From Pleomorphomonas sp. PLEO (GTDB lineage: Bacteria; Pseudomonadota; Alphaproteobacteria; Rhizobiales; Pleomorphomonadaceae): 64,000 nucleotides of DNA. The notes under the pieces are model-generated. The model was not told the DNA's origin. It was given only the letters and a program-made list of their open reading frames with translations, and made no database searches. The DNA lies in contig NZ_CP166625.1 in assembly GCF_041320595.1 (NCBI RefSeq), positions 1,561,501 through 1,625,500 on the forward strand, in the 5' to 3' direction. Of this stretch, positions 1-64,000 are shown one piece after another. Within the stretch, counting starts at the first letter, position 1. Each line of letters starts with the position of its first letter. A program made the position numbers and the translations under genes.

Positions 1-49
1 GCAGTATCAAGCCGGCGGCAACAAGAAGCGGGCGGGCAATGGCGATCAT
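1..49 (-). CDS. N-terminal fragment of an unidentified protein, cut by the window edge
   Basis: An ATG at 49 on the minus strand opens a frame that runs off the left edge. The 16 visible residues (MIAIARPLLVAAGLIL) look like a signal peptide or first membrane segment. A GGAG sits about 8 bases upstream on that strand. Too little remains to name a family. Confidence 0.4.
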   Translation of the reverse strand, partial: MIAIARPLLVAAGLIL

Positions 50-71
50 CGTCGGTCTCCGTCGGTGTCTT

Positions 72-116
72 TCGGGGCCAAGCCCCGAGGGCGGTTTCTT
101 CCGGGGCGAAGCCCCG
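72..116. repeat. two tandem GC-rich hairpins
   Basis: Two short perfect inverted repeats follow each other: TCGGGGC/GCCCCGA at 72-88 and CGGGGC/GCCCCG at 102-116, each with a 3-base loop. They lie downstream of the minus-strand SDR gene and may help end its transcript, although no T-tract follows. The rest of 50-322 shows no convincing gene. Confidence 0.4.
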
Positions 117-322
117 AGAGATTTCGGCGCCGACCATCGCCCGACATTGGGGCGGTTTCGTGGGGCGTACCGGCAGCCGAAAGTCTGAGACCGGTCGGGG
201 CGTGCGGCGCCGCGGCGTCGGCAAGCCTGCTTATCGGCCGTCGATCAGACGGAGGATTTCCGGCTGGGCGATGGGGTGGCCCCGCTCGATGTGCAGCGGG
301 GAGCTGCTTTTCGATTTTGTTG

Positions 323-1102
323 TCATCGCAGCCCTGGTATCGCAAATCCGCCGTCGACCAGAATGCTCTGTCCGGTGACGAAAGCGGCTTGATCGGAAGC
401 GAGCCACAGCGCGGCTTCGGCAATGTCGTCCGGCCGCCCCAGCCGCTTCAGGGCGGCATGGTTGGCGAGCGCCTGCCGGAACGCCTCCGGCACGCCCGAT
501 CCGTTGAACATCTCGGTTTCGATGACGCCCGGCGCAATGTTGTTGACGCGGATGCCATTGCCGCCCACTTCCAGCGCCAGCGCACGCATCATGGCATCGA
601 CCCCCGCCTTGCTGGCCGCATAAGCGGTCGTTCCGGCGCTGGAGGCGCGAGCTACGAAGGACGATGTATTGATGATGGAACCACGAGTGGAAGAGGCCAA
701 CATCGCCCTGACTTCCGCGCGCGCCATCAACCATACGCCGCGCAGATTGGTGCCGATCACCGCGTCGAACTCTGAAGACTGCATCTCCGCCAGCGGCGCC
801 ATGGATCCCAGCATACCGGCATTGTTGAAGGCGATATCGAGCCTGCCCAAGGTGGCGATGGCCTCATCAACCGCCGCTTCGACCGCGCTCTCATCGGAGA
901 CATCCACCGCAATTGATATCGCTTTGCCGCCGGCCCGCCGGATCTCTTCCGCCACACCGTCCAGTTTGGCGGCGGTGCGGCCTATCAGTGCCAGCGCGGC
1001 TCCCTCGCTGGCGAACTTGAGGGCCGTTGCTTTACCGATGCCGCTGCCAGCACCGGTTATCAGCGCGACTTTTCCACTTAGCCGTCCGTGACCTTGCGTC
1101 AT
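323..1102 (-). CDS. SDR family oxidoreductase
   Basis: Classical short-chain dehydrogenase/reductase of 259 residues. The glycine-rich NAD(P)-binding motif TGAGSGIG lies near the N-terminus, followed by NNAG and the catalytic YAASK motif (Tyr and Lys), and the protein ends with the usual VDGG segment. The start at 1102 is chosen because AAAGGA lies just upstream; a longer frame exists but its extra 43 residues do not look like SDR sequence. It is divergent from the LysR gene at 1198, which probably controls it. The substrate cannot be read from the sequence. Confidence 0.9.
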   Translation of the reverse strand: MTQGHGRLSGKVALITGAGSGIGKATALKFASEGAALALIGRTAAKLDGVAEEIRRAGGKAISIAVDVSDESAVEAAVDEAIATLGRLDIAFNNAGMLGSMAPLAEMQSSEFDAVIGTNLRGVWLMARAEVRAMLASSTRGSIINTSSFVARASSAGTTAYAASKAGVDAMMRALALEVGGNGIRVNNIAPGVIETEMFNGSGVPEAFRQALANHAALKRLGRPDDIAEAALWLASDQAAFVTGQSILVDGGFAIPGLR

Positions 1103-1197
1103 GGTCCCATCCTTTCTGCTGCCAACAGGTAGATCATTGATCGCGCGGCATATACAATGCGCCGATATCTCAGCTGTCTGATGAACAGGGTGCATCA

Positions 1198-2103
1198 ATG
1201 CGAGGTGTCGAATATGCAGAACTTGAGGCATTCCTTGCCGTTGCTCGGCTAGGAAGCTTTCGACGGGCAGCCGAGGAGTTGACCATATCTCCTTCGGCCA
1301 TCAGCCATACCATCCGGGCGCTCGAGGAACGGCTTGGCACCCGCCTGTTTCACCGCACGACGCGAAGTCTGTCGATGACGGATGATGGGGCCAAGTTGCG
1401 CGACCGGATCGCTCCCGCATTCGCAACCATCGCCTTTTCGATGGCGGAGGTGGCAAAAGAGGCAGGCACATTGTCGGGCACGGTGCGACTGACGGTTCCG
1501 CGCGTGGCGTCGCAGATGATCCTGGCGCCTCACCTGCCGTCGTTTCTGCGGCGCTATCCGGAAATCTGCGTCGAAGTGGACATCAACGATCAGCTCATCG
1601 ACAGCGTGGCAGAAGGTTTCGATGCGGGAATCCGACTGGGAGAGGCTTTGCGTAGTGACATGGAGAGCCTGCCTATCTCTCCGCCTCTTCGCGGTCTGCT
1701 CGTCGCCTCGCCCGGTTATCTTTCTCGCCACGAGCGGCCACGGGAGCCGGCGGATCTGCATGGCCATCAATGGCTCAATTTTCGCTTGGGGTCGGGAAGG
1801 GTGCTTCCCTGGGATTTTCGGCGCGGCAATGCAAGCACGGTGCTCAGCAAGACCGGGGTGCTTTCCACCAATGATGCCGATCTGCTGATCGCCGCCGCTC
1901 TTGAAGGGTGTGGCATCGCCTGCGTGACGGAGGGCACCGTTGAGGCTTATCTGCGGTCCGGACAGTTGGTGATGGTGCTGGAGGATTGGTCGCAGCCATA
2001 TCCGGGTTGGTATGTCTATTTTCCCAAGGGACGTCTGCTGTCGCCGGCGCTCCGGCTTCTGTGCCGGCATCTCAGTGAGGGCGTCCTCGGCGATGACAGG
2101 TGA
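1198..2103 (+). CDS. LysR family transcriptional regulator
   Basis: A 301-residue LysR-type regulator. The N-terminal winged helix-turn-helix (about residues 5-62, with SISHTIRALEERLGTRLF-like spacing: SPSAISHTIRALEERLG) is followed by a periplasmic-binding-protein-like effector domain of normal length. It is transcribed away from the SDR gene across a 95-bp shared promoter region, the classical arrangement in which the regulator controls its divergent neighbour and itself. The effector is unknown. Members closest in style are those regulating SDR genes, which is inference from context only. Confidence 0.9.
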   Translation: MRGVEYAELEAFLAVARLGSFRRAAEELTISPSAISHTIRALEERLGTRLFHRTTRSLSMTDDGAKLRDRIAPAFATIAFSMAEVAKEAGTLSGTVRLTVPRVASQMILAPHLPSFLRRYPEICVEVDINDQLIDSVAEGFDAGIRLGEALRSDMESLPISPPLRGLLVASPGYLSRHERPREPADLHGHQWLNFRLGSGRVLPWDFRRGNASTVLSKTGVLSTNDADLLIAAALEGCGIACVTEGTVEAYLRSGQLVMVLEDWSQPYPGWYVYFPKGRLLSPALRLLCRHLSEGVLGDDR

Positions 2104-2195
2104 ACGGACGCGGCCGCTTCCCTTAGAGCCCGCCGCATCGGTGGCGATCCGCAGATGACGCAGCCCATTCGGCCTGCCTGCGCCTGTTTGGCTTC

Positions 2196-2579
2196 TCAGG
2201 GCCTGTGTGCCTCGGCGCTCGCGGCATCGGCGAGGGTGTTGTACTGGCCATCGACGAGGCGGAGGATTTCCCGCTCGGCGAGATCGGCCAGCGTGCCGTC
2301 CGGCGCGCGTGACCGCAGGCGCGGCACATCGAAATCATGGCCGGGGCCGCCGAATTCCGAGCGGTAGGCGACGGCGGCGATCTCCCAGTCGTCGCCGTCA
2401 TGCTCAAGGGTGACGACGCAGTCGATGCCGCCCAGCAGCACGCCGGCCCGGCCGATCAGCTCGACGTGGGTTGTCACATCCACGCTCTCGCTCTGGAGGT
2501 TCGGCCCTTCCAGGCGATCGGGATAGGCGGCGAGGCGGTTGGACCAGATGGCGTCGGTGTCGAGCAATGGTGCCTCCAT
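2196..2579 (-). CDS. hypothetical protein, 127 aa
   Basis: A 127-residue acidic protein with no motif I recognise. It has alternating beta-like segments (VDVTTHVELIGRAGVLLGG, IDCVVTLEHDGDDWEIAAVAY) that resemble a SnoaL/DUF4440-type small cup fold, but this is only an impression. No signal peptide or membrane segment is visible. It stands alone between the LysR gene and the cytochrome b gene. Codon usage matches the core genome, which supports it as a real gene. Confidence 0.6.
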   Translation of the reverse strand: MEAPLLDTDAIWSNRLAAYPDRLEGPNLQSESVDVTTHVELIGRAGVLLGGIDCVVTLEHDGDDWEIAAVAYRSEFGGPGHDFDVPRLRSRAPDGTLADLAEREILRLVDGQYNTLADAASAEAHRP

Positions 2580-2814
2580 CCCGCCCGTTGCTACCGAATG
2601 ACTCGGGAGCGCGGGCTAGCGCAAATACAGTGGGATAAAGACCATTATCTTAAGTGGGCTTCGGCGGTGGAAAGCCCATCCCCTAGCGCCGCGATGGGCT
2701 GATGGGCAATCGAAGCGCCAGCTGATCGACGCCCGTGGTCGGTTGTTCCAGGCATGCCGGATCGAATTTCTCTGCCAACCTTAGTCTGGAATCCGACTTT
2801 CGGCCTAGCCATAA

Positions 2815-2828
2815 TTGACAAGGATCAA
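2815..2828. promoter_or_regulatory. FNR/FixK-type box
   Basis: TTGACAAGGATCAA matches the FNR/FixK consensus TTGAT-N4-ATCAA in 9 of 10 fixed positions. It lies about 115 bp upstream of the cytochrome b561 gene, so oxygen-responsive control of that gene is a reasonable inference. The remainder of the 363-bp stretch 2580-2942 shows no gene. Confidence 0.45.
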
Positions 2829-2942
2829 TGCGAGCACGGGACTGACCCATATCGTTGTCCGCAAGACTCCAGAAAAGGTCGTCGGGACCTTCGCGCCCTG
2901 GTCGGGCGCCAAGTGAACCCGCCGCATACAGACAGGAACACC

Positions 2943-3512
2943 ATGCAAGCCCCGCTCACCAACCGAGATTACAATCCGCTTTCCAAGCTGCTTCACTGGC
3001 TGATGGCGCTTGTCATCATTGTTGCCTGGGGTGTCGGCTATTATGGCGGTGCCATGCTGCATTATGGGGTGAGCGACGGCGAAACCGCGCAGAAGATCTG
3101 GGCGATCACCCTGCACAAGTCGATTGCCACGACGACGCTGTTCCTGATCGTCGCCCGCCTCCTGTGGCGGGCCAGCCATCGCCCGCCGGCGCTCGCCGAC
3201 ATGCCCAAGATCATGGAGCATCTGACGCATCTCGGGCATGGGGCGCTGTATTTCCTGATGGTCGCCGTTCCCCTGTCCGGCTGGGCCAACAGCTCTTCGG
3301 CCGGCTATCCCATCCCGGTTGCCGGGCTGTTCACGATCCCTGGTCTGGTGTCGAAGACCCCGGAATTGACGCCCTATCTCGTGTGGACGCACTGGTTCCT
3401 GTCCTGGGCGCTGGGGGTGACGGTCGTCGGGCATATGCTGTTCGCGCTGAAGCATCACTTCATCGACAAGGACTCGACGCTGCGCTCGATGATGCTGGGC
3501 AAGAAGGCCTGA
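2943..3512 (+). CDS. cytochrome b561 family protein
   Basis: A 189-residue integral membrane protein with four predicted membrane helices, the length and plan of bacterial cytochrome b561/Ni-hydrogenase-type b cytochromes. Heme-ligand histidines are visible at the helix starts: LLHWLMAL near residue 16, TLHKS near residue 55, and a pair in the last helix region (VWTHW and VVGHM). It would pass electrons between the quinone pool and a periplasmic partner. The start at 2943 follows AGGAACACC; a longer reading frame upstream overlaps the FNR-type box and is not protein-like. No partner gene lies next to it. Confidence 0.88.
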   Translation: MQAPLTNRDYNPLSKLLHWLMALVIIVAWGVGYYGGAMLHYGVSDGETAQKIWAITLHKSIATTTLFLIVARLLWRASHRPPALADMPKIMEHLTHLGHGALYFLMVAVPLSGWANSSSAGYPIPVAGLFTIPGLVSKTPELTPYLVWTHWFLSWALGVTVVGHMLFALKHHFIDKDSTLRSMMLGKKA

Positions 3513-3525
3513 CACGGGCAATAAT

Positions 3526-3548
3526 GGGGCGCGTGATAAAAGCGCCCC
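3526..3548 (+). terminator. hairpin after cytochrome b561 gene
   Basis: A perfect 7-bp GC stem, GGGGCGC and GCGCCCC, with a 9-base loop begins 14 bases after the stop codon. There is no strong T-run, so termination would be weak or assisted. Confidence 0.5.
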
Positions 3549-3726
3549 GCCTCCTTCGGCCTGAGGTTCTCTGCCTGCGCGGAGAATGACAAATTAAATA
3601 ATAAAAACAAATTTATAGGTTGTCTTCCTCTGCGTGAGGCAGAGGATCTCCGGCAGGATGGGGCGGGCGGCGCATATAGGGTATCAAAGCCGTGCGTCGC
3701 TCGACCTCGCGCCCCCGAAACGCCTC

Positions 3727-4458
3727 CTACATCCGCGACCACTTGCCGATGACCAGCCCGATGACGCGCACCAGTTCGGCCGGGCGGCGCTTGGGCGGCA
3801 CGGCGGCGTTTTCGGAGATGATGTCGACGGTGCGCGGGTTGTCGTCGTGGTTGAGGCGCAGGCGCTTCACCGAGGGGCCGTCGCCCTCGTCGATGACATA
3901 GATCTCGGCGTCCTTGACGTCGCTGACGGCGGTGTCGACCGCCACCACGTCGGACGGGTTGAGGATCGGCTGCATGGACGTGCCGATCACCGGAATGAAG
4001 ATGACGCGGGCCGGATTGGCGCCCAGATGGGCGCGCGGCACCACCCATTCGCCGGTGACCAGATGGCCCGACTGGATGCCGCCCGACCTCAGCGTCAGCA
4101 CCTGGCCGGAGGAGCCGTCGCCGGCGCCGGCCCGCGCGTCGACCTCGGCCGAGCCGCCGGGAAGGCGGGCCTGCCAACCTTCCTGCCAGCCGTTGTCGTT
4201 GTCCTCGTCGAGCGGGATGTGTTCGGGCGTATCCTCACCGTCGCGCGGGATGGCGTAGGGCTCGTTCATGATCTCATTGAGCCGGACGCCCAGAACGTCG
4301 GCCAGCGCGCGCATCTTCTCGACGCCCGGATCGCGGCTGCGCTTCAGGATATCCCGCACATAGGTTTCGCCGAGCTCGGCCTTGAGCGACAGCGACTTCA
4401 TGTTGAAGCCCTTCTGGCGCATCAGAAGTTCGAGGCGTGATTTCCAGGTCTGTTCCAT
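3727..4458 (-). CDS. CI/LexA-like phage repressor (XRE HTH + S24 peptidase)
   Basis: A prophage-type repressor of 243 residues. The N-terminal helix-turn-helix is seen around residues 10-65 (MKSLSLKAELGETYVRDILK). The C-terminal half is an S24 (LexA/CI) self-cleavage domain with the nucleophile serine in GTSMQP and the general-base lysine in SVKRLRL. Such repressors are inactivated by RecA-stimulated autocleavage during DNA damage. An alternative in-frame ATG at 4476 is excluded because it would lie inside the promoter: TTGACG (4494-4489) and CATAAT (4471-4466) with a 17-base spacer place the transcript start practically on the ATG at 4458. It is divergent from a Cro-like gene. Confidence 0.9.
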   Translation of the reverse strand: MEQTWKSRLELLMRQKGFNMKSLSLKAELGETYVRDILKRSRDPGVEKMRALADVLGVRLNEIMNEPYAIPRDGEDTPEHIPLDEDNDNGWQEGWQARLPGGSAEVDARAGAGDGSSGQVLTLRSGGIQSGHLVTGEWVVPRAHLGANPARVIFIPVIGTSMQPILNPSDVVAVDTAVSDVKDAEIYVIDEGDGPSVKRLRLNHDDNPRTVDIISENAAVPPKRRPAELVRVIGLVIGKWSRM

Positions 4459-4461
4459 AAG

Positions 4462-4538
4462 TGGGATTATGCCCATTGTTTACCGTCCCGTCAACGGGTA
4501 TCTGCCCATTGACATGATGGGATTTTGACCATTACAAT
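4462..4538. promoter_or_regulatory. three-operator divergent phage switch
   Basis: Three related 16-bp operators lie at 4462-4477 (TGGGATTATGCCCATT), 4495-4510 (CGGGTATCTGCCCATT) and 4518-4533 (TGGGATTTTGACCATT). The common core is the inverted repeat TGGG-N6-CCCA. The first covers the repressor promoter -10, the middle one abuts or covers both -35 boxes, and the third covers the rightward -10. The rightward promoter is TTGACA (4509-4514), an 18-base spacer and TACAAT (4533-4538), only 6 bases before the ATG at 4545. Both transcripts therefore appear leaderless. Confidence 0.75.
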
Positions 4539-4544
4539 CCCTGC

Positions 4545-4772
4545 ATGAACCCGATGACCGATTTACTCTCCCGCATTGAGCTGCGCTGCGCGGCGCGGGG
4601 CATCACCGAGAGCACCTTTGGCAGATACGTCGTCAACGACGGCAAGTTCGTGGCGCGGCTGAGGGCCGGCGGCTCGATGACGCTCAAGACCCTTGAACGC
4701 CTCGAGGTGGCCCTCGCGCCCGACCCCGGCGGGCTTCCTCCCGGCCCGCCGGGGAAAGTTTGGCCCGGCTGA
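4545..4772 (+). CDS. small Cro-like DNA-binding protein
   Basis: A 75-residue basic protein encoded directly opposite the CI-like repressor. The segment ITESTFGRYVVNDGKFVARL followed by MTLKTLERLEVAL reads like a compact helix-turn-helix of the kind found in small phage regulators. Position, divergent orientation and shared operators make a Cro-like role likely, that is, repression of the repressor gene at the start of lytic growth. The transcript is predicted to start at or next to the ATG, so no ribosome binding site is expected and none is seen. The C-terminus is proline-rich (PGGLPPGPPGKVWPG). Confidence 0.7.
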   Translation: MNPMTDLLSRIELRCAARGITESTFGRYVVNDGKFVARLRAGGSMTLKTLERLEVALAPDPGGLPPGPPGKVWPG

Positions 4773-4895
4773 GCGGACCGACACAACACACATGAATTCG
4801 ACGGCCGACGGGCTCGTCGTGGGGCGGGGGAGGCTGACCTTTCCGGCGATGCCTCCCCCATATTCCCGCGTTCGTCAGCCGAAAAGGAGATCGCG

Positions 4896-5330
4896 ATGGC
4901 AACGCTCACCCGGCAACCGAGTGTCGCCCTCGGCCTGTTGCCCAAGGGGGATTATCAGGCCCAGGTGGTGGACAGCGCCGTCGTGTCCACCGCCTCGGGC
5001 AGCGGCGAGATGTTGAAGCTCACCTTCGAGGTGCTGGCCGGCGACTTCCGGCGGCGGCGCGTCGTCGAGCGGCTCAACATCGTCAACGCCCATGCCGCGG
5101 CGCAGCGCATCGCCCAGGAGATGCTGGCGCGCCTATGCGCCGCCGCCGGCCTGTCCGGCATCGCCGACAGCGAGGAATTGCACGGCATTCCCGTGACGAT
5201 CCGCGTCGATATCCGGCCAGGCAGCGGCGACTATGGCGAGCAGAACATCATCAAGGACTATCGCGCGCTCGCCGCTCCGAAGTCCCCGCCGCGACAGATG
5301 ACCAGCGCCCGCCGGCCGTGGGACCAGTGA
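4896..5330 (+). CDS. DUF669 family phage protein
   Basis: A 144-residue protein of the DUF669 type, common in the replication modules of phages and prophages. Characteristic features are the LPKGDYQAQVVDS opening, the GSGEMLKLTFEVLAG segment and the WERLNI-like stretch (here VVERLNIVN). DUF669 proteins are suspected to act with phage recombination or single-strand binding functions, but no reaction is established. AAAAGGAG lies 8 bases before the ATG. The proline-rich tail SPPRQMTSARRPWDQ is typical of flexible C-termini that contact partners. Confidence 0.8.
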   Translation: MATLTRQPSVALGLLPKGDYQAQVVDSAVVSTASGSGEMLKLTFEVLAGDFRRRRVVERLNIVNAHAAAQRIAQEMLARLCAAAGLSGIADSEELHGIPVTIRVDIRPGSGDYGEQNIIKDYRALAAPKSPPRQMTSARRPWDQ

Positions 5331-5394
5331 CCCAGGCCAGCTAACGCAAACCTTCACCGTTAAGACCCACCCCACATCGCGCGGAGGCGTGACG

Positions 5395-5604
5395 ATGACC
5401 GCTCCTTCTATGCCCGACGACAACATCATGACCGCGCTGAAGGCCGCGGCCGGCGTGCTCGAAGCCATCCGGCCTTATTGCCTTCTGGAACTTTCGACCA
5501 AATACAGCGTGTCGCACGACGGCCACCGCCTCGGCGCCTTCACCATCGACGAGGCGCTCGATCTCGCCGAGGCGGCGCTTGCCGAGAAGGAGGCGCGGCG
5601 ATGA
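5395..5604 (+). CDS. small hypothetical phage protein
   Basis: A small protein of 69 residues, mostly helical, ending in EALDLAEAALAEKEARR. The ATG at 5395 is chosen over the GTG at 5389 because GGAGG at 5382-5386 has normal spacing only to the ATG. Its stop codon overlaps the start of the next gene (ATGA), indicating coupled translation within the phage replication operon. I do not recognise a family. Confidence 0.6.
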   Translation: MTAPSMPDDNIMTALKAAAGVLEAIRPYCLLELSTKYSVSHDGHRLGAFTIDEALDLAEAALAEKEARR

Positions 5605-6113
5605 ACCACCCGTTGCGCGGCACCTTCGTCGGCAATTCCATCGTTCGGCTGGCCGATGAGGGCGTGCCGATCGGCGCGCTGAGCCGCACCTTCAAGATCC
5701 CTTATGACAGCGCCCACGGCATCGTGCGGCAGGCGCTGGAGGATGGCGTGATCGTCGATATGCCGGCGGCCGACTGGCCGGCCGGTTCGCGGCTGCGCCA
5801 GCCGACCACTAAGCCGATCCGCCTGGAAGCGCGGCCGGATTTTCTGATGAGCTGCAAGGTGGCGTTCGGCCTCACCCCGGCCGAGGGGCGGCTGTTGCAA
5901 TGCCTGATGCAGGCGCGCGCCTGCACCAAGCCGCACCTTCACGCCGTGGTGGCGCCGGAGGCGGAGCCGAAGATCATCGACGTGTTCGTCTGCAAGATCA
6001 GGAGTAAGCTCAGCAAATTCCAGGTGCGGATCGAGACCATCTGGGGGCAGGGCTATGCCATGCCCGAGGAGAGCAAGCGCCAGCTGATGGCGCGGATCGG
6101 CGGCGCGCCGTGA
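5601..6113 (+). CDS. phage winged-helix protein with OmpR-type DNA-binding domain
   Basis: A 170-residue protein without a receiver domain. The C-terminal part (about residues 85-155) has the layout of an OmpR/PhoB effector domain: LTPAEGRLLQCLMQ, then IIDVFVCKIRSKL as recognition helix and IETIWGQGYAM as the wing. The N-terminal part (VRLADEGVPIGALSRTFKI) looks like a second helix-turn-helix of the GcrA or resolvase type. The start overlaps the stop of the preceding gene and AAGGAGG lies upstream. It probably regulates phage or host genes independently of phosphorylation. The double DNA-binding layout is inference. Confidence 0.7.
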   Translation: MNHPLRGTFVGNSIVRLADEGVPIGALSRTFKIPYDSAHGIVRQALEDGVIVDMPAADWPAGSRLRQPTTKPIRLEARPDFLMSCKVAFGLTPAEGRLLQCLMQARACTKPHLHAVVAPEAEPKIIDVFVCKIRSKLSKFQVRIETIWGQGYAMPEESKRQLMARIGGAP

Positions 6114-6142
6114 TCAGCCCCAGCCGCCAGCGACGCATGGGC

Positions 6143-6403
6143 TCAAGGCCAGCGAACCCTTGGAAAAGCGGCCTGCGCCTCGGCGATGGCGCGCTGGATC
6201 GTCTGTATCCGGCTGTAGTTCAGGGTGTCGGTGTCGGCGGGGGCAACGCGAAAGGCCAAGTCCCAGTTGGCCTTGACGCCCGGGCCATTGGCCAGCGGAA
6301 TGAACTCGAAGTTCACGATGCCGATCGGGCCGTAATCGGCCGTCGCCAGTTCCTGAACATGCTCGATCACCTGCCTCGGTGTGATTGCCTGAAGGGTGTC
6401 CAT
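6143..6403 (-). CDS. hypothetical phage protein, 86 aa
   Basis: An 86-residue protein on the strand opposite to the replication genes. It carries a helix (TPRQVIEHVQELA) and a beta-rich middle (GIVNFEFIPLANGPGVKANW). The ATG at 6403 overlaps the stop of the upstream gene (TGATG), so the two are translated together; a GTG one codon earlier is the alternative start. No family is recognised. The minus-strand pair sits inside an otherwise plus-strand phage module, so it may be a late-acquired cargo unit. Confidence 0.6.
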   Translation of the reverse strand: MDTLQAITPRQVIEHVQELATADYGPIGIVNFEFIPLANGPGVKANWDLAFRVAPADTDTLNYSRIQTIQRAIAEAQAAFPRVRWP

Positions 6404-6681
6404 CACAAGAACATCCGTGGTTGGACGAGAAAGCGGACGATGCCGCGCTCGTGGTCGGTTGCCGCGACGCGAACGCCAAGCCTGATGCCCCGATGGGCCA
6501 GATCGATGCGCCCGTGGGCGCCGATCATCAGCGCCAGATCCTCTTCGGCGCTAGCCTCGCCTTCGACGATCAGGCTGCCGTCGCTTCGGAACCAGGCGTT
6601 GGTCCGGAAAGCGAGCGGAATGGGGCATCGCCCCTCGAGTTCGAGGCGCGCCTTGGCTCTCTGGGTGGCCGGTGCAATCAG
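6403..6681 (-). CDS. hypothetical phage protein with non-canonical start (CTG or ATT)
   Basis: A 92-residue frame that has no ATG, GTG or TTG near its beginning and is therefore easily missed. An in-frame TAG lies 5 codons before the CTG at 6681, and a strong GGGAGG (6689-6694 on the complementary strand) is spaced correctly for CTG at 6681 or ATT at 6678. The protein reads plausibly throughout: ARLELEGRCPIPLAF, then FRSDGSLIVEGEASAEEDL and LGVRVAATDHERGIVRFL. Its TGA overlaps the next start. A beta-rich small phage protein of unknown function is the best description. Confidence 0.55.
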   Translation of the reverse strand: MIAPATQRAKARLELEGRCPIPLAFRTNAWFRSDGSLIVEGEASAEEDLALMIGAHGRIDLAHRGIRLGVRVAATDHERGIVRFLVQPRMFL

Positions 6682-6851
6682 TGGTCGTCCTCCCTACTGC
6701 GGTAACTGTTGGGCGAATGGCGGGGACGGCAGCTGGAAAGCCGGCAAAACGTCGGCTTTCCGTTGATTGGTTAACAATGTCTTATCTGTTCCCAAAAGGA
6801 AATCACAATTTTGGGTAGTTGTTTTTGCTCGGCTTTTGCGGGGCAGGGGTG

Positions 6852-7193
6852 ATGAAATACCCCGCCTCGCATCACTTCGCTACCTGCGGCATCTGCCAGC
6901 GGCGGGCCGACGGCATCGGCTTTGCGCCGGATGGACGCATGCCGGCGGTCTGGGTGTGCAACGACTGCGGCTTGGGCCGGGCCAGACAGGCGGCGCGCAT
7001 GCGCGATTTTGACGTCGTTGAACGACGGGCCTTCACCTGGGCGTCGCGACGGGCCGGCGCGTTCCTCGATACCATCGGCAAGACCGATCTCGCCGTGCTG
7101 ACGCGGGAGGAATACGAGGGCTTCCTGACGGCCTTCCAGACGCATTTCGTCGAGGAGATCCGCCGGCTGGTGGAGGGCAAGGCGGTTTCCTGA
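6852..7193 (+). CDS. zinc-ribbon phage protein (DUF6511-like)
   Basis: A 113-residue protein. The N-terminus holds a zinc-ribbon-like pair of CxxC motifs (CGIC near residue 10 and CNDC near residue 36). The C-terminal half is helical and ends in FVEEIRRLVEGK. Proteins of this layout, labelled DUF6511 as far as I recall, are found just before prim-pol genes in alphaproteobacterial prophages, and that is its position here, one base before the primase gene. The ATG at 6852 follows GCAGGGG; an upstream alternative at 6819 adds hydrophobic residues with no support. It may help load the primase or helicase, which is inference. Confidence 0.65.
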   Translation: MKYPASHHFATCGICQRRADGIGFAPDGRMPAVWVCNDCGLGRARQAARMRDFDVVERRAFTWASRRAGAFLDTIGKTDLAVLTREEYEGFLTAFQTHFVEEIRRLVEGKAVS

Positions 7194-7194
7194 C

Positions 7195-9485
7195 ATGGCC
7201 AGGCTGACCACGCCCTTTGCCGTCGCCGATCTGCCGCCGGCGCCCAACCGGGCGCTGGCGCTCGATCTGGCGCGGGCCGGTCTTGCCGTGTTCCCGGTGC
7301 GCGGTGCCGGGCCGGATGCCAAGAAGCCGTGCCCCACGGTGCGCTGGGGCGATGACGCCACCTGTGACGCCGCGGCGATCGACGGCTGGTGGCGGCGCTG
7401 GCCGGATGCCATGCCGGCCATTCACCTGGGGCGCTCCGGGCTTCTGGTTGTCGACCTCGACCGGCACGACGGCGGCGAGGATGGAATCAAGGCTTGGGAC
7501 GACGTCAATCGGGGCGTGATGGCGCCGGCCGTCGATACGCCCTCGGGCGGCCGCCACATCTATTTTCGCCAGCCGGAAGGCCGCGCCCATGGCAACCGCG
7601 AGGGGCTGCTGAAGGGGCGCGGCATCAACATTCGTGGGCTGGGCGGCTATGTGGTGGCACCCGGCGCGTTGAGAGCCGACGGCGAGGGCGCCTATCAGCC
7701 GCTGCCGGCGGGCGCGCTGAGGGCGGCGCCCCTGGTACCGGACTGGCTTTACGCGCTGATCGATCCGCCCCCCCGGAACCCGAGCCGAGGTTCGAACCGA
7801 GGCAGGAGCCGGGCGCTCCTTCGCCCATCGCCGATGCCCGCCTTGCCCGCTACGCCGACAAGGCTATCGCGGCGGAGATCGACGCGCTGCGCGCCGCCGG
7901 CAAGGGCGGCCGCAACAACCAGCTCAACCGAGGCGCATTTTCGCTGGGGCAGATGGTCGGCGCCGGCTGGCTCTCGGAGGCGACGGCGACATCGCTGCTG
8001 ACCTCGGCGGCGCAAGACTGCGGCCTTGCCGCCGACGATGGCTTGCCGGCCTGTCTTGCCACCATCCGCAGCGGCCTCAGGAAGGGCAGAACGCAGCCAC
8101 GCGAGGCGCCGCGCGATGCCCGGCCCGAGCCGCCGCGCCCGCCCAAAGGGCCGCGTCGCCTGATCAAGGAGCGCTCCGGCGCGGTAGTTGATGGCGACAC
8201 CGGCGAGGTAGTCCATGAGGCCAAGCGCGCCCGCGCCGCCGTGGAATTCCCCGATGCGTTGACCCACGTGCCGGGCCTTGTCGGCGACATCACCAACTGG
8301 ATCTGCGACACGGCCCGCCGGCCCAACCGGGTGCTGGCGCTCGGCGCGGCGCTGACGCTGGTCGGCACCGCCATGGGCCGCTTCTGGGCCGGGCCGACGC
8401 TGAGCTCCACCGTGCTCTACATGCTGGCGCTGGCGCCGTCCGGCGTCGGCAAGGACCACGCGCTGCAGCAGATCAAGCGGCTGCTCGCGGCCGCCAAGAT
8501 GACGCGCACCATCGGGCCGGACGAGTTCATCTCCATGCCGGCCGTCATCCATTTCATCGAACGCGAGCCGCTGTCGCTTTGCCCGATGGACGAGTTCGGC
8601 GCCTTTTTAAAGCGCATCAACGCCAAGCGTGCCTCCGGCTTCGAGCGCGGCATTTCCAAGATCATGCGTTCGGTGTGGGGCACCAACTTCGGCCTGATGA
8701 CCACGCCGGAATGGGCGGCGACGCCGGCCCGCACCATCCGGGCGCCGGCGCTGTCCATCTACGGCGCCTCGACGCCGGAGGATTTCTTCGAGGCGCTGGA
8801 CGGCGGCGACGTGTCCAACGGCTTCCTCAACCGCTTCACCCTGCTCACCGTAGCCAGCCGCACCGAGGACCGCGAGCCGGCGCTGCCGCCGCTCACCGTG
8901 CCGGAGAAGCTATCGGAAAGCCTCAGGCGGCTGTTCGGCGGCGGCAATCCGCTGGTCGTCGCCTCGAAACTGCACGAGACCGACATCGAGATCGACCCGT
9001 TCGTCATCCCCTGGGGCCCCGGCGCCGAAGCGGTCTACACGGGGTTCCAGCGCGAAATCCTCGCCTGGCAGGACCGCGACGCCGACGCCGAAAACTTCAT
9101 CGGCCGCGCCGCCGAAATGGCGGTGCGCATGGCCACCATCCGGGCCGGCGGCCGCGATCCGGTGGCACCACGGATCACCGTGGACGACATCGAATGGGGC
9201 CGGGCGGTGGCGCTCTGGTCGGCCCGCACCCTCTACCGCATGGGCCGCCTCTACATCTCCGAAACCGACTTCCAGGCCGAAGCCAACCGCGTGCTGCGCA
9301 TCATCGACAAGGAAGGCGGCGAGATTTCTCAGGAGACGCTCAGGGCGCGGATGAAGAACCGGCTGCGGGCGCGGGAGTTGAGGGAGGTGATCGAAACGCT
9401 GGAGGATACGGGCGCGATTACGCGGGAGAGCGTGGCGACGGAGGGCGGAGGACCGAGGAAGACGCTGTATTTTTTGAGGGGGTAG
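7195..9485 (+). pseudogene. prim-pol/ATPase replication protein with a -1 frameshift at a C7 run
   Basis: Two frames together encode one protein of about 760 residues. The first (from 7195) is an archaeo-eukaryotic primase-type prim-pol domain: metal-binding VVDLDRHDGG near residue 95 and SGGRHIYF near residue 120. The second (to 9485) is a P-loop ATPase of the DUF3987/phage helicase kind with Walker A APSGVGKD and a following MDEFG acidic box. The first frame loses sense after LIDPPP, exactly at a run of seven Cs (about 7768-7774); the second frame takes over with EPEPRFEPR. One missing base would explain it. Sequencing error, true decay or slippage of polymerase or ribosome at the run are all possible. 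It would start phage DNA replication. Confidence 0.75.
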
Positions 9486-9647
9486 GGGGGTAACGAAGTA
9501 GTCGCCCGGTTCCTTCAGCGTGCTGTCTACGCCGTACAGGGCTTCAAGTCCAATATGTCTGCTCATCCGATTTGCGATTGGATTTACGTGATAATTGTCC
9601 GTAATTGATCCCTTGACGGCGAACGGGGATATGGTAGCGTCAACATA

Positions 9648-9791
9648 GGCTTACAGGCAGAATTGTTGTCCGGTTTCGAGACATATGTACCAATGTCGGA
9701 TGGGCTTTTGTGCTACCCGATACCCTTATTGCATGATGCCTGCTATTCGTATGTATTATGCTACCTGAACGCGTAAGAGTGCCTGTAAGCC
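9648..9791 (+). ncRNA. retron msr-msd non-coding RNA
   Basis: The region just before the reverse transcriptase has the layout of a retron RNA. GGCTTACAGGCA at 9648-9659 and TGCCTGTAAGCC at 9780-9791 form a perfect 12-bp inverted repeat, the a1/a2 pair that primes reverse transcription. Inside are a small stem TGTC/GACA (9667-9670 with 9680-9683), a stem 9696-9703 with 9713-9720 (one mismatch, 9-base loop), and GCATGAT/ATTATGC at 9731-9737 with 9755-9761 (one G-T pair), the candidate msd hairpin. TTGACG (9613-9618) and TAGCGT (9635-9640) with a 16-base spacer would start transcription at about 9647, right at a1. Exact msr/msd borders are not determinable by eye. Confidence 0.75.
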
Positions 9792-9804
9792 CGTTTGTTT
9801 TTGG

Positions 9805-11547
9805 GTGGCCGTGTCACAACTGAAAAAGCTTAAAGAGACGAGCGATCGAAATGAGCTTGCTGCCCTATTAGGGTTCAAGCCCAGTGCGCTAACGTCTATT
9901 ATTTATCAAACTCCGCTCGAAAATCGTTATACGATCTTTGAAATAGACAAGAAGTCCGGCGGAAAGAGAATAATCAAAGCCCCTACTCCGAAACTCAAGA
10001 AACTACAAACGCACCTGTCGCATCTGTTGTACCAATGTCTCGATGAGATCGAAAGAGAGCGCGGCGAGAAGCCTTTGTCGTTTGGCTTCCGAAGGGACCT
10101 TTGGATCGCTGACAATGCGGCCTGTCACAAAGGACGGCGTTGGGTGCTCAATCTCGACCTGAAGGATTTTTTCCCATCCTTCAATTTCGGCCGCGTCCGT
10201 GGGTTTTTCCTCAAGGACAAGTTTTTCAAACTCCAGCCCCAAGTCGCTACCACGATCGCGCAGATCGCCTGTGACGGTGTTGCGTTACCTCAGGGAAGCC
10301 CGTGTTCCCCTGTGGTGTCGGAGTTAATCGCCCGCATCCTGGATATGCGCTTGGTTTGGCTCGCGAAGAAATATCGCGTGACATACACACGCTACGCGGA
10401 CGACATCACCTTTTCTACCAGCCAGAAAGATTTTCCTGCGGGTGTTGCCTTTCGAGATGTCCAAGATACCGCGCTTTGGATATTGAGCGACGAGCTCCTT
10501 ACCAAGATTACTGGCTGCGGATTTGAGGTGAATCCAGAAAAAACTCGCATGCAGTTCCGTGGTAGTCGCCAATCTGTAACTGGCCTGACGGTCAACAAGA
10601 AGGTGAACGTTAGTAGTGAGTATTATCGCCGCGCACGAGCCATGTGTGACTCACTTTTTTCAACAGGTTCTTATTTTCGGTCGATGGAAAAACCGGATAA
10701 AGAAGGAGGCGATTCGAAGCCTAATTTGACCAATAGCCTCAATCCACTAGAAGGCATACTGGGGCATATCTACGCGGTCACGCAAACAGAAGACCGAAGG
10801 GATGTTGGAGAGCAGCGGATAAAGCCAAGAGCCATTAGAAAACTCTATCGACGTTTCCTGTTCTACAAATATTTCGTGGCACTTGATGTTCCGCTGATCG
10901 TCACAGAAGGCAAAACAGATCCAGTTTATCTGCGGGCTGCCGTTCAAAGCCGTACCCGGTTTCATCCAATCTTGGGAGAGGCAAAAGGTGGATCGTTTAT
11001 CCACGCGGTTCACTATTTCAACTATGGAGGACTTTCACACGAGGTGCTTGACCTTGGGGGAGGTGGTGTTGGTAATTTGAAATCTATTCCATTGGACTAT
11101 CGACGCAACTTTCTTCCGAAAAAAGACGAACACCGCGCGATGGCACATAAATCAATGGCGTATCCTGTCATTTTGGTCTTGGACAATGATACTGGCCTCG
11201 GCCCTGTCGCGAGCACCATGAAAGAGAATTTTGGCGTAAGCTTCAGCGTGACTTCGACCGCGTCATTCTACCATATTACGGACAACCTATATGTCGTTAA
11301 GACCCCGGAGACTGTTGGCAAGAGCTGTATCGAGGACCTGCTACCCAAGGAGTGGCTGGAGAAAGAGCTGAACGGAAAGAGGTTTAATCCCAAGCCCGAC
11401 ATCACAAAACAATATGGCAAGGAAGTGCTCGCCAATTCCGTGATTAAGCCCAATGCCAGCCAGATCGATTTCTCAAGGTTCGATCCTCTGCTCGACCGAA
11501 TTGTCGCGGTGATGGTAGACTATGCCTCAAAGAAATCCGCCCACTAG
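9805..11547 (+). CDS. retron reverse transcriptase fused to TOPRIM domain
   Basis: A 580-residue retron reverse transcriptase with an extra C-terminal domain. Visible RT features in order: NAxxH retron motif (NAACH, 104-108), motif A (NLDLKDFFPSF, 116-126), LPQGSPCSPVVS (161-172), catalytic YADD (197-200), and the retron VTG motif (SVTGLTVNKK, about 257-266). From about residue 360 a TOPRIM fold follows, with the glutamate motif VTEGKTD (366-372) and the acidic VLDND (458-462), as in the Ec67/Eco2-type RT-TOPRIM retrons. Known retrons of this kind protect against phage by abortive infection, with the TOPRIM acting as the effector nuclease. Translation starts at GTG 9805 (or GTG 9811), 13 bases after the a2 repeat. 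GC is lower than in neighbouring genes, suggesting transfer. Confidence 0.93.
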   Translation: MAVSQLKKLKETSDRNELAALLGFKPSALTSIIYQTPLENRYTIFEIDKKSGGKRIIKAPTPKLKKLQTHLSHLLYQCLDEIERERGEKPLSFGFRRDLWIADNAACHKGRRWVLNLDLKDFFPSFNFGRVRGFFLKDKFFKLQPQVATTIAQIACDGVALPQGSPCSPVVSELIARILDMRLVWLAKKYRVTYTRYADDITFSTSQKDFPAGVAFRDVQDTALWILSDELLTKITGCGFEVNPEKTRMQFRGSRQSVTGLTVNKKVNVSSEYYRRARAMCDSLFSTGSYFRSMEKPDKEGGDSKPNLTNSLNPLEGILGHIYAVTQTEDRRDVGEQRIKPRAIRKLYRRFLFYKYFVALDVPLIVTEGKTDPVYLRAAVQSRTRFHPILGEAKGGSFIHAVHYFNYGGLSHEVLDLGGGGVGNLKSIPLDYRRNFLPKKDEHRAMAHKSMAYPVILVLDNDTGLGPVASTMKENFGVSFSVTSTASFYHITDNLYVVKTPETVGKSCIEDLLPKEWLEKELNGKRFNPKPDITKQYGKEVLANSVIKPNASQIDFSRFDPLLDRIVAVMVDYASKKSAH

Positions 11548-11651
11548 GGATCAAAATTGCCAAAGGGCTTGGGGGCTCCAATCTGGCTATGGTGGCAAAG
11601 CTGTTGGAAGGGGCGGCCCATTAGGTAATGCGCAACCTTATGGGGGCACCC

Positions 11652-11876
11652 ATGCCACGCCCCAAGCAAACCGTTGACGGGCTGACCAAGTTTCAGCGTT
11701 ACCGGCAGCAACAGCAGCGTCAGGGCATGAAGCAATTGCGGATTTGGGTGCCCGATCCCAACCGGCCGGAATTTGTCACCGAGGCCAAGCGGCAGGGACT
11801 TTCTCTGCGTGGCCGGGCCGAAGAGGCTGAGGCGTCGGGCTTTATTGCCGCCGCTTTTGAGTGGCCTCAGGAATGA
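11652..11876 (+). CDS. MazE-like antitoxin (DUF3018 type)
   Basis: A 74-residue antitoxin of the DUF3018 type. The pattern VDGLTKFQRYRQ, then GMKQLRIWVPDPNRPEF, then a helical tail matches the second antitoxin in this window (47667). The start at 11652 is preferred over ATGs at 11628 and 11640 because GGGGG precedes it with normal spacing and the family begins there. Its stop overlaps the toxin start (ATGA). It should bind DNA through its N-terminus and block the toxin with its C-terminus. Confidence 0.8.
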   Translation: MPRPKQTVDGLTKFQRYRQQQQRQGMKQLRIWVPDPNRPEFVTEAKRQGLSLRGRAEEAEASGFIAAAFEWPQE

Positions 11877-12199
11877 AACGGGGCGATCTCGTAAAGGTCT
11901 CGACCCAGGGCGACACTGGCAAGCCGCGCCCGTCGGTCGTCATCCAGTCCGATGCGCTCGACGCGGCCGATAGCGTGCTCGTCGCCTTGTTGACCAGCAC
12001 GACCGCCGATGCGCCGCTCTACCGGCTCACGCTTGAACCTACTGCCGGCAACGGCCTCAAGACCATCTCGCAGGTGATGGTGGACAAGGTGCTGGCCTAT
12101 CCGCGCGCCAAATGCGGCCCGGTGATCGGCCGGCTTTCATCCGCCGACATGCTGGTGCTGAACAACATGCTGCTGGTGATGATCGGCCTTGCCGACTGA
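11873..12199 (+). CDS. MazF/PemK family toxin
   Basis: A 108-residue PemK/MazF-type endoribonuclease toxin. The opening MKRGDLVKVSTQGDTGKPRPSVVIQ contains the RGD-L and KPRP-VVIQ motifs of the family, followed by LLTSTTADAP and SQVMVDKV (the usual Q-hydrophobic-D-K segment). It would cut mRNA at short sequences. It lies in a two-gene operon with the preceding antitoxin. The pair follows the retron by about 100 bp and may stabilise or belong to the same mobile segment. Confidence 0.88.
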   Translation: MKRGDLVKVSTQGDTGKPRPSVVIQSDALDAADSVLVALLTSTTADAPLYRLTLEPTAGNGLKTISQVMVDKVLAYPRAKCGPVIGRLSSADMLVLNNMLLVMIGLAD

Positions 12200-12364
12200 C
12201 GGCAGATCAAAACGCCGCCGTCTTGTCGGTGCCGTATTGATCCATGAATAGTCCATAAGCAGGCTTCGTGATCCGTTTATGGATCATGCTGGTCGCGGGC
12301 TGTGAGGAAAGCGGCGTTGCACCCGTCCTATGTTGCGCGACCTATTCGAAAGCGAGCTCCTCCC

Positions 12365-12952
12365 ATGTCCTCTCCCCTCCAAGCCATCCTCATCTCCGGC
12401 ACTTCCCATGTCGGCAAGTCGACGCTGGCGGAGAAGCTCGCCGGGCGGCTCAAGTGGGCGGGGATGTCCACCGACAAGCTCGGGCGGCATCCTGGCCGGC
12501 CGTGGCTGGGGATCCCGGCGCCCGTCGCCGAGTTCTATGCGCGGCTGTCGCCCGAGACGATCCACTGGTTCTTGAAGGTGCACCACGAGAACATGTGGCC
12601 GGCGATCCGCCAAAGGATCGAGGTGGAGCGGGACGCCGGGCGGCCGTTCGTGCTGGAGGGCGCGGCGCTCAGGCCCGAGTACATTGCCCCCATTGTTTCC
12701 GATGAGATCTTTGGCGTGCTGTTGCATGCCGATGACGCGTTTCTGCGCGGGCGCATGCGGTCGGCGGCCGATTATGAGCAGCGCGACGGCGCCGAACGTG
12801 GCCTGATTGACGCTTTCATCGATCGGTCCTTGCGGGAAAATGCCGCGTTCAAGGATGCGGCCCTTAAGGGCGGGCTCAGAATCGTCGATGCCGCCGACGA
12901 GCGGGCGATCGACGACCTATTCGATGAGCTTGTCGCGCGGGCTTCGATCTAA
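12365..12952 (+). CDS. P-loop small-molecule kinase-like protein
   Basis: A 195-residue P-loop protein with Walker A SGTSHVGKST at about residues 11-20 and an LID-like arginine region (FLRGRMRSAADYEQRDG). The layout resembles 2-phosphoglycerate kinase-like and chloramphenicol phosphotransferase-like kinases (AAA_33 group). The acceptor is unknown. The ATG at 12365 is taken because the upstream extension is not family-like. Its 3' end overlaps the convergent GNAT gene by 4 bp. Confidence 0.8.
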   Translation: MSSPLQAILISGTSHVGKSTLAEKLAGRLKWAGMSTDKLGRHPGRPWLGIPAPVAEFYARLSPETIHWFLKVHHENMWPAIRQRIEVERDAGRPFVLEGAALRPEYIAPIVSDEIFGVLLHADDAFLRGRMRSAADYEQRDGAERGLIDAFIDRSLRENAAFKDAALKGGLRIVDAADERAIDDLFDELVARASI

Positions 12953-13539
12953 CTGCCGCGTAAGGCCGCCCCTTGGTTGGAACGTTGCATCCACTCGGAT
13001 TTGAGCAGGGCGTAGATATATTCGTCGCCCCACTTGCCGTTGAACCGGTCGTTCTGGATGAGGTGCGCTTCGCGCCTCAGGCCCAGCCGCTCGACGACCG
13101 CCACCGATCTTGCATTCGCACTATCGAGGCGGGCGAAGATGCGATGGAAGCCGATGGCCTCGAAGCCGATCCGCAGCAGGGCGGCAACGGCTTCCGTGGC
13201 GTAGCCCTTGCCGGCGTGAACGGGGTTGAAGATGTAACCCACCTCGCCTTGAAGTGCGTCTCGGCTGGCCAGCTTGAGCAGAACCTCGCCGACCACCGCG
13301 CCGCCCGCCTTCACGGTGACGGCCAGCCGGTAAACATCGCCGTCGCCCTCGAAGCGGGCGGCCAGCACGCGGTCGAATTTCTCACGCAGGGCGTCCCCGG
13401 TTGGCGGCGGCGCATAGAGATAGGCGTAGACCTCGGGGCGGGCGTGATAATCGGCGTACTGGCCCCAATCGCCGTCGGCGAATGGGCGCAGCACCAGGCG
13501 ATCGGTCTCGTGGCGAGAGGGAGGCGTTTGAAGGGTCAT
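12949..13539 (-). CDS. GNAT family N-acetyltransferase (RimJ/RimL type)
   Basis: A 196-residue acetyltransferase of the RimJ/RimL type. It opens with ETDRLVLRPFADGDWGQYADYH, has the GEVGYIFNPVHAGKGYATEAV acetyl-CoA-binding loop and the IFARLDSANARSVAVVERLG segment, all typical of the family. Members acetylate ribosomal proteins, amino acids or antibiotics; the substrate here is unknown. It converges with the kinase gene. No operon partner is evident. Confidence 0.88.
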   Translation of the reverse strand: MTLQTPPSRHETDRLVLRPFADGDWGQYADYHARPEVYAYLYAPPPTGDALREKFDRVLAARFEGDGDVYRLAVTVKAGGAVVGEVLLKLASRDALQGEVGYIFNPVHAGKGYATEAVAALLRIGFEAIGFHRIFARLDSANARSVAVVERLGLRREAHLIQNDRFNGKWGDEYIYALLKSEWMQRSNQGAALRGS

Positions 13540-13609
13540 CGATATCCCTTATCGCGGCGGCAGGCGGTGTCCAAGCGTGGGGTTGGTCAGAGGGGCGGTC
13601 GCTTGCCCG

Positions 13610-14026
13610 TCAGTCAATGATGGGCTGGCCGCCTTCACGCGCCAGGCGCGCCAGGCCTTCCTTCATTTGCCGCACCTGTTCGGGCGAATGGCTCTGCCAC
13701 TTGGTCACTTCCGCGATGATCCTGAGGGGATCGCGGGAGCGATAGGATAACGTCGGGTTTCCGGGAAATTTCTTGTCCGTCAGATTGGGATCGTCGAAGA
13801 TCGGCCCGGTGGGTTCCACGACATAGATGCGCTCGGGCTCAAGGCCGGCGGCAAGCTCGGCGCCCCAGATCGCCGCGTCCAGCGTGCCCGAGAAATAGAC
13901 CCATGAAAGCGGTTGAGGGGTGCCAAAGTTCGAAGAATGACCGACGACGATATGGTCGCCCGGCCGCAGGTTGGCCCTGGTTCCGTGGAAGAAGGATTGC
14001 GCAAACACGCTGGCCGAAGCTGACAT
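13610..14026 (-). CDS. arr: NAD(+)--rifampin ADP-ribosyltransferase (Arr)
   Basis: A 138-residue protein of full family length that matches Arr enzymes. The NAD-binding start FFHGTRANLRPGD, the FSGTLDAAIWGAELAAG stretch, the VVEPTGPIFDDPNLTDKKFPGNPT segment and the YRSRDPLRI motif are all characteristic. Arr transfers ADP-ribose from NAD to the C23 hydroxyl of rifamycins and inactivates them. The ATG at 14026 has GGGAG upstream; a GTG two codons earlier is the alternative. It is chromosomal here with no integron or transposon beside it. Confidence 0.92.
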   Translation of the reverse strand: MSASASVFAQSFFHGTRANLRPGDHIVVGHSSNFGTPQPLSWVYFSGTLDAAIWGAELAAGLEPERIYVVEPTGPIFDDPNLTDKKFPGNPTLSYRSRDPLRIIAEVTKWQSHSPEQVRQMKEGLARLAREGGQPIID

Positions 14027-14081
14027 AGGCACAAGGCTCCCCGTTTATTGTTGACGCCGCCGCCGTTGGCACAGAGAGCCT

Positions 14082-14576
14082 TCAGGTCGCCGGTATCAGG
14101 GTTTTTTGAAAGCGATGGGTCGCTACGATGAATTGCCGGCTGACGCCCTTCGGCATCCAAAGCGCATCGTCAAAGGTGTCTGTGAGGTGCCAGCCCTCCC
14201 GCTGATAGAACCTTTCGGCGCGGCTATTGCCGGCCGTGCAAAGCAGTTCGGCCTCCGACACCCCATCGGCGAACAAAAGCTGTTCCGCGAACGATAACAA
14301 CGCATGCGCCGTTCCGGTTCCACGGGCGGATGTGCCGACATAGAGTTTGACGACTTCCGCTGCTTTGACGGAGACAAACCCGATGAGTTCGGTGCCGTCC
14401 CTCGCCACGTAGAAGGCGTCTTTCGCCTCTTTCAGCCAGATGGCGAAGTGGCCTTCGGTGCGAAAGGACAACCCCTCGGGCGGCACGAGGGCGGCATGCG
14501 CTTCGTGCCATCCCCGGTGCCAGAGCTGGACGATTTTTCCCTGGTCGGCGACCCTAGCCGGATGGATGTCGAGCAT
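14082..14576 (-). CDS. GNAT family N-acetyltransferase
   Basis: A 164-residue acetyltransferase. The acetyl-CoA-binding region reads LYVGTSARGTGTAHALLSFAEQ, and the following CTAGNSRAERFYQREGWHLTD segment is the usual end of the GNAT core. The start at 14576 (MLDIHPARVADQ) is the natural family start; upstream sequence in the frame is arginine- and glycine-rich shadow. The gene is 6 bases downstream of cbtA in the same direction and may be cotranscribed with cbtBA. Confidence 0.88.
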   Translation of the reverse strand: MLDIHPARVADQGKIVQLWHRGWHEAHAALVPPEGLSFRTEGHFAIWLKEAKDAFYVARDGTELIGFVSVKAAEVVKLYVGTSARGTGTAHALLSFAEQLLFADGVSEAELLCTAGNSRAERFYQREGWHLTDTFDDALWMPKGVSRQFIVATHRFQKTLIPAT

Positions 14577-14581
14577 GCGGT

Positions 14582-15325
14582 TTACGCGCGGCCGAGGCGG
14601 CGCGCGCCCTGGGGAGCCGCGCCGGACAGCAGCCGCTCGGCGAGGAAGCCGAACAACAGGCCTTGCGCGCCCCAGATGATCGCTTGCAGGCCGAGCGAGG
14701 CCAGACGGAAGCGCCAAAGCATGACGGCGGAGAAGGTTTCCGGCACTTCGTTGATCTCGGGCAGCAGCGTCATCACCGCCGCCATGACGGCGATATAGGC
14801 AAGGCCGCCGAGGAGGACGGCATTCCAGGCGCCGAGGCGCGCCCAAGTCTGCCGCGCCAGCGCGAAGGCGACGATCATCACCGCGACCGATACCATCAGC
14901 ATGATGAAGTAGAGCTGGGTGCGGATGACGATAGTCTCCGGGCTGCCGACGGCTGGCGGGTTGGCCGGGTATTTGATCGCCGGCACCAGGATCACCGCGA
15001 CAAAACCGGCGAGTGCCAGCAGCGCGGCGAGCGGGCGGGCGCCGAGGGCGCTGAAGCGGCCGAGCACCAGCGCGAACACCAGCGACAGGATGCCGCCGAG
15101 GGCGGCGCTGTAGACGATGACGCCGGTGAGCAGGCCGAGGCCGGCCTGCGTTGCCCGGCTGACCAGCTCGGGCTCGGCGGCTTCTCCGGCCGCGTGGCTG
15201 GCCTGCTCCTCGAAGGCGATGGCGAAATCGACCAGCGGCTCGCCATAGAGGCGGGCGAACAGGAAGGCCATGAGGCCACCGACCACGCCGGCAATCATGC
15301 CGCGCAGCAAAAGCTTTCCAGTCAT
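14582..15325 (-). CDS. cbtA: CbtA family cobalt transporter subunit
   Basis: A 247-residue integral membrane protein with about six hydrophobic segments, beginning LLLRGMIAGVVGGLMAFLFARLYGEP. Sequence, length and pairing with a CbtB-type small protein identify it as CbtA, the membrane subunit of a predicted cobalt transporter controlled by cobalamin. The ATG at 15325 starts at the first helix. It follows cbtB by 10 bases and both lie downstream of a cobalamin riboswitch, so expression should fall when B12 is plentiful. Conserved acidic and histidine-poor loops are as usual for the family. Confidence 0.9.
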   Translation of the reverse strand: MTGKLLLRGMIAGVVGGLMAFLFARLYGEPLVDFAIAFEEQASHAAGEAAEPELVSRATQAGLGLLTGVIVYSAALGGILSLVFALVLGRFSALGARPLAALLALAGFVAVILVPAIKYPANPPAVGSPETIVIRTQLYFIMLMVSVAVMIVAFALARQTWARLGAWNAVLLGGLAYIAVMAAVMTLLPEINEVPETFSAVMLWRFRLASLGLQAIIWGAQGLLFGFLAERLLSGAAPQGARRLGRA

Positions 15326-15335
15326 GAAAGACGCC

Positions 15336-15548
15336 TCAGTGGCAGGGGAAACCCAGGAGGTGGCGGCCGTCGTGCACGAATTCATGCACGTACATGCTGT
15401 TGAACAGCGAGGTCGCGCCTTCCTCGGCGCCGACGAAATACACCGCCAGCATCAGTAGCAGACCGGCGAACACGGCCCATGGCAGAACCTCGCCCAGCGG
15501 AATGGCGGCCGGCGGCGACAGGGGAGCGGTGCGTGAAATGCTGGACAT
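15336..15548 (-). CDS. cbtB: CbtB family cobalt transporter subunit
   Basis: A 70-residue protein with one membrane helix (LPWAVFAGLLLMLAVYFVG) and a histidine-rich C-terminus (HEFVHDGRHLLGFPCH) that is the likely metal-binding tail of CbtB. AGGAGG lies 6 bases before the ATG. It is the first gene of the cbtBA operon and directly follows the riboswitch. Confidence 0.92.
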   Translation of the reverse strand: MSSISRTAPLSPPAAIPLGEVLPWAVFAGLLLMLAVYFVGAEEGATSLFNSMYVHEFVHDGRHLLGFPCH

Positions 15549-15559
15549 GGAAAGCCTCC

Positions 15560-15690
15560 TGGGATTGCGCGTCCCGATGACAGAAGGATGGCGAACAGGT
15601 CTGGCTCTCGGGTTTCAGCCCGATTACAGTGGCGCGACCGCTCCGGAGTTTCACCGGCTTCCGCTCAACATCGTCGCTCACCCTCCGCTA
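15560..15690 (-). promoter_or_regulatory. cobalamin (B12) riboswitch
   Basis: On the minus strand the leader of cbtB contains the conserved cobalamin riboswitch core: GCCGGTGAAACTCCGG followed by AGCGGTCGCGCCACTGTAA (15658 down to about 15624) and the B12-box AGCCAGACCTG (15607 down to 15597). The 5' arm GGAGGGTGAGCGACG begins near 15687. Binding of adenosyl- or methylcobalamin should reduce expression of cbtBA. End points are approximate. Confidence 0.9.
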
Positions 15691-15734
15691 AGTGCCGATG
15701 CCTGTCAATCGCAAATGATCGATGAGGAATGGGG

Positions 15735-16286
15735 ATGGCCGCTCGCCTGACGCTGATCACAGTGCCGACCGACAACGACCGCCGCGCCCCGCGCTTTCCG
15801 GGCCGCGATCGGCTGGACCTGACCTTCGAGAGCTTGCCGGAGACGGTGCGCCGCTGCCTTAGCGAAGCCGATCACCTTATCCACGCACCCGAAATCGCCA
15901 TTGGCCCCAACGCCACCGTCCGGGTGCCGGCCGAGGTGGCCGAGGCGCTTTCCAATCTCGATTATGGCAACTGGGCGAACCGGACGATGACTGAGATCGC
16001 CGGCGCTGATCCCGCTGGCTTCGAGGTCTGGCGAATGGATATGGCGGCGGCCCCGCATGGCGGCGAAGCCATCTCCAGCGCGCGGGACCGGGTCGGCGGT
16101 TGGCTGGCCGGGCTGGAGGAACGATCGGGGGCCATCGTAGCGCTGTGCCCGGCGACGATCGTCAGGATCGCCCTCACGGCGGCGCTCGAGGCGCCGCTGT
16201 CGATGATCTGGCGCCTCGATCCCATGCCCTGGTCGGCCTGCGAGCTGACGCGCCATGGCGACCGGTGGTCGCTCAGGCTGAGCTAG
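15735..16286 (+). CDS. histidine phosphatase superfamily protein with degenerate active site
   Basis: A 183-residue protein that aligns by eye with the histidine phosphatases commonly found beside cbtAB: the LDYGNWANRTMTEIAGADP segment, PHGGEAISSARDRVGGWL and a final WRLDPMPWSACEL are all in place. The family RHG motif is replaced by LITVPTDND, so the phospho-accepting histidine is missing, and the second histidine (usually THAAVIR) is replaced by CPATIVR. Only the PHGGE histidine is left. It is divergent from the riboswitch-controlled operon. It is probably non-catalytic or uses another mechanism. GAGG before 15735 supports that start. Confidence 0.75.
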   Translation: MAARLTLITVPTDNDRRAPRFPGRDRLDLTFESLPETVRRCLSEADHLIHAPEIAIGPNATVRVPAEVAEALSNLDYGNWANRTMTEIAGADPAGFEVWRMDMAAAPHGGEAISSARDRVGGWLAGLEERSGAIVALCPATIVRIALTAALEAPLSMIWRLDPMPWSACELTRHGDRWSLRLS

Positions 16287-16457
16287 CTTACCCGTTGCGA
16301 CGGCCGGTTGCCGTAAATGTATCGGTGTGTTGCTGGGCGCTCAATTATGACGGGTTACGACAAATCGCCACAGCCTCACCATTGAATTTGCCAATTCGTG
16401 GTGTTCCCTCGCGCCACTGAGAGTTTCGGTCCGACTCTGAAACCAAGGGGTGACATC

Positions 16458-17192
16458 ATGAGATGCCTTCCGAAGATCAATGGTATCTACTGGCTGTCGC
16501 TTGCCGTGGCGAGCGTGTTCGGCGCCAGCCTCGGCGATTTTCTCGCCGATGGGCTCGGTCTCGGCCATCTCAAGGGGCTGCCTTATCTGCTCGGCGACTT
16601 GGCGCTCGTCTTGCTGGCCGAGCGTTTCCTGAAATACACCAGCACGCTCTACTTCTGGGCGGCGGTCATCCTCAGCGTCGCCGCCGCCTCCAACGTGGCC
16701 AACGCGCTCCATGATCTCCACGTCAGGCTGGCGTCGGTGCCGGTGCTGTGCCTGCTGCTCGCCATCACGGTGATTGTCTGGCGCCTCCGCGAACCGTCGG
16801 CCGACGAGCGCGACTTCATCCCGGTGGCCGGCTTTTACTGGGCCACCCTGCTCATGGCCGGCGTGCTCGGCGGCGTGGGGGGCGACGCGGCCGCCTATCC
16901 GCTCGGCTTCGGCAACTTCGGGGCGATGGTGGTGTTCGCCATTCCCCTGGGCTTCCTGCTCACCATCGGGCGCAACGGCCTCTACACCGACCTCGGCTTC
17001 TACTGGCTGGCGGTGGTGTTCATCGTCGCCGCCGGCACCGCCGCCGCCAATCTTCTGGCCCACGACCTCCACAGCATCGACCTCGGCACGGCAATCAGCG
17101 GCGCGGTGTTCGTGGCGTTGATCGTCGCGGTGTACGAGATGAGGGCTTGCAACAAGAGCCTGCGGGTTGGGCTGGTGGGCGAGGGAGCATGA
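16458..17192 (+). CDS. COG4705-type membrane protein
   Basis: A 244-residue inner-membrane protein with about eight short hydrophobic segments arranged as two similar halves: FYWATLLMAGVLGGVGGD and FYWLAVVFIVAAGTAAANL resemble the opening IYWLSLAVASVFGASLGD. This repeat layout is that of the uncharacterised COG4705 membrane proteins. No catalytic residues are evident. A remnant of a second copy lies at 19366-19623. Start at 16458 follows AAGGGG with acceptable spacing. Confidence 0.75.
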   Translation: MRCLPKINGIYWLSLAVASVFGASLGDFLADGLGLGHLKGLPYLLGDLALVLLAERFLKYTSTLYFWAAVILSVAAASNVANALHDLHVRLASVPVLCLLLAITVIVWRLREPSADERDFIPVAGFYWATLLMAGVLGGVGGDAAAYPLGFGNFGAMVVFAIPLGFLLTIGRNGLYTDLGFYWLAVVFIVAAGTAAANLLAHDLHSIDLGTAISGAVFVALIVAVYEMRACNKSLRVGLVGEGA

Positions 17193-17371
17193 GGAGGCAT
17201 GAGTCCACATAGGCGCGGGTGGACTCCCATGGACTCCCAAAGGCGAGGCGTCGAGAAAGACGTGCCCGCGAGCGCGCGACCATCCTCAGCTTGCCGCGTC
17301 CGAGGATCCGTCTGGCAAAGTGGCCGCTCCCGGCGGCATCAAACCCGCCGAGAGCGCCGAGCGCTTGGCAA

Positions 17372-18184
17372 TCAAGGATGCAGACCATTCAGCGGAGGCC
17401 GCCTGTGGAAGGGGCCCGCGTCGGACCCGCTGTAATAGGTGCCGAACTGGTTCTCGTAATCGCGATCGACGATCGTTGAGGCATCGTAGACCGGGCTGTT
17501 CTTGACCACCTGCCGGTCGACGCTCAGGGCAACGGTCTTGTCCGCCCAACTGATGTCTTTGGCCAGGCGCGGCGAGATCAACACCTTCTGCCCCGGCCAC
17601 CAGTTCTTGGTGTCGACCACGAGGTAGTGGATGCTCCAGTCCGCTTCCTCGACCAGCATGTCCTCGACATGGCCGATATCGCCATCGGTGGCATGGATAT
17701 GATAGCCGTCCACCGCCTTGACGCTGCGCAGGTGCGGATCATCATGCCGCCGATGCGCCTCGAGCACCTCGTTCTCGAAACGCAGTGTATCCGGCTCTGG
17801 TGCCAGGATGGGTGCGCCCATCACGCTGCCGTAGCCACCGCCACCCATATAGAGGCCGCTTCCCCAATAGGGGCTCCAGCCATAGTAGCCGTAGATGTTG
17901 TTTTCCATTTGCCGCGACACCGGCCGCTCGGTGTCGATATCCGGACTATTTTCGACCTGCCGCATCGTCAGCTTGACCGAGAACTCCCGGCTTCGCTCAT
18001 TGGCGTGTCCCAGCGTTGACGTCGGGAGAAGCACCCTGCGGTGGGTGAGCCAGTCGCCGGTTTCGACGACGAGCCAGCGGATGAGCCAGCTTTCATCGTC
18101 GAACAGCAGGTCGCTGACGGTGCCAACATCGCCGTCGCTGGCGGCGATGGCGTAGCCCTTAATCTTGGAGGCATTCCATAACAT
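17372..18184 (-). CDS. PRC-barrel domain protein
   Basis: A 270-residue soluble protein built of two PRC-barrel repeats. The first is at residues 1-80 (KIKGYAIAASDGDVGTVSDL, then WLIRWLVVETGDWLTHRRVLL) and the second at about 155-235 (VDGYHIHATDGDIGHVEDML, WSIHYLVVDTKNWWPGQKVLI). A glycine- and tyrosine-rich linker (YGYYGWSPYWGSGLYMGGGG) joins them. PRC barrels act in photosynthetic reaction centres, ribosome maturation and many uncharacterised stress proteins; this two-barrel form is of unknown function. AAGGAG precedes the ATG at 18184. Confidence 0.85.
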   Translation of the reverse strand: MLWNASKIKGYAIAASDGDVGTVSDLLFDDESWLIRWLVVETGDWLTHRRVLLPTSTLGHANERSREFSVKLTMRQVENSPDIDTERPVSRQMENNIYGYYGWSPYWGSGLYMGGGGYGSVMGAPILAPEPDTLRFENEVLEAHRRHDDPHLRSVKAVDGYHIHATDGDIGHVEDMLVEEADWSIHYLVVDTKNWWPGQKVLISPRLAKDISWADKTVALSVDRQVVKNSPVYDASTIVDRDYENQFGTYYSGSDAGPFHRRPPLNGLHP

Positions 18185-18870
18185 GTCGGGACTCCTTGGA
18201 GTGTGCAACCGCCGCGAGGGAACGCCGTTGATCGGCGCCAACCTTTGGCCGGTATCGCGACCGTGGACCCCACCTTCAATGTCAGGGCAAAACCGATGAC
18301 ACTCCGAGCGCGGCAAGTCCGATGGCCAGTGAGGCAGCCAGTGCTGAGCGGTTTGGGGGTAAATTCTCCTGTAGCCATTTTAAGTAACCGCTGAAAATTG
18401 AGGTTACCCCATGGCTAGATGAAGACAGTATTCCTCGCCGAATTTGCGGTGAAGGCTCGGATATTACTCACAAATACGTTTGATTACTAAGGTTTGGCGC
18501 GTTTTCATCGTTGCCAGAGGGGCCGGGCTATCCTTCCTTCAGGGCCGAAGGCCTCGCCTGTCGGAAGGGCGATCTCAGGGGCGCCATCCTCAAGGGTATC
18601 GCCAGCGCCGCCGTCAAACGGCACGGGCCGATCGATCTCGACGAGAACCGGGCAGATCGCTCGGTGCCATCCCGACGCCTCAACCTCGTCGGCGCTACCT
18701 ACAGACTGACATACGACTATCGGACTTAAGTCCTTTTCGTGCGGGCTCTGAGTATTTTCCGGGCCTACCCTCGGTCGATGGATGTCGCGATTCTATCATC
18801 GCGATGAATACTCAATTGCCGAGGGCAATAAGAGGCGGGGAAGTATCGCACCATTTCAGGGAGGTCAGCC
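18185..18870. other. 686-bp stretch without a convincing gene
   Basis: Short frames are present but none has a recognisable domain, and they overlap each other in different frames. The only structure noticed is a GTAACC/GGTTAC inverted repeat at 18385-18390 and 18403-18408 with a 12-base loop. The area may hold decayed DNA between the PRC-barrel and cupin genes. Confidence 0.4.
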
Positions 18871-19350
18871 ATGGACAACATTGGTAGCAGGATCAAGGAC
18901 ATTGGTCCGCAGCCGCAAACTTTCGACATTCAGCGCGCGACGAAGGAAAACACCAATTACCGCTCAGTTGCCTGGAGCGGCCGCTACCTGCAAGTGACGC
19001 TGATGTCGATCCCCGTTGGCGGCGACATCGGCCTTGAAGTGCATCCGGAGACCGATCAATTCCTGCGTCTCGACTCCGGCAGCGGTCGCGTGCAGATGGG
19101 AGAGGCCAAGAACAAGCTGACGTTTGAAAAGCATGTGTCGGACGGTTGGTGCGTCCTCGTTCCCGCCGGCACCTGGCACAACATCACCAATATGGGCACG
19201 AAGCCCATGCAGGTCTACGCGATCTACGCCCCCGCCCACCACAAACCCGACAAGGTGCAGGCGACGGCAGCGGCAGCGGAGTCCGACAAAGCCGACAAAC
19301 CAGCGACCTGGTCGGTACAGCCAAAGCAGGCGCCCGACGAACACGGCTGA
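18871..19350 (+). CDS. cupin domain protein
   Basis: A 159-residue single-domain cupin. The first motif appears as GGDIGLEVHPETDQFLRLDSG and the second as VLVPAGTWHNITN, giving metal-binding His and Glu candidates (H in EVHPE, E in PETDQ, H in TWHNI). The C-terminal 40 residues are lysine-, alanine- and aspartate-rich and look disordered. GGGAGG precedes the ATG. Related small cupins are often annotated as mannose-6-phosphate isomerase-like, but no reaction can be assigned. Confidence 0.88.
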   Translation: MDNIGSRIKDIGPQPQTFDIQRATKENTNYRSVAWSGRYLQVTLMSIPVGGDIGLEVHPETDQFLRLDSGSGRVQMGEAKNKLTFEKHVSDGWCVLVPAGTWHNITNMGTKPMQVYAIYAPAHHKPDKVQATAAAAESDKADKPATWSVQPKQAPDEHG

Positions 19351-19365
19351 CAGGGGGCTTCATGC

Positions 19366-19623
19366 TTGGCCATCGTTTTGGGATGCGACGCCGATGGCCG
19401 ACCGATCTTTACTACGCGTTGCTCGGTGTCGACAGGGAGTGGCGCAGGCGTTTGGTCGGGGGCGGCGGTCGGCGAACTATCGCCTCTGGCTCTCCACATC
19501 ACTGTTCACCGCTTGGTGATCAGCGGCACCGCGTTCGTGGCGCTCATCGTCGTCGTGTACCAGATGACGGCATGGAGGCAAAGCCGCCCGAGGAATGAGA
19601 TTGGCGGGCAAAGATTTACATAG
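19366..19623 (+). pseudogene. remnant of a second COG4705-type membrane protein
   Basis: The stretch ISGTAFVALIVVVYQMTAW (about 19519-19575) closely matches the last helix of the COG4705-type protein at 16458 (ISGAVFVALIVAVYEMRA). Upstream pieces with weaker likeness are spread over different frames. It is a 5'-eroded copy at the left border of the TcmP island. Confidence 0.5.
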
Positions 19624-19679
19624 ATGGATTGTCGCCGCTGTTCTGTGTCGCGCGGAATGTTCCGCGAAGTTTGGAAGCT

Positions 19680-20858
19680 TCATGTTTGTTCGGCGCGCTG
19701 GACCCGATAGTGATCGTCCGGTGATCGTTTGCGGGGAGCCCAGTCCAGGAAGTTCAGGTGGCCCGATTTCCGTAGATCGCTAGCGACGGCGTTGAGTTGT
19801 GAACGGCTTACGATATGGCGCCCGAGTACTCTGGGCCAAATGTCACCCCAGATCGCAATCGATGGTCCCGCTGGTACCAGATCCAGCAGCGATGCTTTAG
19901 CGTTGATCAGTTCTTGCGCCAGATAGGCTTCGGCTGGGTCGGGCGCCATTTGAGCAAAAGATTCGAATAACTCTGCCTGCTCGCTAGCTGCTACGGATGC
20001 TTGTAACTTGGCGACTCCACGTGCTTTGTCCTGCTTGCGCAGTGCCTTGATCTGACATTCCCGAAATACTTCTAGCCCAGCCGGGCTGCGGGTTCCATAG
20101 ATCAGACTATAGAGCGGTCGGTCTACGGTGGGTCTCAGGACAGTGGTCTCCGCAACAAATGGATAGTTGCCAATTCGCGCTAATGTGCCCGAAAAGGCTT
20201 CTATAAGAACTATTTTCCGATGTTCGGACTCGGCTCTCCCTTGCGGGGTGGGTTCTCTGAGGCATTGGCGCCAGCCTGGTTCCAAGAATAGTGCGTCAAG
20301 GCTGGCAGCGACTCCAGGACTTGAAACGTTAACGAAGCGATTGATGAAATCGAACATGAAATTGAAGACGACTTCGCTGTTTGGCCGCTTTACCAGCGGC
20401 GCAATGCGATCCATCTCAATTCGCCAGCCCTTTGGATCGATTAGCAAAAAAGAAAATGCGCGACGGGGTATATCCCTGAGAATAGTCTGCGCTAGTTCGA
20501 TAAACGATCCTTGATATGTCTTGATTTGGACGTCAGGAAAGAGAGCGCTGACTCCTTGTAACTTCGCGTATGCGGTGGGATCTTTCTCTACAAGGTAGGC
20601 CGACATTTTCAAGGAACGGCCGAGTTCATTCCATCTAGCCTTCACCTTCGCCAGTGTCGCAAGTGCAATGCCAAACGATGTGTCTTGAAATTGCTCGCCT
20701 GCGTTTTGCCAGGGACCTGAGAAACCATCGATATAGGCCACCTCGTTCCACTGGCTGCCTATCTTGTAGGCCCAGGCCTCGAGATACTCGCCCAATAGGA
20801 AATGCTTCACATAAGCTTGTTCACGCCCCTTGTAGAGCTCCAATTCCCCGATCATCAC
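19680..20858 (-). CDS. tcmP: three-Cys-motif partner protein TcmP
   Basis: A 392-residue protein of the TcmP family. Typical pieces are KHFLLGEYLEAWAYKIGS, VAYIDGFSGPWQN, FSFLLIDPKGWRI and VVFNFMFDFINRF. TcmP proteins occur next to three-cysteine-motif proteins such as the DUF5131 gene at 21094; their reaction is not established. The C-terminal 100 residues form a separate helical region ending in a winged-helix-like DLRKSGHLNFLDW. It is divergent from the DUF5131 gene and has lower GC than the core genome, consistent with transfer. A second, different tcmP lies on the other side of DUF5131. Confidence 0.88.
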   Translation of the reverse strand: MMIGELELYKGREQAYVKHFLLGEYLEAWAYKIGSQWNEVAYIDGFSGPWQNAGEQFQDTSFGIALATLAKVKARWNELGRSLKMSAYLVEKDPTAYAKLQGVSALFPDVQIKTYQGSFIELAQTILRDIPRRAFSFLLIDPKGWRIEMDRIAPLVKRPNSEVVFNFMFDFINRFVNVSSPGVAASLDALFLEPGWRQCLREPTPQGRAESEHRKIVLIEAFSGTLARIGNYPFVAETTVLRPTVDRPLYSLIYGTRSPAGLEVFRECQIKALRKQDKARGVAKLQASVAASEQAELFESFAQMAPDPAEAYLAQELINAKASLLDLVPAGPSIAIWGDIWPRVLGRHIVSRSQLNAVASDLRKSGHLNFLDWAPRKRSPDDHYRVQRAEQT

Positions 20859-21093
20859 ATGCTCGCAGTATCAGGTCGTTTTGCGTTACCTTATGGCACC
20901 ATGGCAAAGCCTATTGTAGGAGTCTAGGAAAACTCGCATAGGTAGAATCGCGCCCAATTGTAACTCACTTGGCTTTGGCATTTCCGCCGTCAACCGGCGG
21001 GCGAGTTGTCGTTCTTAAGAAAATCTTTTTGGCTAGGGCTGACAGTTCAGGCCGATCAGAAGTTCTAGCTACTTTGATAGATGAGTTTGACCT

Positions 21094-21870
21094 ATGGCTG
21101 AGACGCAGATTGAGTGGACCGACGCCACATGGAATCCGGTGGCTGGATGTTCCATCGTAACCGCAGGGTGTACGAACTGCTACGCGATGCAGATGGCTCG
21201 CCGTCTCGAAGCTATGGGTGTTCCCAAGTATGACGGTCTGACTCGAAAAAGCGGCAAACGCGCTGTCTGGAATGGGGTCGTGCGTGAGGACCGAGCCGCT
21301 CTTGAGATTCCTTACGGGTGGCGCAAGCCCCGGAAGATCTTTGTCAATTCGATGAGCGACCTCTTCCACGATGCCGTAAGCGAGGACTTCATCGTTGATG
21401 TGTGGCGGGTCATGCGAGAGACGCCGCACCACAACTATCAGATTCTGACTAAGCGCCCGGAGCGAATGGCCGAGATTGTGGCGCGAACAATCCGCGATGT
21501 CCTGCCTAATGTCTGGTTGGGCACCAGCGTTGAGAACGCCGATGTAGTTGAGCGGATTGACCATTTACGGGCTGTGCCAGCCACCATTCGCTTCATCTCG
21601 TTTGAGCCGCTGATAGGTCCCGTCGGCAAGATCGATCTTACCGACATCCGCTGGGCGATCGTTGGGGGAGAGAGCGGCGTAAACGCGCGTCCTATCCGCG
21701 AAGATTGGGTCGATGAAATTTACGCGTATTGCGACACCTACGGTACAGCTTTTTTCTTCAAGCAGTGGGGTACTTGGGGCAAGGATAACAAGAGGCGCTC
21801 CAAGAAGGCTAACGGGCGTGAGTATCGTGGTCGCATCTGGAATGAGATGCCTCCGGCTCTCGAAGTCTAA
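21094..21870 (+). CDS. DUF5131 (phage Gp37/Gp68) three-Cys-motif protein
   Basis: A 258-residue protein of the phage Gp37/Gp68 (DUF5131) family. It opens with the family signature QIEWTDATWNPVAGC and carries the three-cysteine cluster C-x6-C-x2-C (CSIVTAGCTNC, about residues 17-27), which resembles an iron-sulfur cluster site of radical-SAM-like enzymes. Further hallmarks are NSMSDLFHD, ILTKRPERM, WLGTSVEN and the C-terminal WGGE-type IVGGESG followed by FFFKQWG. It sits between two TcmP genes, its known genomic partners. The biochemical role is unknown; DNA or nucleotide modification is often suspected. Confidence 0.9.
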   Translation: MAETQIEWTDATWNPVAGCSIVTAGCTNCYAMQMARRLEAMGVPKYDGLTRKSGKRAVWNGVVREDRAALEIPYGWRKPRKIFVNSMSDLFHDAVSEDFIVDVWRVMRETPHHNYQILTKRPERMAEIVARTIRDVLPNVWLGTSVENADVVERIDHLRAVPATIRFISFEPLIGPVGKIDLTDIRWAIVGGESGVNARPIREDWVDEIYAYCDTYGTAFFFKQWGTWGKDNKRRSKKANGREYRGRIWNEMPPALEV

Positions 21871-21896
21871 TGGCGCCGGCCTGTGCGGAGTAAATT

Positions 21897-22820
21897 TTGA
21901 AGACCGAAGGCTATAACTGGACCAAAGGGGCTGATCTTGACGACCATAGCCGGCGCAAGCACAAGGTCCTCAGAGAGTATTTCCGTCAATACCTAACAGT
22001 TCGCTGCCAGAACCCTCACCAAGCCAAATTCCGTTTGGCTATTGTCGATGGGTTCTCCGGGAGTGGCCGTTATAACTGTGGCGCGCCTGGCTCACCAATC
22101 ATCTTCATTGAAGAGTTAAGCAGCGCGCTTGAAGAGATCAATCTCAACCGAGCGGGTCGTGGTCTCGGTACTATCGAGATCGAGGCTCTTTTAATCTTTA
22201 ACGACGCGATTCCGAGCGTGACAGATATGCTACGGTCTCACTGTGAGCCTCTGTTGGCTTCGCTTAAAGACAGTACGCAAAAACTACATGTGAGTATCTG
22301 CTATTTTTCTGGCGAATTCGAGACCGTTTATCCGAGGATAAAAGATCTGATCCTCAAGGGGCACTACCGTAGTGTTCTCTACAATCTCGATCAGTATGGT
22401 CACACGGGGGTCAACATATCTACCCTTCAAGATATGCTACGTGGCCCGTTGTCCGCGCCATCAACGGAAGTATTCTATACGTTTGCGATCGAGGGTTTAC
22501 TGACCTATCTCAGTGGCAGAAATCCTATGTTATTGTCTAGGCAGCTAGGACACTTGGGTATCGAACCATCAAATATGAAAGCGCTCGAAGGACTTCTCAG
22601 CAAGACTGCATGGCTGGGCGCGGCCGAACGCCTAGTGTACGAGACCCTCAAGAACTGCGCTCTTTATGTCAGCCCGTTTTCGATCCGCAATCCCAACGGT
22701 TGGCGCTACTGGATGCTCCATTTTGCCAACAATTATCGAGCCAGGCAGGTCTACAATGATGTTCTCCATGATAATGGTCAGCTGGACCATTTCGGGCGTT
22801 CTGGCCTAGCAGGCTGTTGA
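21897..22820 (+). pseudogene. tcmP homologue, 5' part, interrupted by IS
   Basis: A second TcmP-type gene begins at TTG 21897 (GGAG 6 bases upstream) just after DUF5131. It shows the family pieces RRKHKVLREYFRQYL, LAIVDGFSGSGRYN and VLYNLDQYGHTGV. The coding sequence stops 11 bases into an inserted IS element, where the element supplies a TGA. If the IS (22810-24316) and one CTAG copy are removed, the frame continues without a break into 24321-24661, giving about 417 residues. The insertion is therefore recent. Compare the intact but divergent TcmP at 19680. Confidence 0.85.
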
Positions 22821-24316
22821 AAAAGGCCTCGCCTCGTCAATACTGGCATGATTCACTCTGTCCGAACGGTGATTTGGAGGGTGGTGGATGCGGGGTGGAG
22901 ACGAGCGGAGCGGCGAGCTTTTCAGCTATGTCGATCTTGAGGCGCGGGTTCGGCGGGATCATCCGCTGCGGGTGATCCGGGAGATCGTGAACGCGGCCCT
23001 GACGAGCCTGGCAGCAGATTTTGCAGCGCTTTACTCGCCGATCGGGCGGCCCTCTATCCCGCCGGAGAAGCTGTTGCGGGCGATGCTGTTGCAGGCCTTC
23101 TATTCGATCCGCTCGGAGCGGCTTTTGATGGAGCGGCTGGAATACGACCTTTTGTTCCGCTGGTTCGTCGGGATCGGCGTGGACGATGCGGCCTGGGATC
23201 ATTCGGCGTTCTCCAAGAACCGCGACCGGTTGCTGGCAGGGGCCGTCGCGGCGAAGTTCCTCAGGGCGGTTCTGGCGCAGCCCAAGGTGAACAAGCTTCT
23301 GTCCACCGATCACTTCTCGGTCGACGGGACGCTGATCGAGGCGTGGGCCTCGATGAAGAGCGTTAGGCCCAGAGACGGATCGGACACGCCGCCTTCGGGT
23401 GGTGGTGGCCGCAATGCCGAAGCCGATTTTCATGGGCACAAGCGGACCAATGATACCCATGTCTCCACCACCGATCCGGAGGCGCGGCTCTACAAGAAGG
23501 GCAAAGGCAAGGAGGCGAAGCTGTGCTTCATGGGGCACGGCTTGATGGAGAACCGCCACGGTCTTCTGGTCGATGCCAGCCTGACCCAAGCCGATGGCCA
23601 CGCCGAACGGGTGGCGGGCCTTTGCATGGTCGAACTGCGTGCCGACCGGCCGGAGGCGATCACGCTGGGTGCCGATAAGGCCTACGATAGCGAGGACTTC
23701 GTCAACGAGTTGCGGTCGATGAACGTGACGCCGCACGTGGCCCGGAATACCAGCGGGCGAAGCTCGGCCATCGACGGGCGCACGACACGGCATGAGGGTT
23801 ATGGTGTCAGCCTGCGCATTCGCAAGCGCATCGAGGAAGCCTTTGGCTGGATCAAGACGATCGGCGGGCAGCGCAAGACCAGGTTCCGGGGCATCGACCG
23901 CGTCGGATGGGCCTTCACCTTCTGTGCCGCCGCCTACAATCTGGTGCGGTTGCCCAAACTCCTGGCGGTACCCACATGAGCGTGCCAACGGACTGCCAGT
24001 TGATCGGCCGCTGGCGCATCATCGAAGCCGACATCTGGGATCGCGATTATCTCGATCTGTGTGGCCCGGCCACAATCACCATCGGGGCCAACAGCCGTGG
24101 CGAAATCGCCTTCGGCGCCATGCAGGCCAACCTCGAACTCGGCTGCAGCCGCTCGATGGTCGTCTTCACATGGGCCGGATCAGACGAAATGGACGAGGTC
24201 ACCGGCGACGGTGACGCCGAATTGCTCGACGATGGCTCCATCGAGGTCACCTTCGCCTATCACAACGGCGACCAAGCCACCCTCAAAGCCATTCGGGTGA
24301 CTTCTTCAACAGCCTG
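22810..24316 (+). mobile_element. IS5-like insertion sequence with passenger ORF
   Basis: The element is 1,507 bp long. Its left end reads CAGGCTGTTGAAAAAG and the right end, inverted, CAGGCTGTTGAAGAAG, so the first 16 bases match at 15 positions. CTAG flanks both sides (22806-22809 and 24317-24320), the target duplication. It carries a transposase gene and a second overlapping ORF. The target gene is a tcmP homologue. Confidence 0.9.
22888..23979 (+). CDS. IS5-family transposase
   Basis: A 363-residue DDE transposase. The N-terminal domain (DLEARVRRDHPLRVIREIV, then RPSIPPEKLLRAMLLQAFYS) is the DUF772-type domain of IS5-like transposases. The DDE residues can be placed in FSVDGTLIEAW (first D), LGADKAYDSEDF (second D) and RKRIEEAFGWIK (E in the Y-1-like signature). 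The gene is intact with a full-length product and stop overlapping the next start (ATGA), so the element may still be active. Confidence 0.92.
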   Translation: MRGGDERSGELFSYVDLEARVRRDHPLRVIREIVNAALTSLAADFAALYSPIGRPSIPPEKLLRAMLLQAFYSIRSERLLMERLEYDLLFRWFVGIGVDDAAWDHSAFSKNRDRLLAGAVAAKFLRAVLAQPKVNKLLSTDHFSVDGTLIEAWASMKSVRPRDGSDTPPSGGGGRNAEADFHGHKRTNDTHVSTTDPEARLYKKGKGKEAKLCFMGHGLMENRHGLLVDASLTQADGHAERVAGLCMVELRADRPEAITLGADKAYDSEDFVNELRSMNVTPHVARNTSGRSSAIDGRTTRHEGYGVSLRIRKRIEEAFGWIKTIGGQRKTRFRGIDRVGWAFTFCAAAYNLVRLPKLLAVPT

Positions 24317-24320
24317 CTAG
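23976..24320 (+). CDS. passenger ORF inside the IS, stop codon provided by target duplication
   Basis: A 114-residue ORF whose ATG overlaps the transposase stop. It opens with CQLIGRWRIIEADIWDRDYL and has an acidic beta-rich body (GEIAFGAMQANLEL, VVFTWAGSDEMDEV). From memory this resembles small conserved hypothetical proteins found free-standing in many proteobacteria. Here the C-terminus reads into the right terminal repeat (TSSTAC) and the stop TAG is part of the CTAG target duplication. This suggests that the element captured the gene and trimmed its end. Function unknown. Confidence 0.7.
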   Translation: MSVPTDCQLIGRWRIIEADIWDRDYLDLCGPATITIGANSRGEIAFGAMQANLELGCSRSMVVFTWAGSDEMDEVTGDGDAELLDDGSIEVTFAYHNGDQATLKAIRVTSSTAC

Positions 24321-24661
24321 ACATGTTTTCGTACGACCCTGCCAACGAAGGTCGACTCTACATGTTCGAGGCCGATGACCGGCAGGCCGCTAGAACCCAG
24401 TTGCTTACCGATATTCCGCGCCTAGTTTCCGACGCCGGTAAAACAATGCTGGTAGGCTCGTTTTACGAGGCGGCCTACAGCGCGACACCCGCTCATATGA
24501 ACGACATCCACGTAGCGATGCTTGAGAGTGAAGAGCTGGAGGTAATCACGTGCAACGGTGGAATCCGCCGAAAAGGCAACACGATCCAAATTAAAGATAC
24601 TCTTCGCTTAAAGGATCAGCGCACATTCTTTCCTATGTTCAGGCAGAAACCTGCTTTGTGA
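24317..24661 (+). pseudogene. tcmP homologue, 3' part, downstream of IS
   Basis: This is the continuation of the gene broken at 22809. After the CTAG duplication the sense frame reads DMFSYDPANEGRLYMFEADD and ends at 24661 after FPMFRQKPAL. It holds about 113 residues of the C-terminal region. An internal ATG at 24323 could in principle start a separate peptide, but no ribosome binding site is evident because the IS end lies directly upstream. Confidence 0.8.
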
Positions 24662-24679
24662 TTTCCAAACATGCGTGTG

Positions 24680-25205
24680 CTGGGGCGATCCTGGTGTCGA
24701 CGGCGAACGGCTGCTTCGATGTGCCTGACTATGTGATCAAACGGCTCCGGCAGTTTCAGGCGCTGTGCCGCATTTCTGGTCTTGCCGTGCCGCTTGGCTG
24801 GGTGATGGGGCGGCAGCCGGAACGGGCGGCGGCGCGCTCGGTCTGCGATCCCCAGTTGCTGCGGCAGACGCTCGACCATCGGGAAGCTGGGCCGCTCATG
24901 CTGGTTCTGCAACGCAGCGTGTTCCAGTATCTGGCCGCGCGGCTGCCCAGCACGGTGGTCGGCACCATGGCTTTTGCCGACCTGCCGCCACTGCCATTCA
25001 AGCGGGTGTCGGCGCCGACGCTGGTCATCCATGGCGATGCCGACCGAGTGGTGCGTTCGCCCATGGGGCGCGGTCGGCCGAGGAGATCGCCGGCGCCGAG
25101 CTGTTCGCAGTGCCCGGCGGCGAGCACGCTTGCCTCTTCATCCATCTGAATGAGGCAAGGGCCCCGGTGGAAGGGTTTGTCGGGCGGATGAGGACGCTGA
25201 GGGCG
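24680..25205 (+). pseudogene. alpha/beta hydrolase remnant, N-terminus missing and frameshifted
   Basis: The C-terminal half of an alpha/beta hydrolase is recognisable: APTLVIHGDADRVV with the acid residue in one frame, then after a frame change near 25060 ARSAEEIAGAELFAVPGGEH with the catalytic histidine. The half that should carry the nucleophile is absent. The remnant borders the right side of the TcmP island, so the island's arrival may have destroyed it. Nothing convincing lies in 25206-25460. Confidence 0.65.
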
Positions 25206-25460
25206 CCGAATGTCGATCGGTGTAATATCCAGGGTTGTGGTCTGTTCAACGGGCCGTTCGGGGTGCATCGCGCCGGGCGCGCGGCTCGCTGTGTTGCGAA
25301 AAGCGCGGAAAGCCCAGCGAAACGAAGCGGACTTTATCCGATCGGGGGCTTCCGAGACTGTCGACGGTCAAGAAAATCAGACCGCTTCCGCGAAAGCATG
25401 TGCACGTGTAGCGTGCTTTCTGGTTTGATTCGACTGTTCCCCAGCCCGGAGCCGCCCACC

Positions 25461-26033
25461 ATGCAGCTTGGCCGTCGCCATCCTCGTTGTGTTGCCTTGT
25501 TGATCGTTGTTGCCGCCCTTGGCGGTTCGCTGCCGGCCAAGGCCGGCGATGCCGCCGATTCCCGCGTTCTTTCCGGTTGGTCGGTGTATGGCGGCGTCGG
25601 CGCCAGCAATGCCGGCCTGTTCACGGCCGGCGACGTCGATGGCGTTCTCGCCAACATGGAAGTGCGGGCGCCGGCGCTGGATGCGCCGTCCTGGCTGTTC
25701 TCGCCACGGCCGACGCTGGGCGTCGACATCGCCACCGAGAGCAAACAGATCAGCGACGTCTATGCCGGCCTCACCTTCACCTTCCTGAAATATGGCGATC
25801 TCGCCTTCGAGGGCCAGCTCGGCGGCGCGCTGCACGACGCCAAGCTGAAAAACGATCCCTCCGGCCGCGAACTCGGCTGCCATGCCCTGTTCCACCTCGG
25901 CCTCGACGTCGACTGGCGCGTGACTGAGAACTGGTCGGCGCAGCTTTACGCTAGCCACATATCCAACGCCGACCTCTGCGACGACAACAACGGCTATGAG
26001 AGCGCCGGCCTGCGCGTTGGTTATCACTTCTGA
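25461..26033 (+). CDS. lipid A deacylase-like outer membrane protein (PagL/acyloxyacyl hydrolase family)
   Basis: A 190-residue protein with a signal peptide (ALLIVVAALGGSLPAKA, cut near residue 28) and an eight-stranded barrel pattern ending in the aromatic F of GLRVGYHF. The PagL active-site motif HxSNA is present as SHISNA (His166, Ser168), and a glutamate follows in NNGYESAGLRV (Glu180), completing the catalytic set. PagL removes the 3-position acyl chain from lipid A in the outer membrane. The same frame is open far upstream but the signal peptide fixes the start at 25461. Confidence 0.83.
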   Translation: MQLGRRHPRCVALLIVVAALGGSLPAKAGDAADSRVLSGWSVYGGVGASNAGLFTAGDVDGVLANMEVRAPALDAPSWLFSPRPTLGVDIATESKQISDVYAGLTFTFLKYGDLAFEGQLGGALHDAKLKNDPSGRELGCHALFHLGLDVDWRVTENWSAQLYASHISNADLCDDNNGYESAGLRVGYHF

Positions 26034-26065
26034 GGCTTTTCAAGTGATCGACGGCCGAGGCCGGC

Positions 26066-27061
26066 TCACTCGGCCAGCGCGGCGGGGCCGAGCGGGATAA
26101 CGATCTCCACCTCAAGGCCGTCGGGCGCGTAGACCTGGCTGACCTCGCCGATGGCAATGGCCGAGCGGATCAGCCGGCTGCCGAAGCCGGTGGCCGCCGG
26201 TGGGACGACCGGTGGCCCACCGCTTTCCATCCAGGTGATGCGGAGCCGGCTGTCCGCCTCGTCGAGCTGCCAGCCGATCGATACCCGGCCGCCGGGCACC
26301 GACATCGCGCCATATTTCGCCGCGTTGGTGGCCAGCTCGTGCAGGACGAGGCCGAGCGCCATCACCGTATCGGGCCCGAGCAGAACGAGCGCGCCGGGCG
26401 CGACCACCACCGCTTCCGGGTCGGTCGCATAGGGGGCGAGCACACGCTGGATCAGCACCGCCAGTCCGGTGTCCTGTTCCTCTGAAAAGCCGACATCATG
26501 GGCGCTGGCCAAGGCATCGAGGCGGCCCAGCACGTCGTTGCGGTATTCTTCCGCCGTCCGGCCCTCGGTGGTGGTGCGGCGGGCGATGGATTGCGCCACG
26601 GAGAGCAGGTTCTTCATGCGGTGCCTGAGCTCGCCGAACAGCATGTCCTTGAGGGCATCGCTGCGGGCGCGCTCGGTAACGTCGACGATGGACAGCAGCA
26701 TGGTGTGGCTGCCGTTGTCGGGATGGTGCAGCGTGCGGGCCGTCAGCAGCATGGTTTTCCGGCCAAGGCCGGGAAAGTCGTGCTCCACTTCGTAGTCGAT
26801 GATGGCGGAGGCGCGGGGGATTACCTGCAACAGCAACAGGCGCAGATCTGGGATGTCCCACTGGCCATCGCCCAGCTCGTGGATGGGCTTGCCGATGGTC
26901 TCGGAGCGATCGACCTTGAAGGTTTCAAAGAAGGCCCGGTTGGCGCTTTGCACGCACAGGCTTTCGTCCAGCAACAGCATGGGGTCGGCCACGGTATCGA
27001 CGATACCTTGTGCCTGGATATGACCGGTGCGAAGGAGGCGGTACAGGTCTTCTACGTTCAT
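26066..27061 (-). CDS. PAS domain HWE-family sensor histidine kinase
   Basis: A 331-residue soluble kinase. A PAS domain spans about residues 15-130 (ADPMLLLDESLCVQSANRAF; LLSIVDVTERARS at its end). The HWE kinase core follows with the phospho-accepting His147 in ELRHRMKNLL, the N-box HELATNAAKYGA and the WxE signature in ITWMESGGP. No membrane segment is present, so it senses a cytoplasmic signal. No response regulator lies beside it. HWE kinases are abundant in Hyphomicrobiales and often feed into the PhyR general stress response or light signalling; that link is inference. Confidence 0.9.
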   Translation of the reverse strand: MNVEDLYRLLRTGHIQAQGIVDTVADPMLLLDESLCVQSANRAFFETFKVDRSETIGKPIHELGDGQWDIPDLRLLLLQVIPRASAIIDYEVEHDFPGLGRKTMLLTARTLHHPDNGSHTMLLSIVDVTERARSDALKDMLFGELRHRMKNLLSVAQSIARRTTTEGRTAEEYRNDVLGRLDALASAHDVGFSEEQDTGLAVLIQRVLAPYATDPEAVVVAPGALVLLGPDTVMALGLVLHELATNAAKYGAMSVPGGRVSIGWQLDEADSRLRITWMESGGPPVVPPAATGFGSRLIRSAIAIGEVSQVYAPDGLEVEIVIPLGPAALAE

Positions 27062-27255
27062 GCCGATCGCCGCTCCATTAGAGACCTAGATTATAAACAA
27101 ACCCGCCGGTCTACAACCGGAATAGACAGGGGCGATTTGGGCCTTTCGTTGATCGCCGGAACCCAGCACCACCGTCGCTCGTTCATCCATCGAGGGAACG
27201 GGTTTGCTTGAGCATTCGCGAGGCTGCCCGTTCCGAGGATGCTCCGGGGGCGGCG

Positions 27256-28164
27256 ATGTTCGAGACTTTCAAGCTGGAGATGGTCGACCTGCCCGAGGCG
27301 ACACTGCGGGTGCGCCATGGCGGCTCCGGTCCACCGCTGCTGCTGCTGCACGGCCACCCGCGCACGCACACCACCTGGTACAAGGTGGCACCGCTCTTGG
27401 CGCAACATTTCACTGTGGTCTGTCCCGACCTCAGGGGCTTTGGCAAATCGTCAAAACCCGCCGATCCGCACGACCACGAGGCGTCGTCCAAGCGGGCCAA
27501 GGCGGGCGACTGCGTCACCCTGATGAAGCACCTCGGCTTCGATGAATTCCATCTCGCCGGGCACGACCGGGGCTGCTACACCGCCTTCCGCCTCGCCATG
27601 GACCATCCCGAGAGAGTGCTGAAGCTCGCCGTGCTGGACGGCGTGCCGATCCTCAGCGCGCTGGAGCGCTGCGACGCCCGCTTCGCCGCCCGCTGGTGGC
27701 ACTGGTTTTTCTATGCCCAACCCGACAAGCCGGAGCGCGCCATATTGGCCGACCCCGACGCCTGGTATGGCGGCACGCGGGAGACGCTCGGCCCCGGCAA
27801 TTACGAGGATTATCGCGTGGCGATCCACGATCCCGACACCGTCAGGGGCATGCTGGGCGATTATCGCGCCGGTCTCTACGTCGATCCGCTCGACGATCTC
27901 GACGACCGGGACGCCGGCCGCAGGTTGCTCTGTCCCGTCCATGTCGTCTGGTCGAAGAGGGACGATCTCGAAGAACTCTACGGCGACGTGCCGGCCACCT
28001 GGCAGCCCTGGGCGGCGCTACCGGTGACCGGCGCCGGCCTCGACTGCGGCCACCACATGGCCGAGGAGGCGCCGGAGGAATTGGCTGCCGAGCTGGCGGC
28101 GTTCTTCAGCGGGGAGGGTGGGGGAGGCCCTATATCGGCGGCCGCTCAGCTGTTGGAAACATAG
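27256..28164 (+). CDS. alpha/beta hydrolase, fluoroacetate/haloacetate dehalogenase-like
   Basis: A 302-residue alpha/beta hydrolase. The nucleophile is aspartate (Asp104 in GHDRG), as in haloacetate and fluoroacetate dehalogenases and epoxide hydrolases, preceded by DLRGFGKSSKP. The WHWFFYAQPDKPER stretch matches the halide-pocket region of fluoroacetate dehalogenase (His-Trp), and the catalytic His is in DCGHHMAEEAP. These enzymes release the halide through an ester intermediate. ATG 27256 is preferred to a TTG at 27208 on family grounds. The true substrate could be another small acid or epoxide. Confidence 0.83.
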   Translation: MFETFKLEMVDLPEATLRVRHGGSGPPLLLLHGHPRTHTTWYKVAPLLAQHFTVVCPDLRGFGKSSKPADPHDHEASSKRAKAGDCVTLMKHLGFDEFHLAGHDRGCYTAFRLAMDHPERVLKLAVLDGVPILSALERCDARFAARWWHWFFYAQPDKPERAILADPDAWYGGTRETLGPGNYEDYRVAIHDPDTVRGMLGDYRAGLYVDPLDDLDDRDAGRRLLCPVHVVWSKRDDLEELYGDVPATWQPWAALPVTGAGLDCGHHMAEEAPEELAAELAAFFSGEGGGGPISAAAQLLET

Positions 28165-28180
28165 GTGGGCTCTCTCGTCG

Positions 28181-28567
28181 TCAGCCAGCCTCCCAGGCGC
28201 GCGTGGCCTCAGCCGCCTTCTCCGGCTTATCGCAGATGAGGATCAGCCGATTGTTGTGGTCGGAATACTGGATGAGGATGTTGACGCCCGCCTCGGCCAG
28301 CGCGCGGGCGATCGCTCCGAGCTGGCCCGGCGTACCCTGCCTCAGCCGGCGGATCACCGGCTCATGCATGGCCACGACCTTGATGCCCGCCACCTCCGCC
28401 GCCCGCCGGGCCGCCTCGCCATCCTTGAATAGAAAGTGCGCCACGGCTCTGTCACCCTGACTGAAAACGCCGCCGCCCTCGAAGGCAACGCCGGCACGGC
28501 CCATGGCCTCGCCGAGATCGGCGAGGGCGCCGGGACAGTGGGTGAGGTCGAATTCAAGATCAAACAT
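28181..28567 (-). CDS. ACT domain protein
   Basis: A 128-residue protein made of two ACT repeats. The first opens MFDLEFDLTHCPGALADLGEAM and the second VIRRLRQGTPGQLGAIARALAEAGVNI, each with the beta-alpha-beta pattern and a PGxL turn. ACT domains bind amino acids. It overlaps the upstream monooxygenase-like gene by 8 bases and is translated with it. The binding ligand is unknown. It faces away from the ArsR gene that probably controls the operon. Confidence 0.83.
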   Translation of the reverse strand: MFDLEFDLTHCPGALADLGEAMGRAGVAFEGGGVFSQGDRAVAHFLFKDGEAARRAAEVAGIKVVAMHEPVIRRLRQGTPGQLGAIARALAEAGVNILIQYSDHNNRLILICDKPEKAAEATRAWEAG

Positions 28568-28922
28568 GCTGGTGTCCCTTGGCGTGAAAATCGCGGCTGT
28601 CGGCGGGTGCTTCGTTCCGGTCGCTCATGCCGTAGTCGCGCAGCACCTCGGCGATGCGCAGGCGATAGCTGGCGAACACATGATCGCGCCCGGCGGCCTG
28701 GGCACGGCGATGCTCGGGCAGGGCGCGCCACTTCGCAACGGCGGCTTCATCGCGCCAGAACGACAGCGACAGCAGCCGGCCGGGCGTTGTCAGGCTTTGG
28801 AAGCGTTCGATGGAGAGGAAGCCATCGATCTCTGCCAGAAGGGGTTTGAGCTCGGCCGCCAGATCGAGATATTCGGCCTGGGCTTCGGCCGTGGTTTCCG
28901 CTTCGAAAATCACCGCGATCAT
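28560..28922 (-). CDS. antibiotic biosynthesis monooxygenase-like (ABM) protein
   Basis: A 120-residue protein of the ABM ferredoxin-like fold. Typical parts are MIAVIFEAETTAEAQAEYLD, the GFLSIERFQSL strand and the LLSLSFWRDEAAVAKWRA segment. AAAGGAGG precedes the ATG at 28922. ABM proteins include small heme-degrading or quinone-acting oxygenases and stress proteins; no substrate can be inferred. It is divergent from arsR with a palindromic operator between them. Confidence 0.85.
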   Translation of the reverse strand: MIAVIFEAETTAEAQAEYLDLAAELKPLLAEIDGFLSIERFQSLTTPGRLLSLSFWRDEAAVAKWRALPEHRRAQAAGRDHVFASYRLRIAEVLRDYGMSDRNEAPADSRDFHAKGHQHV

Positions 28923-28965
28923 GGGTGCCTCCTTTTGCCCTGTCATAGGCGACTGGCGTCGGTCG

Positions 28966-28989
28966 ATGGTTCGGCTATCATCGAACCAT
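28966..28989. promoter_or_regulatory. palindromic operator in the arsR/ABM divergent region
   Basis: ATGGTTCG (28966-28973) and CGAACCAT (28982-28989) form a perfect 8-bp inverted repeat with an 8-base spacer. It overlaps the ATG of the ArsR gene, a position suited to autorepression, and lies about 45 bp from the ABM start. Confidence 0.6.
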
Positions 28990-29653
28990 GACAGAAGGTC
29001 CCGACATCGCCCGCGTCGCCGCTCTGGTGGCCGATCCCGCCCGCGGCGCCATGCTGCTGGCGCTGATGGATGGCCGCGCGCTGACCGCCACCGAGCTTTC
29101 CGGCCTTGCCGGGATCACCAAGCAGACGGCCAGCAGCCATCTTGCCAAGCTGGTCGATGGCGAAGTGCTCATGGTGGAGGCGCAGGGGCGGCACCGTTAT
29201 TTCCGCCTGGCAGGCACGCCTGTCGCGGCGCTCCTCGAGGCGTTGATGGTGTTTTCCGCCGACAGGGCGCCGCCGGTCCGCACTGGTCCGAAGGAGCCGG
29301 CGCTCAGGAAGGCGCGCGTCTGCTACGACCATCTGGCCGGCGAAATGGGCGTGGCGCTCTACGACCGGGCTGTTGAGGCGGGCTGGCTGTCGGCCGACCT
29401 CGGGGTGACCGACAAGGGCTGGTCGAAGTTCTCGACCATCGGCGTGACGCCGGAAGACCTGCCACGCAGCAACCGGCCGCATTGCCGCGCCTGCCTCGAC
29501 TGGAGCCAGCGGCGGCACCATCTCGCCGGTGTCGTCGGCAAGGCGACGCTCGATCGCCTGTTCGCGCTTTCCTGGGCCAGGCGTCTGCCCTCCTCCCGCG
29601 TCGTCGCCTTCACGCCGGAGGGCGAGCGGCGGTTTCGGGAATGGATCGGGTAA
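28988..29653 (+). CDS. ArsR family transcriptional regulator
   Basis: A 221-residue ArsR-type regulator, longer than the 100-residue classical form. The winged helix occupies residues 5-85 (DPARGAMLLALMDGRALTAT; ITKQTASSHLAKLVDGEV; VEAQGRHRYFRLAG). The C-terminal extension has cysteines in ARVCYDHLAGEMG and a HCRACLDWSQRRHH cluster, which could bind metal or sense redox. Long ArsR proteins of this shape control efflux or ABM genes in many alphaproteobacteria. It should repress the divergent ABM-ACT operon through the palindrome at its start. Confidence 0.88.
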   Translation: MTEGPDIARVAALVADPARGAMLLALMDGRALTATELSGLAGITKQTASSHLAKLVDGEVLMVEAQGRHRYFRLAGTPVAALLEALMVFSADRAPPVRTGPKEPALRKARVCYDHLAGEMGVALYDRAVEAGWLSADLGVTDKGWSKFSTIGVTPEDLPRSNRPHCRACLDWSQRRHHLAGVVGKATLDRLFALSWARRLPSSRVVAFTPEGERRFREWIG

Positions 29654-29675
29654 GGGGGCCTGGGTCGACCCGATA

Positions 29676-30410
29676 TCAGGCCGTATCATCCAGGGCCAAT
29701 TTGAAGCGCCTGAGCACGTCGTCGGCATAGGGGTTCGAGGTGAGGATGGCCCGGCGCACTTCCGGCGCGTCGTTGCGGACCATGTCGACGGCCGACATCA
29801 TCAGCTCGAAGCTGCGCGTGGTGAGGCGCGTTGGGCGGAGGTTCATCTTCATAAGCAGGCTTGCCACCAGATGCGTCAGCCCCTGCACCTCGGCGGCGTC
29901 GCGGTCGTGCTGTTCGGGCGTGGTCATGATGACGTCGAGGCCGAGCCGCCGGCAGAAGGCGGCGACGCGGAAGCGCCGCCCGCGCACGGGGCATATGGCG
30001 ATCCGCGCGCCTCGGATACCCTGACGGGCGCTGTTCGGCCCGAACAAGGGATGGGTGGCGACGATCTCGACGTGGTCGGGCAGCGTGTCCCGCAGGATGG
30101 CGGCCGGTTCCACCTTGACGCTGCCGACATCGAGCACCAGCGCGCCGGGCTTCAGGTGCGGCGCGAGGCTCAGTGCCACGCCGCGCATCTGACTGACCGG
30201 CACCGCGAGGATCACCACTGGGCAGGCGGCGGCGGCTTCAAAGGACACGACCGTCGCGCCCAGAGCGTCGGCTCGGGCGACGTCCAGTGCGATGTCGAAG
30301 ACCAGGATGGGAAAATAGGCGCGGAGATGCTCGGCCAGCAGTTGCCCGAAGGCGCCAAAGCCGATGATGCCCACGGGCCTATCGGATCGTTTGTCGGGAG
30401 CGTCTGACAT
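29676..30410 (-). CDS. prephenate dehydrogenase family protein
   Basis: A 244-residue protein with an N-terminal NAD(P)-binding fold (VGIIGFGAFGQLLAEHL, residues 13-29) and the family segments VVILAVPVSQM, LVLDVGSVKVEP and IVATHPLFGPNSARQG, which contain the prephenate-binding histidine region. It should oxidatively decarboxylate prephenate or arogenate on the way to tyrosine. It is shorter than typical TyrA (about 290 residues), with a reduced C-terminal helical domain. Divergent or specialised paralogs exist, so activity is likely but unproven. Confidence 0.82.
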   Translation of the reverse strand: MSDAPDKRSDRPVGIIGFGAFGQLLAEHLRAYFPILVFDIALDVARADALGATVVSFEAAAACPVVILAVPVSQMRGVALSLAPHLKPGALVLDVGSVKVEPAAILRDTLPDHVEIVATHPLFGPNSARQGIRGARIAICPVRGRRFRVAAFCRRLGLDVIMTTPEQHDRDAAEVQGLTHLVASLLMKMNLRPTRLTTRSFELMMSAVDMVRNDAPEVRRAILTSNPYADDVLRRFKLALDDTA

Positions 30411-30619
30411 GACATCCTCGCACTGGCGAGCCCGCCAGGGGTGTCCGTCGACTTCAACCGCTGGTCAGACCGCGGTTGAAAAAGCAAATGATGCCCTCGC
30501 CGCTATGTCAGCAGCGCATAGTACAGACCTGAAAGGGGCTGGGTCATCATCATGCCCTTGCGATAGCAACCGACCCGTGCCAAGTCAATGCGGCGGGATG
30601 GACTTTGACCCGACTCCGC

Positions 30620-31429
30620 TCACCGCTCTGCCATCATGGCCGGAGCCGTATTGCTGTTGGCGAGGAATTGCTGGAAGGCGGCTTCCGAGCCGTTGAAGAC
30701 GTTGCGGTCGGTTTTGCCGGGGACGCCGGCGACGCGGCCGGTCGAGGTGTACTGCCAGAAGTGCCAGGGGCGCTTGCCATATCTCTCGTGCGGCTCGGCG
30801 GCGGTGGAGCGCACCCACAGCGGATAGTTGGAGAAAGCCCCGTCGGCCAGCCGGTCCTGATAGAAATCGATGGTGGTGTAGATCACCGGCCGCTTGCCGT
30901 AATAGGCCTCCACTGTGTCGAGGAAGGCCTGCATGTCGGCGTGCAGCGTGGCGGCCGCCGGCCGCTTGGTGCAGGTGGGCGAAGTGGGCGTCCACTCGAT
31001 GTCCAGCACCGGCGGCAGGGCACTGGGATCGCGCGGCACGTTCTGGATATACCAGGCGGCCTGCTCGGCGCCCGAGCGGCAGTGGTACCAGAAATGGTAG
31101 GCGCCGCGCAGCACGCCGGCCTGCCGCGCGCCGGTAAAATTGTCATAGAAGCGCTGGTCGACCCGGTCGCCGCCCTCGGTTGCCTTGATATAGGCAAAGC
31201 GGATGTTGTCGCCGGCCACGGCGTTCCAGTTCACGGTCTCCTGAAAATAGGAGACGTCGATGCCCTCGACCGCCGTCTTCGAGGGCTGGCGGATCTCGAA
31301 ATCCGCGCCCTTGCGGGCGCTTGTGCGCACCGGCGCATCGTCGTCGAAGCTGAGCGCCGAGCAGCCGATGAGGAGCGCGGAGAACGCCAGCACGGCCGAG
31401 CGGAGAACGAAGGAACGGGACTTCACCAT
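30620..31429 (-). CDS. GH25 family lysozyme-like lipoprotein
   Basis: A 269-residue exported protein. A lipoprotein signal (LAFSALLIGCSA) precedes a GH25 muramidase domain with the catalytic region GIDVSYFQETVNW, FAYIKATEGG, YHFWYHC and VLDIEWTPTSP. The acidic pair expected for catalysis (D in GIDVS and D-x-E in LDIEW) is present. It should cleave the glycan chain of peptidoglycan. ATG 31429 starts the signal peptide. Such enzymes are usual in Hyphomicrobiales and need not be phage-derived. Confidence 0.9.
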   Translation of the reverse strand: MVKSRSFVLRSAVLAFSALLIGCSALSFDDDAPVRTSARKGADFEIRQPSKTAVEGIDVSYFQETVNWNAVAGDNIRFAYIKATEGGDRVDQRFYDNFTGARQAGVLRGAYHFWYHCRSGAEQAAWYIQNVPRDPSALPPVLDIEWTPTSPTCTKRPAAATLHADMQAFLDTVEAYYGKRPVIYTTIDFYQDRLADGAFSNYPLWVRSTAAEPHERYGKRPWHFWQYTSTGRVAGVPGKTDRNVFNGSEAAFQQFLANSNTAPAMMAER

Positions 31430-31549
31430 CAACAAGCCTCTTGGGTGGGATCCGGCGCGGCGGCGCGCCTTCCCTCGCACCCAGCATCCCAGCACAAGGA
31501 TAAGGATTTGTTAACCACGACGAGAGGGGCGGACTGGTGGGAGTGGTTG

Positions 31550-31828
31550 TTAGCCAAAATAATATCGATATCGGGTTGTAATAAATATATCTATAACCCA
31601 AAATAGGAAGAATCCCCATTTTATGTAGCTTAGTCTGTTGTATTCTGCCATGAACTCCAGGTTTTTCTGTAATGTCTTCGATGCAATATACGCAGTTGGC
31701 GCGCTACCTGTAATCATGCGTTTCGCGTTTGGATCGTATTTTAGTATCAGATGGTTTTCTTTGAAATGATAGACGTAAAATCCGATCATCGGAGCAATGA
31801 AGCTGAACAGGGCGATGTATTTACCCAA
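31550..31828 (-). CDS. small low-GC membrane protein of unknown function
   Basis: A 92-residue protein with two membrane helices: LFSFIAPMIGFYVYHF near the start and WGFFLFWVIDIFI near the end. The coding sequence is distinctly AT-rich compared with its surroundings, a sign of transfer. TTG 31828 with GGAGAG upstream is taken as the start; GTG 31876 would add 16 residues without a ribosome binding site. No family is recognised. It lies next to the HigBA-like operon. Confidence 0.5.
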   Translation of the reverse strand: MGKYIALFSFIAPMIGFYVYHFKENHLILKYDPNAKRMITGSAPTAYIASKTLQKNLEFMAEYNRLSYIKWGFFLFWVIDIFITTRYRYYFG

Positions 31829-32015
31829 GGTTGCTCTCCGTTGGCTGTTCCTAGTATAGGCGAACCTGGCTGCCACTGGAAGAGGAACGCGGGCAACGGA
31901 GCGTCTGCCACCCTAGCGATGCCGTCGCGGTGGCAAGCTTGCTCTCCGACGCAGCGGCTATAACCTGCCGTTGGCTGCCTGATCTCGTGTTTCTGTAATC
32001 CATAGTTCACACCTC

Positions 32016-32050
32016 TTGACGCAGTCGGAGCTGTGAACTATAGTTCACAT
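32016..32050 (+). promoter_or_regulatory. promoter and operator of higBA-like operon
   Basis: TTGACG (32016-32021), a 17-base spacer and TATAGT (32039-32044) form a good promoter. The -10 lies inside the perfect palindrome GTGAACTATAGTTCAC (32033-32048), and a half-site ATAGTTCAC occurs at 32002-32010. The ATG at 32051 is only 6 bases after the -10, so the mRNA seems leaderless and directly repressible by the antitoxin. Confidence 0.65.
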
Positions 32051-32338
32051 ATGTTCGAAGTCCGCAAAACGGCCGTCTTTGCGAGTTGGCTCAGGTCTCT
32101 CAAGGACGCTCGCGCTCAGGCCCGTATCTTCATGCGGATCAACCGCCTTGAGGCTGGGCTGCTGGGAGACGTCAAGTTCTTCAACGGGATCGGCGAGCTT
32201 CGCATCGACTATGGTCCCGGATACCGGGTCTACTTCGTCCAGCGCGGAAACGAGATTGTCATCCTGCTTTGCGGTGGCGACAAGAGTACGCAGAGCAAGG
32301 ACATCAAGCAGGCCATCGATATGGCGAAGGAGGTCTGA
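32051..32338 (+). CDS. HigB/RelE-type addiction module toxin
   Basis: A 95-residue toxin of the RelE superfamily (COG3657, phage-derived Gp49-like group). Family pieces include FASWLRSLKDARAQARI, the RINRLEAGLLGDVKFF turn, GELRIDYGPGYRVYFVQRG and the final LLCGGDKSTQSKDI. These toxins cleave mRNA on the ribosome. The toxin gene comes first, as in higBA loci, and stops directly before the antitoxin ATG. Confidence 0.9.
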   Translation: MFEVRKTAVFASWLRSLKDARAQARIFMRINRLEAGLLGDVKFFNGIGELRIDYGPGYRVYFVQRGNEIVILLCGGDKSTQSKDIKQAIDMAKEV

Positions 32339-32635
32339 ATGGGACTCTCAACGACCAAGTGGGACGCCGCCGAGTTCCTGACCAGCGACGAGGCGATTGC
32401 CGCCTACCTCGAAGCGGCCTTCGAGGACGGCGACCCGAAGATGATCGCCGTTGCCTTGGGTGACATCGCCAAGGCCAAGGGCATGTCGGCCATTGCCAGG
32501 GAAGCTGGCGTGACCCGCGAGGCGCTCTACAAATCACTCAGCGACCGGGGTGATCCGAAGCTGTCGACGCTCCTCGGCGTGATGAAGGCGCTTGGGCTGC
32601 GGTTCACGGTGACAAAGGCGGATGAGGCCGCTTGA
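32339..32635 (+). CDS. HigA-type antitoxin (COG3636)
   Basis: A 98-residue XRE-like antitoxin. The opening WDAAEFLTSDEAIAAYLEAA is the usual toxin-binding part, and the helix-turn-helix GMSAIAREAGVTREALYKSL follows at residues 44-65. It starts one base after the toxin stop. It should bind the palindrome at 32033-32048. Confidence 0.9.
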   Translation: MGLSTTKWDAAEFLTSDEAIAAYLEAAFEDGDPKMIAVALGDIAKAKGMSAIAREAGVTREALYKSLSDRGDPKLSTLLGVMKALGLRFTVTKADEAA

Positions 32636-32677
32636 CCGAGGGGCAAGCGGCTTTGCGGCTGCAGAAGGAGGAACCCC

Positions 32678-32872
32678 ATGAGCAACCCAGATTGGCTGAA
32701 AATCTACGCGGAACAAGGCCTCTCCGCGCTCAATAAGGCGCTCGACGACTATGACGGAGATCAGGTGGCCGTTCTAAAATACCTTGAGCACGAAGGGTTT
32801 GAGATCAAATGGCGCTACTCGCGTGATGGGTCCGAGGCGGCGGATTTCGGCGCCGTTTTGGCCGGACGCTGA
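32678..32872 (+). CDS. small hypothetical protein, 64 aa
   Basis: A 64-residue protein preceded by AAGGAGG at good spacing. It opens with a helix (LKIYAEQGLSALNKALDDYD) and ends with a short beta part. No family is recognised. It may be cotranscribed with the HigBA-like pair, 42 bases downstream. Confidence 0.6.
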   Translation: MSNPDWLKIYAEQGLSALNKALDDYDGDQVAVLKYLEHEGFEIKWRYSRDGSEAADFGAVLAGR

Positions 32873-32986
32873 CACACGCCTGTTGGCCTGGCTTGGGGTA
32901 TTTGGAAGTCCTCCGATATCTGACTCCTCATTTTCACAGTGGTGAAAGCCTCGGCGTTAGCGAGCTCAAGCTGAAAGGAGACGACC

Positions 32987-33388
<402 letters not shown>

Positions 33389-33391
33389 AGT

Positions 33392-33538
33392 TTCGTCGTT
33401 GCCAATTGGGTGGCCGGCGCGCTGGCTGCTCCCCTCGGCTGGCTCGCCGACGGCACGCCTTGGCCGATGGGGCTGGTGATCGGCGCGGCCGGGGTTCTGA
33501 GCCTGATGTCGAGCCTATTGCTGGCAGAACGGACCTGA
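33392..33538 (+). pseudogene. C-terminal remnant of a Bcr/CflA-type MFS transporter
   Basis: In one open frame the sequence reads VANWVAGALAAPLGWLADGT then PWPMGLVIGAAGVLSLMSS before TGA at 33536. This is the last two membrane helices of a drug-resistance MFS transporter. The rest of the gene is missing; the intact cupin gene abuts it. Confidence 0.6.
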
Positions 33539-33759
33539 TGACCTACCGGAAACGATGCGGATTGCCAGGATGGTTGGCATATATCATTTGGTTGTAGTCT
33601 TATTATGATTGCCACTAAGGATAAATGGCAGTGGCATAAGCAATTCCTTGGTAAATATACCTTTTGTGGACGAGCTGGTTAACCAGCCTTTACAACTCCG
33701 CGTGCGACTAAGCTTTACAGTGGTCTTAGGCGATGTCGCCAGACTTTGCGGGGGTAGGC

Positions 33760-35292
33760 ATGCGCATCCGGCTTATCGTTCTGGCCGTTATCTCTCTGTG
33801 TCTGGCGCCTTTCTTGGTGGCCCAGATCTTCGCTGCGCATAAGGAAAGAGCGGACGCGCTGGCGCGGGTGGAGCAGAACGTGAAACTGTCTGTCGAACGC
33901 GTTCAAGAGCTTCTTAAGGACACGCAAGCCGATATTGAGAATATAGCCCAGAATATATCGATCAGTAACGCCTATGCGGATACATCTCCGGAAACATGCC
34001 ATGATCGTCTGTCTAAGATAGCCAGATTATACGAGAATGTCTCTCATATCTCTATTCTGACGGCCCAGGAAATTGTCTATTGCTCTTCGCTTTCTGGTGT
34101 CTCTGGTGTCCAAGCGGATCATTCCGGAGATTTTATCAGAAGCATGCACGGCAACGATACGCTATGGGGCGAGACGCGGATCAGCCGGATCTCCAACACG
34201 TTGGTCGTTCCGTCTGCGACGGCCATTCGCAATGGCGTCGATGTCGATTACTTCGTGGTCGCTTCGGTGGCGGCCCAGACGATGCTGCGCAAGGCGCTGG
34301 CTTTGCTCGACGTCTCATTGACGGAAGCGGCCCTGATCGACAATCAGGGGGTGGTTCTGGCGTCGGAGCATTTCTCTTCGCCGAAGACGGCAATTGGCAC
34401 CGATCTCATACGCAGAAGCCTCGCGGTGTCTTCCGGCGTCATCTCCGACACTACATCGGCCGATGGATGGTATTATGCGGGTGTCGTCAAGCTTCCGATG
34501 AATAACTCGCGAATTGTCTTCATCGCGCCTCTGAAGAGCGAATATGATCGTGCCAAGAGAAATCTGAGTCAGGCAATCATATCGGCCATTATCGAGACTC
34601 TGATCCTGGCCTCCCTGGTGATGTTTTCGGTGGAGTTCTTATTTATTCGGAACCTCCGCCGCATCGGCGCGCTTGCCACCGAAATAACTGAAGGCCAGCA
34701 AGGGCGGCGGATATCGATCAAGTCGCATATCCCCGACTTCAAAGCGCTCGTCTCGGCGCTCAACCTGATGGTGGACAAGCTTGAGGATACGAGCCGTCAG
34801 GACGCCCTGACGGGGATCGCCAATCGGCGCGCGCTCGATAGCCATATGGCACTTTGCGATCAACTGCTGTCCGACGGGAAGGGGCCGATCGCGGTGGCCA
34901 TGATCGATATCGACAATTTCAAACTGTTCAACGACAGGTTCGGCCACGCCTCGGGTGACAAGGCCTTGCAGAGGGTTGGGCTAGCCTTGCGAAAGTTTGC
35001 CCGGCGCCAGGATGAAATCGCGGCGCGCTATGGCGGCGAGGAGTTCACGCTGGTGCTGAACGACAGCGATCCGGACCGGCTGCGGTCGCATCTCGACGCA
35101 GCGCGGCGGGCGGTGGAAGATCTCGATATCCCGCATCCGGACTCGCCTCATGGCCGCGTCACGGTCAGCATCGGCTATGCGTTTGCTTTACCGGGGACGG
35201 CCATGCAGCAAGCCATCGAGCGCGCCGACGAAGCGCTCTATCGGTCCAAGGCCGCCGGTCGCAACCGGATCAGCGGCGAAGGCACGCTTTGA
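33760..35292 (+). CDS. membrane diguanylate cyclase (extracytoplasmic sensor + HAMP + GGDEF)
   Basis: A 510-residue protein. A first membrane helix (residues 4-24) is followed by a periplasmic sensor of about 240 residues with a dCACHE-like layout, a second helix (AIISAIIETLILASLVMFSV, about 270-295), a HAMP-like linker, and a GGDEF domain. The active-site loop is GGEEF at about 425-429 with DPLTG-like DALTGIANRR before it, so it should make cyclic di-GMP from two GTP. No RxxD inhibitory site is seen in the expected place. The start at 33760 is chosen because GGGGGTAGG precedes it; ATG 33733 is possible. GC is lower than in neighbouring genes. Confidence 0.9.
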   Translation: MRIRLIVLAVISLCLAPFLVAQIFAAHKERADALARVEQNVKLSVERVQELLKDTQADIENIAQNISISNAYADTSPETCHDRLSKIARLYENVSHISILTAQEIVYCSSLSGVSGVQADHSGDFIRSMHGNDTLWGETRISRISNTLVVPSATAIRNGVDVDYFVVASVAAQTMLRKALALLDVSLTEAALIDNQGVVLASEHFSSPKTAIGTDLIRRSLAVSSGVISDTTSADGWYYAGVVKLPMNNSRIVFIAPLKSEYDRAKRNLSQAIISAIIETLILASLVMFSVEFLFIRNLRRIGALATEITEGQQGRRISIKSHIPDFKALVSALNLMVDKLEDTSRQDALTGIANRRALDSHMALCDQLLSDGKGPIAVAMIDIDNFKLFNDRFGHASGDKALQRVGLALRKFARRQDEIAARYGGEEFTLVLNDSDPDRLRSHLDAARRAVEDLDIPHPDSPHGRVTVSIGYAFALPGTAMQQAIERADEALYRSKAAGRNRISGEGTL

Positions 35293-35408
35293 GGCTGAGC
35301 GCTCCATCTCTTTGCTGGGATCGCTTCAGAAACGACAAAGCGCCCGAACCGGTCAGGTTTCGAGCGCTCAACGTCGTTTGGCTTTATCGGCTCCGCGCCG
35401 TCAGATCC

Positions 35409-35567
35409 TCAGAGGCCGAGGGTCCGGTTGAAGGAGCGGCGGCCGAGGTAGCGCTCGCGGGCTTCGAGGTCGTAGCGGTCGCTGGCCCCATTGAGGTAGG
35501 CCATGTCGCGTTCGGCTTGGCTGGGGATGCTGAAGAGCTTGGCGGTGCGCTTGAGAGTGGCGAACAT
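35409..35567 (-). CDS. DUF3563 family small protein
   Basis: A 52-residue protein of the DUF3563 type. The signature ERDMAYLNGASDRYDLEARERY (AxDxYDLExR pattern) is clear. These short proteins are common in alpha- and betaproteobacteria and have no known role. The reading frame is open further upstream, but the family starts at the ATG at 35567. AAAGGAAAA lies upstream. Confidence 0.8.
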   Translation of the reverse strand: MFATLKRTAKLFSIPSQAERDMAYLNGASDRYDLEARERYLGRRSFNRTLGL

Positions 35568-35756
35568 TTCGATTTTTCCTTTTCCTAGACCGGCGGTTTC
35601 CGGTCTCTGTCTCTGTTTTCTTTTTGCATCCTCAATATAGGGCCGGAAGCGCCGCGGACCTAATTGCAACTTCTGAAGGTCGCCTTCAGATTTTCTATAA
35701 GTAAAATTCCGTTAGCGCCTTCACATCGCCGCTTTCCGCATCGCCGGTTTCAGGGC

Positions 35757-36143
35757 TTAAGGAGCCGGTTTGCTTCTGCCGATGATATTGACTCGCTGGC
35801 ATGTTCCCGTCGCAGGCACGATCTCCAATTTATCGCCGACCTGGAAGCCATCGCGCGGCGTGCCTATCTCAAAGGAATATCTGCAGGAAATGGCTTCTCC
35901 TGTCGGCGAGGTTCTTGTGAAAGACAGGTCTGCCATCGTCACGATGGTCTTTTCCTTTCGGTGAACCTCCTTCTCCCAAACAGCTTCGATGGTTGCGACG
36001 GTGTGCGGGAAGTGACGGAGCCGCCAGAGGTAAAGGCCGCCTGCCATGGCGAAGACCACCAATGCAATAATGCCGCCCACGATATTGGCGGTCCTTTTTT
36101 GCTGAGGCGTCATCGAGCGGTAATTGATCCGAGGTCCAAACAT
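35757..36143 (-). CDS. DUF3592-like membrane protein
   Basis: A 128-residue protein with one membrane helix (IVGGIIALVVFAMAGGLYLW) followed by an extracytoplasmic beta domain (ATIEAVWEKEV, MADLSFTRTSPTGEAISCRY, FQVGDKLEIVPATG) typical of DUF3592. ATG 36143 or ATG 36113 could be the start; neither has a strong ribosome binding site. Function unknown. Confidence 0.65.
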   Translation of the reverse strand: MFGPRINYRSMTPQQKRTANIVGGIIALVVFAMAGGLYLWRLRHFPHTVATIEAVWEKEVHRKEKTIVTMADLSFTRTSPTGEAISCRYSFEIGTPRDGFQVGDKLEIVPATGTCQRVNIIGRSKPAP

Positions 36144-36264
36144 CAGGGTCGCCCGTGCAACTTCTGACAACTATAAGTTGGGCGTTGTGGGTGTGCAATG
36201 CAAAGCTTGCGGCTGCCTTGGTCGGGGGCGTCGTCAGGGCATTGATTTCCTGCAAGAAACGCCC

Positions 36265-36618
36265 TCACACCGCCGCTTTCCGCATCGCCAGCCAGCGGCC
36301 GGGCGTCATGCCGAAGGCGCCGCGGAAGTGGCGGGTGAAGTGGGCTTGGTCGGCGAAGCCTGCGTTGAGCGCGGCGTCGGCGAGGCGGTTGCCGGAGGCG
36401 ATGAGGCGCTTGGCGCGGTCGAGCCGGCGCATCACCAGAAAGCGGTGTGGGCTGGTGCCGGTGTGGCGGCGGAACTGCCGCGCCAGCTCGTAGCGGTCAA
36501 GGCCGGTGACCGCCTCCAGTGTTTCCGAGCGGACGGTCTCCGTGGCATGGCTTTCGAGGTAATCGCGAGCGCGCCGCACGGCTGTCTCGGCGGTGGCCGA
36601 CGCTTTCGCTTGTCTGAG
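36265..36618 (-). pseudogene. AraC family regulator, C-terminal DNA-binding part only
   Basis: About 117 residues of an AraC/XylS DNA-binding domain: the first helix-turn-helix LDRYELARQFRRHTGTSPHR and the second LADAALNAGFADQAHFTRHF, ending FGMTPGRWLAM. The N-terminal sensor half is missing. The frame has no plausible start codon at its 5' border, where a plus-strand DUF2000 gene begins, so it is a 5'-truncated remnant rather than a stand-alone MarA-like protein. Confidence 0.7.
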
Positions 36619-36624
36619 GCCGCC

Positions 36625-37031
36625 ATGTTCGACACCAAGATCGTCCTCGTCGTCCGCGATGACCTTGCCACCTGGCAGAAGCTCAACGTCACTGCCTTTC
36701 TGACGAGCGGCATCGTCGCGCAGGTGCCAACGATTATCGGGCAAGCCTACCGAGATGCGGCGGGGAATGTCTACAACCCGATGTCCATCCAGCCGATGGT
36801 GGTGCTGGTGGCCGACCAGGAGACGTTGCGCACCATCCATCGGCGGTCGCTGGAGCGCGGCGTGGTGACATCGGCCTATGTCGAGGAGATGTTCGCAACC
36901 GGCATGACGCCGCCAACCGCGAGGTGTTCGGTGAGTTCTCGCCGGAGGATGCCAAGCTGGTGGGCATCGCGATGCGGGCGGAGAAGAAGGTGGTCGACAA
37001 GATTACGAAGGGGGCGAAGATGCACCCGTGA
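36625..37031 (+). pseudogene. DUF2000 family gene with one-base deletion
   Basis: The frame from 36625 reads as a DUF2000 protein (MFDTKIVLVVRDDLATWQKL; IIGQAYRDAAGNVYNPMSIQ) up to ATG-coded Met near 36914, where it shifts. The family continuation HDAANREVFGEFSPEDAKLV appears in the next frame and ends properly at 37031 (KGAKMHP). A single missing C (GGCAT for GGCCAT near 36902) explains this. It is head-to-head with the truncated AraC remnant, its former likely regulator. Confidence 0.75.
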
Positions 37032-37130
37032 AGGGGAACGGGTTCGTCAATAAGTTGTAGACGCGACTCGCTTACCGTTGGCTCTCCGTCCATATCGGAC
37101 GGCACCAACCGGCGGGTTTCCGAGGCAGCG

Positions 37131-38015
37131 ATGATCCACAACGACCCCATGGACCTTTACCGTGCGCTGGGGCTGACCTCATCGGCGACCAGTGAGGAGA
37201 TCGCGGCGGCTTTCAGAAAGCGGGCGAAGGAAACCCACCCCGACAGCACGGGACAGGCGTCGGCCGACGCGTTCCGCGAGATTTCCGACGCCTATGACAT
37301 TCTGGGCGATCCGGTCCGCCGGCAGGAGTACGACAGGGCCGCCCAGGAGCTTTACGAACAGCAGGCTACCGAGGAGGCAGTGCAGCGACCCGAGCGGCGG
37401 GCAGCAGATCCGTCCCCATCCCGAGCAGTTCGATCCCGACTGCGACGGGCGATTGTGATCGTCTGGATACTGGTTGGCTGCCCGTTCGGCGTTTGGATAG
37501 CCTTGGAAGAAAAGGCCAACATGAAGGCCGAGACGGCACTTGCCCAGGAAAGGGACGCCGATATCTCGCGACGCTTTCCGACGTGCGCGAACCAGCCCGT
37601 CATGGGCACTTTTTTCGGGCCCGAGGGGCAACCCGTCGGTATCCATTCCCTGAGGATCGAGAACGAGACCTTGTACAACATGCTTGCTAAGGTTCGGGAC
37701 GTAAAGTCTGGTCGCGTCGTTGCGGCCTTCTTCATTCCTAGTGGGGGATCTTTCAAATACGGTTATATTTTCGACGGGCTCTATAAACTTCAGTATGCGT
37801 TTGGGAGTAAATTGGACGTTTCGTGCAGGAATTTATTGGAGCCAGTCGTTATCAGCGAGTCCAGGCTCAGGGAATTTACGCAGGATAATTACGGAGGTGG
37901 AGAGTATTATAGATTCACTTCCCTTCCGAAGGATTCCCCAGCCGAGTATGGTCGAAGTAGGCACCCAGCATATTACTATGTGCGTGTGCCGTTGGCGGAG
38001 TTCCTAAAGCCCTAG
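37131..38015 (+). CDS. J-domain (DnaJ-like) membrane protein
   Basis: A 294-residue protein with an N-terminal J domain (residues 7-70) including the HPD motif at 36-38, a basic linker, one membrane helix (AIVIVWILVGCPFGVWIAL, about 106-124) and a C-terminal domain of about 165 residues without known motif. The J domain should stimulate DnaK ATP hydrolysis at the membrane. Codon use and GC drop in the last third of the gene, suggesting a mosaic origin. GAGG before ATG 37131 supports that start. Confidence 0.83.
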   Translation: MIHNDPMDLYRALGLTSSATSEEIAAAFRKRAKETHPDSTGQASADAFREISDAYDILGDPVRRQEYDRAAQELYEQQATEEAVQRPERRAADPSPSRAVRSRLRRAIVIVWILVGCPFGVWIALEEKANMKAETALAQERDADISRRFPTCANQPVMGTFFGPEGQPVGIHSLRIENETLYNMLAKVRDVKSGRVVAAFFIPSGGSFKYGYIFDGLYKLQYAFGSKLDVSCRNLLEPVVISESRLREFTQDNYGGGEYYRFTSLPKDSPAEYGRSRHPAYYYVRVPLAEFLKP

Positions 38016-38160
38016 GCAATCATTTTGATCCGCGTAGTGGTAACGGATCAGCATGAGGCTGCCAGCAGGATACGAGGCGCAGCGGCATCCATCCTGACGG
38101 CCAGCCCTCCCGTCACGCGTCCCAACAACGCCAGCGTGAATCCCAACTTGGCATATGTTC

Positions 38161-38188
38161 TTGCCATTTGGCGTAATGCGCCTATATT
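38161..38188 (+). promoter_or_regulatory. promoter of the RES/Xre operon
   Basis: TTGCCA (38161-38166), a 16-base spacer and TATATT (38183-38188) form a promoter. GGCGTAATGCGCC (38170-38182) inside the spacer is a GGCG/CGCC inverted repeat suitable for antitoxin binding. Confidence 0.5.
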
Positions 38189-38211
38189 CACGACAAATGA
38201 CAGGACGTGCC

Positions 38212-38628
38212 ATGCTGCTGCAACCCATCGAAGCCACTCCGATCGAGCGTACCGAGAGCGCCGCCATCACCGACGAGGAAGCGGCAGCGCTCGCGCGGGC
38301 GACGGTCAATCTGTTCAAGGCGTGGAAGCTCAGCGATGCCGAGGCGACGACGCTCCTGGGCGGGCTGTCGACGCGCACCTGGGCGCGGTGGAAGGAGGGC
38401 AGCATCGGCCGGATCGACCGCGACCTCCGCATGCGCATGGCGCACCTGATGGGCATCCACAAAGGGCTGCGCTACCTCTTCAAGGAGCCGGCGCGCGGCT
38501 ACGAGTGGGTGAGGAAGCCCAACGACACCTTCGATGGCAAGTCGGCGCTTGAGCTGATGCTGCGCGGCGAGCTGTCGGACCTTGCCGATATGCGCGCCTA
38601 TCTCGACGCCGAGCGGGGCGCGTGGTGA
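38212..38628 (+). CDS. RES-Xre module antitoxin (MbcA/ParS-like)
   Basis: A 138-residue antitoxin. The N-terminal helix-turn-helix-like part (LFKAWKLSDAEATTLLGGLS) and the C-terminal DUF2384 part (RMRMAHLMGIHKGLRYLF; WVRKPNDTFDGKSALELMLR) are both typical of the Xre/MbcA/ParS antitoxins paired with RES toxins. AGGA at 38202-38205 supports ATG 38212; ATG 38197 is an alternative that would be nearly leaderless. It neutralises the RES toxin encoded next. Confidence 0.88.
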   Translation: MLLQPIEATPIERTESAAITDEEAAALARATVNLFKAWKLSDAEATTLLGGLSTRTWARWKEGSIGRIDRDLRMRMAHLMGIHKGLRYLFKEPARGYEWVRKPNDTFDGKSALELMLRGELSDLADMRAYLDAERGAW

Positions 38629-38645
38629 CGGGGGAGGTCGCTGGG

Positions 38646-39356
38646 GTGGTTCGGCGGCGGGTGTCCTGGCCGAAGACCTATCGGATCATCCGCTCGATCC
38701 ATCCGCCGATCGACCTGTTCGAGGATATCGCCGACCCGCACGACTGGGAGGCGCTGGCTTCCGTCGAGGCGAAGACCAATCCGCGGGTGCGCGGCCTGAT
38801 CGGCGATCTTTCCAAGGTGCCGAAGAACCGGCGCGTCGGCGGCCTCGGCGCCAGCCTAGTGATGGCGCCCTTCGTTCACGCATCGCCCTTGCGGCCCGGC
38901 CGCTTCACCGACGGCAGCTATGGCCTCTACTACGCCGGCGACAGCGAGGACGTGGCGATCGCCGAGACCATCCATCACCACCAGCGCTTCATGGTGGCGA
39001 CGAAGGAAGCGCCGGGCTGGACCTCGGATTTCCGCGTGCTGGTGGGGGCGGTGGATCGCGAACTCGACGACGTCAGCGCGGTGCCGGGGGCACTCGACCC
39101 GGACGATTACAGCGCCTCGCAGGCTCTGGGGCGTGAGCTGCGGGCCGCCGGCAGCGACGGCGTGGTCTATCCGAGCGTGCGCGGGGCCGGCGGCTGGTGC
39201 ATCGGCATTTTCTGGCCGGATGTGATCCCGGTGCCGGTGCAGGGCGCGCACTACTGCTATCACTGGAACGGGACACGGGTGGATTTCGTCAAGCGCTACG
39301 AGGCGGACGAGGCGAACACGGTGTTCGAGGTGATCACGCCGACGCGCGAGAGCTGA
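38646..39356 (+). CDS. RES domain toxin
   Basis: A RES-family toxin of 236 residues. The conserved arginine, glutamate and serine regions are seen in TYRIIRSIHPP, GLYYAGDSEDVAIAETIHH (with the glutamate) and GSDGVVYPSVRGAGGWCIGI (with the serine). RES toxins degrade NAD+, leading to growth arrest. GTG 38646 has GGGGGAGG at a normal distance; GTG 38622, overlapping the antitoxin end, is also possible. Operon with the preceding antitoxin. Confidence 0.88.
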   Translation: MVRRRVSWPKTYRIIRSIHPPIDLFEDIADPHDWEALASVEAKTNPRVRGLIGDLSKVPKNRRVGGLGASLVMAPFVHASPLRPGRFTDGSYGLYYAGDSEDVAIAETIHHHQRFMVATKEAPGWTSDFRVLVGAVDRELDDVSAVPGALDPDDYSASQALGRELRAAGSDGVVYPSVRGAGGWCIGIFWPDVIPVPVQGAHYCYHWNGTRVDFVKRYEADEANTVFEVITPTRES

Positions 39357-39375
39357 AAAATCCGCCCGTCAGGCT

Positions 39376-39636
39376 GTGGCCGATCGATCGGGGCATGTGG
39401 TGGGCATCGTGGTCGCCAAGTCGAACCTAGCTCCGCGCGGCACCGCCGAGCATCCTGACATCGAGGTGATCCAGAACGTCAACTTCGCCATCAAGGCCGG
39501 CATGGCGCAGTTCTTCCTGGACGCTAATCAGGTCCACTGTGACGTCGAAGCGCCGGGCAACGACCTGAAGACGCCGGATGTGGCCGACGTCGCCCGGAAT
39601 TTCTCCGTGCAGGTGGCGTGCGAGGTGAAGAAGTAG
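39376..39636 (+). pseudogene. C-terminal remnant of a trypsin-like serine protease
   Basis: The sequence GHVVGIVVAKSNL, then IQNVNFAIKAGMAQFFLDAN, matches the end of trypsin-like peptidases of the kind found as S1C-like proteins. The catalytic part that should precede (with GxSGSP) is missing; the RES toxin gene ends directly upstream. It is a leftover. Confidence 0.6.
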
Positions 39637-39639
39637 CGC

Positions 39640-40527
39640 TCACGCTGCGACGGCCCGCTCGCGCGAGGCCTTGAGGTCGCGGCCGGGCGGCTGGCCGAAC
39701 AGCCTGGCATATTCGCGGTTGAACTGCTGCACGCTTTCGTAGCCCACCTCATAGGCCGCGAGGCTGGCGCTTCGGCCTTCCGCCAGCATCAGCCGCCGGG
39801 CTTCGATGAGGCGCAGCTGCTTTTGGAATTGCAGCGGCGACAGCGAGGTGATCGCCTTGAAATGCTGGTGGAAGGCCGAGGGGCTGAGGCCGGCGATGTC
39901 GGCAAGCTGTTCCACCCGGACGGGCGCGGCATAATCGGCCCTGAGCACGGCGATGGCGCGGGAGATACGCTGGGCGTGGCTGCCCGTGACGCCGAGGCCA
40001 CGCATGGCGCCGCCGTGCCGGCCGGCCAGCAGCCAGTAGTGCAACTCGCGCAACAGCTGGTTTCCAATGACGGGAAGGGCGGCCGGCCGCTCCATCAGCC
40101 GCATCAGGCGCAGCGCGGCATCCGCCACCTCGGCATCGGTCGGCTCGATCCGGACGGCCGGGCCCGGCTCGGGCGCGGCGGCCATTTCGACGGAGAGCTC
40201 CTCGATCACCTTGAGGTCGAGCTCCAGCACCAGCGAGAAATAGGGCACGGCGCCGCTGGCACGGGTGATCTGGCTGACGGTGGGCACGTCGGCCGAGATG
40301 AGCAAGGACTCGCCGGCGCCGAAATCCAGCGTCTGCCGGCCGATGGTCACCCGCTTGCCGCCTTGGAGGACCAGCGCCACCAGTGGCCGGTTGATCGCAT
40401 ATTGCAGCGCGCTGGGCAGCATGGCGCGGATGACGGTGAGGCCAGCGATCGGCGTCGCGGCGACGCCAGCCTCATCGGCATGGGCGGCGGCGTGGCGACG
40501 CACGGCGGAGAGCAGCGTTTCGATCAT
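39640..40527 (-). CDS. AraC family transcriptional regulator
   Basis: A 295-residue regulator with an AraC_N-type sensor domain (ALVLQGGKRVTIGRQTLDFG; SLLISADVPTVSQITRASG) and a C-terminal double helix-turn-helix (QLADIAGLSPSAFHQHFKAI; LAAYEVGYESVQQFNREYAR). This subgroup often sits next to and controls a short-chain dehydrogenase, and the SDR gene at 40742 is divergent with a 214-bp shared region. Effector unknown. Confidence 0.92.
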   Translation of the reverse strand: MIETLLSAVRRHAAAHADEAGVAATPIAGLTVIRAMLPSALQYAINRPLVALVLQGGKRVTIGRQTLDFGAGESLLISADVPTVSQITRASGAVPYFSLVLELDLKVIEELSVEMAAAPEPGPAVRIEPTDAEVADAALRLMRLMERPAALPVIGNQLLRELHYWLLAGRHGGAMRGLGVTGSHAQRISRAIAVLRADYAAPVRVEQLADIAGLSPSAFHQHFKAITSLSPLQFQKQLRLIEARRLMLAEGRSASLAAYEVGYESVQQFNREYARLFGQPPGRDLKASRERAVAA

Positions 40528-40741
40528 GTCGGGAAGTTAGGCACATCGGCCTCGCGTGCGCAAGATGGCGCGGAGAATCAGGCAAAGATGCGCGAGCTTT
40601 GGGCAAAGCGTGGTGTTGGTGGAATTGGTGTCGGTGGTCGCATTCGTGAAGGATCAGGCAAAAAGCGGCCAGTATCGGGCAACCACGCCGGAGCCGTTCG
40701 GGCGATCATCCGTCCGTCAAACCGAACCAAGGAGACAGTCC

Positions 40742-41494
40742 ATGACCATCGCTCTCATCACCGGCGCCAACCGTGGCCTCGGCCGCAATGTTGCCCTCAG
40801 CATCGCCCAGCGCGGCGGCGACGTGATCGTCACCTATCGCGGCAGCAAGGCGGAAGCGGACGCGGTGGTGTTCGAAGCCAAGGCTCTCGGCCGCAAGGCG
40901 GTGGCGCTGAAGCTCGACGTCAGCGATTTCAGGAGCTTCCCGGCTTTCGCCGAGACGCTGCGTACGACCCTTCAGGAGGTGTGGGGCCGCGACAGCTTCG
41001 ACCACCTCGTCAACAACGCCGGTCATGGCGAGATGGCGGCCTTTTCGGAGACCACCGAAGCGCAGTTCGACGGCCTGTTCGCCGTGCATGTGAAGGGCGT
41101 GTTCTTCCTGACGCAGGCGCTGCTGCCGTTGATTGCCGACGGCGGCCGCATCATCACCTATTCCTCGGGGCTGACGCGCGTCTCCTATCCCGGCTTTTCG
41201 GCCTACGCGGCGGCCAAGGGCGCCATCGAGATCCTGACGATTTATCTCGCCAGGGAACTCGGGGCGCGCGGCATCACCGCCAACTGCGTGGCGCCCGGGG
41301 CGATTGCCACCGACTTCCTGGGTGGGGCGGTGCGCGACACCCCCGAATACAACGAAGCCTTCGCCAACATGATCGCCTTGGGCCGCGTCGGCCTGCCCGA
41401 CGATATCGGCCCAATGATCGCCAGCTTGTTGGGCGAGGACAATCACTGGGTCACCGCCCAGCGGATCGAGGTATCGGGCGGTCAGGTGATCTGA
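40742..41494 (+). CDS. SDR family oxidoreductase
   Basis: A 250-residue short-chain dehydrogenase with TGANRGLG (nucleotide binding), NNAGHGEM, and the catalytic YAAAK. The helix before the end carries the usual GRVGLPDDIG segment and it ends in SGGQVI. The start is the ATG at 40742 after AAGGAGA. It is divergent from the AraC regulator, probably its regulator. Substrate unknown. Confidence 0.9.
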   Translation: MTIALITGANRGLGRNVALSIAQRGGDVIVTYRGSKAEADAVVFEAKALGRKAVALKLDVSDFRSFPAFAETLRTTLQEVWGRDSFDHLVNNAGHGEMAAFSETTEAQFDGLFAVHVKGVFFLTQALLPLIADGGRIITYSSGLTRVSYPGFSAYAAAKGAIEILTIYLARELGARGITANCVAPGAIATDFLGGAVRDTPEYNEAFANMIALGRVGLPDDIGPMIASLLGEDNHWVTAQRIEVSGGQVI

Positions 41495-41506
41495 TCGGCA
41501 AGCGGC

Positions 41507-41545
41507 AGAGCTTTTCCGGCGATCCGTTTTTGCCGGAAAAGCTCT
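41507..41545. repeat. intergenic palindrome, terminator-like
   Basis: AGAGCTTTTCCGGC (41507-41520) and GCCGGAAAAGCTCT (41532-41545) form a perfect 14-bp stem with an 11-base T-rich loop, 12 bases after the SDR stop. The following stretch with GACGCAAAACCG resembles the intergenic repeats scattered through Rhizobiales genomes. It probably ends the SDR transcript. Confidence 0.65.
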
Positions 41546-41641
41546 ATCTCTTTGTTTTCTGACGCAAAACCGTAACATGGGTGTGCTGGAATTGCCTTTC
41601 ATGCCGCGCCGGACGTCCGGCCTCTGCCATGCCGGGTTTTG

Positions 41642-42826
41642 ATGCCGCTCCTCTCGCCCACCGTTCGCGCCGTTGCCGCCCTGTCGGTGACCCAGCTTCT
41701 CGGCTGGGGCGCGACGTTCTGGCTGCCGGCCGTCACCGGGCCGGCGATGGCCGGCGATCTCGGCATCACCTTGCCCATGGTGATGGCCGGGCCGACGGTG
41801 ATGCTCGTGGTGATGGCTCTGACGTCCTGGCCGCTGAGCGCCAGCTTCGAGCGCTACGGCGCACGGCCGATCATGGTGCTGGGGTCGCTGATGGGCGCGG
41901 CGGGCCTTATGGTCATCAGCCTTGCCGCGGGGCCGATATCCTATGGCCTCGCCTGGGTTATCCTCGGTCTTGCCGGGGCCGGCATGCTGACGACGCCGGC
42001 GCAGATCGCGGTGACCGAGATCGCCGGCGAAAAGGCACGCTCGGCGCTCGGCATGCTGATCCTGGCCGGCGGGCTGACCTCGACCATCGTCTGGCCGCTC
42101 ACCGGGCTGATGCAGGCCGCCTGGGGCTGGCGCGCGACGACGCTCGTCTATGCCGGCCTGACGCTGCTCGTTTGCGCCCCGCTGCATTGGGCGGCGCTCG
42201 CCCGCCGGCCGCGCCAAAGGCCACAGGAGAAAGCCGGTTCGACCGATGAGCCCTCCGCCATCGACCGGCCTCGTTTCGTCCTCTTGGCCCTGAGCTTTGC
42301 CGCCAACGGCTTCTTCACCTGGGGCTTCGCGCTGACCATCATCATTCTGTTCGAGGCCGGCGGCCTCGATCACGCCAGCGCGCTGACGGCCGCCGCCTTG
42401 ATCGGCATCGCCCAATGGGCGGGGCGGATGATCGACATTGTCGGCGGCAAGCGCTGGTCGGGCTTTGTCACCGGTCTTGCCGCCTCGGCCTTGTTTCCCT
42501 TGAGCTTCATCGTTTTGCTGCTGACCAGCGGCTTCCTGGGCGCCGTGCTGTTTGCTACGCTTTACGGCATGGCCAGCGGCGCCACCGCCGTCGCCCGCGC
42601 CACGCTGCCGCTGCAAATCTTCCCCAAACAGGCCTATGCCCGCGCATCGGCCCAGCTGGCGGTGCCGCTCAACCTGTCGTTCGCCGCCGCGCCGCCGGTG
42701 TTCGCCGCCATCATGACATCATCGGGGCCGCACGCCGCCCTGTGGCTGGCCTTCGCCCTGTCGATCCTTGCCTCGTCGGCGCTGTTCGCCCTGTCGCTGC
42801 TGGAGCGGCGAAGGCCGGCGGGTTAG
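41642..42826 (+). CDS. MFS transporter
   Basis: A 394-residue major facilitator with twelve membrane segments in two halves joined by a charged loop (RRPRQRPQEKAGSTDEPS). The first half shows SVTQLLGWGATFWLPAVTGP and the ERYGARPIMVLGSL loop (the GxxxD/R-G-like loop 2-3). A small-molecule exporter is likely; the substrate is not evident. ATG 41642 is used; TTG 41639 lies one codon earlier. The 3' end overlaps the convergent LysR gene by 4 bp. Confidence 0.87.
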   Translation: MPLLSPTVRAVAALSVTQLLGWGATFWLPAVTGPAMAGDLGITLPMVMAGPTVMLVVMALTSWPLSASFERYGARPIMVLGSLMGAAGLMVISLAAGPISYGLAWVILGLAGAGMLTTPAQIAVTEIAGEKARSALGMLILAGGLTSTIVWPLTGLMQAAWGWRATTLVYAGLTLLVCAPLHWAALARRPRQRPQEKAGSTDEPSAIDRPRFVLLALSFAANGFFTWGFALTIIILFEAGGLDHASALTAAALIGIAQWAGRMIDIVGGKRWSGFVTGLAASALFPLSFIVLLLTSGFLGAVLFATLYGMASGATAVARATLPLQIFPKQAYARASAQLAVPLNLSFAAAPPVFAAIMTSSGPHAALWLAFALSILASSALFALSLLERRRPAG

Positions 42827-43722
42827 CCGCTTCTCGCCCTGGCGAATTCGGCGGTCAGCCAGTCGGCGAATACGCGGACGCGTGGCGATAGCTGGCGGGT
42901 GCGCGGATAGAGCAGCGATACCGGCGTCGGCTTTGGCGGATGGTCGGGCAGGATCTCGATCAGCTCGCCGGCGGCGAGCGCCGCCTCCACGTGGTAGCGC
43001 GGCACCTGGATCAGCCCCAATCCGAGCCGGGCGGCGGCGACGTAGCTTTCGGCGGCGTTGACGGTGATGACGCGCGGCAGCGTTATCGCGCGCACTTCGC
43101 CATCTTCCGGGAACTCCAGCGGCAGTACGGCGCCGGTGGCGCTGGAATGAAAGCCGACCATGCGGTGGCCGTCGTCAAGATCGGCGAGGCGTTCGGGCCG
43201 GCCGTGGCGGGCGATGTAGCCGGGTGAGGCCAGCGTCACCTCGTCGAGCAGGGCGACGCGGCGGCCGATCATGTCGGTGTCGCGCGGTTCGCCGACCCTC
43301 AGCACGCAGTCGATGCCCTCGCGCACCAGATCGGCGAGGCGGTCACCCTCGGTCATCAGCAAGGTGATGTCGGGGTAGGTTTCCAGAAAGCCCGGCAGGC
43401 CGGGCAGCACGAAGCGGCGGGCCAGCGTGCCGTGCACGTCGATGCGCAACTGGCCCTGCGGCTTGCAGCCGGCGAAGGCGCCTTCGGCATCCTCGACATC
43501 GGCGAGAATGGCCAGGCACCGCTGATGATAGGCCTCGCCGTCCAGCGTTGGCGCCACGTGGCGGGTGGTGCGCTGCAACAGGCGCACGCCCAGCCGCCGC
43601 TCCAGGCTTTTCACCGCGTCTGTCACCGTCGAGCGCGGCAGGCCCAGATCTTCGGCGGCCAGCGTGAACGAGCGGCGCTCGGCAACGCGGGTGAAGATGC
43701 GCATGGCGTCGAAGCGATCCAT
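42823..43722 (-). CDS. LysR family transcriptional regulator
   Basis: A 299-residue LysR regulator. Helix-turn-helix: FTLAAEDLGLPRSTVTDAVK within residues 18-37, followed by LERRLGVRLLQRTTRHV. The effector domain has the CrgA-like opening GQLRIDVHGTLARRFVLPGL. It is divergent from the SDR gene at 43826 with about 100 bp between, and is likely its regulator. The reading frame is open further upstream but the family start is the ATG at 43722. Confidence 0.92.
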   Translation of the reverse strand: MDRFDAMRIFTRVAERRSFTLAAEDLGLPRSTVTDAVKSLERRLGVRLLQRTTRHVAPTLDGEAYHQRCLAILADVEDAEGAFAGCKPQGQLRIDVHGTLARRFVLPGLPGFLETYPDITLLMTEGDRLADLVREGIDCVLRVGEPRDTDMIGRRVALLDEVTLASPGYIARHGRPERLADLDDGHRMVGFHSSATGAVLPLEFPEDGEVRAITLPRVITVNAAESYVAAARLGLGLIQVPRYHVEAALAAGELIEILPDHPPKPTPVSLLYPRTRQLSPRVRVFADWLTAEFARARSG

Positions 43723-43825
43723 TGTTCGTCTTTCCCGGATGGTGATGACGAATGATACATGATTATCCGCCAAATCAGAAGGTGCATGGTCCTCTCCATC
43801 GAAACCAACCCAGAGGACAGACATC

Positions 43826-44575
43826 ATGACCACCACCACGCATCCCGCCGCCAAGGTCGCCATCGTCACCGGCGCCTCGCGCGGCATCGGCGCGGCGATC
43901 GCCCGCCGCCTTGCCCACGACGGCTTCACCATCGTCGTCAACTATGCCGGCAACGCCGCCGCCGCCGAGGCGGTGGTGACCGACATCGAGCAGAGCGGCG
44001 GCCGCGCTGTCGCCCATCAGGCCGATGTCGCCGATGCCGCCGCCGTGGCCCGCATGTTCGAGTCCGTCGAGGCGGCTTTCGGGCGGATCGACGTCGCCGT
44101 CAACAACGCCGGCATCATGAAGCTATCGCGCCTTATCGACGCCGACGACGCCGGGATCGACGCCACCATCGCCGTCAATCTGAAGGGCAGCCTCAACGTC
44201 ATGCGCGAGGCGGCGCGCCGGCTCGGCGATGGCGGCCGTATCGTCAACTTCTCCACCTCGGTGATCGGGCTGCGGCTTGAGACCTACGGCGTTTATGCCG
44301 CCACCAAGGCGGCCATCGAGGCGCTGACCGGCGTGCTCGCCAAGGAGCTGCGCGGCCGGTCGATCACCGTCAACGCCGTGGCGCCAGGGCCGACGGCCAC
44401 CGACCTGTTCCTCACTGGCAAGTCGGACGAACTGATCGACCGCATGGCCAAGATGAACCCGCTGGAGCGCCTCGGCACGCCCGAGGATATCGCCGCCGCC
44501 GTCGCCTTCCTGGTTGGCCCCGATGGCGGCTGGATCAATGGCCAAGTCATCCGCGCCAACGGCGGCATGCTCTGA
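43826..44575 (+). CDS. SDR family oxidoreductase (3-oxoacyl-ACP reductase-like)
   Basis: A 249-residue short-chain dehydrogenase with TGASRGIG, NNAGIMKL, and YAATK catalytic motif. The C-terminus GGWINGQVIRANGGML is that of FabG-like or sugar-alcohol dehydrogenases. Divergent from the LysR gene. A palindromic repeat element begins immediately after the stop codon. Specific substrate unknown. Confidence 0.92.
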   Translation: MTTTTHPAAKVAIVTGASRGIGAAIARRLAHDGFTIVVNYAGNAAAAEAVVTDIEQSGGRAVAHQADVADAAAVARMFESVEAAFGRIDVAVNNAGIMKLSRLIDADDAGIDATIAVNLKGSLNVMREAARRLGDGGRIVNFSTSVIGLRLETYGVYAATKAAIEALTGVLAKELRGRSITVNAVAPGPTATDLFLTGKSDELIDRMAKMNPLERLGTPEDIAAAVAFLVGPDGGWINGQVIRANGGML

Positions 44576-44718
44576 GAAACCGTTTTGAAATTCTACTCCG
44601 GCGGCCGTCTGACGCGACTTTCTGCGCTTCCGGTGCTCACGGACAGAAAGTCCGCTCCGCTCCGGTTCTCGACAGCCACGCCAGCCGACTCACCGGAGCG
44701 AATTTCCGAAACGGTTTC
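44576..44718. repeat. 143-bp MITE-like palindromic element
   Basis: The left end GAAACCGTTTTGAAATTC (44576-44593) is repeated inverted at the right end GAATTTCCGAAACGGTTTC (44700-44718), with one inserted base. The pairing goes on inside with CTCCGG and CCGGAG. It fills the gap between two SDR genes and looks like a small non-coding repeat or MITE. It may also end the upstream transcript. Confidence 0.6.
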
Positions 44719-44757
44719 TGCGCTCTGAGCCAAACCATTCACTGAAAAGAGAAAATC

Positions 44758-45654
44758 ATGTCCAAAGTCATTCTTGTTACCGGTGCGTCGAGCGGGTTCG
44801 GTCGGCTCACTGTTGAGGCGCTGGCTCGCGCCGGGCACACCGTATGGGCGTCGATGCGCGATATCGGCGGGCGGAACGCTGGGAACGTGGCGGCGTTGGC
44901 CAAGCTGGCAGATGAGGCCGGCGTCGATCTCAGGAGCGTCGAGCTCGACGTTCAGTCGCAGGCGTCGGTGGATGCCGCCGTGGCGCGCGTCATTGCCGAA
45001 AGCGGCCGGATCGACGTGCTGATCCACAATGCCGGCCACATGGCCTATGGCCCAGCCGAGGCCTTCACGCCCGAGCAGTATGCTTTGCTCTACGACATCA
45101 ACGTGGTGAGCACCCAGCGGGTCAATCGCGCCGTGCTGCCGCACATGCGGGCACGCCGCGACGGGCTCGTCGTCTGGGTATCGTCGAGCAGTGTGGCCGG
45201 GGGCACGCCGCCGTGGCTTGCGCCTTACTTCGGCGCCAAGGCGGCGATGGACGCCATTGCCGTGCAATATGCTCGCGAGCTGGCGCTGTGGGGGATCGAG
45301 ACCTCGATCATCGTGCCGGGCGCCTTCACCTCCGGCACCAACCACTTCGCCCATGCCGGCGCGCCCGCCGATGCCGCTGTCGCCGCCGATTACGAAGCCG
45401 GCCCCTATGCCGGCTGGGGTGACCGCATCCGCGATGCCTTCGCGGCGATCGTGCCGGAGGACGCCGACGCCTCGCTGGTGGCGGATGCCATCGTTGATGT
45501 GGTGGGCCAGCCGTTTGGCGCGCGGCCCTTCCGCGTCCACATCGACCCGAGCCGCGATGGCGCTGATGTCGGCTTCGCCGTCACCGATCGCCTGCGCGAG
45601 GAGATGCTGCGCCGGGTGGGCTTCGATGAGTTGCTGAAGCCCAGAGCCAAGTGA
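44758..45654 (+). CDS. SDR family NAD(P)-dependent oxidoreductase
   Basis: A 298-residue short-chain dehydrogenase, longer than the classical form. TGASSGFG is the nucleotide-binding turn, NAGHMAYG the following motif, and YFGAKAAMD carries the catalytic Tyr and Lys after SSSSV. The extra C-terminal region (FGARPFRVHIDPSRDGADVG) is usual for the SDR5-like group acting on larger substrates. Substrate unknown. The MITE-like element separates it from the preceding SDR. Confidence 0.9.
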   Translation: MSKVILVTGASSGFGRLTVEALARAGHTVWASMRDIGGRNAGNVAALAKLADEAGVDLRSVELDVQSQASVDAAVARVIAESGRIDVLIHNAGHMAYGPAEAFTPEQYALLYDINVVSTQRVNRAVLPHMRARRDGLVVWVSSSSVAGGTPPWLAPYFGAKAAMDAIAVQYARELALWGIETSIIVPGAFTSGTNHFAHAGAPADAAVAADYEAGPYAGWGDRIRDAFAAIVPEDADASLVADAIVDVVGQPFGARPFRVHIDPSRDGADVGFAVTDRLREEMLRRVGFDELLKPRAK

Positions 45655-45657
45655 GGC

Positions 45658-46356
45658 TCACTCGATATGGGCGCGCAGGAAGCTGGCCTTGATGTCGATG
45701 GCCGGCTTGGCGCCAAGGGTGTTGGGCAGGACGCTGTCGACCAGCGCCGCGCCCGCCTCCACCTTGTAGCTCACCTTGGTGCCGGCCACGAAGCCGAGGG
45801 TGACGTCGAGCGCCCGAGCATCGAGGGCGATGGTTTCGGTGTTGTCCACCTTGTCGAAGGTGAGGTTGGAACGGAGCGCATCGCCCTTCAGAAGCAGCGA
45901 GCTGGCATGGCCCCTGAAGCTGATGTCGGCGGCCTTGCTGTCGAGCGAGACGGCCGAGAAATCACCGTCGAGGCTGACTTGCGCCGCCGCCTGCTGGATG
46001 GTCACCGTGCTCGCCTTGGGCAGGTTGGCCTTGAGCGCAACGACGCAGTCGGACGTGTCCGGCCAGGGGGCACCGACGTCGACGTGAAGCGTGCCGCCCT
46101 CGACGCGCATCCGGCCGGCCGAGCGGCAATCGCTGGCGAAGAACGCCGAATACCAGTTGGCGAACCAGCCGGAGCGTCGGCCGCCCAGCGTGGCCTCAAA
46201 AGGCGCGTCCGCCGTGGTGAGGGCAATGGAGCTGGCGTCGCCGGTGATCGAGATGGTGGTGATGCCGGTGAGGTCGAGGCGCTGCTCATCGCCGCTCTCG
46301 GCACTGGCGGGCAGGGCGGTGAGCAAGAGGAGGAGGGTGGTCAGTCTGGCGGTCAT
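45658..46356 (-). CDS. exported hypothetical protein, DUF4097/DUF2807-like
   Basis: A 232-residue protein with a signal peptide (LTTLLLLLTALPASA) and a long run of short beta strands (ISITGDASSIALTTADAP; VTIQQAAAQVSLDGDFSAVS; LSSN-like turns), the pattern of right-handed beta-helix DUF2807/DUF4097 putative adhesins. Two cysteine residues could form a disulfide (SDCRS and DCVV). It is divergent from the AraC-type gene at 46517. Function unknown. Confidence 0.7.
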   Translation of the reverse strand: MTARLTTLLLLLTALPASAESGDEQRLDLTGITTISITGDASSIALTTADAPFEATLGGRRSGWFANWYSAFFASDCRSAGRMRVEGGTLHVDVGAPWPDTSDCVVALKANLPKASTVTIQQAAAQVSLDGDFSAVSLDSKAADISFRGHASSLLLKGDALRSNLTFDKVDNTETIALDARALDVTLGFVAGTKVSYKVEAGAALVDSVLPNTLGAKPAIDIKASFLRAHIE

Positions 46357-46516
46357 GGCGGGGCTCCATCGAGGGGACCTGATGGATTTGCCGGCAAGGC
46401 GCCCGCGCCGCGACCTCGAACGCGATTGAGGACGGCCTTGAACGCGATCGTGGATGTGGCACAAACGGAGCGAAGCGCGGCGCGACGAAACGACATCGGA
46501 CGTGCTAGGAAAAGCC

Positions 46517-47569
46517 ATGCTGTCGATCCCCTTGTCGTTCGTCGTCTCGTTCATCCTCTGCCTCATTCTCGTGCGGATGATCCGGCACGGAGCGGAGAAG
46601 TTCGGCCTGTTTCCGCTGCTGGTCGCGGTGTTCGCCGTGCAGGCCACCGTGTCCGGGCTGAACTGGGACATGGGCTGGCGGCCAGCGCGGATGATCCAGC
46701 CGGTTCTCGCCGCGCTGTTGCCGGCCCTGTCCTTTGTGGCCTTCGACCGGCTGCGCCACCATGCGCGGGCACGGCCGTTGTGGCCGCACCTGCTGCCGGC
46801 GGGGTTGATCGCGCTGCTGGTCGCCTTCCGGGGCGAGGCGATCGATCCTGCGCTGTTCGTGATCTGCATCGGCTACGGCGTGGCGCTTCTCGCCGTGGCG
46901 CGGCACGGGCCGAGCGCGCTCTCCGCCGTGCGCTTCAGTGACGAGCGAACGGCCTATCGGGCGCTTCTCGCCATTGCCGCGCTGCTCATCGTCACCGCCG
47001 TCGGCGACGCGGCGATCTCGGTCGACCTGTTCCTCGGCAATGGCGACAGGGCGCGAACGCTGCTGGTGGCCGCCAAGCTGCTGTGGCTGGGTGTTGCCGG
47101 CTATGCCGCCACCGTGGCCGGCGACAGTCGCCCCGAACCAGAGGTGGAAGCGGACGTTGGAGGCGAGAGGAGAACGGCCGAGGAGGCCGCCCTCTCGGCC
47201 GCTCCTCCCGATGACGACACCGCCGAGGCGGATGCCGCCGTGGTCGGGCGCATCGAAGCGCTGATGGCGGAAAAGCAGCTTTACCGCGACCCCGACCTGA
47301 CGCTGGAGCGCCTCGCCCGCCGCGCCGGCATTCCCGCCCGGCAGATCTCGGCGGCGCTCAACCGCATCCATGGCCGCAATGTGTCGCAGGTGGTCAACGA
47401 GTATCGGGTGCGCGACGCGCAGCGGCGGCTGAAAGAGACCGACGATACGGTGACCGTGGTGATGCTGGAGGCCGGCTTCGGCACCAAGTCCAACTTCAAC
47501 CGCGAGTTCCTCAGGGTGACGGGCATGACGCCGAGCGCCTATCGGCGGGCCGGATCGAGGGGCCATTAG
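46517..47569 (+). CDS. membrane-bound AraC-type transcriptional regulator
   Basis: A 350-residue protein with about six or seven membrane helices in the first 220 residues and a C-terminal AraC helix-turn-helix (LERLARRAGIPARQISAALN; VVMLEAGFGTKSNFNREFLR, ending GMTPSAYRR). Such 7TM-AraC proteins sense a membrane or extracytoplasmic signal. AGGAAAA before ATG 46517 supports the start. The divergent exported beta-helix protein is the likely target. The linker (residues 225-270) is acidic and flexible. Confidence 0.88.
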   Translation: MLSIPLSFVVSFILCLILVRMIRHGAEKFGLFPLLVAVFAVQATVSGLNWDMGWRPARMIQPVLAALLPALSFVAFDRLRHHARARPLWPHLLPAGLIALLVAFRGEAIDPALFVICIGYGVALLAVARHGPSALSAVRFSDERTAYRALLAIAALLIVTAVGDAAISVDLFLGNGDRARTLLVAAKLLWLGVAGYAATVAGDSRPEPEVEADVGGERRTAEEAALSAAPPDDDTAEADAAVVGRIEALMAEKQLYRDPDLTLERLARRAGIPARQISAALNRIHGRNVSQVVNEYRVRDAQRRLKETDDTVTVVMLEAGFGTKSNFNREFLRVTGMTPSAYRRAGSRGH

Positions 47570-47634
47570 GTCTTGAGGTCGGCTTTCACCGGGCCGCACG
47601 GGCCGTTATTGGCAAAGTCCACGTATCTGTGATA

Positions 47635-47648
47635 GGTTACATGTAACC
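47635..47648. promoter_or_regulatory. palindrome upstream of mazEF-like operon
   Basis: GGTTACATGTAACC is a perfect 14-bp palindrome 18 bases before the antitoxin ATG. Its position suits autoregulation by the antitoxin. GAAGGAGGAAG follows as a strong ribosome binding site. Confidence 0.55.
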
Positions 47649-47666
47649 CGTATTGAAGGAGGAAGC

Positions 47667-47891
47667 ATGTCCTCTCTATCTAGCCCCAAGTCGTCGCGCG
47701 TGAAGGTCAGCGAGCACCGCGCCCGTCTGCGCGCCCAAGGGCTGCGTCCCATCCAGATCTGGGTGCCGGATGTGCGCGCGCCGTCGTTCAAGGCTGAGGC
47801 ACACCGCCAATCGCTCGCTGTCGCCGCGAGCGCCGAGGCAGCGGAGGACCAGGCGTTTATCGATGCCGTGAGCGACTGGGGCGATGAATGA
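47667..47891 (+). CDS. MazE-like antitoxin (DUF3018 type)
   Basis: A 74-residue antitoxin, same family as the one at 11652: VKVSEHRARLRAQGLRPIQI followed by WVPDVRAPSF and a helical tail. The N-terminal arm is basic and should bind DNA. The stop overlaps the toxin start by 4 bases. Confidence 0.87.
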   Translation: MSSLSSPKSSRVKVSEHRARLRAQGLRPIQIWVPDVRAPSFKAEAHRQSLAVAASAEAAEDQAFIDAVSDWGDE

Positions 47892-48241
47892 GGCGGGGTG
47901 ACATCTGGACCGTTTCGGGTGGCAAGGATTACGCTGGCAAGCCGCGCCCTGTGGTGATCGTCCAGGATGACAGCTTCGACGGAATGGACTCGATCACCGT
48001 TTGCGCGTTCACCTCGAACGCCACCAAGGCGCCTCTGTTTCGTTTGCCTGTGGAGGCCAGCGAGCGTAACGGCTTGCACCTTGCCTCTCGCCTGATGGTC
48101 GACAAGATCAACACCGTTCCGAAGTCCAAGCTCGGCGATCGGATCGGACGACTTGATGATGAGGACATCGTGCGCCTCAATCAGGCAATGTTGGTGTTTC
48201 TGGGTTTGGCCGTTTCTCCGAAGGGAAGAGCTGGCGGCTGA
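47888..48241 (+). CDS. MazF/PemK family toxin
   Basis: A 117-residue MazF/PemK-type endoribonuclease. MRRGDIWTVSGGKDYAGKPR and PVVIVQDD are the standard family opening; CAFTSNATKAP and SRLMVDKINTVPKSKLG complete it. It shares the layout of the toxin at 11873 but is clearly a different gene. Operon with the preceding antitoxin. Confidence 0.92.
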   Translation: MRRGDIWTVSGGKDYAGKPRPVVIVQDDSFDGMDSITVCAFTSNATKAPLFRLPVEASERNGLHLASRLMVDKINTVPKSKLGDRIGRLDDEDIVRLNQAMLVFLGLAVSPKGRAGG

Positions 48242-48262
48242 TCGCCGTCCTTTAGGCAGACC

Positions 48263-49495
48263 TCACCCCGCCACTCGCCCCCGCAACAGTGGCAGCGCCA
48301 GCGCCACCACCGGCAGGATCAGCGCCGCCCAGGCGGCGGTGTAGCCGACATGATCGACGATCAGCCCGAACAGGTAGGGGCCGAGCGCCATCACCGCCAG
48401 ACAGATGGTGGAGGCGAAGGCGACGGTGGAGGCGATGGAGCCCTTGGGCGCGCTCTCGGCGATCTGCAGCAGGTAGATCGGGAACCAGCCGATGCCGAAC
48501 CAGCCGAGCACCGCCAGCACGATGGCGACGACCGGCAGCGGTAGGCCGGCCGGCAGCAGGGCGAGGGCGAGCGCGGCGCCGGCCGCTATCAGCGATACGA
48601 TGCCGAACGACTGGACGCGCCGGCCCGGCCGGAAGCGGTCGCTCAGCCAGGGCAGCAGCACGCGCCCGGGGATGCCGGCGAGTTCCGTGGCGGCGAACAG
48701 CGAGGCGGCGGCCATAAGCCCCAGGCCGAGGCCATCGGCCAGAAAGCCGATCACATGGGCGGTCAGCGTGAACTGGAAGGCCGACATGGCAATGCCGAGC
48801 CGCAGCACCGGCCAGAAATCCCGGTTGGCGCCGACGGCGCGGATCAGGTCGCGGAGCGGTAGCGGCCGCTCGGCCTTGCTCAGCACCTCGTCGCCCTCGC
48901 GATACAATCCCCAGAACAGCGCCGCGCCCAGCACCGACACCGCCGCGCCCACCCACACCGCCGCGTGCCAGCCGTGGTGGAGCGCCAGATAGGGCAGCAC
49001 CGCCGCCGCGATCATGGTGCCGAAGGGCACGGCGGCCTGCCGGAAGCCGGTGGCGATGCCGCGATGGCGGGGCGGAAACCAGCGCATGATGGCCCGTGTG
49101 CCGCCGGGCTGCACCGCCGCGTAGGTGCCACCGAGGAAGGCCATGGCCAGCAGCAGCGCCGGCAGGCCGTTGGCCAGACTGGCGGCGCCGGCCATGGCCA
49201 GCGCCATGCCCAGCATGGCAAGGCCCACCACTTTGCGCTCGCCGTAAAGGTCGATGGCGCGGCCGAGCATGAACATGGTGGCGATCTGCACGCCGTTCAT
49301 CACGGTGACGGCCAGCGAGGCCGAGGCGAGCGACACGCCGAGGGCGTCGCGCCAGAAGGGCACCAGAATGTAGATGCCTTGCGACACGAAGGAGCCGGCG
49401 GTCTGCGTGCCAACGGCCACCGCCAGAACCGTCCAGACGTGGGGATCGATGGAGGTCGCGACGGGTGGCAGGGCAGAGGTGTGCGAGGAGGCCAT
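48263..49495 (-). CDS. MFS transporter
   Basis: A 410-residue major facilitator with twelve membrane segments. The loop between helices 2 and 3 is GRAIDLYGERKVVGLAMLGM; the equivalent in the second half is PWLSDRFRPGRRVQSF. The style is that of the aromatic-acid or nitrate-like MFS exporters. It is divergent from a LysR gene 90 bp away, which probably controls it. Substrate unknown. ATG 49495 is chosen because upstream residues are not hydrophobic. Confidence 0.88.
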   Translation of the reverse strand: MASSHTSALPPVATSIDPHVWTVLAVAVGTQTAGSFVSQGIYILVPFWRDALGVSLASASLAVTVMNGVQIATMFMLGRAIDLYGERKVVGLAMLGMALAMAGAASLANGLPALLLAMAFLGGTYAAVQPGGTRAIMRWFPPRHRGIATGFRQAAVPFGTMIAAAVLPYLALHHGWHAAVWVGAAVSVLGAALFWGLYREGDEVLSKAERPLPLRDLIRAVGANRDFWPVLRLGIAMSAFQFTLTAHVIGFLADGLGLGLMAAASLFAATELAGIPGRVLLPWLSDRFRPGRRVQSFGIVSLIAAGAALALALLPAGLPLPVVAIVLAVLGWFGIGWFPIYLLQIAESAPKGSIASTVAFASTICLAVMALGPYLFGLIVDHVGYTAAWAALILPVVALALPLLRGRVAG

Positions 49496-49585
49496 GGGGG
49501 TGTTCCGGTTGGTTTTCCGTCCATAGACACCGCCCGACACCCAACAGAAACTGCCTCTTGCATGTTTCAATGATTAGCGTTTGTT

Positions 49586-50446
49586 ATGATGGCCATGCGC
49601 TTGCTTGATCCCGAGGCGGTGGAAGCCTTCCTTCTCGTTGCCGAACTTCAGTCGTTCACCCGGGCGGCCGGCCTGCTCAACACCACGCAGGCGGCCGTTT
49701 CGCTGCGCCTGCGTCGGCTGGAAGACCTGCTGGGCCAGCGCCTTCTGGAGCGGACGCCGCGCCACGTGCGGCTGACCGCCGCCGGCGAGCGTTTCGTCGG
49801 CCCGGCGCGCGAGTTCGTCTCCGCCGGGCGGCGGGCGGCCGAGGCGTTCGCCGAAGGGCCGAGCCGGCTTGCCATCGGCATCACCCACCACCTCGTCGGC
49901 CCCGATCTGCCGCGCCTGTTGCGCGTGGTCAGCGAGCGGGAGGCCGGCGTGACGCTGCATCTGCGCACCGCCGGCACGCGGGCTCTGCTCGACCTCTACG
50001 ATGCCGGCGCGCTCGACGCCGTCATCGTGCTGCGCCACGACGAGAGCCGGCGGGGCGGCGAGGTGCTGCTGACCGAGAGCTTCGGCTGGTTCGCGGCGCC
50101 GGATTTCGCCTCACCGCTCGGCGCGCCGGTGCCGCTCGCCATCCAGCCCGAGCCGTGCAGCCTGCGGGCCATGGCGCTCCGGGCGCTCGCGGCCGCCGGC
50201 ATCCCCTGGCAGGAAGCCTTCGTCGGCACCGGGGCCACGGCCGTCGGCGCCGCCGCCGAAGCCGGCCTCGCGGTGGCCCTGCTCGCCCACCGCGCCGCGC
50301 CGAACGGCGTCGTCGACATGGGCGACAAACTCGGCCTGCCGCCGCTGCCCCAACGCGACGCGGTGATGCACTCCAACGTCACGGGCGCACGGGCGGCCTC
50401 GGCGCTGAGCCGCATCGCCGGGGCGTTCCGGGCAATGCCGGGGTGA
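49586..50446 (+). CDS. LysR family transcriptional regulator
   Basis: A 286-residue LysR-type regulator with the helix-turn-helix FTRAAGLLNTTQAAVSLRLR and RLEDLLGQRLLERTPRHVRL. Three in-frame ATG codons (49586, 49589, 49595) are possible starts. Divergent from the MFS transporter. The 3' end is 6 bases from the convergent bioB. Effector domain of normal length; ligand unknown. Confidence 0.9.
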   Translation: MMAMRLLDPEAVEAFLLVAELQSFTRAAGLLNTTQAAVSLRLRRLEDLLGQRLLERTPRHVRLTAAGERFVGPAREFVSAGRRAAEAFAEGPSRLAIGITHHLVGPDLPRLLRVVSEREAGVTLHLRTAGTRALLDLYDAGALDAVIVLRHDESRRGGEVLLTESFGWFAAPDFASPLGAPVPLAIQPEPCSLRAMALRALAAAGIPWQEAFVGTGATAVGAAAEAGLAVALLAHRAAPNGVVDMGDKLGLPPLPQRDAVMHSNVTGARAASALSRIAGAFRAMPG

Positions 50447-50452
50447 AGGCAG

Positions 50453-51484
50453 TCAGTGAGGACAGTGACAGGTCTCGGCGCTCGCCCCGGCCATCTGGCC
50501 GACGGCCCCCGACTCCTTCAGCGGGCAAGCGCGATCGCCGATGGCGGCGAACAGGTCGGCGTCCTCGCCGATCTCGGCGTTGGGCGTGGTGAGCAGCTTG
50601 TCGCCGTAGAACACCGAGTTGGCGCCGGCCACCAGACAGAGGATCTGCGCCTCGCGGTTGAGCGCCGAGCGGCCGGCCGACAGGCGCACCGTGGAGCCCG
50701 GCAGTACCAGGCGGGCGGTGGCCACCATGCGCACCAGATCGAGCGGATCGACCGTGGGACGGTCGGCCAGCGGTGTGCCCTTGACCGGCACCAGCGCGTT
50801 GATCGGCACGCTTTCCGGGTGCGGATCCATGCCGGCCAGCACCCGCAGCATGGAGGCGCGGTCGCGCACCGTCTCGCCCATGCCGATGATGCCGCCGCAG
50901 CAGAGATCGACGCCGAAGGAGCGCACCAGAGCCAAGGTATCCAGCCGGTCTTGATAGGTGCGGGTGGTGATGATCCGGCCGTAGAACTCGGGGCTGGTGT
51001 CGAGGTTGTGGTTGTAGGCGGTGAGGCCGGCCGCCGCGAGGCGCTCGGCCTGGTGCGGCTTCAGCATGCCCAAGGTGACGCAGGCCTCCATGCCGAGGGC
51101 GCGAACGCCCCGGACCATGTCGATGACGGCGTCGAACTCGGCGCCGTCGCGCACCTCGCGCCAGGCGGCGCCCATGCAGAAGCGCTCGGCGCCGGCATCG
51201 CGGGCGGTTTCGGCCAGCGCGATCACCTTGGCCGGGTCCATCAGCCGGTCCTTGGTCAGCGCCACCTCGCGGTGGTGGGCCGACTGCGGGCAATAGGCGC
51301 AGTTCTCGGGGCAGCCGCCGGTCTTGATGGAGAGCAGGCTGGCCTTCCGCACCCGGTTGGGATCGTGATGGGCGCGGTGAACGGCGTTGGCGCGGCCGAT
51401 CAGCTCGAGCAGCGGCAGGTCGTGGAGGGCGGCGATCTCGTCCACCGTCCAGTCCTGCCGGATGGTTCCGTCGGCGGCGCTCAC
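50453..51484 (-). CDS. bioB: biotin synthase
   Basis: A 343-residue radical SAM enzyme. The 4Fe-4S cluster motif CPENCAYC is at residues 58-65, and the family segments [44 protein letters not shown] and [10 protein letters not shown] follow. It inserts sulfur into dethiobiotin, the last step of biotin synthesis. The start is GTG 51484, overlapping the bioY stop (GTGA), so translation is coupled. The operon bioY-bioB is under the BioR box at 52078. The remaining bio genes are not in this window. Confidence 0.96.
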
Positions 51485-52056
51485 GCGGCCGGCCCCTTGA
51501 AGCGGGCGAGCGTGGCCGGCACGGCCGTGCATCCGGCCGCCACCAGCGCCACCTTGACGATATCGCCGAGGATGAATGGCGCGAGGCCCAGCGCGATCAG
51601 CTTGTCGGCCGGCACGTAGAGCGCGAGCCAGGCAAGGCCGAGCGCGTAGATCGGCACGAGGCCGGCCAGCATGGCGAGCAGGCGGCCCACGATGCCCCGA
51701 CCGGCGGCCAGCGTGCCCACCAGTCCGGTGGCGACGAGGTAGCCGGCGAGATAGCCGCCGGTGGGGCCGGCCATGTAGGCAAGGCCGATGCCGCGTTCGG
51801 GCGAGCCGGAGAACACCGGCAGGCCGGCGGCCCCCGCTGCGAGGTAGGCCACGAAGATCGACAGCGCGAGGCGCGGGCCGAGGGTGACGGCGAACAGCAT
51901 CACCGCGAGCGTATGCAGCGTCATCGGCACCGGCCAGAAGGGGATCTGAACCTTGGCGGCCAGCGTCATCAGCGCCGTGCCACCGACGATGATCAGTGCC
52001 ACGCGGGCCGTCTGCGACAGGCGGCTTCCGGTCGACCATTCGGATGCGTTGCTCAT
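51481..52056 (-). CDS. bioY: biotin transporter BioY
   Basis: A 191-residue membrane protein with six helices. The family pattern [20 protein letters not shown] and [22 protein letters not shown] (GPTGGY is the hallmark) identifies BioY, the substrate-binding S component of the ECF biotin transporter. In alphaproteobacteria BioY can work alone or with BioMN; none is nearby. First gene of the bioYB operon, repressed by BioR. Confidence 0.95.
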
Positions 52057-52077
52057 GCTGCGTCTCCTTTTCCGAAA

Positions 52078-52087
52078 TTATAGATAA
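52078..52087. promoter_or_regulatory. BioR box upstream of bioYB
   Basis: TTATAGATAA matches the known alphaproteobacterial BioR operator (TTATMKATAA). It lies 21 bases before the bioY ATG. Confidence 0.88.
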
Positions 52088-52189
52088 TTTCAAGAATCTA
52101 TCGCTAAAGGAGTCCACAGAACGACGCGCTTGGCAAGAGCCAAGCACGCGGCATCATTCAGAGTTAAGCTAAGAAGCTGGTAAGGCTGA

Positions 52190-52816
52190 CTATTTCGGCT
52201 CTTTGCGACCCACCGTCCGCACGTGCCGAGCCAGCACGGCGGCGGCTGTGTCGGCCTGTCCGGCCCTGAGCGCATCAAGGATGGCGCGATGATCGCGGTC
52301 GGTGGGGGCTTCCCATTCGGCCCGCCAGCCGGAGAACAGGAAGCGAGCGCTGGCGGTCTGCAAGTCGTCGATCGCCTTTAGGAGACGCGGCATGCCGCAG
52401 GGCGTCAGGATGATGCGGTGGAACGCGCGGTTGGCCTCTTCCCAGGCGTAGACGTCGCGCGCCCGATCGCCAGCCCGGTTGGCGTCCTCAGCCTGATCGA
52501 GAATGGCTTTCGTCATATGCGGGAAGGCGTTACGCAGCGCCAGCGCCTCCAGCGACGCCCGCATTTCCGACACCTCGCGTACCTCCTCGCGGCTGAAGCC
52601 GGCCACCCGCACACCCCGGCGCGGCTCGCTCACCACCAGCCCCTGCGACTCCAACAGGCGAAATGCTTCGCGAACCGGCACATGGCTGGCCCCGAATTCC
52701 TCGGCCACATGGTCCTGCCGAAGGCGGCTACCGGCCTCAATGGCGCCGGAAATGATCCGCTCGGCCAGCGTCTTGCTGATCCGCGCGGAGATGGGCTCTG
52801 ATTTGGCGGTGCTCAT
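52190..52816 (-). CDS. bioR: GntR-type biotin repressor BioR
   Basis: A 208-residue GntR/FadR-type regulator. Winged helix at residues 10-75 (DHVAEEFGASHVPVREAFRL; LVVSEPRRGVRVAGF) and an all-helical FCD effector domain with metal-binding residues (His in EANRAFHRIIL and RDHRAIL). Neighbourhood and operators identify it as BioR. It represses bioYB and, through the box at its own start, itself. The operator overlaps the start codon region. Confidence 0.9.
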   Translation of the reverse strand: MSTAKSEPISARISKTLAERIISGAIEAGSRLRQDHVAEEFGASHVPVREAFRLLESQGLVVSEPRRGVRVAGFSREEVREVSEMRASLEALALRNAFPHMTKAILDQAEDANRAGDRARDVYAWEEANRAFHRIILTPCGMPRLLKAIDDLQTASARFLFSGWRAEWEAPTDRDHRAILDALRAGQADTAAAVLARHVRTVGRKEPK

Positions 52817-52835
52817 GAATTATAGATAATTCATG
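52814..52835. promoter_or_regulatory. BioR box at the bioR start
   Basis: TTATAGATAA at 52820-52829 is the core of a longer 22-bp palindrome (arms CATGAATTAT and ATAATTCATG around AG). One arm includes the bioR start codon, so BioR binding would block its own expression. Confidence 0.88.
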
Positions 52836-52919
52836 AGGGGGGAGGTGTCGAGGGGATCTGCCGGAATGGTGCTATAGATATCGGACTCGCACGGCCTGCA
52901 AGACGGTGGGAGGAAGATC

Positions 52920-53517
52920 GTGGCCACCATCGAAATGAGCTTCGGCCGGAAGGCCTTCGGGCTGAATCCTGCCGCCTACCTCGCCGCTCGGCCGGACTAT
53001 CCCGATAGGCTCTATGGCCTGCTCCCCGCGCGCTGCGGCCTCGGCCCCGGCGCCAAGGTGTTCGAGATCGGCACCGGCACGGCGACGCGCCGGCTGCTGG
53101 CGCTCGGCGCTGATCCGCTCATGGCCATCGAACCGGGTGCGCGGCTTGCCGCCTTCCTGCGGGCGGCCAACCCCGGCCCGGCGCTCGATGTGGTGGTCGC
53201 TCGCGCTCGAGGAAGCGGCGCTGGAAGAGGGCGCCTTCGACCTCGGCATCTGCGCCGCCGCCTTCCATTGGCTCGACGAAGACGCGACGCTCCAGAAGGT
53301 GGCGCGGCTGCTCCGCCCCGATCCGTTCCATGACGCAACGAGCGACTTGCTCTCCGGCTTCGACATCCCTCCGGACGGCGAACGCGGTATCCCCTTCGGC
53401 CTCGACGCGGAAGTCCGAAGTACCGCCCTCAAGCGCTGCGGCGCCTTTGATGTCGTGGAGCAGAGGATTGTGCCGTGGCAAATGGTGCTAACCGTCGATC
53501 AGACGGTGGCCCTCTAG
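52920..53517 (+). pseudogene. class I SAM methyltransferase, frameshifted and shortened
   Basis: The first frame, from GTG 52920 with GGAGG upstream, gives the start of a methyltransferase (KVFEIGTGTATRRLLALGAD is the SAM-binding motif I). Near 53200 one extra base shifts the frame; the continuation LEEGAFDLGICAAAFHWLDE lies in the next frame. The part between RLLRP and PFHDATSDLLSG lacks residues normal for the family, and the end is short. It is a decaying gene beside the DarTG-like island. Confidence 0.75.
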
Positions 53518-53834
53518 CGACGTACTCCAACCTCACCACACGGGAGGATAGTGAGGCGGTGCTGGGGGGATTGGTAGGTTTGCAAGGGATGAGTTCGTGG
53601 GAAGGGTGGAGAGGAACATAACGACGAGTGTGTTTGTGAGGCCGAGGGGGGGCAAAAGCGATGAGTTTGTCACTCTCGGATTGACCTCTTCGTTAATCCC
53701 GTGAGACGATAGCTGGCCGGAATGTGAGTGCATGGAGACTGTCATGTCTGAGACTCTGTGCCCATCCAACCGATATTCGAGACTTGATTATATTAATGTG
53801 ATATATTAGAACGAAAAGAGAACGCAGGTGCTCC
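53518..53834. other. 317-bp stretch without a gene, left border of the DarTG-like island
   Basis: No gene is supported here. Composition turns AT-rich near 53770, where sequences such as TATATTAATGTGATATATTA (53785-53804) probably include the promoter of the darG-like gene. Confidence 0.4.
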
Positions 53835-53837
53835 TTG

Positions 53838-54752
53838 TTGACATATGTTCGAACCAGCCTTTTTGATTCTCCAGCTCAAACGTTGGTCAACACGGTCAAC
53901 GTCGTAGGAGTTATGGGAAAAGGCATCGCACTTGAGTTTAAAGAGCGTTATCCAGATATGTTCAGGGCTTATAAGAAGCTCTGCGATAGCCATTCGTTGG
54001 ACATTGGGAAGCTCCATCTCTGGCGCGCCTCAGATCATTGGGTTCTAAATTTTCCCACCAAAACAACTTGGCGCCAGCCTTCTAAGCTTGAATATATTGA
54101 AGCTGGACTAGAGGTCTTTCAACGCTCCTACAAGGCGATGGGTATCGCATCGGTATCCTTTCCTCCTTTAGGTTGTGGTAATGGTAACTTAGACTGGCGC
54201 GATGTACGGCCTCTAATGGAGCGTTATTTGGCTAGGATCGAAATACCCGTTTATGTGCACGATCGACAAGTTCCTCAAACATTTATTGCCGAGCATCAGC
54301 TTCCTGAAGAAAAGCGTGTTCCGATTAGTTTTAATGAGTTTACGCATGATATTATGTTTAGGATTGAACGTAGCAGAAACTTCTCCACTTTGAGAAACAC
54401 ATCTGAGTTTGTTGCTCGCTGGGTGGAAGACGGAAATATTATAATCGAAAGATCAACTGGTCGCAGCGAAATTATAGATCGTGAGTTGATAGAGGCGGCT
54501 TGGTCAGCTTTACAGAATGGCATGCTTACGGCGGATCAGTTCGCGGATGAACCTTCTAAGAAGTTAAAATCTTATCTCTTTCCTATTCTTGCTTCCTTAC
54601 CTTATGTAAAGGTCGCGGAGATTAGTAAGCCAGGCTGGCTAGAGGGAAGCCAAGGGCACGCATTATATATTAGTCGTGATGACCGAAAGAGTGGGGCACA
54701 GATGGATGCTGTGTCTTCAGGATCTGGGGAGCAGGCGTGCCTATCACTCTAG
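53838..54752 (+). CDS. darG: DarG-like macrodomain antitoxin
   Basis: A 304-residue protein. Residues 1-150 form a macrodomain of the DarG (ALC1-like) type: LVNTVNVVGVMGKGIALEFK (ADP-ribose binding), WVLNFPTKTTWRQPSKLEYI and FPPLGCGNGNLDW. DarG removes ADP-ribose from thymidine on DNA and so reverses DarT. The C-terminal 150 residues, which in DarG bind and shield DarT, have no motif I recognise. Start is TTG 53838 (or 53835) after AGGTG. The gene overlaps darT by 16 bases and precedes it, the opposite of the usual darT-darG order. AT-rich, so acquired. Confidence 0.85.
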   Translation: MTYVRTSLFDSPAQTLVNTVNVVGVMGKGIALEFKERYPDMFRAYKKLCDSHSLDIGKLHLWRASDHWVLNFPTKTTWRQPSKLEYIEAGLEVFQRSYKAMGIASVSFPPLGCGNGNLDWRDVRPLMERYLARIEIPVYVHDRQVPQTFIAEHQLPEEKRVPISFNEFTHDIMFRIERSRNFSTLRNTSEFVARWVEDGNIIIERSTGRSEIIDRELIEAAWSALQNGMLTADQFADEPSKKLKSYLFPILASLPYVKVAEISKPGWLEGSQGHALYISRDDRKSGAQMDAVSSGSGEQACLSL

Positions 54753-55705
54753 CTCGAGCTCGAAAGCATGTCAGCGACCAAACGGCACGCTTGAAGGGCA
54801 GCAATCGTGCTGGATGGCCACAGTTTTTATATCATGCATGTGACGTAACCACGGCAATTAACGTAGTCCGCCATGGTGAGTTAAAGTGTCGCAATGACGC
54901 TTCTGGCTTTCTCGATGTGGCGAATGGAGGGGCTCTTAATATTTTCGATGGCTCCCATTCGTGTGCTCGCTTGTATTTCCGTCCGAAAAACCCGTTTCAT
55001 TTCAGAACTGAAGGCATAAAGTGTATTGCAGACCAATGGCGCTTGGCTAACCATATGTCCATACCCGTTATGTTTGTTTTCGACTTGGTTTCCGTTATTA
55101 CTTTGCCTGGGGCAAAATTCAGTAGTGGGAACGTTCAAAAATCTCGTTCATTTCTGGATGGGGACACCGCTTTTGGTGAGCTTGATTTCACTGCAATTTA
55201 TCATGACTCACCTACAAATTCCGGAAATAAAGAATACATACTGAATATGCGTATGTCGGAAGTGGGTGTCGAAAGAAAGGTTCCACTTTTCCCTCATCTC
55301 AAGGCGATTGTATTCCGTACTCAATCGGACATGCGTACGTTTGAATATTTACTTGAGAGGGATGGAATATTTTGTCCATATAAGAGATTCGTGGAGAGGT
55401 CTCGTGGAACGTTATTTTTATCGAGAGCATTTTATATTAATGATCTTAGTTTTTCTGAGGATGTTGTGAGTCTGACATTTAATTTTCCAATTGATTTCTC
55501 TCCTTCTGATCGGGTATTTAAAGTATATATTTGTCAAAATGTGGTAGGTCAATCATCGATTTACGATAAGCCTGTAGAGTTGAGAAAGCCAACTTTCCGG
55601 GTGAAGAATTTTAGGCCTGATACATCTGCGATCTGGTTGATTAGGCTGGAAGATCAGCTCGCTTTTAACGGAAGAATTCAGGCAGAGGTTTCCGAACTAT
55701 TCTGA
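54737..55705 (+). CDS. darT: DarT-like DNA ADP-ribosyltransferase toxin (DUF4433)
   Basis: A 322-residue toxin of the DarT/DUF4433 group. The NAD-binding histidine is in FLYHACDVTTA (His33), followed by the family stretch SCARLYFRPKNPFHFRTEGI (Arg82), and the likely catalytic glutamate is in NKEYILNMRM (Glu166). DarT attaches ADP-ribose to thymidine in single-stranded DNA and blocks replication; DarTG systems also act against phage. The last 100 residues (after FVERSRGTLFLS) extend beyond the core of about 210 residues and have no known motif. Start GTG 54737 with GGGGAGCAGG upstream. GC about 40 percent. Confidence 0.85.
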   Translation: MPITLARARKHVSDQTARLKGSNRAGWPQFLYHACDVTTAINVVRHGELKCRNDASGFLDVANGGALNIFDGSHSCARLYFRPKNPFHFRTEGIKCIADQWRLANHMSIPVMFVFDLVSVITLPGAKFSSGNVQKSRSFLDGDTAFGELDFTAIYHDSPTNSGNKEYILNMRMSEVGVERKVPLFPHLKAIVFRTQSDMRTFEYLLERDGIFCPYKRFVERSRGTLFLSRAFYINDLSFSEDVVSLTFNFPIDFSPSDRVFKVYICQNVVGQSSIYDKPVELRKPTFRVKNFRPDTSAIWLIRLEDQLAFNGRIQAEVSELF

Positions 55706-55733
55706 TAGTGAAGTTCGGCGCCGCAGAGGCGGA

Positions 55734-55914
55734 TTAAAAATCCCTCGGCCCCGCAAGGAGCCCCCACAGCCCCATCACCGCATCGCGCACCTCGATCGTC
55801 AAGGGGGGGGCGACCATGCCTTCGATGGCGGTGTTGGTGAGGATGATGGAGGGATGCTATTCGCCCGGTCGACGAACCAGTTGTGGTCGTAGCGCCGCCC
55901 CCACTGAATGGTGC
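55734..55914 (-). pseudogene. C-terminal remnant of a beta-lactamase-family serine hydrolase
   Basis: The minus strand reads TIQWGRRYDHNWFVDRANSI in one frame, then IILTNTAIEGMVAPPLTIEV and RDAVMGLWG in another, ending with TAA at 55736-55734. This is the C-terminal part of class C beta-lactamase-like hydrolases (GHxWFVD and ALTNTAxEGM region). The rest is gone. It lies at the right border of the DarTG-like island. Nothing else convincing is seen in 55706-56088. Confidence 0.55.
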
Positions 55915-56088
55915 CTGCGGCTCGCGGGCTGCCGGCGGTGGCGGAGTCGGCAGGACTATCCAGAGCCGTAGCCGAAGCTAAGCCGGGGCGCATAGCGTTC
56001 TTTTCAGGCGGCCCTTGCGGCGCGGCTATCCGCTCGACGGCTGCGGGCTTTACAAGGTAGGCGCAGAGTGGCGGATGTCGCCTCCCCC

Positions 56089-56349
56089 TCACTCACACGC
56101 AAACGCCGTCTTCCCCAGATCCCCCAGCCTCCGGAACACCTCATCCCCCGCCTCGTTGAGCTCAGCGAGATGGCCGAGGGCGTCCTTGTGGCGGCCGGCT
56201 TCGAACAGTTTCAGCGTGGCCACCGCTTCCTGGTGGACGCTGGCGTGGGCTGGTTCGATGGAGCGGAGTTGGCTGAGCGACTTGATCTTGGGGTCGGTCA
56301 CCCTGTCGTACCACAGGCCGAGGGCGACGCACCGGGGTTTGCCCTTCAT
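56089..56349 (-). CDS. truncated CZB-domain ORF, copy of the chemoreceptor C-terminus
   Basis: An 86-residue ORF that begins at an ATG overlapping the fghA stop (ATGA) and ends like the MCP at 59643. It contains the CZB pieces [20 protein letters not shown] and [12 protein letters not shown], so the Cys and the HxxxH ligands remain, but the first zinc-binding His region of the MCP (KIDHVLFKK) is missing. DNA identity to 59645-59875 is about 90 percent by eye. It may be a fresh remnant or a small coupled protein; expression is unknown. Confidence 0.6.
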   Translation of the reverse strand: MKGKPRCVALGLWYDRVTDPKIKSLSQLRSIEPAHASVHQEAVATLKLFEAGRHKDALGHLAELNEAGDEVFRRLGDLGKTAFACE

Positions 56350-57182
56350 TGAAGCCGCTCGGCGTGCCAACGAATATGGTCAGCCATGAACGTCGAGATG
56401 AACAGATACGAATGGTCGTAGCCATCACGCATATTGAGCGTCAAATCGATGCCTGCCTTCTGACAGGCATTTTTGAGGAGCTCGGGCCTTAGTCCAGTTT
56501 CCAGGAACGGGTCGGCCGTTCCCTGATCGACCAGCAGCTCCTTTACCCGATATCCGTCCTCGATCAGCAAGGTCATGTCGTGGGCTCGCCATGCGGCGGG
56601 ATTGTCGCCGAGGTACTTTTGAAAAGCTGGCTGTGACCAGTCCGCGGTCGATGGCTGACAAATCGGGGCGAATGCCGAGACGGAGGTGAAGCGTTCTGGA
56701 GTCTTCAGGGCAAGCGTGATGGCTCCATGCCCCCCCATCGAATGTCCGAAAATGCCCTGCCGCTTGTTATCGATGGCAAGACCGGCGCCATCCAGAAGCC
56801 GCGGCAGTTCCTCCATGATGTAAGTCTGCATTCTGTAGTTTTGGGCGAAAGGCTCTACGGTGGCGTCGAGATAGAAGCCAGCGCCTTTCCCAAACTGCCA
56901 ATTGTCGGGTTCGTCGGGAATGTCATCGCCGCGAGGACTGGTGTCGGGGCAGATGATTGCGACGCCGAGGTCGGCGGCGGCCCGGCGATATTCGCCTTTG
57001 TCCATGACGTTCTGATGGGTGCAGGTGAGACCCGACAGGTACCATAACATCGGTACTTTCGCGACTTGAGCCCGCGGCGGCATGAAGACCGCGAATGTCA
57101 TGTCGCAGCGGCAGGCCTCGGAGGCATGCGAGAACACATATTGGGAGCCGCCAAAGGACTTGCTGACCGAGATTTGTTTCAT
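56346..57182 (-). CDS. fghA: S-formylglutathione hydrolase
   Basis: A 278-residue esterase D-type hydrolase with nucleophile Ser148 in GHSMGG, the YLSGLTCTHQNVM oxyanion-region motif (with the conserved Cys) and the catalytic His in DGYDHSYLFI. It hydrolyses S-formylglutathione to formate and glutathione, step two of formaldehyde detoxification. It is the third gene of the frmR-adhC-fghA operon, 108 bp after adhC. Start ATG 57182 is fixed by the family. Confidence 0.94.
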   Translation of the reverse strand: MKQISVSKSFGGSQYVFSHASEACRCDMTFAVFMPPRAQVAKVPMLWYLSGLTCTHQNVMDKGEYRRAAADLGVAIICPDTSPRGDDIPDEPDNWQFGKGAGFYLDATVEPFAQNYRMQTYIMEELPRLLDGAGLAIDNKRQGIFGHSMGGHGAITLALKTPERFTSVSAFAPICQPSTADWSQPAFQKYLGDNPAAWRAHDMTLLIEDGYRVKELLVDQGTADPFLETGLRPELLKNACQKAGIDLTLNMRDGYDHSYLFISTFMADHIRWHAERLQ

Positions 57183-57290
57183 TGCTGACCTGTCGAATGG
57201 GCGAGAGTCGATGGACTGGGAGAGCGCTTGGGCATCCGCGGTTGCCGATGGAACAGTGGATGCCCGCATGCAAACGCATGCGACGAGTGA

Positions 57291-58403
<1,113 letters not shown>

Positions 58404-58429
58404 AAGGCCTCTCCTTCAGGGGAGCGTGC

Positions 58430-58711
58430 CTATTTCAAATAGGCGCGCAGGATTTTCATGATGTCGTCCATCTGATCGTCTCCGACCGATGGTGTCTTCG
58501 CGGGCGCTGGGTGGCTCATCGTTTCACGGAGATGGATCTCCAGCACTTCGGCCATCAACCCGCCCGCCGCGCCGCGCATGGCGGCAATCTGCTGGAGGAG
58601 AAGGCGACATTCGGTGCCTGCCTGCACTGCTCTTTCCAATGCTTCGACCTGTCCCTTGATGCGTCTGAGACGTGTCGTGGCCTTCTTTTTGTCTTCAGCC
58701 GAGTATGGCAT
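58430..58711 (-). CDS. frmR: formaldehyde-responsive repressor FrmR
   Basis: A 93-residue CsoR/RcnR-family regulator. Pro2, Cys35 (GTECRLLLQQ) and His60 (LEIHLRETM) are all at the positions used by FrmR of Escherichia coli, where Pro2 and Cys35 of neighbouring subunits are crosslinked by formaldehyde. TAGGAG precedes the ATG. It represses itself and the adhC-fghA genes until formaldehyde appears. Confidence 0.93.
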   Translation of the reverse strand: MPYSAEDKKKATTRLRRIKGQVEALERAVQAGTECRLLLQQIAAMRGAAGGLMAEVLEIHLRETMSHPAPAKTPSVGDDQMDDIMKILRAYLK

Positions 58712-58737
58712 TCGCGCGCTCCTAAGTGGCAATACGC

Positions 58738-58775
58738 ATACTGGACAGAGTGTGTCAATATACTGGAGGGAGTAT
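58738..58775. promoter_or_regulatory. tandem FrmR operators
   Basis: ATACTGGAGGGAGTAT (58760-58775) is an inverted repeat of ATACT/AGTAT with a GC-rich centre, as CsoR/FrmR-type sites are. A second copy ATACTGGACAGAGTGT (58738-58753) lies 22 bp away, two helix turns. The minus-strand -35 TTGACA (58757-58752) sits between them. Confidence 0.7.
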
Positions 58776-58953
58776 GGGAGATGCGCGGAGCGTCGTATCA
58801 TGACCGGCAAGCCGGCGACAGGTCTTGGCTTTGAAAGTTGAGAACCAAGCTGAAGAGTGGATATATGATTGTGACAATAAATATTTCTCGGATGCGGGAA
58901 TCCATATCCTCCTTCGGAGGCAGGCGTTTCGGCGCTTCCTTGGCTCCCCGCCC

Positions 58954-59466
58954 TCAGGCCTTGTCGATCAGGATATAATCCGCCGTAAACTCGAACGGCT
59001 TCATCTCACTGGCCTTGGTCAGGTGGATGAAATGGCCGTACTGGCGGAGCGCGGCCGATAGATCTACCGCCTGGTCGACTTCGAACAGCTTGTCCTTGTG
59101 CGGCTGCTTCCAGCCTTTCACCAGCTTCAGCGCCTTGGCCTTGGCGGCGTTGGCGTCTTCGGCGACGATCAGCACGTTTTTGTGCTGCTCGGTGAATTCG
59201 GCCGGGTCGTAGCCGCCGAGGTTGATGAAGAACAGCCGGTTGGGCGTGGGCTCGGGCGCCGTGGTCCGCAGCGTGATGTCATGGCCGTCGGCCTGTTCGA
59301 TGGCGGCCCAGCAGTCGACGTGGAACTTTGCCTTGTCGCCCCACCATTGCGCCCTCAGGTCGGCAAAGCAGTCCTCGACCTTGTCGCCGATCGAAAAGCG
59401 GATGTCGTGCAACTCGACGTTCGAGTTCCTGAAATTGCCGCCGACCTGAAACATGAAGAGCTTCAA
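58954..59466 (-). CDS. DUF1543 family protein
   Basis: A 170-residue protein with two DUF1543-like halves: MKLFMFQVGGNFRNSNVELH with FSIGDKVEDCFADLRAQWWG, and RLFFINLGGYDPAEFTEQHK with VLIVAEDANAAKAKALKLVKG. The family is uncharacterised. It is alone between the frm operon and the chemoreceptor gene. A shorter core start is not needed because the ATG opens the first half directly. Confidence 0.85.
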   Translation of the reverse strand: MKLFMFQVGGNFRNSNVELHDIRFSIGDKVEDCFADLRAQWWGDKAKFHVDCWAAIEQADGHDITLRTTAPEPTPNRLFFINLGGYDPAEFTEQHKNVLIVAEDANAAKAKALKLVKGWKQPHKDKLFEVDQAVDLSAALRQYGHFIHLTKASEMKPFEFTADYILIDKA

Positions 59467-59580
59467 TGCAATCTCCCTGGCTGAGTCACGGTTCTGTATG
59501 GCGCGTGGACTCGCCGGGGGATGTCAGTAGAGGAGAATGGACGGTGTGCCGGAGCGCTTGAGATCAGATGGAAAACAATG

Positions 59581-59609
59581 GGCCGCGCCGACTTCCGCCG
59601 GGCGCGGCC
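59581..59609 (-). terminator. terminator of the chemoreceptor gene
   Basis: GGCCGCGCC and GGCGCGGCC pair over 9 bp. On the minus strand the hairpin is followed by CATTGTTTTCC, moderately T-rich. It lies about 35 bases after the MCP stop. Confidence 0.6.
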
Positions 59610-59642
59610 CCCTTGCGTTGAACGTGACCCGAGGTCGCGCCC

Positions 59643-61214
59643 TCACTCACAGCTAAACGCCGTCTTCCCCAGATCCCCCAGCCGCTTGAACACCTCGTCG
59701 CCCGCCTCGTTGAGCTCTGCGAGATGGCTGAGGGCGTCCTTGTGGCGGCCGGCTTCGAACAGTTTCAGCGTGGCCACCGCTTCCTGGTGGACGCGGGCGT
59801 GGGCCGGCTCGATGGAGCGGAATTCGCTCAGCGACTTGATCTTGGGGTCGGTCACCTTGTCGTACCACAGGCCGAGGCGGCAGCAGTGGTGGTCGGGTAC
59901 CTTGGCGCTGAGGAAGTTGCCGTAGCCGAGCAGGGTGTCGATCACCTTCTTCTTGAACAGCACGTGGTCGATCTTGGCGATTTCCAAGAGCATGGCCGGG
60001 TCGACGGAATCCTGGAACAGCGCCTTGGATTCATCGGCGTTGCGCTGGTTGCTGGTCTCCACCTTGTCGGCCATCTGCTTGAGCAGCGACTGATTGTGCT
60101 GGGCGAGGAACGCGGCGGCGTCCACCGACGTGGCAATTTCGGCGCTGGCCGCCTGCTGCTCTTCCAGCACGGCGGCGATGGAGTCGATGCGCGTCAGCAC
60201 CGTGGCGACGCGCTCGCCGATGGTGCTCATGGCGCCCGACACCTCGTCGATCACCGTTCCGCCGGTGGCGACGGCGGTGTTGGTGTGCGACATGGCGTCC
60301 GTCATGCCCTCTATCACCTGGCGCATGCTCTCGATGCGGGCGTTGATGTTCTCGGTGGCGCTAGCCGTCTGGTTGGCCAGCACCTTCACCTCGGAGGCGA
60401 CCACGGCAAAGCCCTTGCCGGCCTCGCCGGCCCGCGCCGCTTCGATGGTGGCATTGAGCGCCAAGAGGTTGGTCTGGTTGGCGATGGTGTCGATGACGGA
60501 GAGGATCTGGGCGATCTGGTCGAAGGCCGCTTCGAGCTCGGTCACCTTGGCCTTGGTCTCGTCGGTGGTGGCGCTGATGTTACCCATGGCGGCGCGCAGC
60601 TTTTCCACGGCGGCGGTCGATTGCATGGCGGCATCGGAGGCGCTGCGCGATTCATTCAACGCCTCGTGGCTGGCCCTGGATATCTCGCCGATCGAGGCCA
60701 CCATCTCGGCCGTCGAACTGGCCATCGCCTGCGAACTGGTGGTGAGGTCGCCCATGTTGTAGGCGAGGCCCGACATTTCCACCGCGATGGCGTTGACGTC
60801 GGAAATGGTGGCGGCGATGCGGCCGATGGAGTGCCGCGTGAAGCAGGCGCGCAGCGTCTCGCTCTCGGCGCTGACGCGGCGCTCGGTCATGGCGCGTTCC
60901 AGCGCCGTCATCACCTTGGCATAAGCAAGGCAGAGGTCGGAGGCGGCGCCCGAGCGGCCGAAGGCGAAGGGCGATTTGCGCATCAGCGTCGGCAGCGCGG
61001 CGGCCATGTGGGCTTCCACGCCGGCGGCGAGCGCGCCGAGATCGGTGCCTCCGGCGAGGAGGTCGGCAAGGCGGCGCTCCGGCGCGGTGGCGTCGAACAG
61101 GCTGGCGACAAGCCCCTTAACATCCCCCTGGGATGACACCGTTGTCGACCGAGGGGATCCCGACGCGGCGCCGGGGGAAAAAGTTGAATTCAGTGAAGCA
61201 GTTGAGGTCGCCAT
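59643..61214 (-). CDS. soluble methyl-accepting chemotaxis protein with CZB domain
   Basis: A 523-residue chemoreceptor without membrane segments, so cytoplasmic. After an N-terminal region of about 130 residues comes the signalling coiled coil with the conserved hairpin tip [20 protein letters not shown], followed by [15 protein letters not shown]. The C-terminal 100 residues are a CZB zinc-binding domain ([26 protein letters not shown]), which senses zinc or hypochlorite in known cases. ATG 61214 has AGGAGA upstream. Its C-terminal part has been copied to 56089-56330. Confidence 0.94.
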
Positions 61215-61492
61215 GCGCAGTCTCCTAAGCGCGGCGATCCTGGAGCGGAACCCGTTAACGAAGTGTAGAATTCCGCAAGCTGCAACCAAGAAACGACAAG
61301 GTAAGAAGGGGCAAGGCGCAAATCTGCAACCAAGGCGGTTATCACCCTCCGTATTAACGTCTATCTGGTTCGGCGGCCTCAAGATTTATTGTAGTTTTGG
61401 TCGCCGTTTGCCCAACGCGGCCGGCCCCGTAGCTGATTAGCCGGCTTCGAATCAAATCTGAGTTTGGCCCGGCAAGAGCCGCCGGCCGAGGG

Positions 61493-62341
61493 TCATTGCC
61501 TCGGCTCGGGCGGCTTGTCGGTCCATTGCGGCGGGGCGCCGACCATGCCGGCGACCATGCCGGGCACGCCGGGCGCACGGCCGAAGGTGTCGCAGGCCGG
61601 ATATTTGGGCTGGCCGCCGAAGAAGGAGCCGATCCGCGCCAGGGTCGGCAGGTGGAAGTCCATCAGGGAGGGTTCCTTGCCGGCGATGATCAGGTCGGAG
61701 AAGTCGCCGCCGTAGGAGGCGGCGAGGCTGTAGGCGTCGCCGACATCGGATACGCTCGGGTTGTTGGTGATGGAGTTGGCGCCGCGCGCCCAGACAATGG
61801 CGGCGCGCTGGATTTGCCCGCTGTCGAGCGCCTCGCCCTCGATGGCGACGCCGCCGAGCCCTATGGGAATGCGGGGAATGCTGACCGGCAGCACGAAGCC
61901 GCTGCCCAGCGAGGTCACGGCGGATACGCCAGCCATCGTCTTGTTGGTCGGCACCACGTCGATCACCGAATTGCGGATGGTGAGGTCAGCCGGCTGGTCG
62001 GGCGCCACCACCTGATACTTGTCGCTGAGCGCCACGCAGACGGCGCGGTCGAGCGCCCGCGTCACCAGATCGCGGTCGCCGTTGGCCGGAACCCTGGCGA
62101 TTGCCTGGGGCGAGAAGGTGGCCGGCAGGATGCGGACCGTTTTGGCGCCGGCCACGGCGTCTTTGTCGACATAGGCGCGGGACTTGCCGAGCATGCCGCT
62201 TTCCTTGCCGAGCCGGTCGTAATTGGAGAGCGTGCCGCCTTGCTTGAGGGGAACCGAGGCGCAGCCGGCCAGCACCAGCGCGGCGCCGAGGAGCAGGGGG
62301 GCGGATCGGCGGCGGCTGTTGGCGGCGCAGGCATCATTCAT
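61493..62341 (-). CDS. DUF3313-type lipoprotein
   Basis: A 282-residue lipoprotein with signal peptide and lipobox LVLAGC (Cys near residue 27). The mature part reads GTLSNYDRLGKESGMLGKSR, then VRILPATFSPQA and a second half with NSVIDVVPTNKT, the DUF3313 pattern. It is probably in the outer or inner membrane facing the periplasm. The C-terminus is glycine- and proline-rich. Function unknown. Confidence 0.82.
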   Translation of the reverse strand: MNDACAANSRRRSAPLLLGAALVLAGCASVPLKQGGTLSNYDRLGKESGMLGKSRAYVDKDAVAGAKTVRILPATFSPQAIARVPANGDRDLVTRALDRAVCVALSDKYQVVAPDQPADLTIRNSVIDVVPTNKTMAGVSAVTSLGSGFVLPVSIPRIPIGLGGVAIEGEALDSGQIQRAAIVWARGANSITNNPSVSDVGDAYSLAASYGGDFSDLIIAGKEPSLMDFHLPTLARIGSFFGGQPKYPACDTFGRAPGVPGMVAGMVGAPPQWTDKPPEPRQ

Positions 62342-62541
62342 TCAGTTGGCTCTTCTCACGGCTGAGGACATGCGCCTTTCTGTCACGAATCGATGTGGCG
62401 GATTGCTGACTTTTTCGCTACCGCCGCCGATTTATTTCGCCGTGACGGAAGACGGCGAGGCCCATGCTCCAAAGAGCGCCGTTTCCGGCTCCCTTCATAC
62501 CAATTCGCGAAGAGGCTGATGCATCCGCTCATGGAACCATT

Positions 62542-62619
62542 GCCGATTTCTCATTTGCATCAGGGGCATGAGAAATCGGCAAGCAGAATACCAAGAGGCA
62601 TTTCAATGCATCTTGGTAT
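62542..62619. repeat. two adjacent long intergenic hairpins
   Basis: GCCGATTTCTCAT (62542-62554) pairs perfectly with ATGAGAAATCGGC (62568-62580), loop 13 bases. Directly after it ATACCAAGAGGCATT (62588-62602) pairs with AATGCATCTTGGTAT (62605-62619) with one mismatch and a tiny loop. It resembles a palindromic intergenic repeat unit and could also end the VOC transcript. Confidence 0.6.
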
Positions 62620-63532
62620 CAGCCCTGCCTTGGGGCGATAAGGGTCAGCTCGATGCCGGTGGGGTCGGTGAAGCGAAGTCCGCCGGTGGTAATGGAGGCG
62701 TCCGCCAGCCGGCTCGCCGCCGCAAATACCTCCCGATCGGCGACGTGCAGGCTGAAGCGCCTGAGACGGGCGCTGCCCTTGGGGGAGGCGCGCTGTCATA
62801 GCCGAGCCAGGTATTGAGCCCGATGCGATGGGTGAACGTGCTGCCGGCGCCCAGATCGGCAAAGCCGATGTGCGGCAGCGTCAGATTGCGGACGAAGCCC
62901 AGCCGTTCATAGAAGGCGATCGCGGCGGCGAGGTCCGGAACACTGAGGTTGATATAGGCAATGCGCGCGGCATCGGCGAGGCCGGCGTCGAGGTCGGCAT
63001 TGCGGGCATGGTCGAGTTCCTCGATCATATTGAGCGGCGCACGGCCCGGATGGGGGCGCCCTTCGGGATCGAACAGCTCCACTCTGTGCACGAAATCGCC
63101 GAAGCGACCGAAGCGCTCCGGCGTTTCGTAGGCGATGACGAAGCCCATGCCGTCGGGATCGTGAAAGTAGAGCGCCTTCGACATCAGGTGGTCGTCCGGC
63201 GAGACGTCGATACGGTTGCCGATCAGTCGGGCAAACAGGCGGGAGAATTCCACCTGGTCGGGCACGCCGATGGCGATGTGAAAAAGACCGGTGTGGCGGC
63301 GCTGCTGGGCCGGATGCGTGGCGCCGCCATGCAGGATGAGCAGCGTTTCCGATCGAGTGCCGAGGGCGACGCCGTCCGCTGCCGGCCTTGGCACCATGCC
63401 GAGGGCCGAGGTCCAGAAGGACACGGCCCGCTCGACATCGGTCACCTCAAGTTCGACGGGGCCGTAGGAGACTCTCTCCGGACGGCCTTGCAACTTGGCC
63501 AACCGAGCCAGGCGACGGGCGGCGGTTTGCAT
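62619..63532 (-). pseudogene. VOC family dioxygenase-like gene with a one-base deletion near the end
   Basis: The gene encodes a two-module VOC (glyoxalase/extradiol dioxygenase, CatE-like) protein: VELEVTDVERAVSFWTSALG and GLFHIAIGVPDQVEFSRLFA in the first module, IAYINLSVPDLAAAIAFYER and FTHRIGLNTWLGYDSAPPP in the second. After SAPPP the frame is wrong; adding one C to the C5 run near 62788 restores LHVADREVFAAASRLADASI and GGLRFTDPTGIELTLIAP, ending at 62619. As written, the frame runs on to a stop at 62645. Sequencing error or recent mutation. Confidence 0.8.
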
Positions 63533-63746
63533 GCGGCGACCCTCCAGGCTTTTAGAGAAAACTCAAAAATACAGGATGACCGCCTTGCGTAGAGAGGGGC
63601 GGGCTGACGGACTTGGGTGCGTCTCCAAGCGCGGGGGAGATCAGCAGATCCTACGTATAATACAGGACCTGTTTCTCGTCCTTTGATCGCGATGTTAAAT
63701 GTTGATGCATTGCTCACAAAAACACGAACCCTGCCCCCCGAGGGCG

Positions 63747-64000
63747 TTACTCCGGGTTTTCCAAGCTAAACATGTCGGCGTTTTCGTCGAAGGCGAACAG
63801 TTCGGCGTAGCGCGCCCAGGCCACCACCGCCTTGAGCGTCTCGTCGGCATAGTCTTCCGACATGTAGTCTTCGAGCTGCTGGCGGAAGCGCACCGAGGGG
63901 GCGGTGTGGGTCGGCCGCTCGTCGAGCACGCTGCGGATCAGGCCGACGATCGGCACGTAGGACAGAAGATGCTGGGCGAACAGCTTCTTGCGGTCGTCGG
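63747..64000 (-). CDS. C-terminus of an ABC transporter ATP-binding protein (AAA-associated domain), cut by window edge
   Basis: The last 83 residues of a protein that continues beyond the right edge. The sequence KKLFAQHLLSYVPIVGLIRS, then LEDYMSEDYADETLKAVVAW and ELFAFDENADMFSLENPE matches the AAA_assoc_C domain found at the end of nitrate/sulfonate-type ABC ATPases. The winged-helix-like domain may regulate the transporter. An internal ATG at 63956 is not the start because the frame is open to the edge. Confidence 0.8.
   Translation of the reverse strand, partial: DDRKKLFAQHLLSYVPIVGLIRSVLDERPTHTAPSVRFRQQLEDYMSEDYADETLKAVVAWARYAELFAFDENADMFSLENPE

Follow-up and report, generated by a model that had tools for sequence, protein, structure and literature searches.

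An intact-looking Ec67/Eco2-type retron at a variable site behind a phage-type primase-helicase in Pleomorphomonas

The window analysed here, a stretch of 64 kb of DNA from Pleomorphomonas sp. PLEO, very probably carries a type I-C (Ec67/Eco2-type) retron that looks intact, would work by an Eco2-like mechanism and would be swappable cargo behind a primase-helicase. A complete RT-TOPRIM retron of the Ec67/Eco2 type had been proposed here by the first-pass annotation, and the identification as a retron is upheld because protein profiles, the RT tree, covariation in the ncRNA and a held-out covariance model agree. The parts of the element, their conservation and covariation, its membership of the family and the differing contents of the site in related species were observed directly and are described below.

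The RT-Toprim protein and its relatives

The RT-Toprim fusion protein is encoded on the forward strand at 9805-11547 from a GTG start, and its 580 aa comprise an RT on the N-terminal side and a Toprim nuclease on the C-terminal side. All three RT motifs named in the first-pass annotation were present in this ORF, as NAACH (residues 104-108), YADD (197-200) and VTG (258-260), and the fused TOPRIM domain with intact acidic residues that it had described was recognized by TEGKTD (367-372) and LDND (459-462), followed by YGK (537-539). When 23 RT-Toprim proteins including that of the window were aligned, the N and H of NAxxH, the T of VTG and the Y, D and D of YADD were invariant in all 23, as were the positions of Eco2 E374, G375, D378, D460, E515 and the YGK lysine. 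Among the acidic columns the exception was that of Eco2 D462, which is Glu in 3/23 proteins, the window protein not being one of these. As read from the sequence, the Toprim active site of the window protein is complete.

In searches of PADLOC profiles, RT-Toprim_I-C was the best match to the protein with 682.8 bits, compared to 319.5 bits for the next type, RT-TIR_XII. The NCBIfam model NF038237 (retron_Ec67_fus, retron Ec67 fusion) scored 644.5 bits against a cut-off of 450, and Pfam gave RVT_1 only. The solved Eco2/Ec67 protein (PDB 9i2f/9lm3) matched with an E-value of 1.9e-109 over residues 4-570, Toprim included. The window and Eco2/Ec67 thus have in common the RT-Toprim fusion, homology over nearly the full length, the Toprim residues E/D/DxD/E and the YGK lysine, but the two proteins are only 38% identical, and S513, H281 and R332 of Eco2 are not kept in the window. 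In the protein alignment H281, of the thumb, is replaced by Asp, and R332, of the trimer loop, by Pro in a loop where the rows align poorly; since both are changed, the window protein need not form the same trimer, and the oligomer of Eco2 cannot be assumed for it. The position of S513, a metal-B ligand, is occupied by Cys. This Cys was considered as a special feature and rejected, as residues in this column vary between S, C, E, T, A, D, Y, F and I among the 23 proteins. K562, as given in the accessible text of the Eco2 paper (PMC12405507), was also set aside; it corresponds to Asp in the chain numbering used, and the invariant lysine is that of YGK, K539 in the window.

In a tree of 35 RTs, in which the outgroup RTs carry no type labels, the window RT grouped with loci L019 and L027 with support of 100/99, amid the RT-Toprim rows. 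These rows were clustered, with 2 label changes compared to 10.0 in shuffles (0/500 as low). The grouping with TOPRIM retrons anticipated by the first-pass annotation was therefore found for the nearest relatives, but the tree does not resolve all RT-Toprim rows to a single side of a branch: the long-branched other RTs L024 and L015 lie in the same open fork, and 48% of bootstrap trees need one change for the set. L027 lies on plasmid pRmeGR4b of Sinorhizobium meliloti GR4 and L019 in genome G142, and their proteins, the nearest to that of the window, are 62-63% identical to it.

The family had been described beforehand as known mainly from enterobacteria and the window retron as a divergent member of it, and neither description held, given these relatives at 62-63% identity, one of them on a Sinorhizobium plasmid, and the occurrence of the family on rhizobial and Sphingomonas plasmids and in Firmicutes. 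Plasmid records in Sinorhizobium, Sphingomonas and Rhizobium already bear the product name 'retron Ec67 family', and the plasmid search also found the family in Enterococcus, Listeria and Staphylococcus; 18 of the 131 matching plasmid records, from Sinorhizobium to Staphylococcus, had one place covering at least 80% of the query. At E <= 1e-60, and with the own genome counted each time, matches were found in 9/385 genomes at class level with the RT-Toprim profile (L025 and L026 matching in the RT part only), and with the window protein in 5/397 genomes at order level and 7/398 at phylum level. Of 100 relatives, a number that includes the own genome, 11 had a match of some kind at E <= 0.001, and G017 was the only one besides the window genome with a full-length RT-Toprim. 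The close-relative scan of genome contigs returned one locus, L002, and that of viral contigs returned no locus. Retrons are also listed as characterised in Alphaproteobacteria in the accessible portion of a review (PMC8867640). These findings show that the RT-Toprim family is neither confined to enterobacteria nor new in rhizobia.

The ncRNA and its promoter

The retron ncRNA, an msr-msd with a1/a2 arms, lies on the forward strand at 9646-9793. Its a1 arm (9648-9659) and a2 arm (9780-9791) pair at 12/12 positions, and the perfect 12-bp repeat that the first-pass annotation had reported was recovered exactly. When 9490-9810 was shuffled with dinucleotides preserved, 0/300 shuffles reached a perfect inverted repeat of 12 bp at a span of 60-230 nt (maximum 10). 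The transcript 9645-9795 folded with a z of -3.64, and 0/200 shuffles folded as well. Hairpins numbered four in its minimum-energy fold and three in the centroid. Of the three hairpins expected from the first pass, the msr hairpin is backed by covariation as shown below, but the others were unsupported.

Upstream of the RT in 26 RT-Toprim loci, that of the window being one of them, the a1/a2 arms were found to be 11-14 bp long, some with G-U pairs. Three further loci were left out of this alignment: L023, where the match begins at residue 42 and a repeat was not found; L024, which is more distant and has arms of 9 bp; and L042, where the match begins at residue 152 and so does not include the gene start. 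L001, L003 and L020 are the same place, as are L019 and L037. Over 19 pairs in 26 loci, 98.2% of the 494 cells were paired compared to 75.7% in shuffles. Cells changed on both sides numbered 126, compared to 32.7 when columns were shuffled and 8-31 when the register was slid, and pairs with a change on both sides numbered 17, compared to 11.9 in shuffles, with 1/500 shuffles as high. In the a1/a2 helix 11/12 pairs had changes on both sides across the 26 loci, where pairing is favoured as the arms had been picked as inverted repeats; no such choice entered into the msr hairpin or the invariant bases beside it. The msr stem-loop (the RSL of Eco2; 9667-9683, forward strand) has 7 pairs in the alignment, 6 of which were changed on both sides; in the covariance-model register 2/7 pairs of the window hairpin are non-standard. 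The invariant bases are AGA in columns 14-16 and GAGT at the a2 junction. Lack of conservation of the repeat in homologous loci had been named as evidence against a retron; instead, the a1/a2 pairing is kept, with covariation, in 26 loci. This can be followed in the nearest relatives, as the msr hairpins of L027 and L019 are near-identical to that of the window and their a1/a2 sequence is unlike that of the window with the pairing kept.

A covariance model (R1) was built from 24 rows, with the window and its nearest relative L019 held out. When the 64-kb window was searched with this model up to an E-value of 10, one match was obtained, at 9646-9793, with 76.4 bits and an E-value, rough for this model, of 2.1e-19. 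A covariance-model search, as suggested in the first pass, leads exactly to this place. An Rfam scan of 9300-11900 gave no retron family and two matches at chance level (E 1.4 and 9.6). The same repeat search applied to RTs without a Toprim match gave an 8-bp repeat for L026, none for L006 and a 17-pair repeat for L005. The last, at approximately 1308-1431 with a span of 124 nt, lies upstream of another RT in the congener G006, and L005 is perhaps another retron type.

The alignment register was compared to published coordinates through L044, from E. coli NCTC8623. Its protein is identical to PDB 9i2f chain C over 586 residues, and L044 is therefore Eco2/Ec67 itself. In the accessible text of the Eco2 paper (PMC12405507), the branch base is rG15, the msd starts at rG52, and the msd has 67 nt and ends in CTGCC. 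In the alignment, the branch base of L044 is found in column 15 and its msd begins at residue 52, and the alignment columns give an msd of 67 nt ending in CTGCC, all as published. Since the register reproduces the published Ec67 msd, the same columns point to G9660 on the forward strand as the putative branch guanosine of the window, equivalent to rG15 of Eco2 and lying within A14-G15-A16, invariant in 26/26 rows, and to 9695-9778 on the forward strand as its msd template. The predicted msDNA of 84 nt starts TCTTACGCG, consistent with the msd of under 100 nt foreseen by the first-pass annotation. The a1/a2 arms, the branch G at position 15, the msr hairpin, GAGT at the a2 junction and an msd start at the same alignment column are all common to the window and Eco2/Ec67, but the msd of the window has 84 nt compared to 67 nt in Eco2/Ec67. 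By the same register the msd has 82 nt in L027, which is on a plasmid, and 75 nt in L019, and over the 26 loci its length varies between 58 and 87 nt.

The DNA strand of the 84-nt msd folded no better than shuffles (z +0.71; +1.1 in a second run), and a conserved msd hairpin was unsupported, with z values of the 26 DNA strands from -2.7 to +1.9 and below -2 in 4/26; no msd hairpins are therefore claimed. The msd of a Sphingomonas plasmid retron (L028 3852-3996) contains many ATGATG-like repeats.

A likely promoter lies on the forward strand at 9613-9640, with TTGACG (9613-9618) and TAGCGT (9635-9640) separated by 16 nt. The boxes match the consensus at 8/12 positions, and this promoter was not listed by a consensus scanner with a threshold of 9/12. 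When the best promoter-like site was sought in the 114 nt ending with a1, its second box fell within the same 5 nt in 15/26 loci including the window; 0/200 mononucleotide shuffles reached 15 (maximum 9). The promoter proposed before a1 in the first pass was thus recovered in its boxes and in a spacing to a1 common to these loci, but it is weak by consensus.

The variable site and its flanking module

The retron cassette occupies approximately 9490-11622 on the forward strand, a stretch without DNA similarity to congeners at the site. DNA similarity to the window stops at 9479-9489 in 10/10 helicase-bearing congeners and resumes at 11619-11630 in seven of them (G001, G005, G006, G009, G010, G011 and G012). 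In G013 it resumes at 12023, and in G002 and G003 no resumed similarity was found within the stretches read. By these borders the retron site is sharp on the left in 10/10 and on the right in 7/10. No RT match was found at the site in the 10 congener stretches.

The DNA to the left of the retron encodes a CI-like S24 repressor (3727-4476, reverse strand), an SSB-like protein (4896-5330) and, on the forward strand, a phage-type primase-helicase (7195-9485; Prim-Pol, DUF3987; phrog_906, phrog_3022). To the right, on the forward strand, are a MazE-like antitoxin (11628-11876; PF11455) and a PemK/MazF-like toxin (11861-12199; PF02452). The helicase part of the primase-helicase was found at E <= 1e-40 in 10/13 congeners (G001, G002, G003, G005, G006, G009, G010, G011, G012, where it is in pieces, and G013); the remaining 46 relatives searched gave no match at that threshold. 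Homologues of the same two window ORFs, 2754-3512 and 12302-12952, enclose the module in G001, G006 and G013, with approximately 6.6 kb of extra DNA left of the module in G006 and G013. The phage-derived module named by the first-pass annotation is supported by the repressor, the SSB-like protein and the primase-helicase, and by congeners that share it with other genes replacing the retron.

Several sequences lie near the module. A short interspersed repeat is present at 3526-3690; the query stretch containing it matched the own genome at 90 places, itself included, and congeners at many. An Arr-type rifampin ADP-ribosyltransferase (NF033144, 199 bits, cut-off 130) is encoded on the reverse strand at 13610-14032; homologues occur in the same stretches of G002, G010 and G011, and G012 has a short piece of it. 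A three-Cys-motif partner protein TcmP (TIGR04474, 142 bits) is encoded on the reverse strand at 19680-20858.

The contents of the site in the congeners come from a subset of the ORFs in their stretches that were scanned, and the PDC families among them are candidates only. G005 carries Hachiman HamA and HamB (233 and 874 bits). G003, for which the right border was not found, has a PDC-S64 protein (125 bits) and a type IIG R-M enzyme (277 bits), and in G009 there is a P-loop protein resembling PDC-S49 (81.5 bits over residues 36-212). A Fic/Doc protein in G013 scores above the NCBIfam and Pfam cut-offs and has only 33 bits to PADLOC PDC-S23. In G012 several genes extend over 5.5 kb, including those for an M78-peptidase and a BpsA_C-domain protein, and the PADLOC matches there are all weak. 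A 532-aa protein in G001 and a 400-aa protein in G006 gave no match in PADLOC, Pfam or NCBIfam. A small protein is present in G002, G010 and G011, bPH-like by sub-threshold matches in 2/3 and without a PADLOC match; G010 and G011 have an additional 208-210-aa protein, also without a PADLOC match. A PADLOC match above 80 bits at the site was found in 4/11 species (window, G003, G005 and G009), with the window retron counted.

By its predicted gene contents, the site resembles a defence hotspot. Those known from P2-like phages and P4-like satellites, as described in the accessible part of PMC9122126, are likewise a variable place in a phage-derived element with retrons, R-M and other defence genes. 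The window site differs from those described there in its flanks, which are the primase-helicase and MazE or MazE/PemK where the right border was found, and in a module whose chromosomal neighbours are the same in all three congeners for which both sides were read. The retron also differs in its setting from Ec67, which in L044 lies beside phage portal and terminase genes, in contrast to the primase-helicase in the window. A limited literature search found no published account of this particular site. The chances are about even that a phage replication module, fixed in the chromosome of most of the genus, is a platform that takes up and swaps whole anti-phage systems, such as the retron, Hachiman, type IIG R-M and Fic/Doc, directly behind the primase-helicase, and that the nameless proteins there are likely new defence systems. 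The nameless candidates in such a reading are the 532-aa protein of G001, the 400-aa protein of G006 and the small protein paired with the 208-210-aa protein in G010 and G011.

A role of the retron in maintaining the phage-derived module, for instance as its stabiliser or as a toxin-antitoxin, in place of host defence, is improbable. It does sit between the CI-like repressor and primase module and the MazE/PemK pair, but congeners carry Hachiman, type IIG R-M (in the species where the right border was not found) and candidate defence genes in the same place, and the helicase occurs without an adjoining retron in 10/13 congeners. Nor was an integrase or structural gene found among the ten proteins of each scan (Pfam and phrog families). 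The predicted contents of the site in congeners support a putative role of the window retron in phage defence.

Proposed mechanism and significance

For Eco2 itself, the msDNA, a self-inhibited trimer, the RNase activity of the Toprim and a denB-linked trigger are reported in the accessible text of PMC12405507, with the phage nuclease DenB as likely trigger. By homology with Eco2, msDNA synthesis, autoinhibition, a trigger, RNase activity and defence may be expected of the window retron as well. The upstream promoter would give an RNA of which approximately 148 nt are msr-msd, and pairing of a1 with a2 would bring G9660 to the template's 3' end. The RT domain would then prime on the 2'-OH of G9660 and copy from 9778 back to 9695, and the product would be single-stranded DNA of 84 nt attached to the msr RNA. 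The complex of protein and msDNA would keep the fused Toprim nuclease inactive until an infecting phage damages the msDNA, upon which the Toprim domain would cut RNA and phage replication would be blocked. The cassette would be one among several cargoes that can replace one another behind a phage-type primase-helicase, which most of the genus retains.

It is very improbable that the parts merely look intact and that the retron is decayed or silent in its host, either untranscribed or no longer making msDNA. The adjoining primase-helicase consists of two overlapping frames in the window (7195-8001 and 7389-9485) and of one frame in G001, G006 and G013, reflecting either decay or a sequencing error, so that part of the module may be decaying or misread, and the promoter falls short of the scanner threshold as noted above. 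Against this, the RT-Toprim frame is uninterrupted from start to end and contains the RT and Toprim motifs, the ncRNA has a score of 76.4 bits, and the promoter-like boxes are placed as in 15/26 loci. An RT of another class, such as a DRT or that of a group II intron, with a chance inverted repeat upstream has next to no likelihood and is already contradicted. RT motifs are common to many classes and the group II RT (47 bits) and DRT (29 bits) profiles matched weakly, but the retron profiles are ahead by hundreds of bits, NAxxH and VTG are present, and the ncRNA is conserved with covariation.

The Eco2-like retron of the window adds a well-supported member of the Ec67/Eco2 type outside enterobacteria, and the covariation-backed ncRNA alignment of 26 loci makes the msd length readable for each. 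This kind of retron is already known and its surroundings are the more interesting part, with the site behind the primase-helicase being a practical place to seek new defence genes in the genus.
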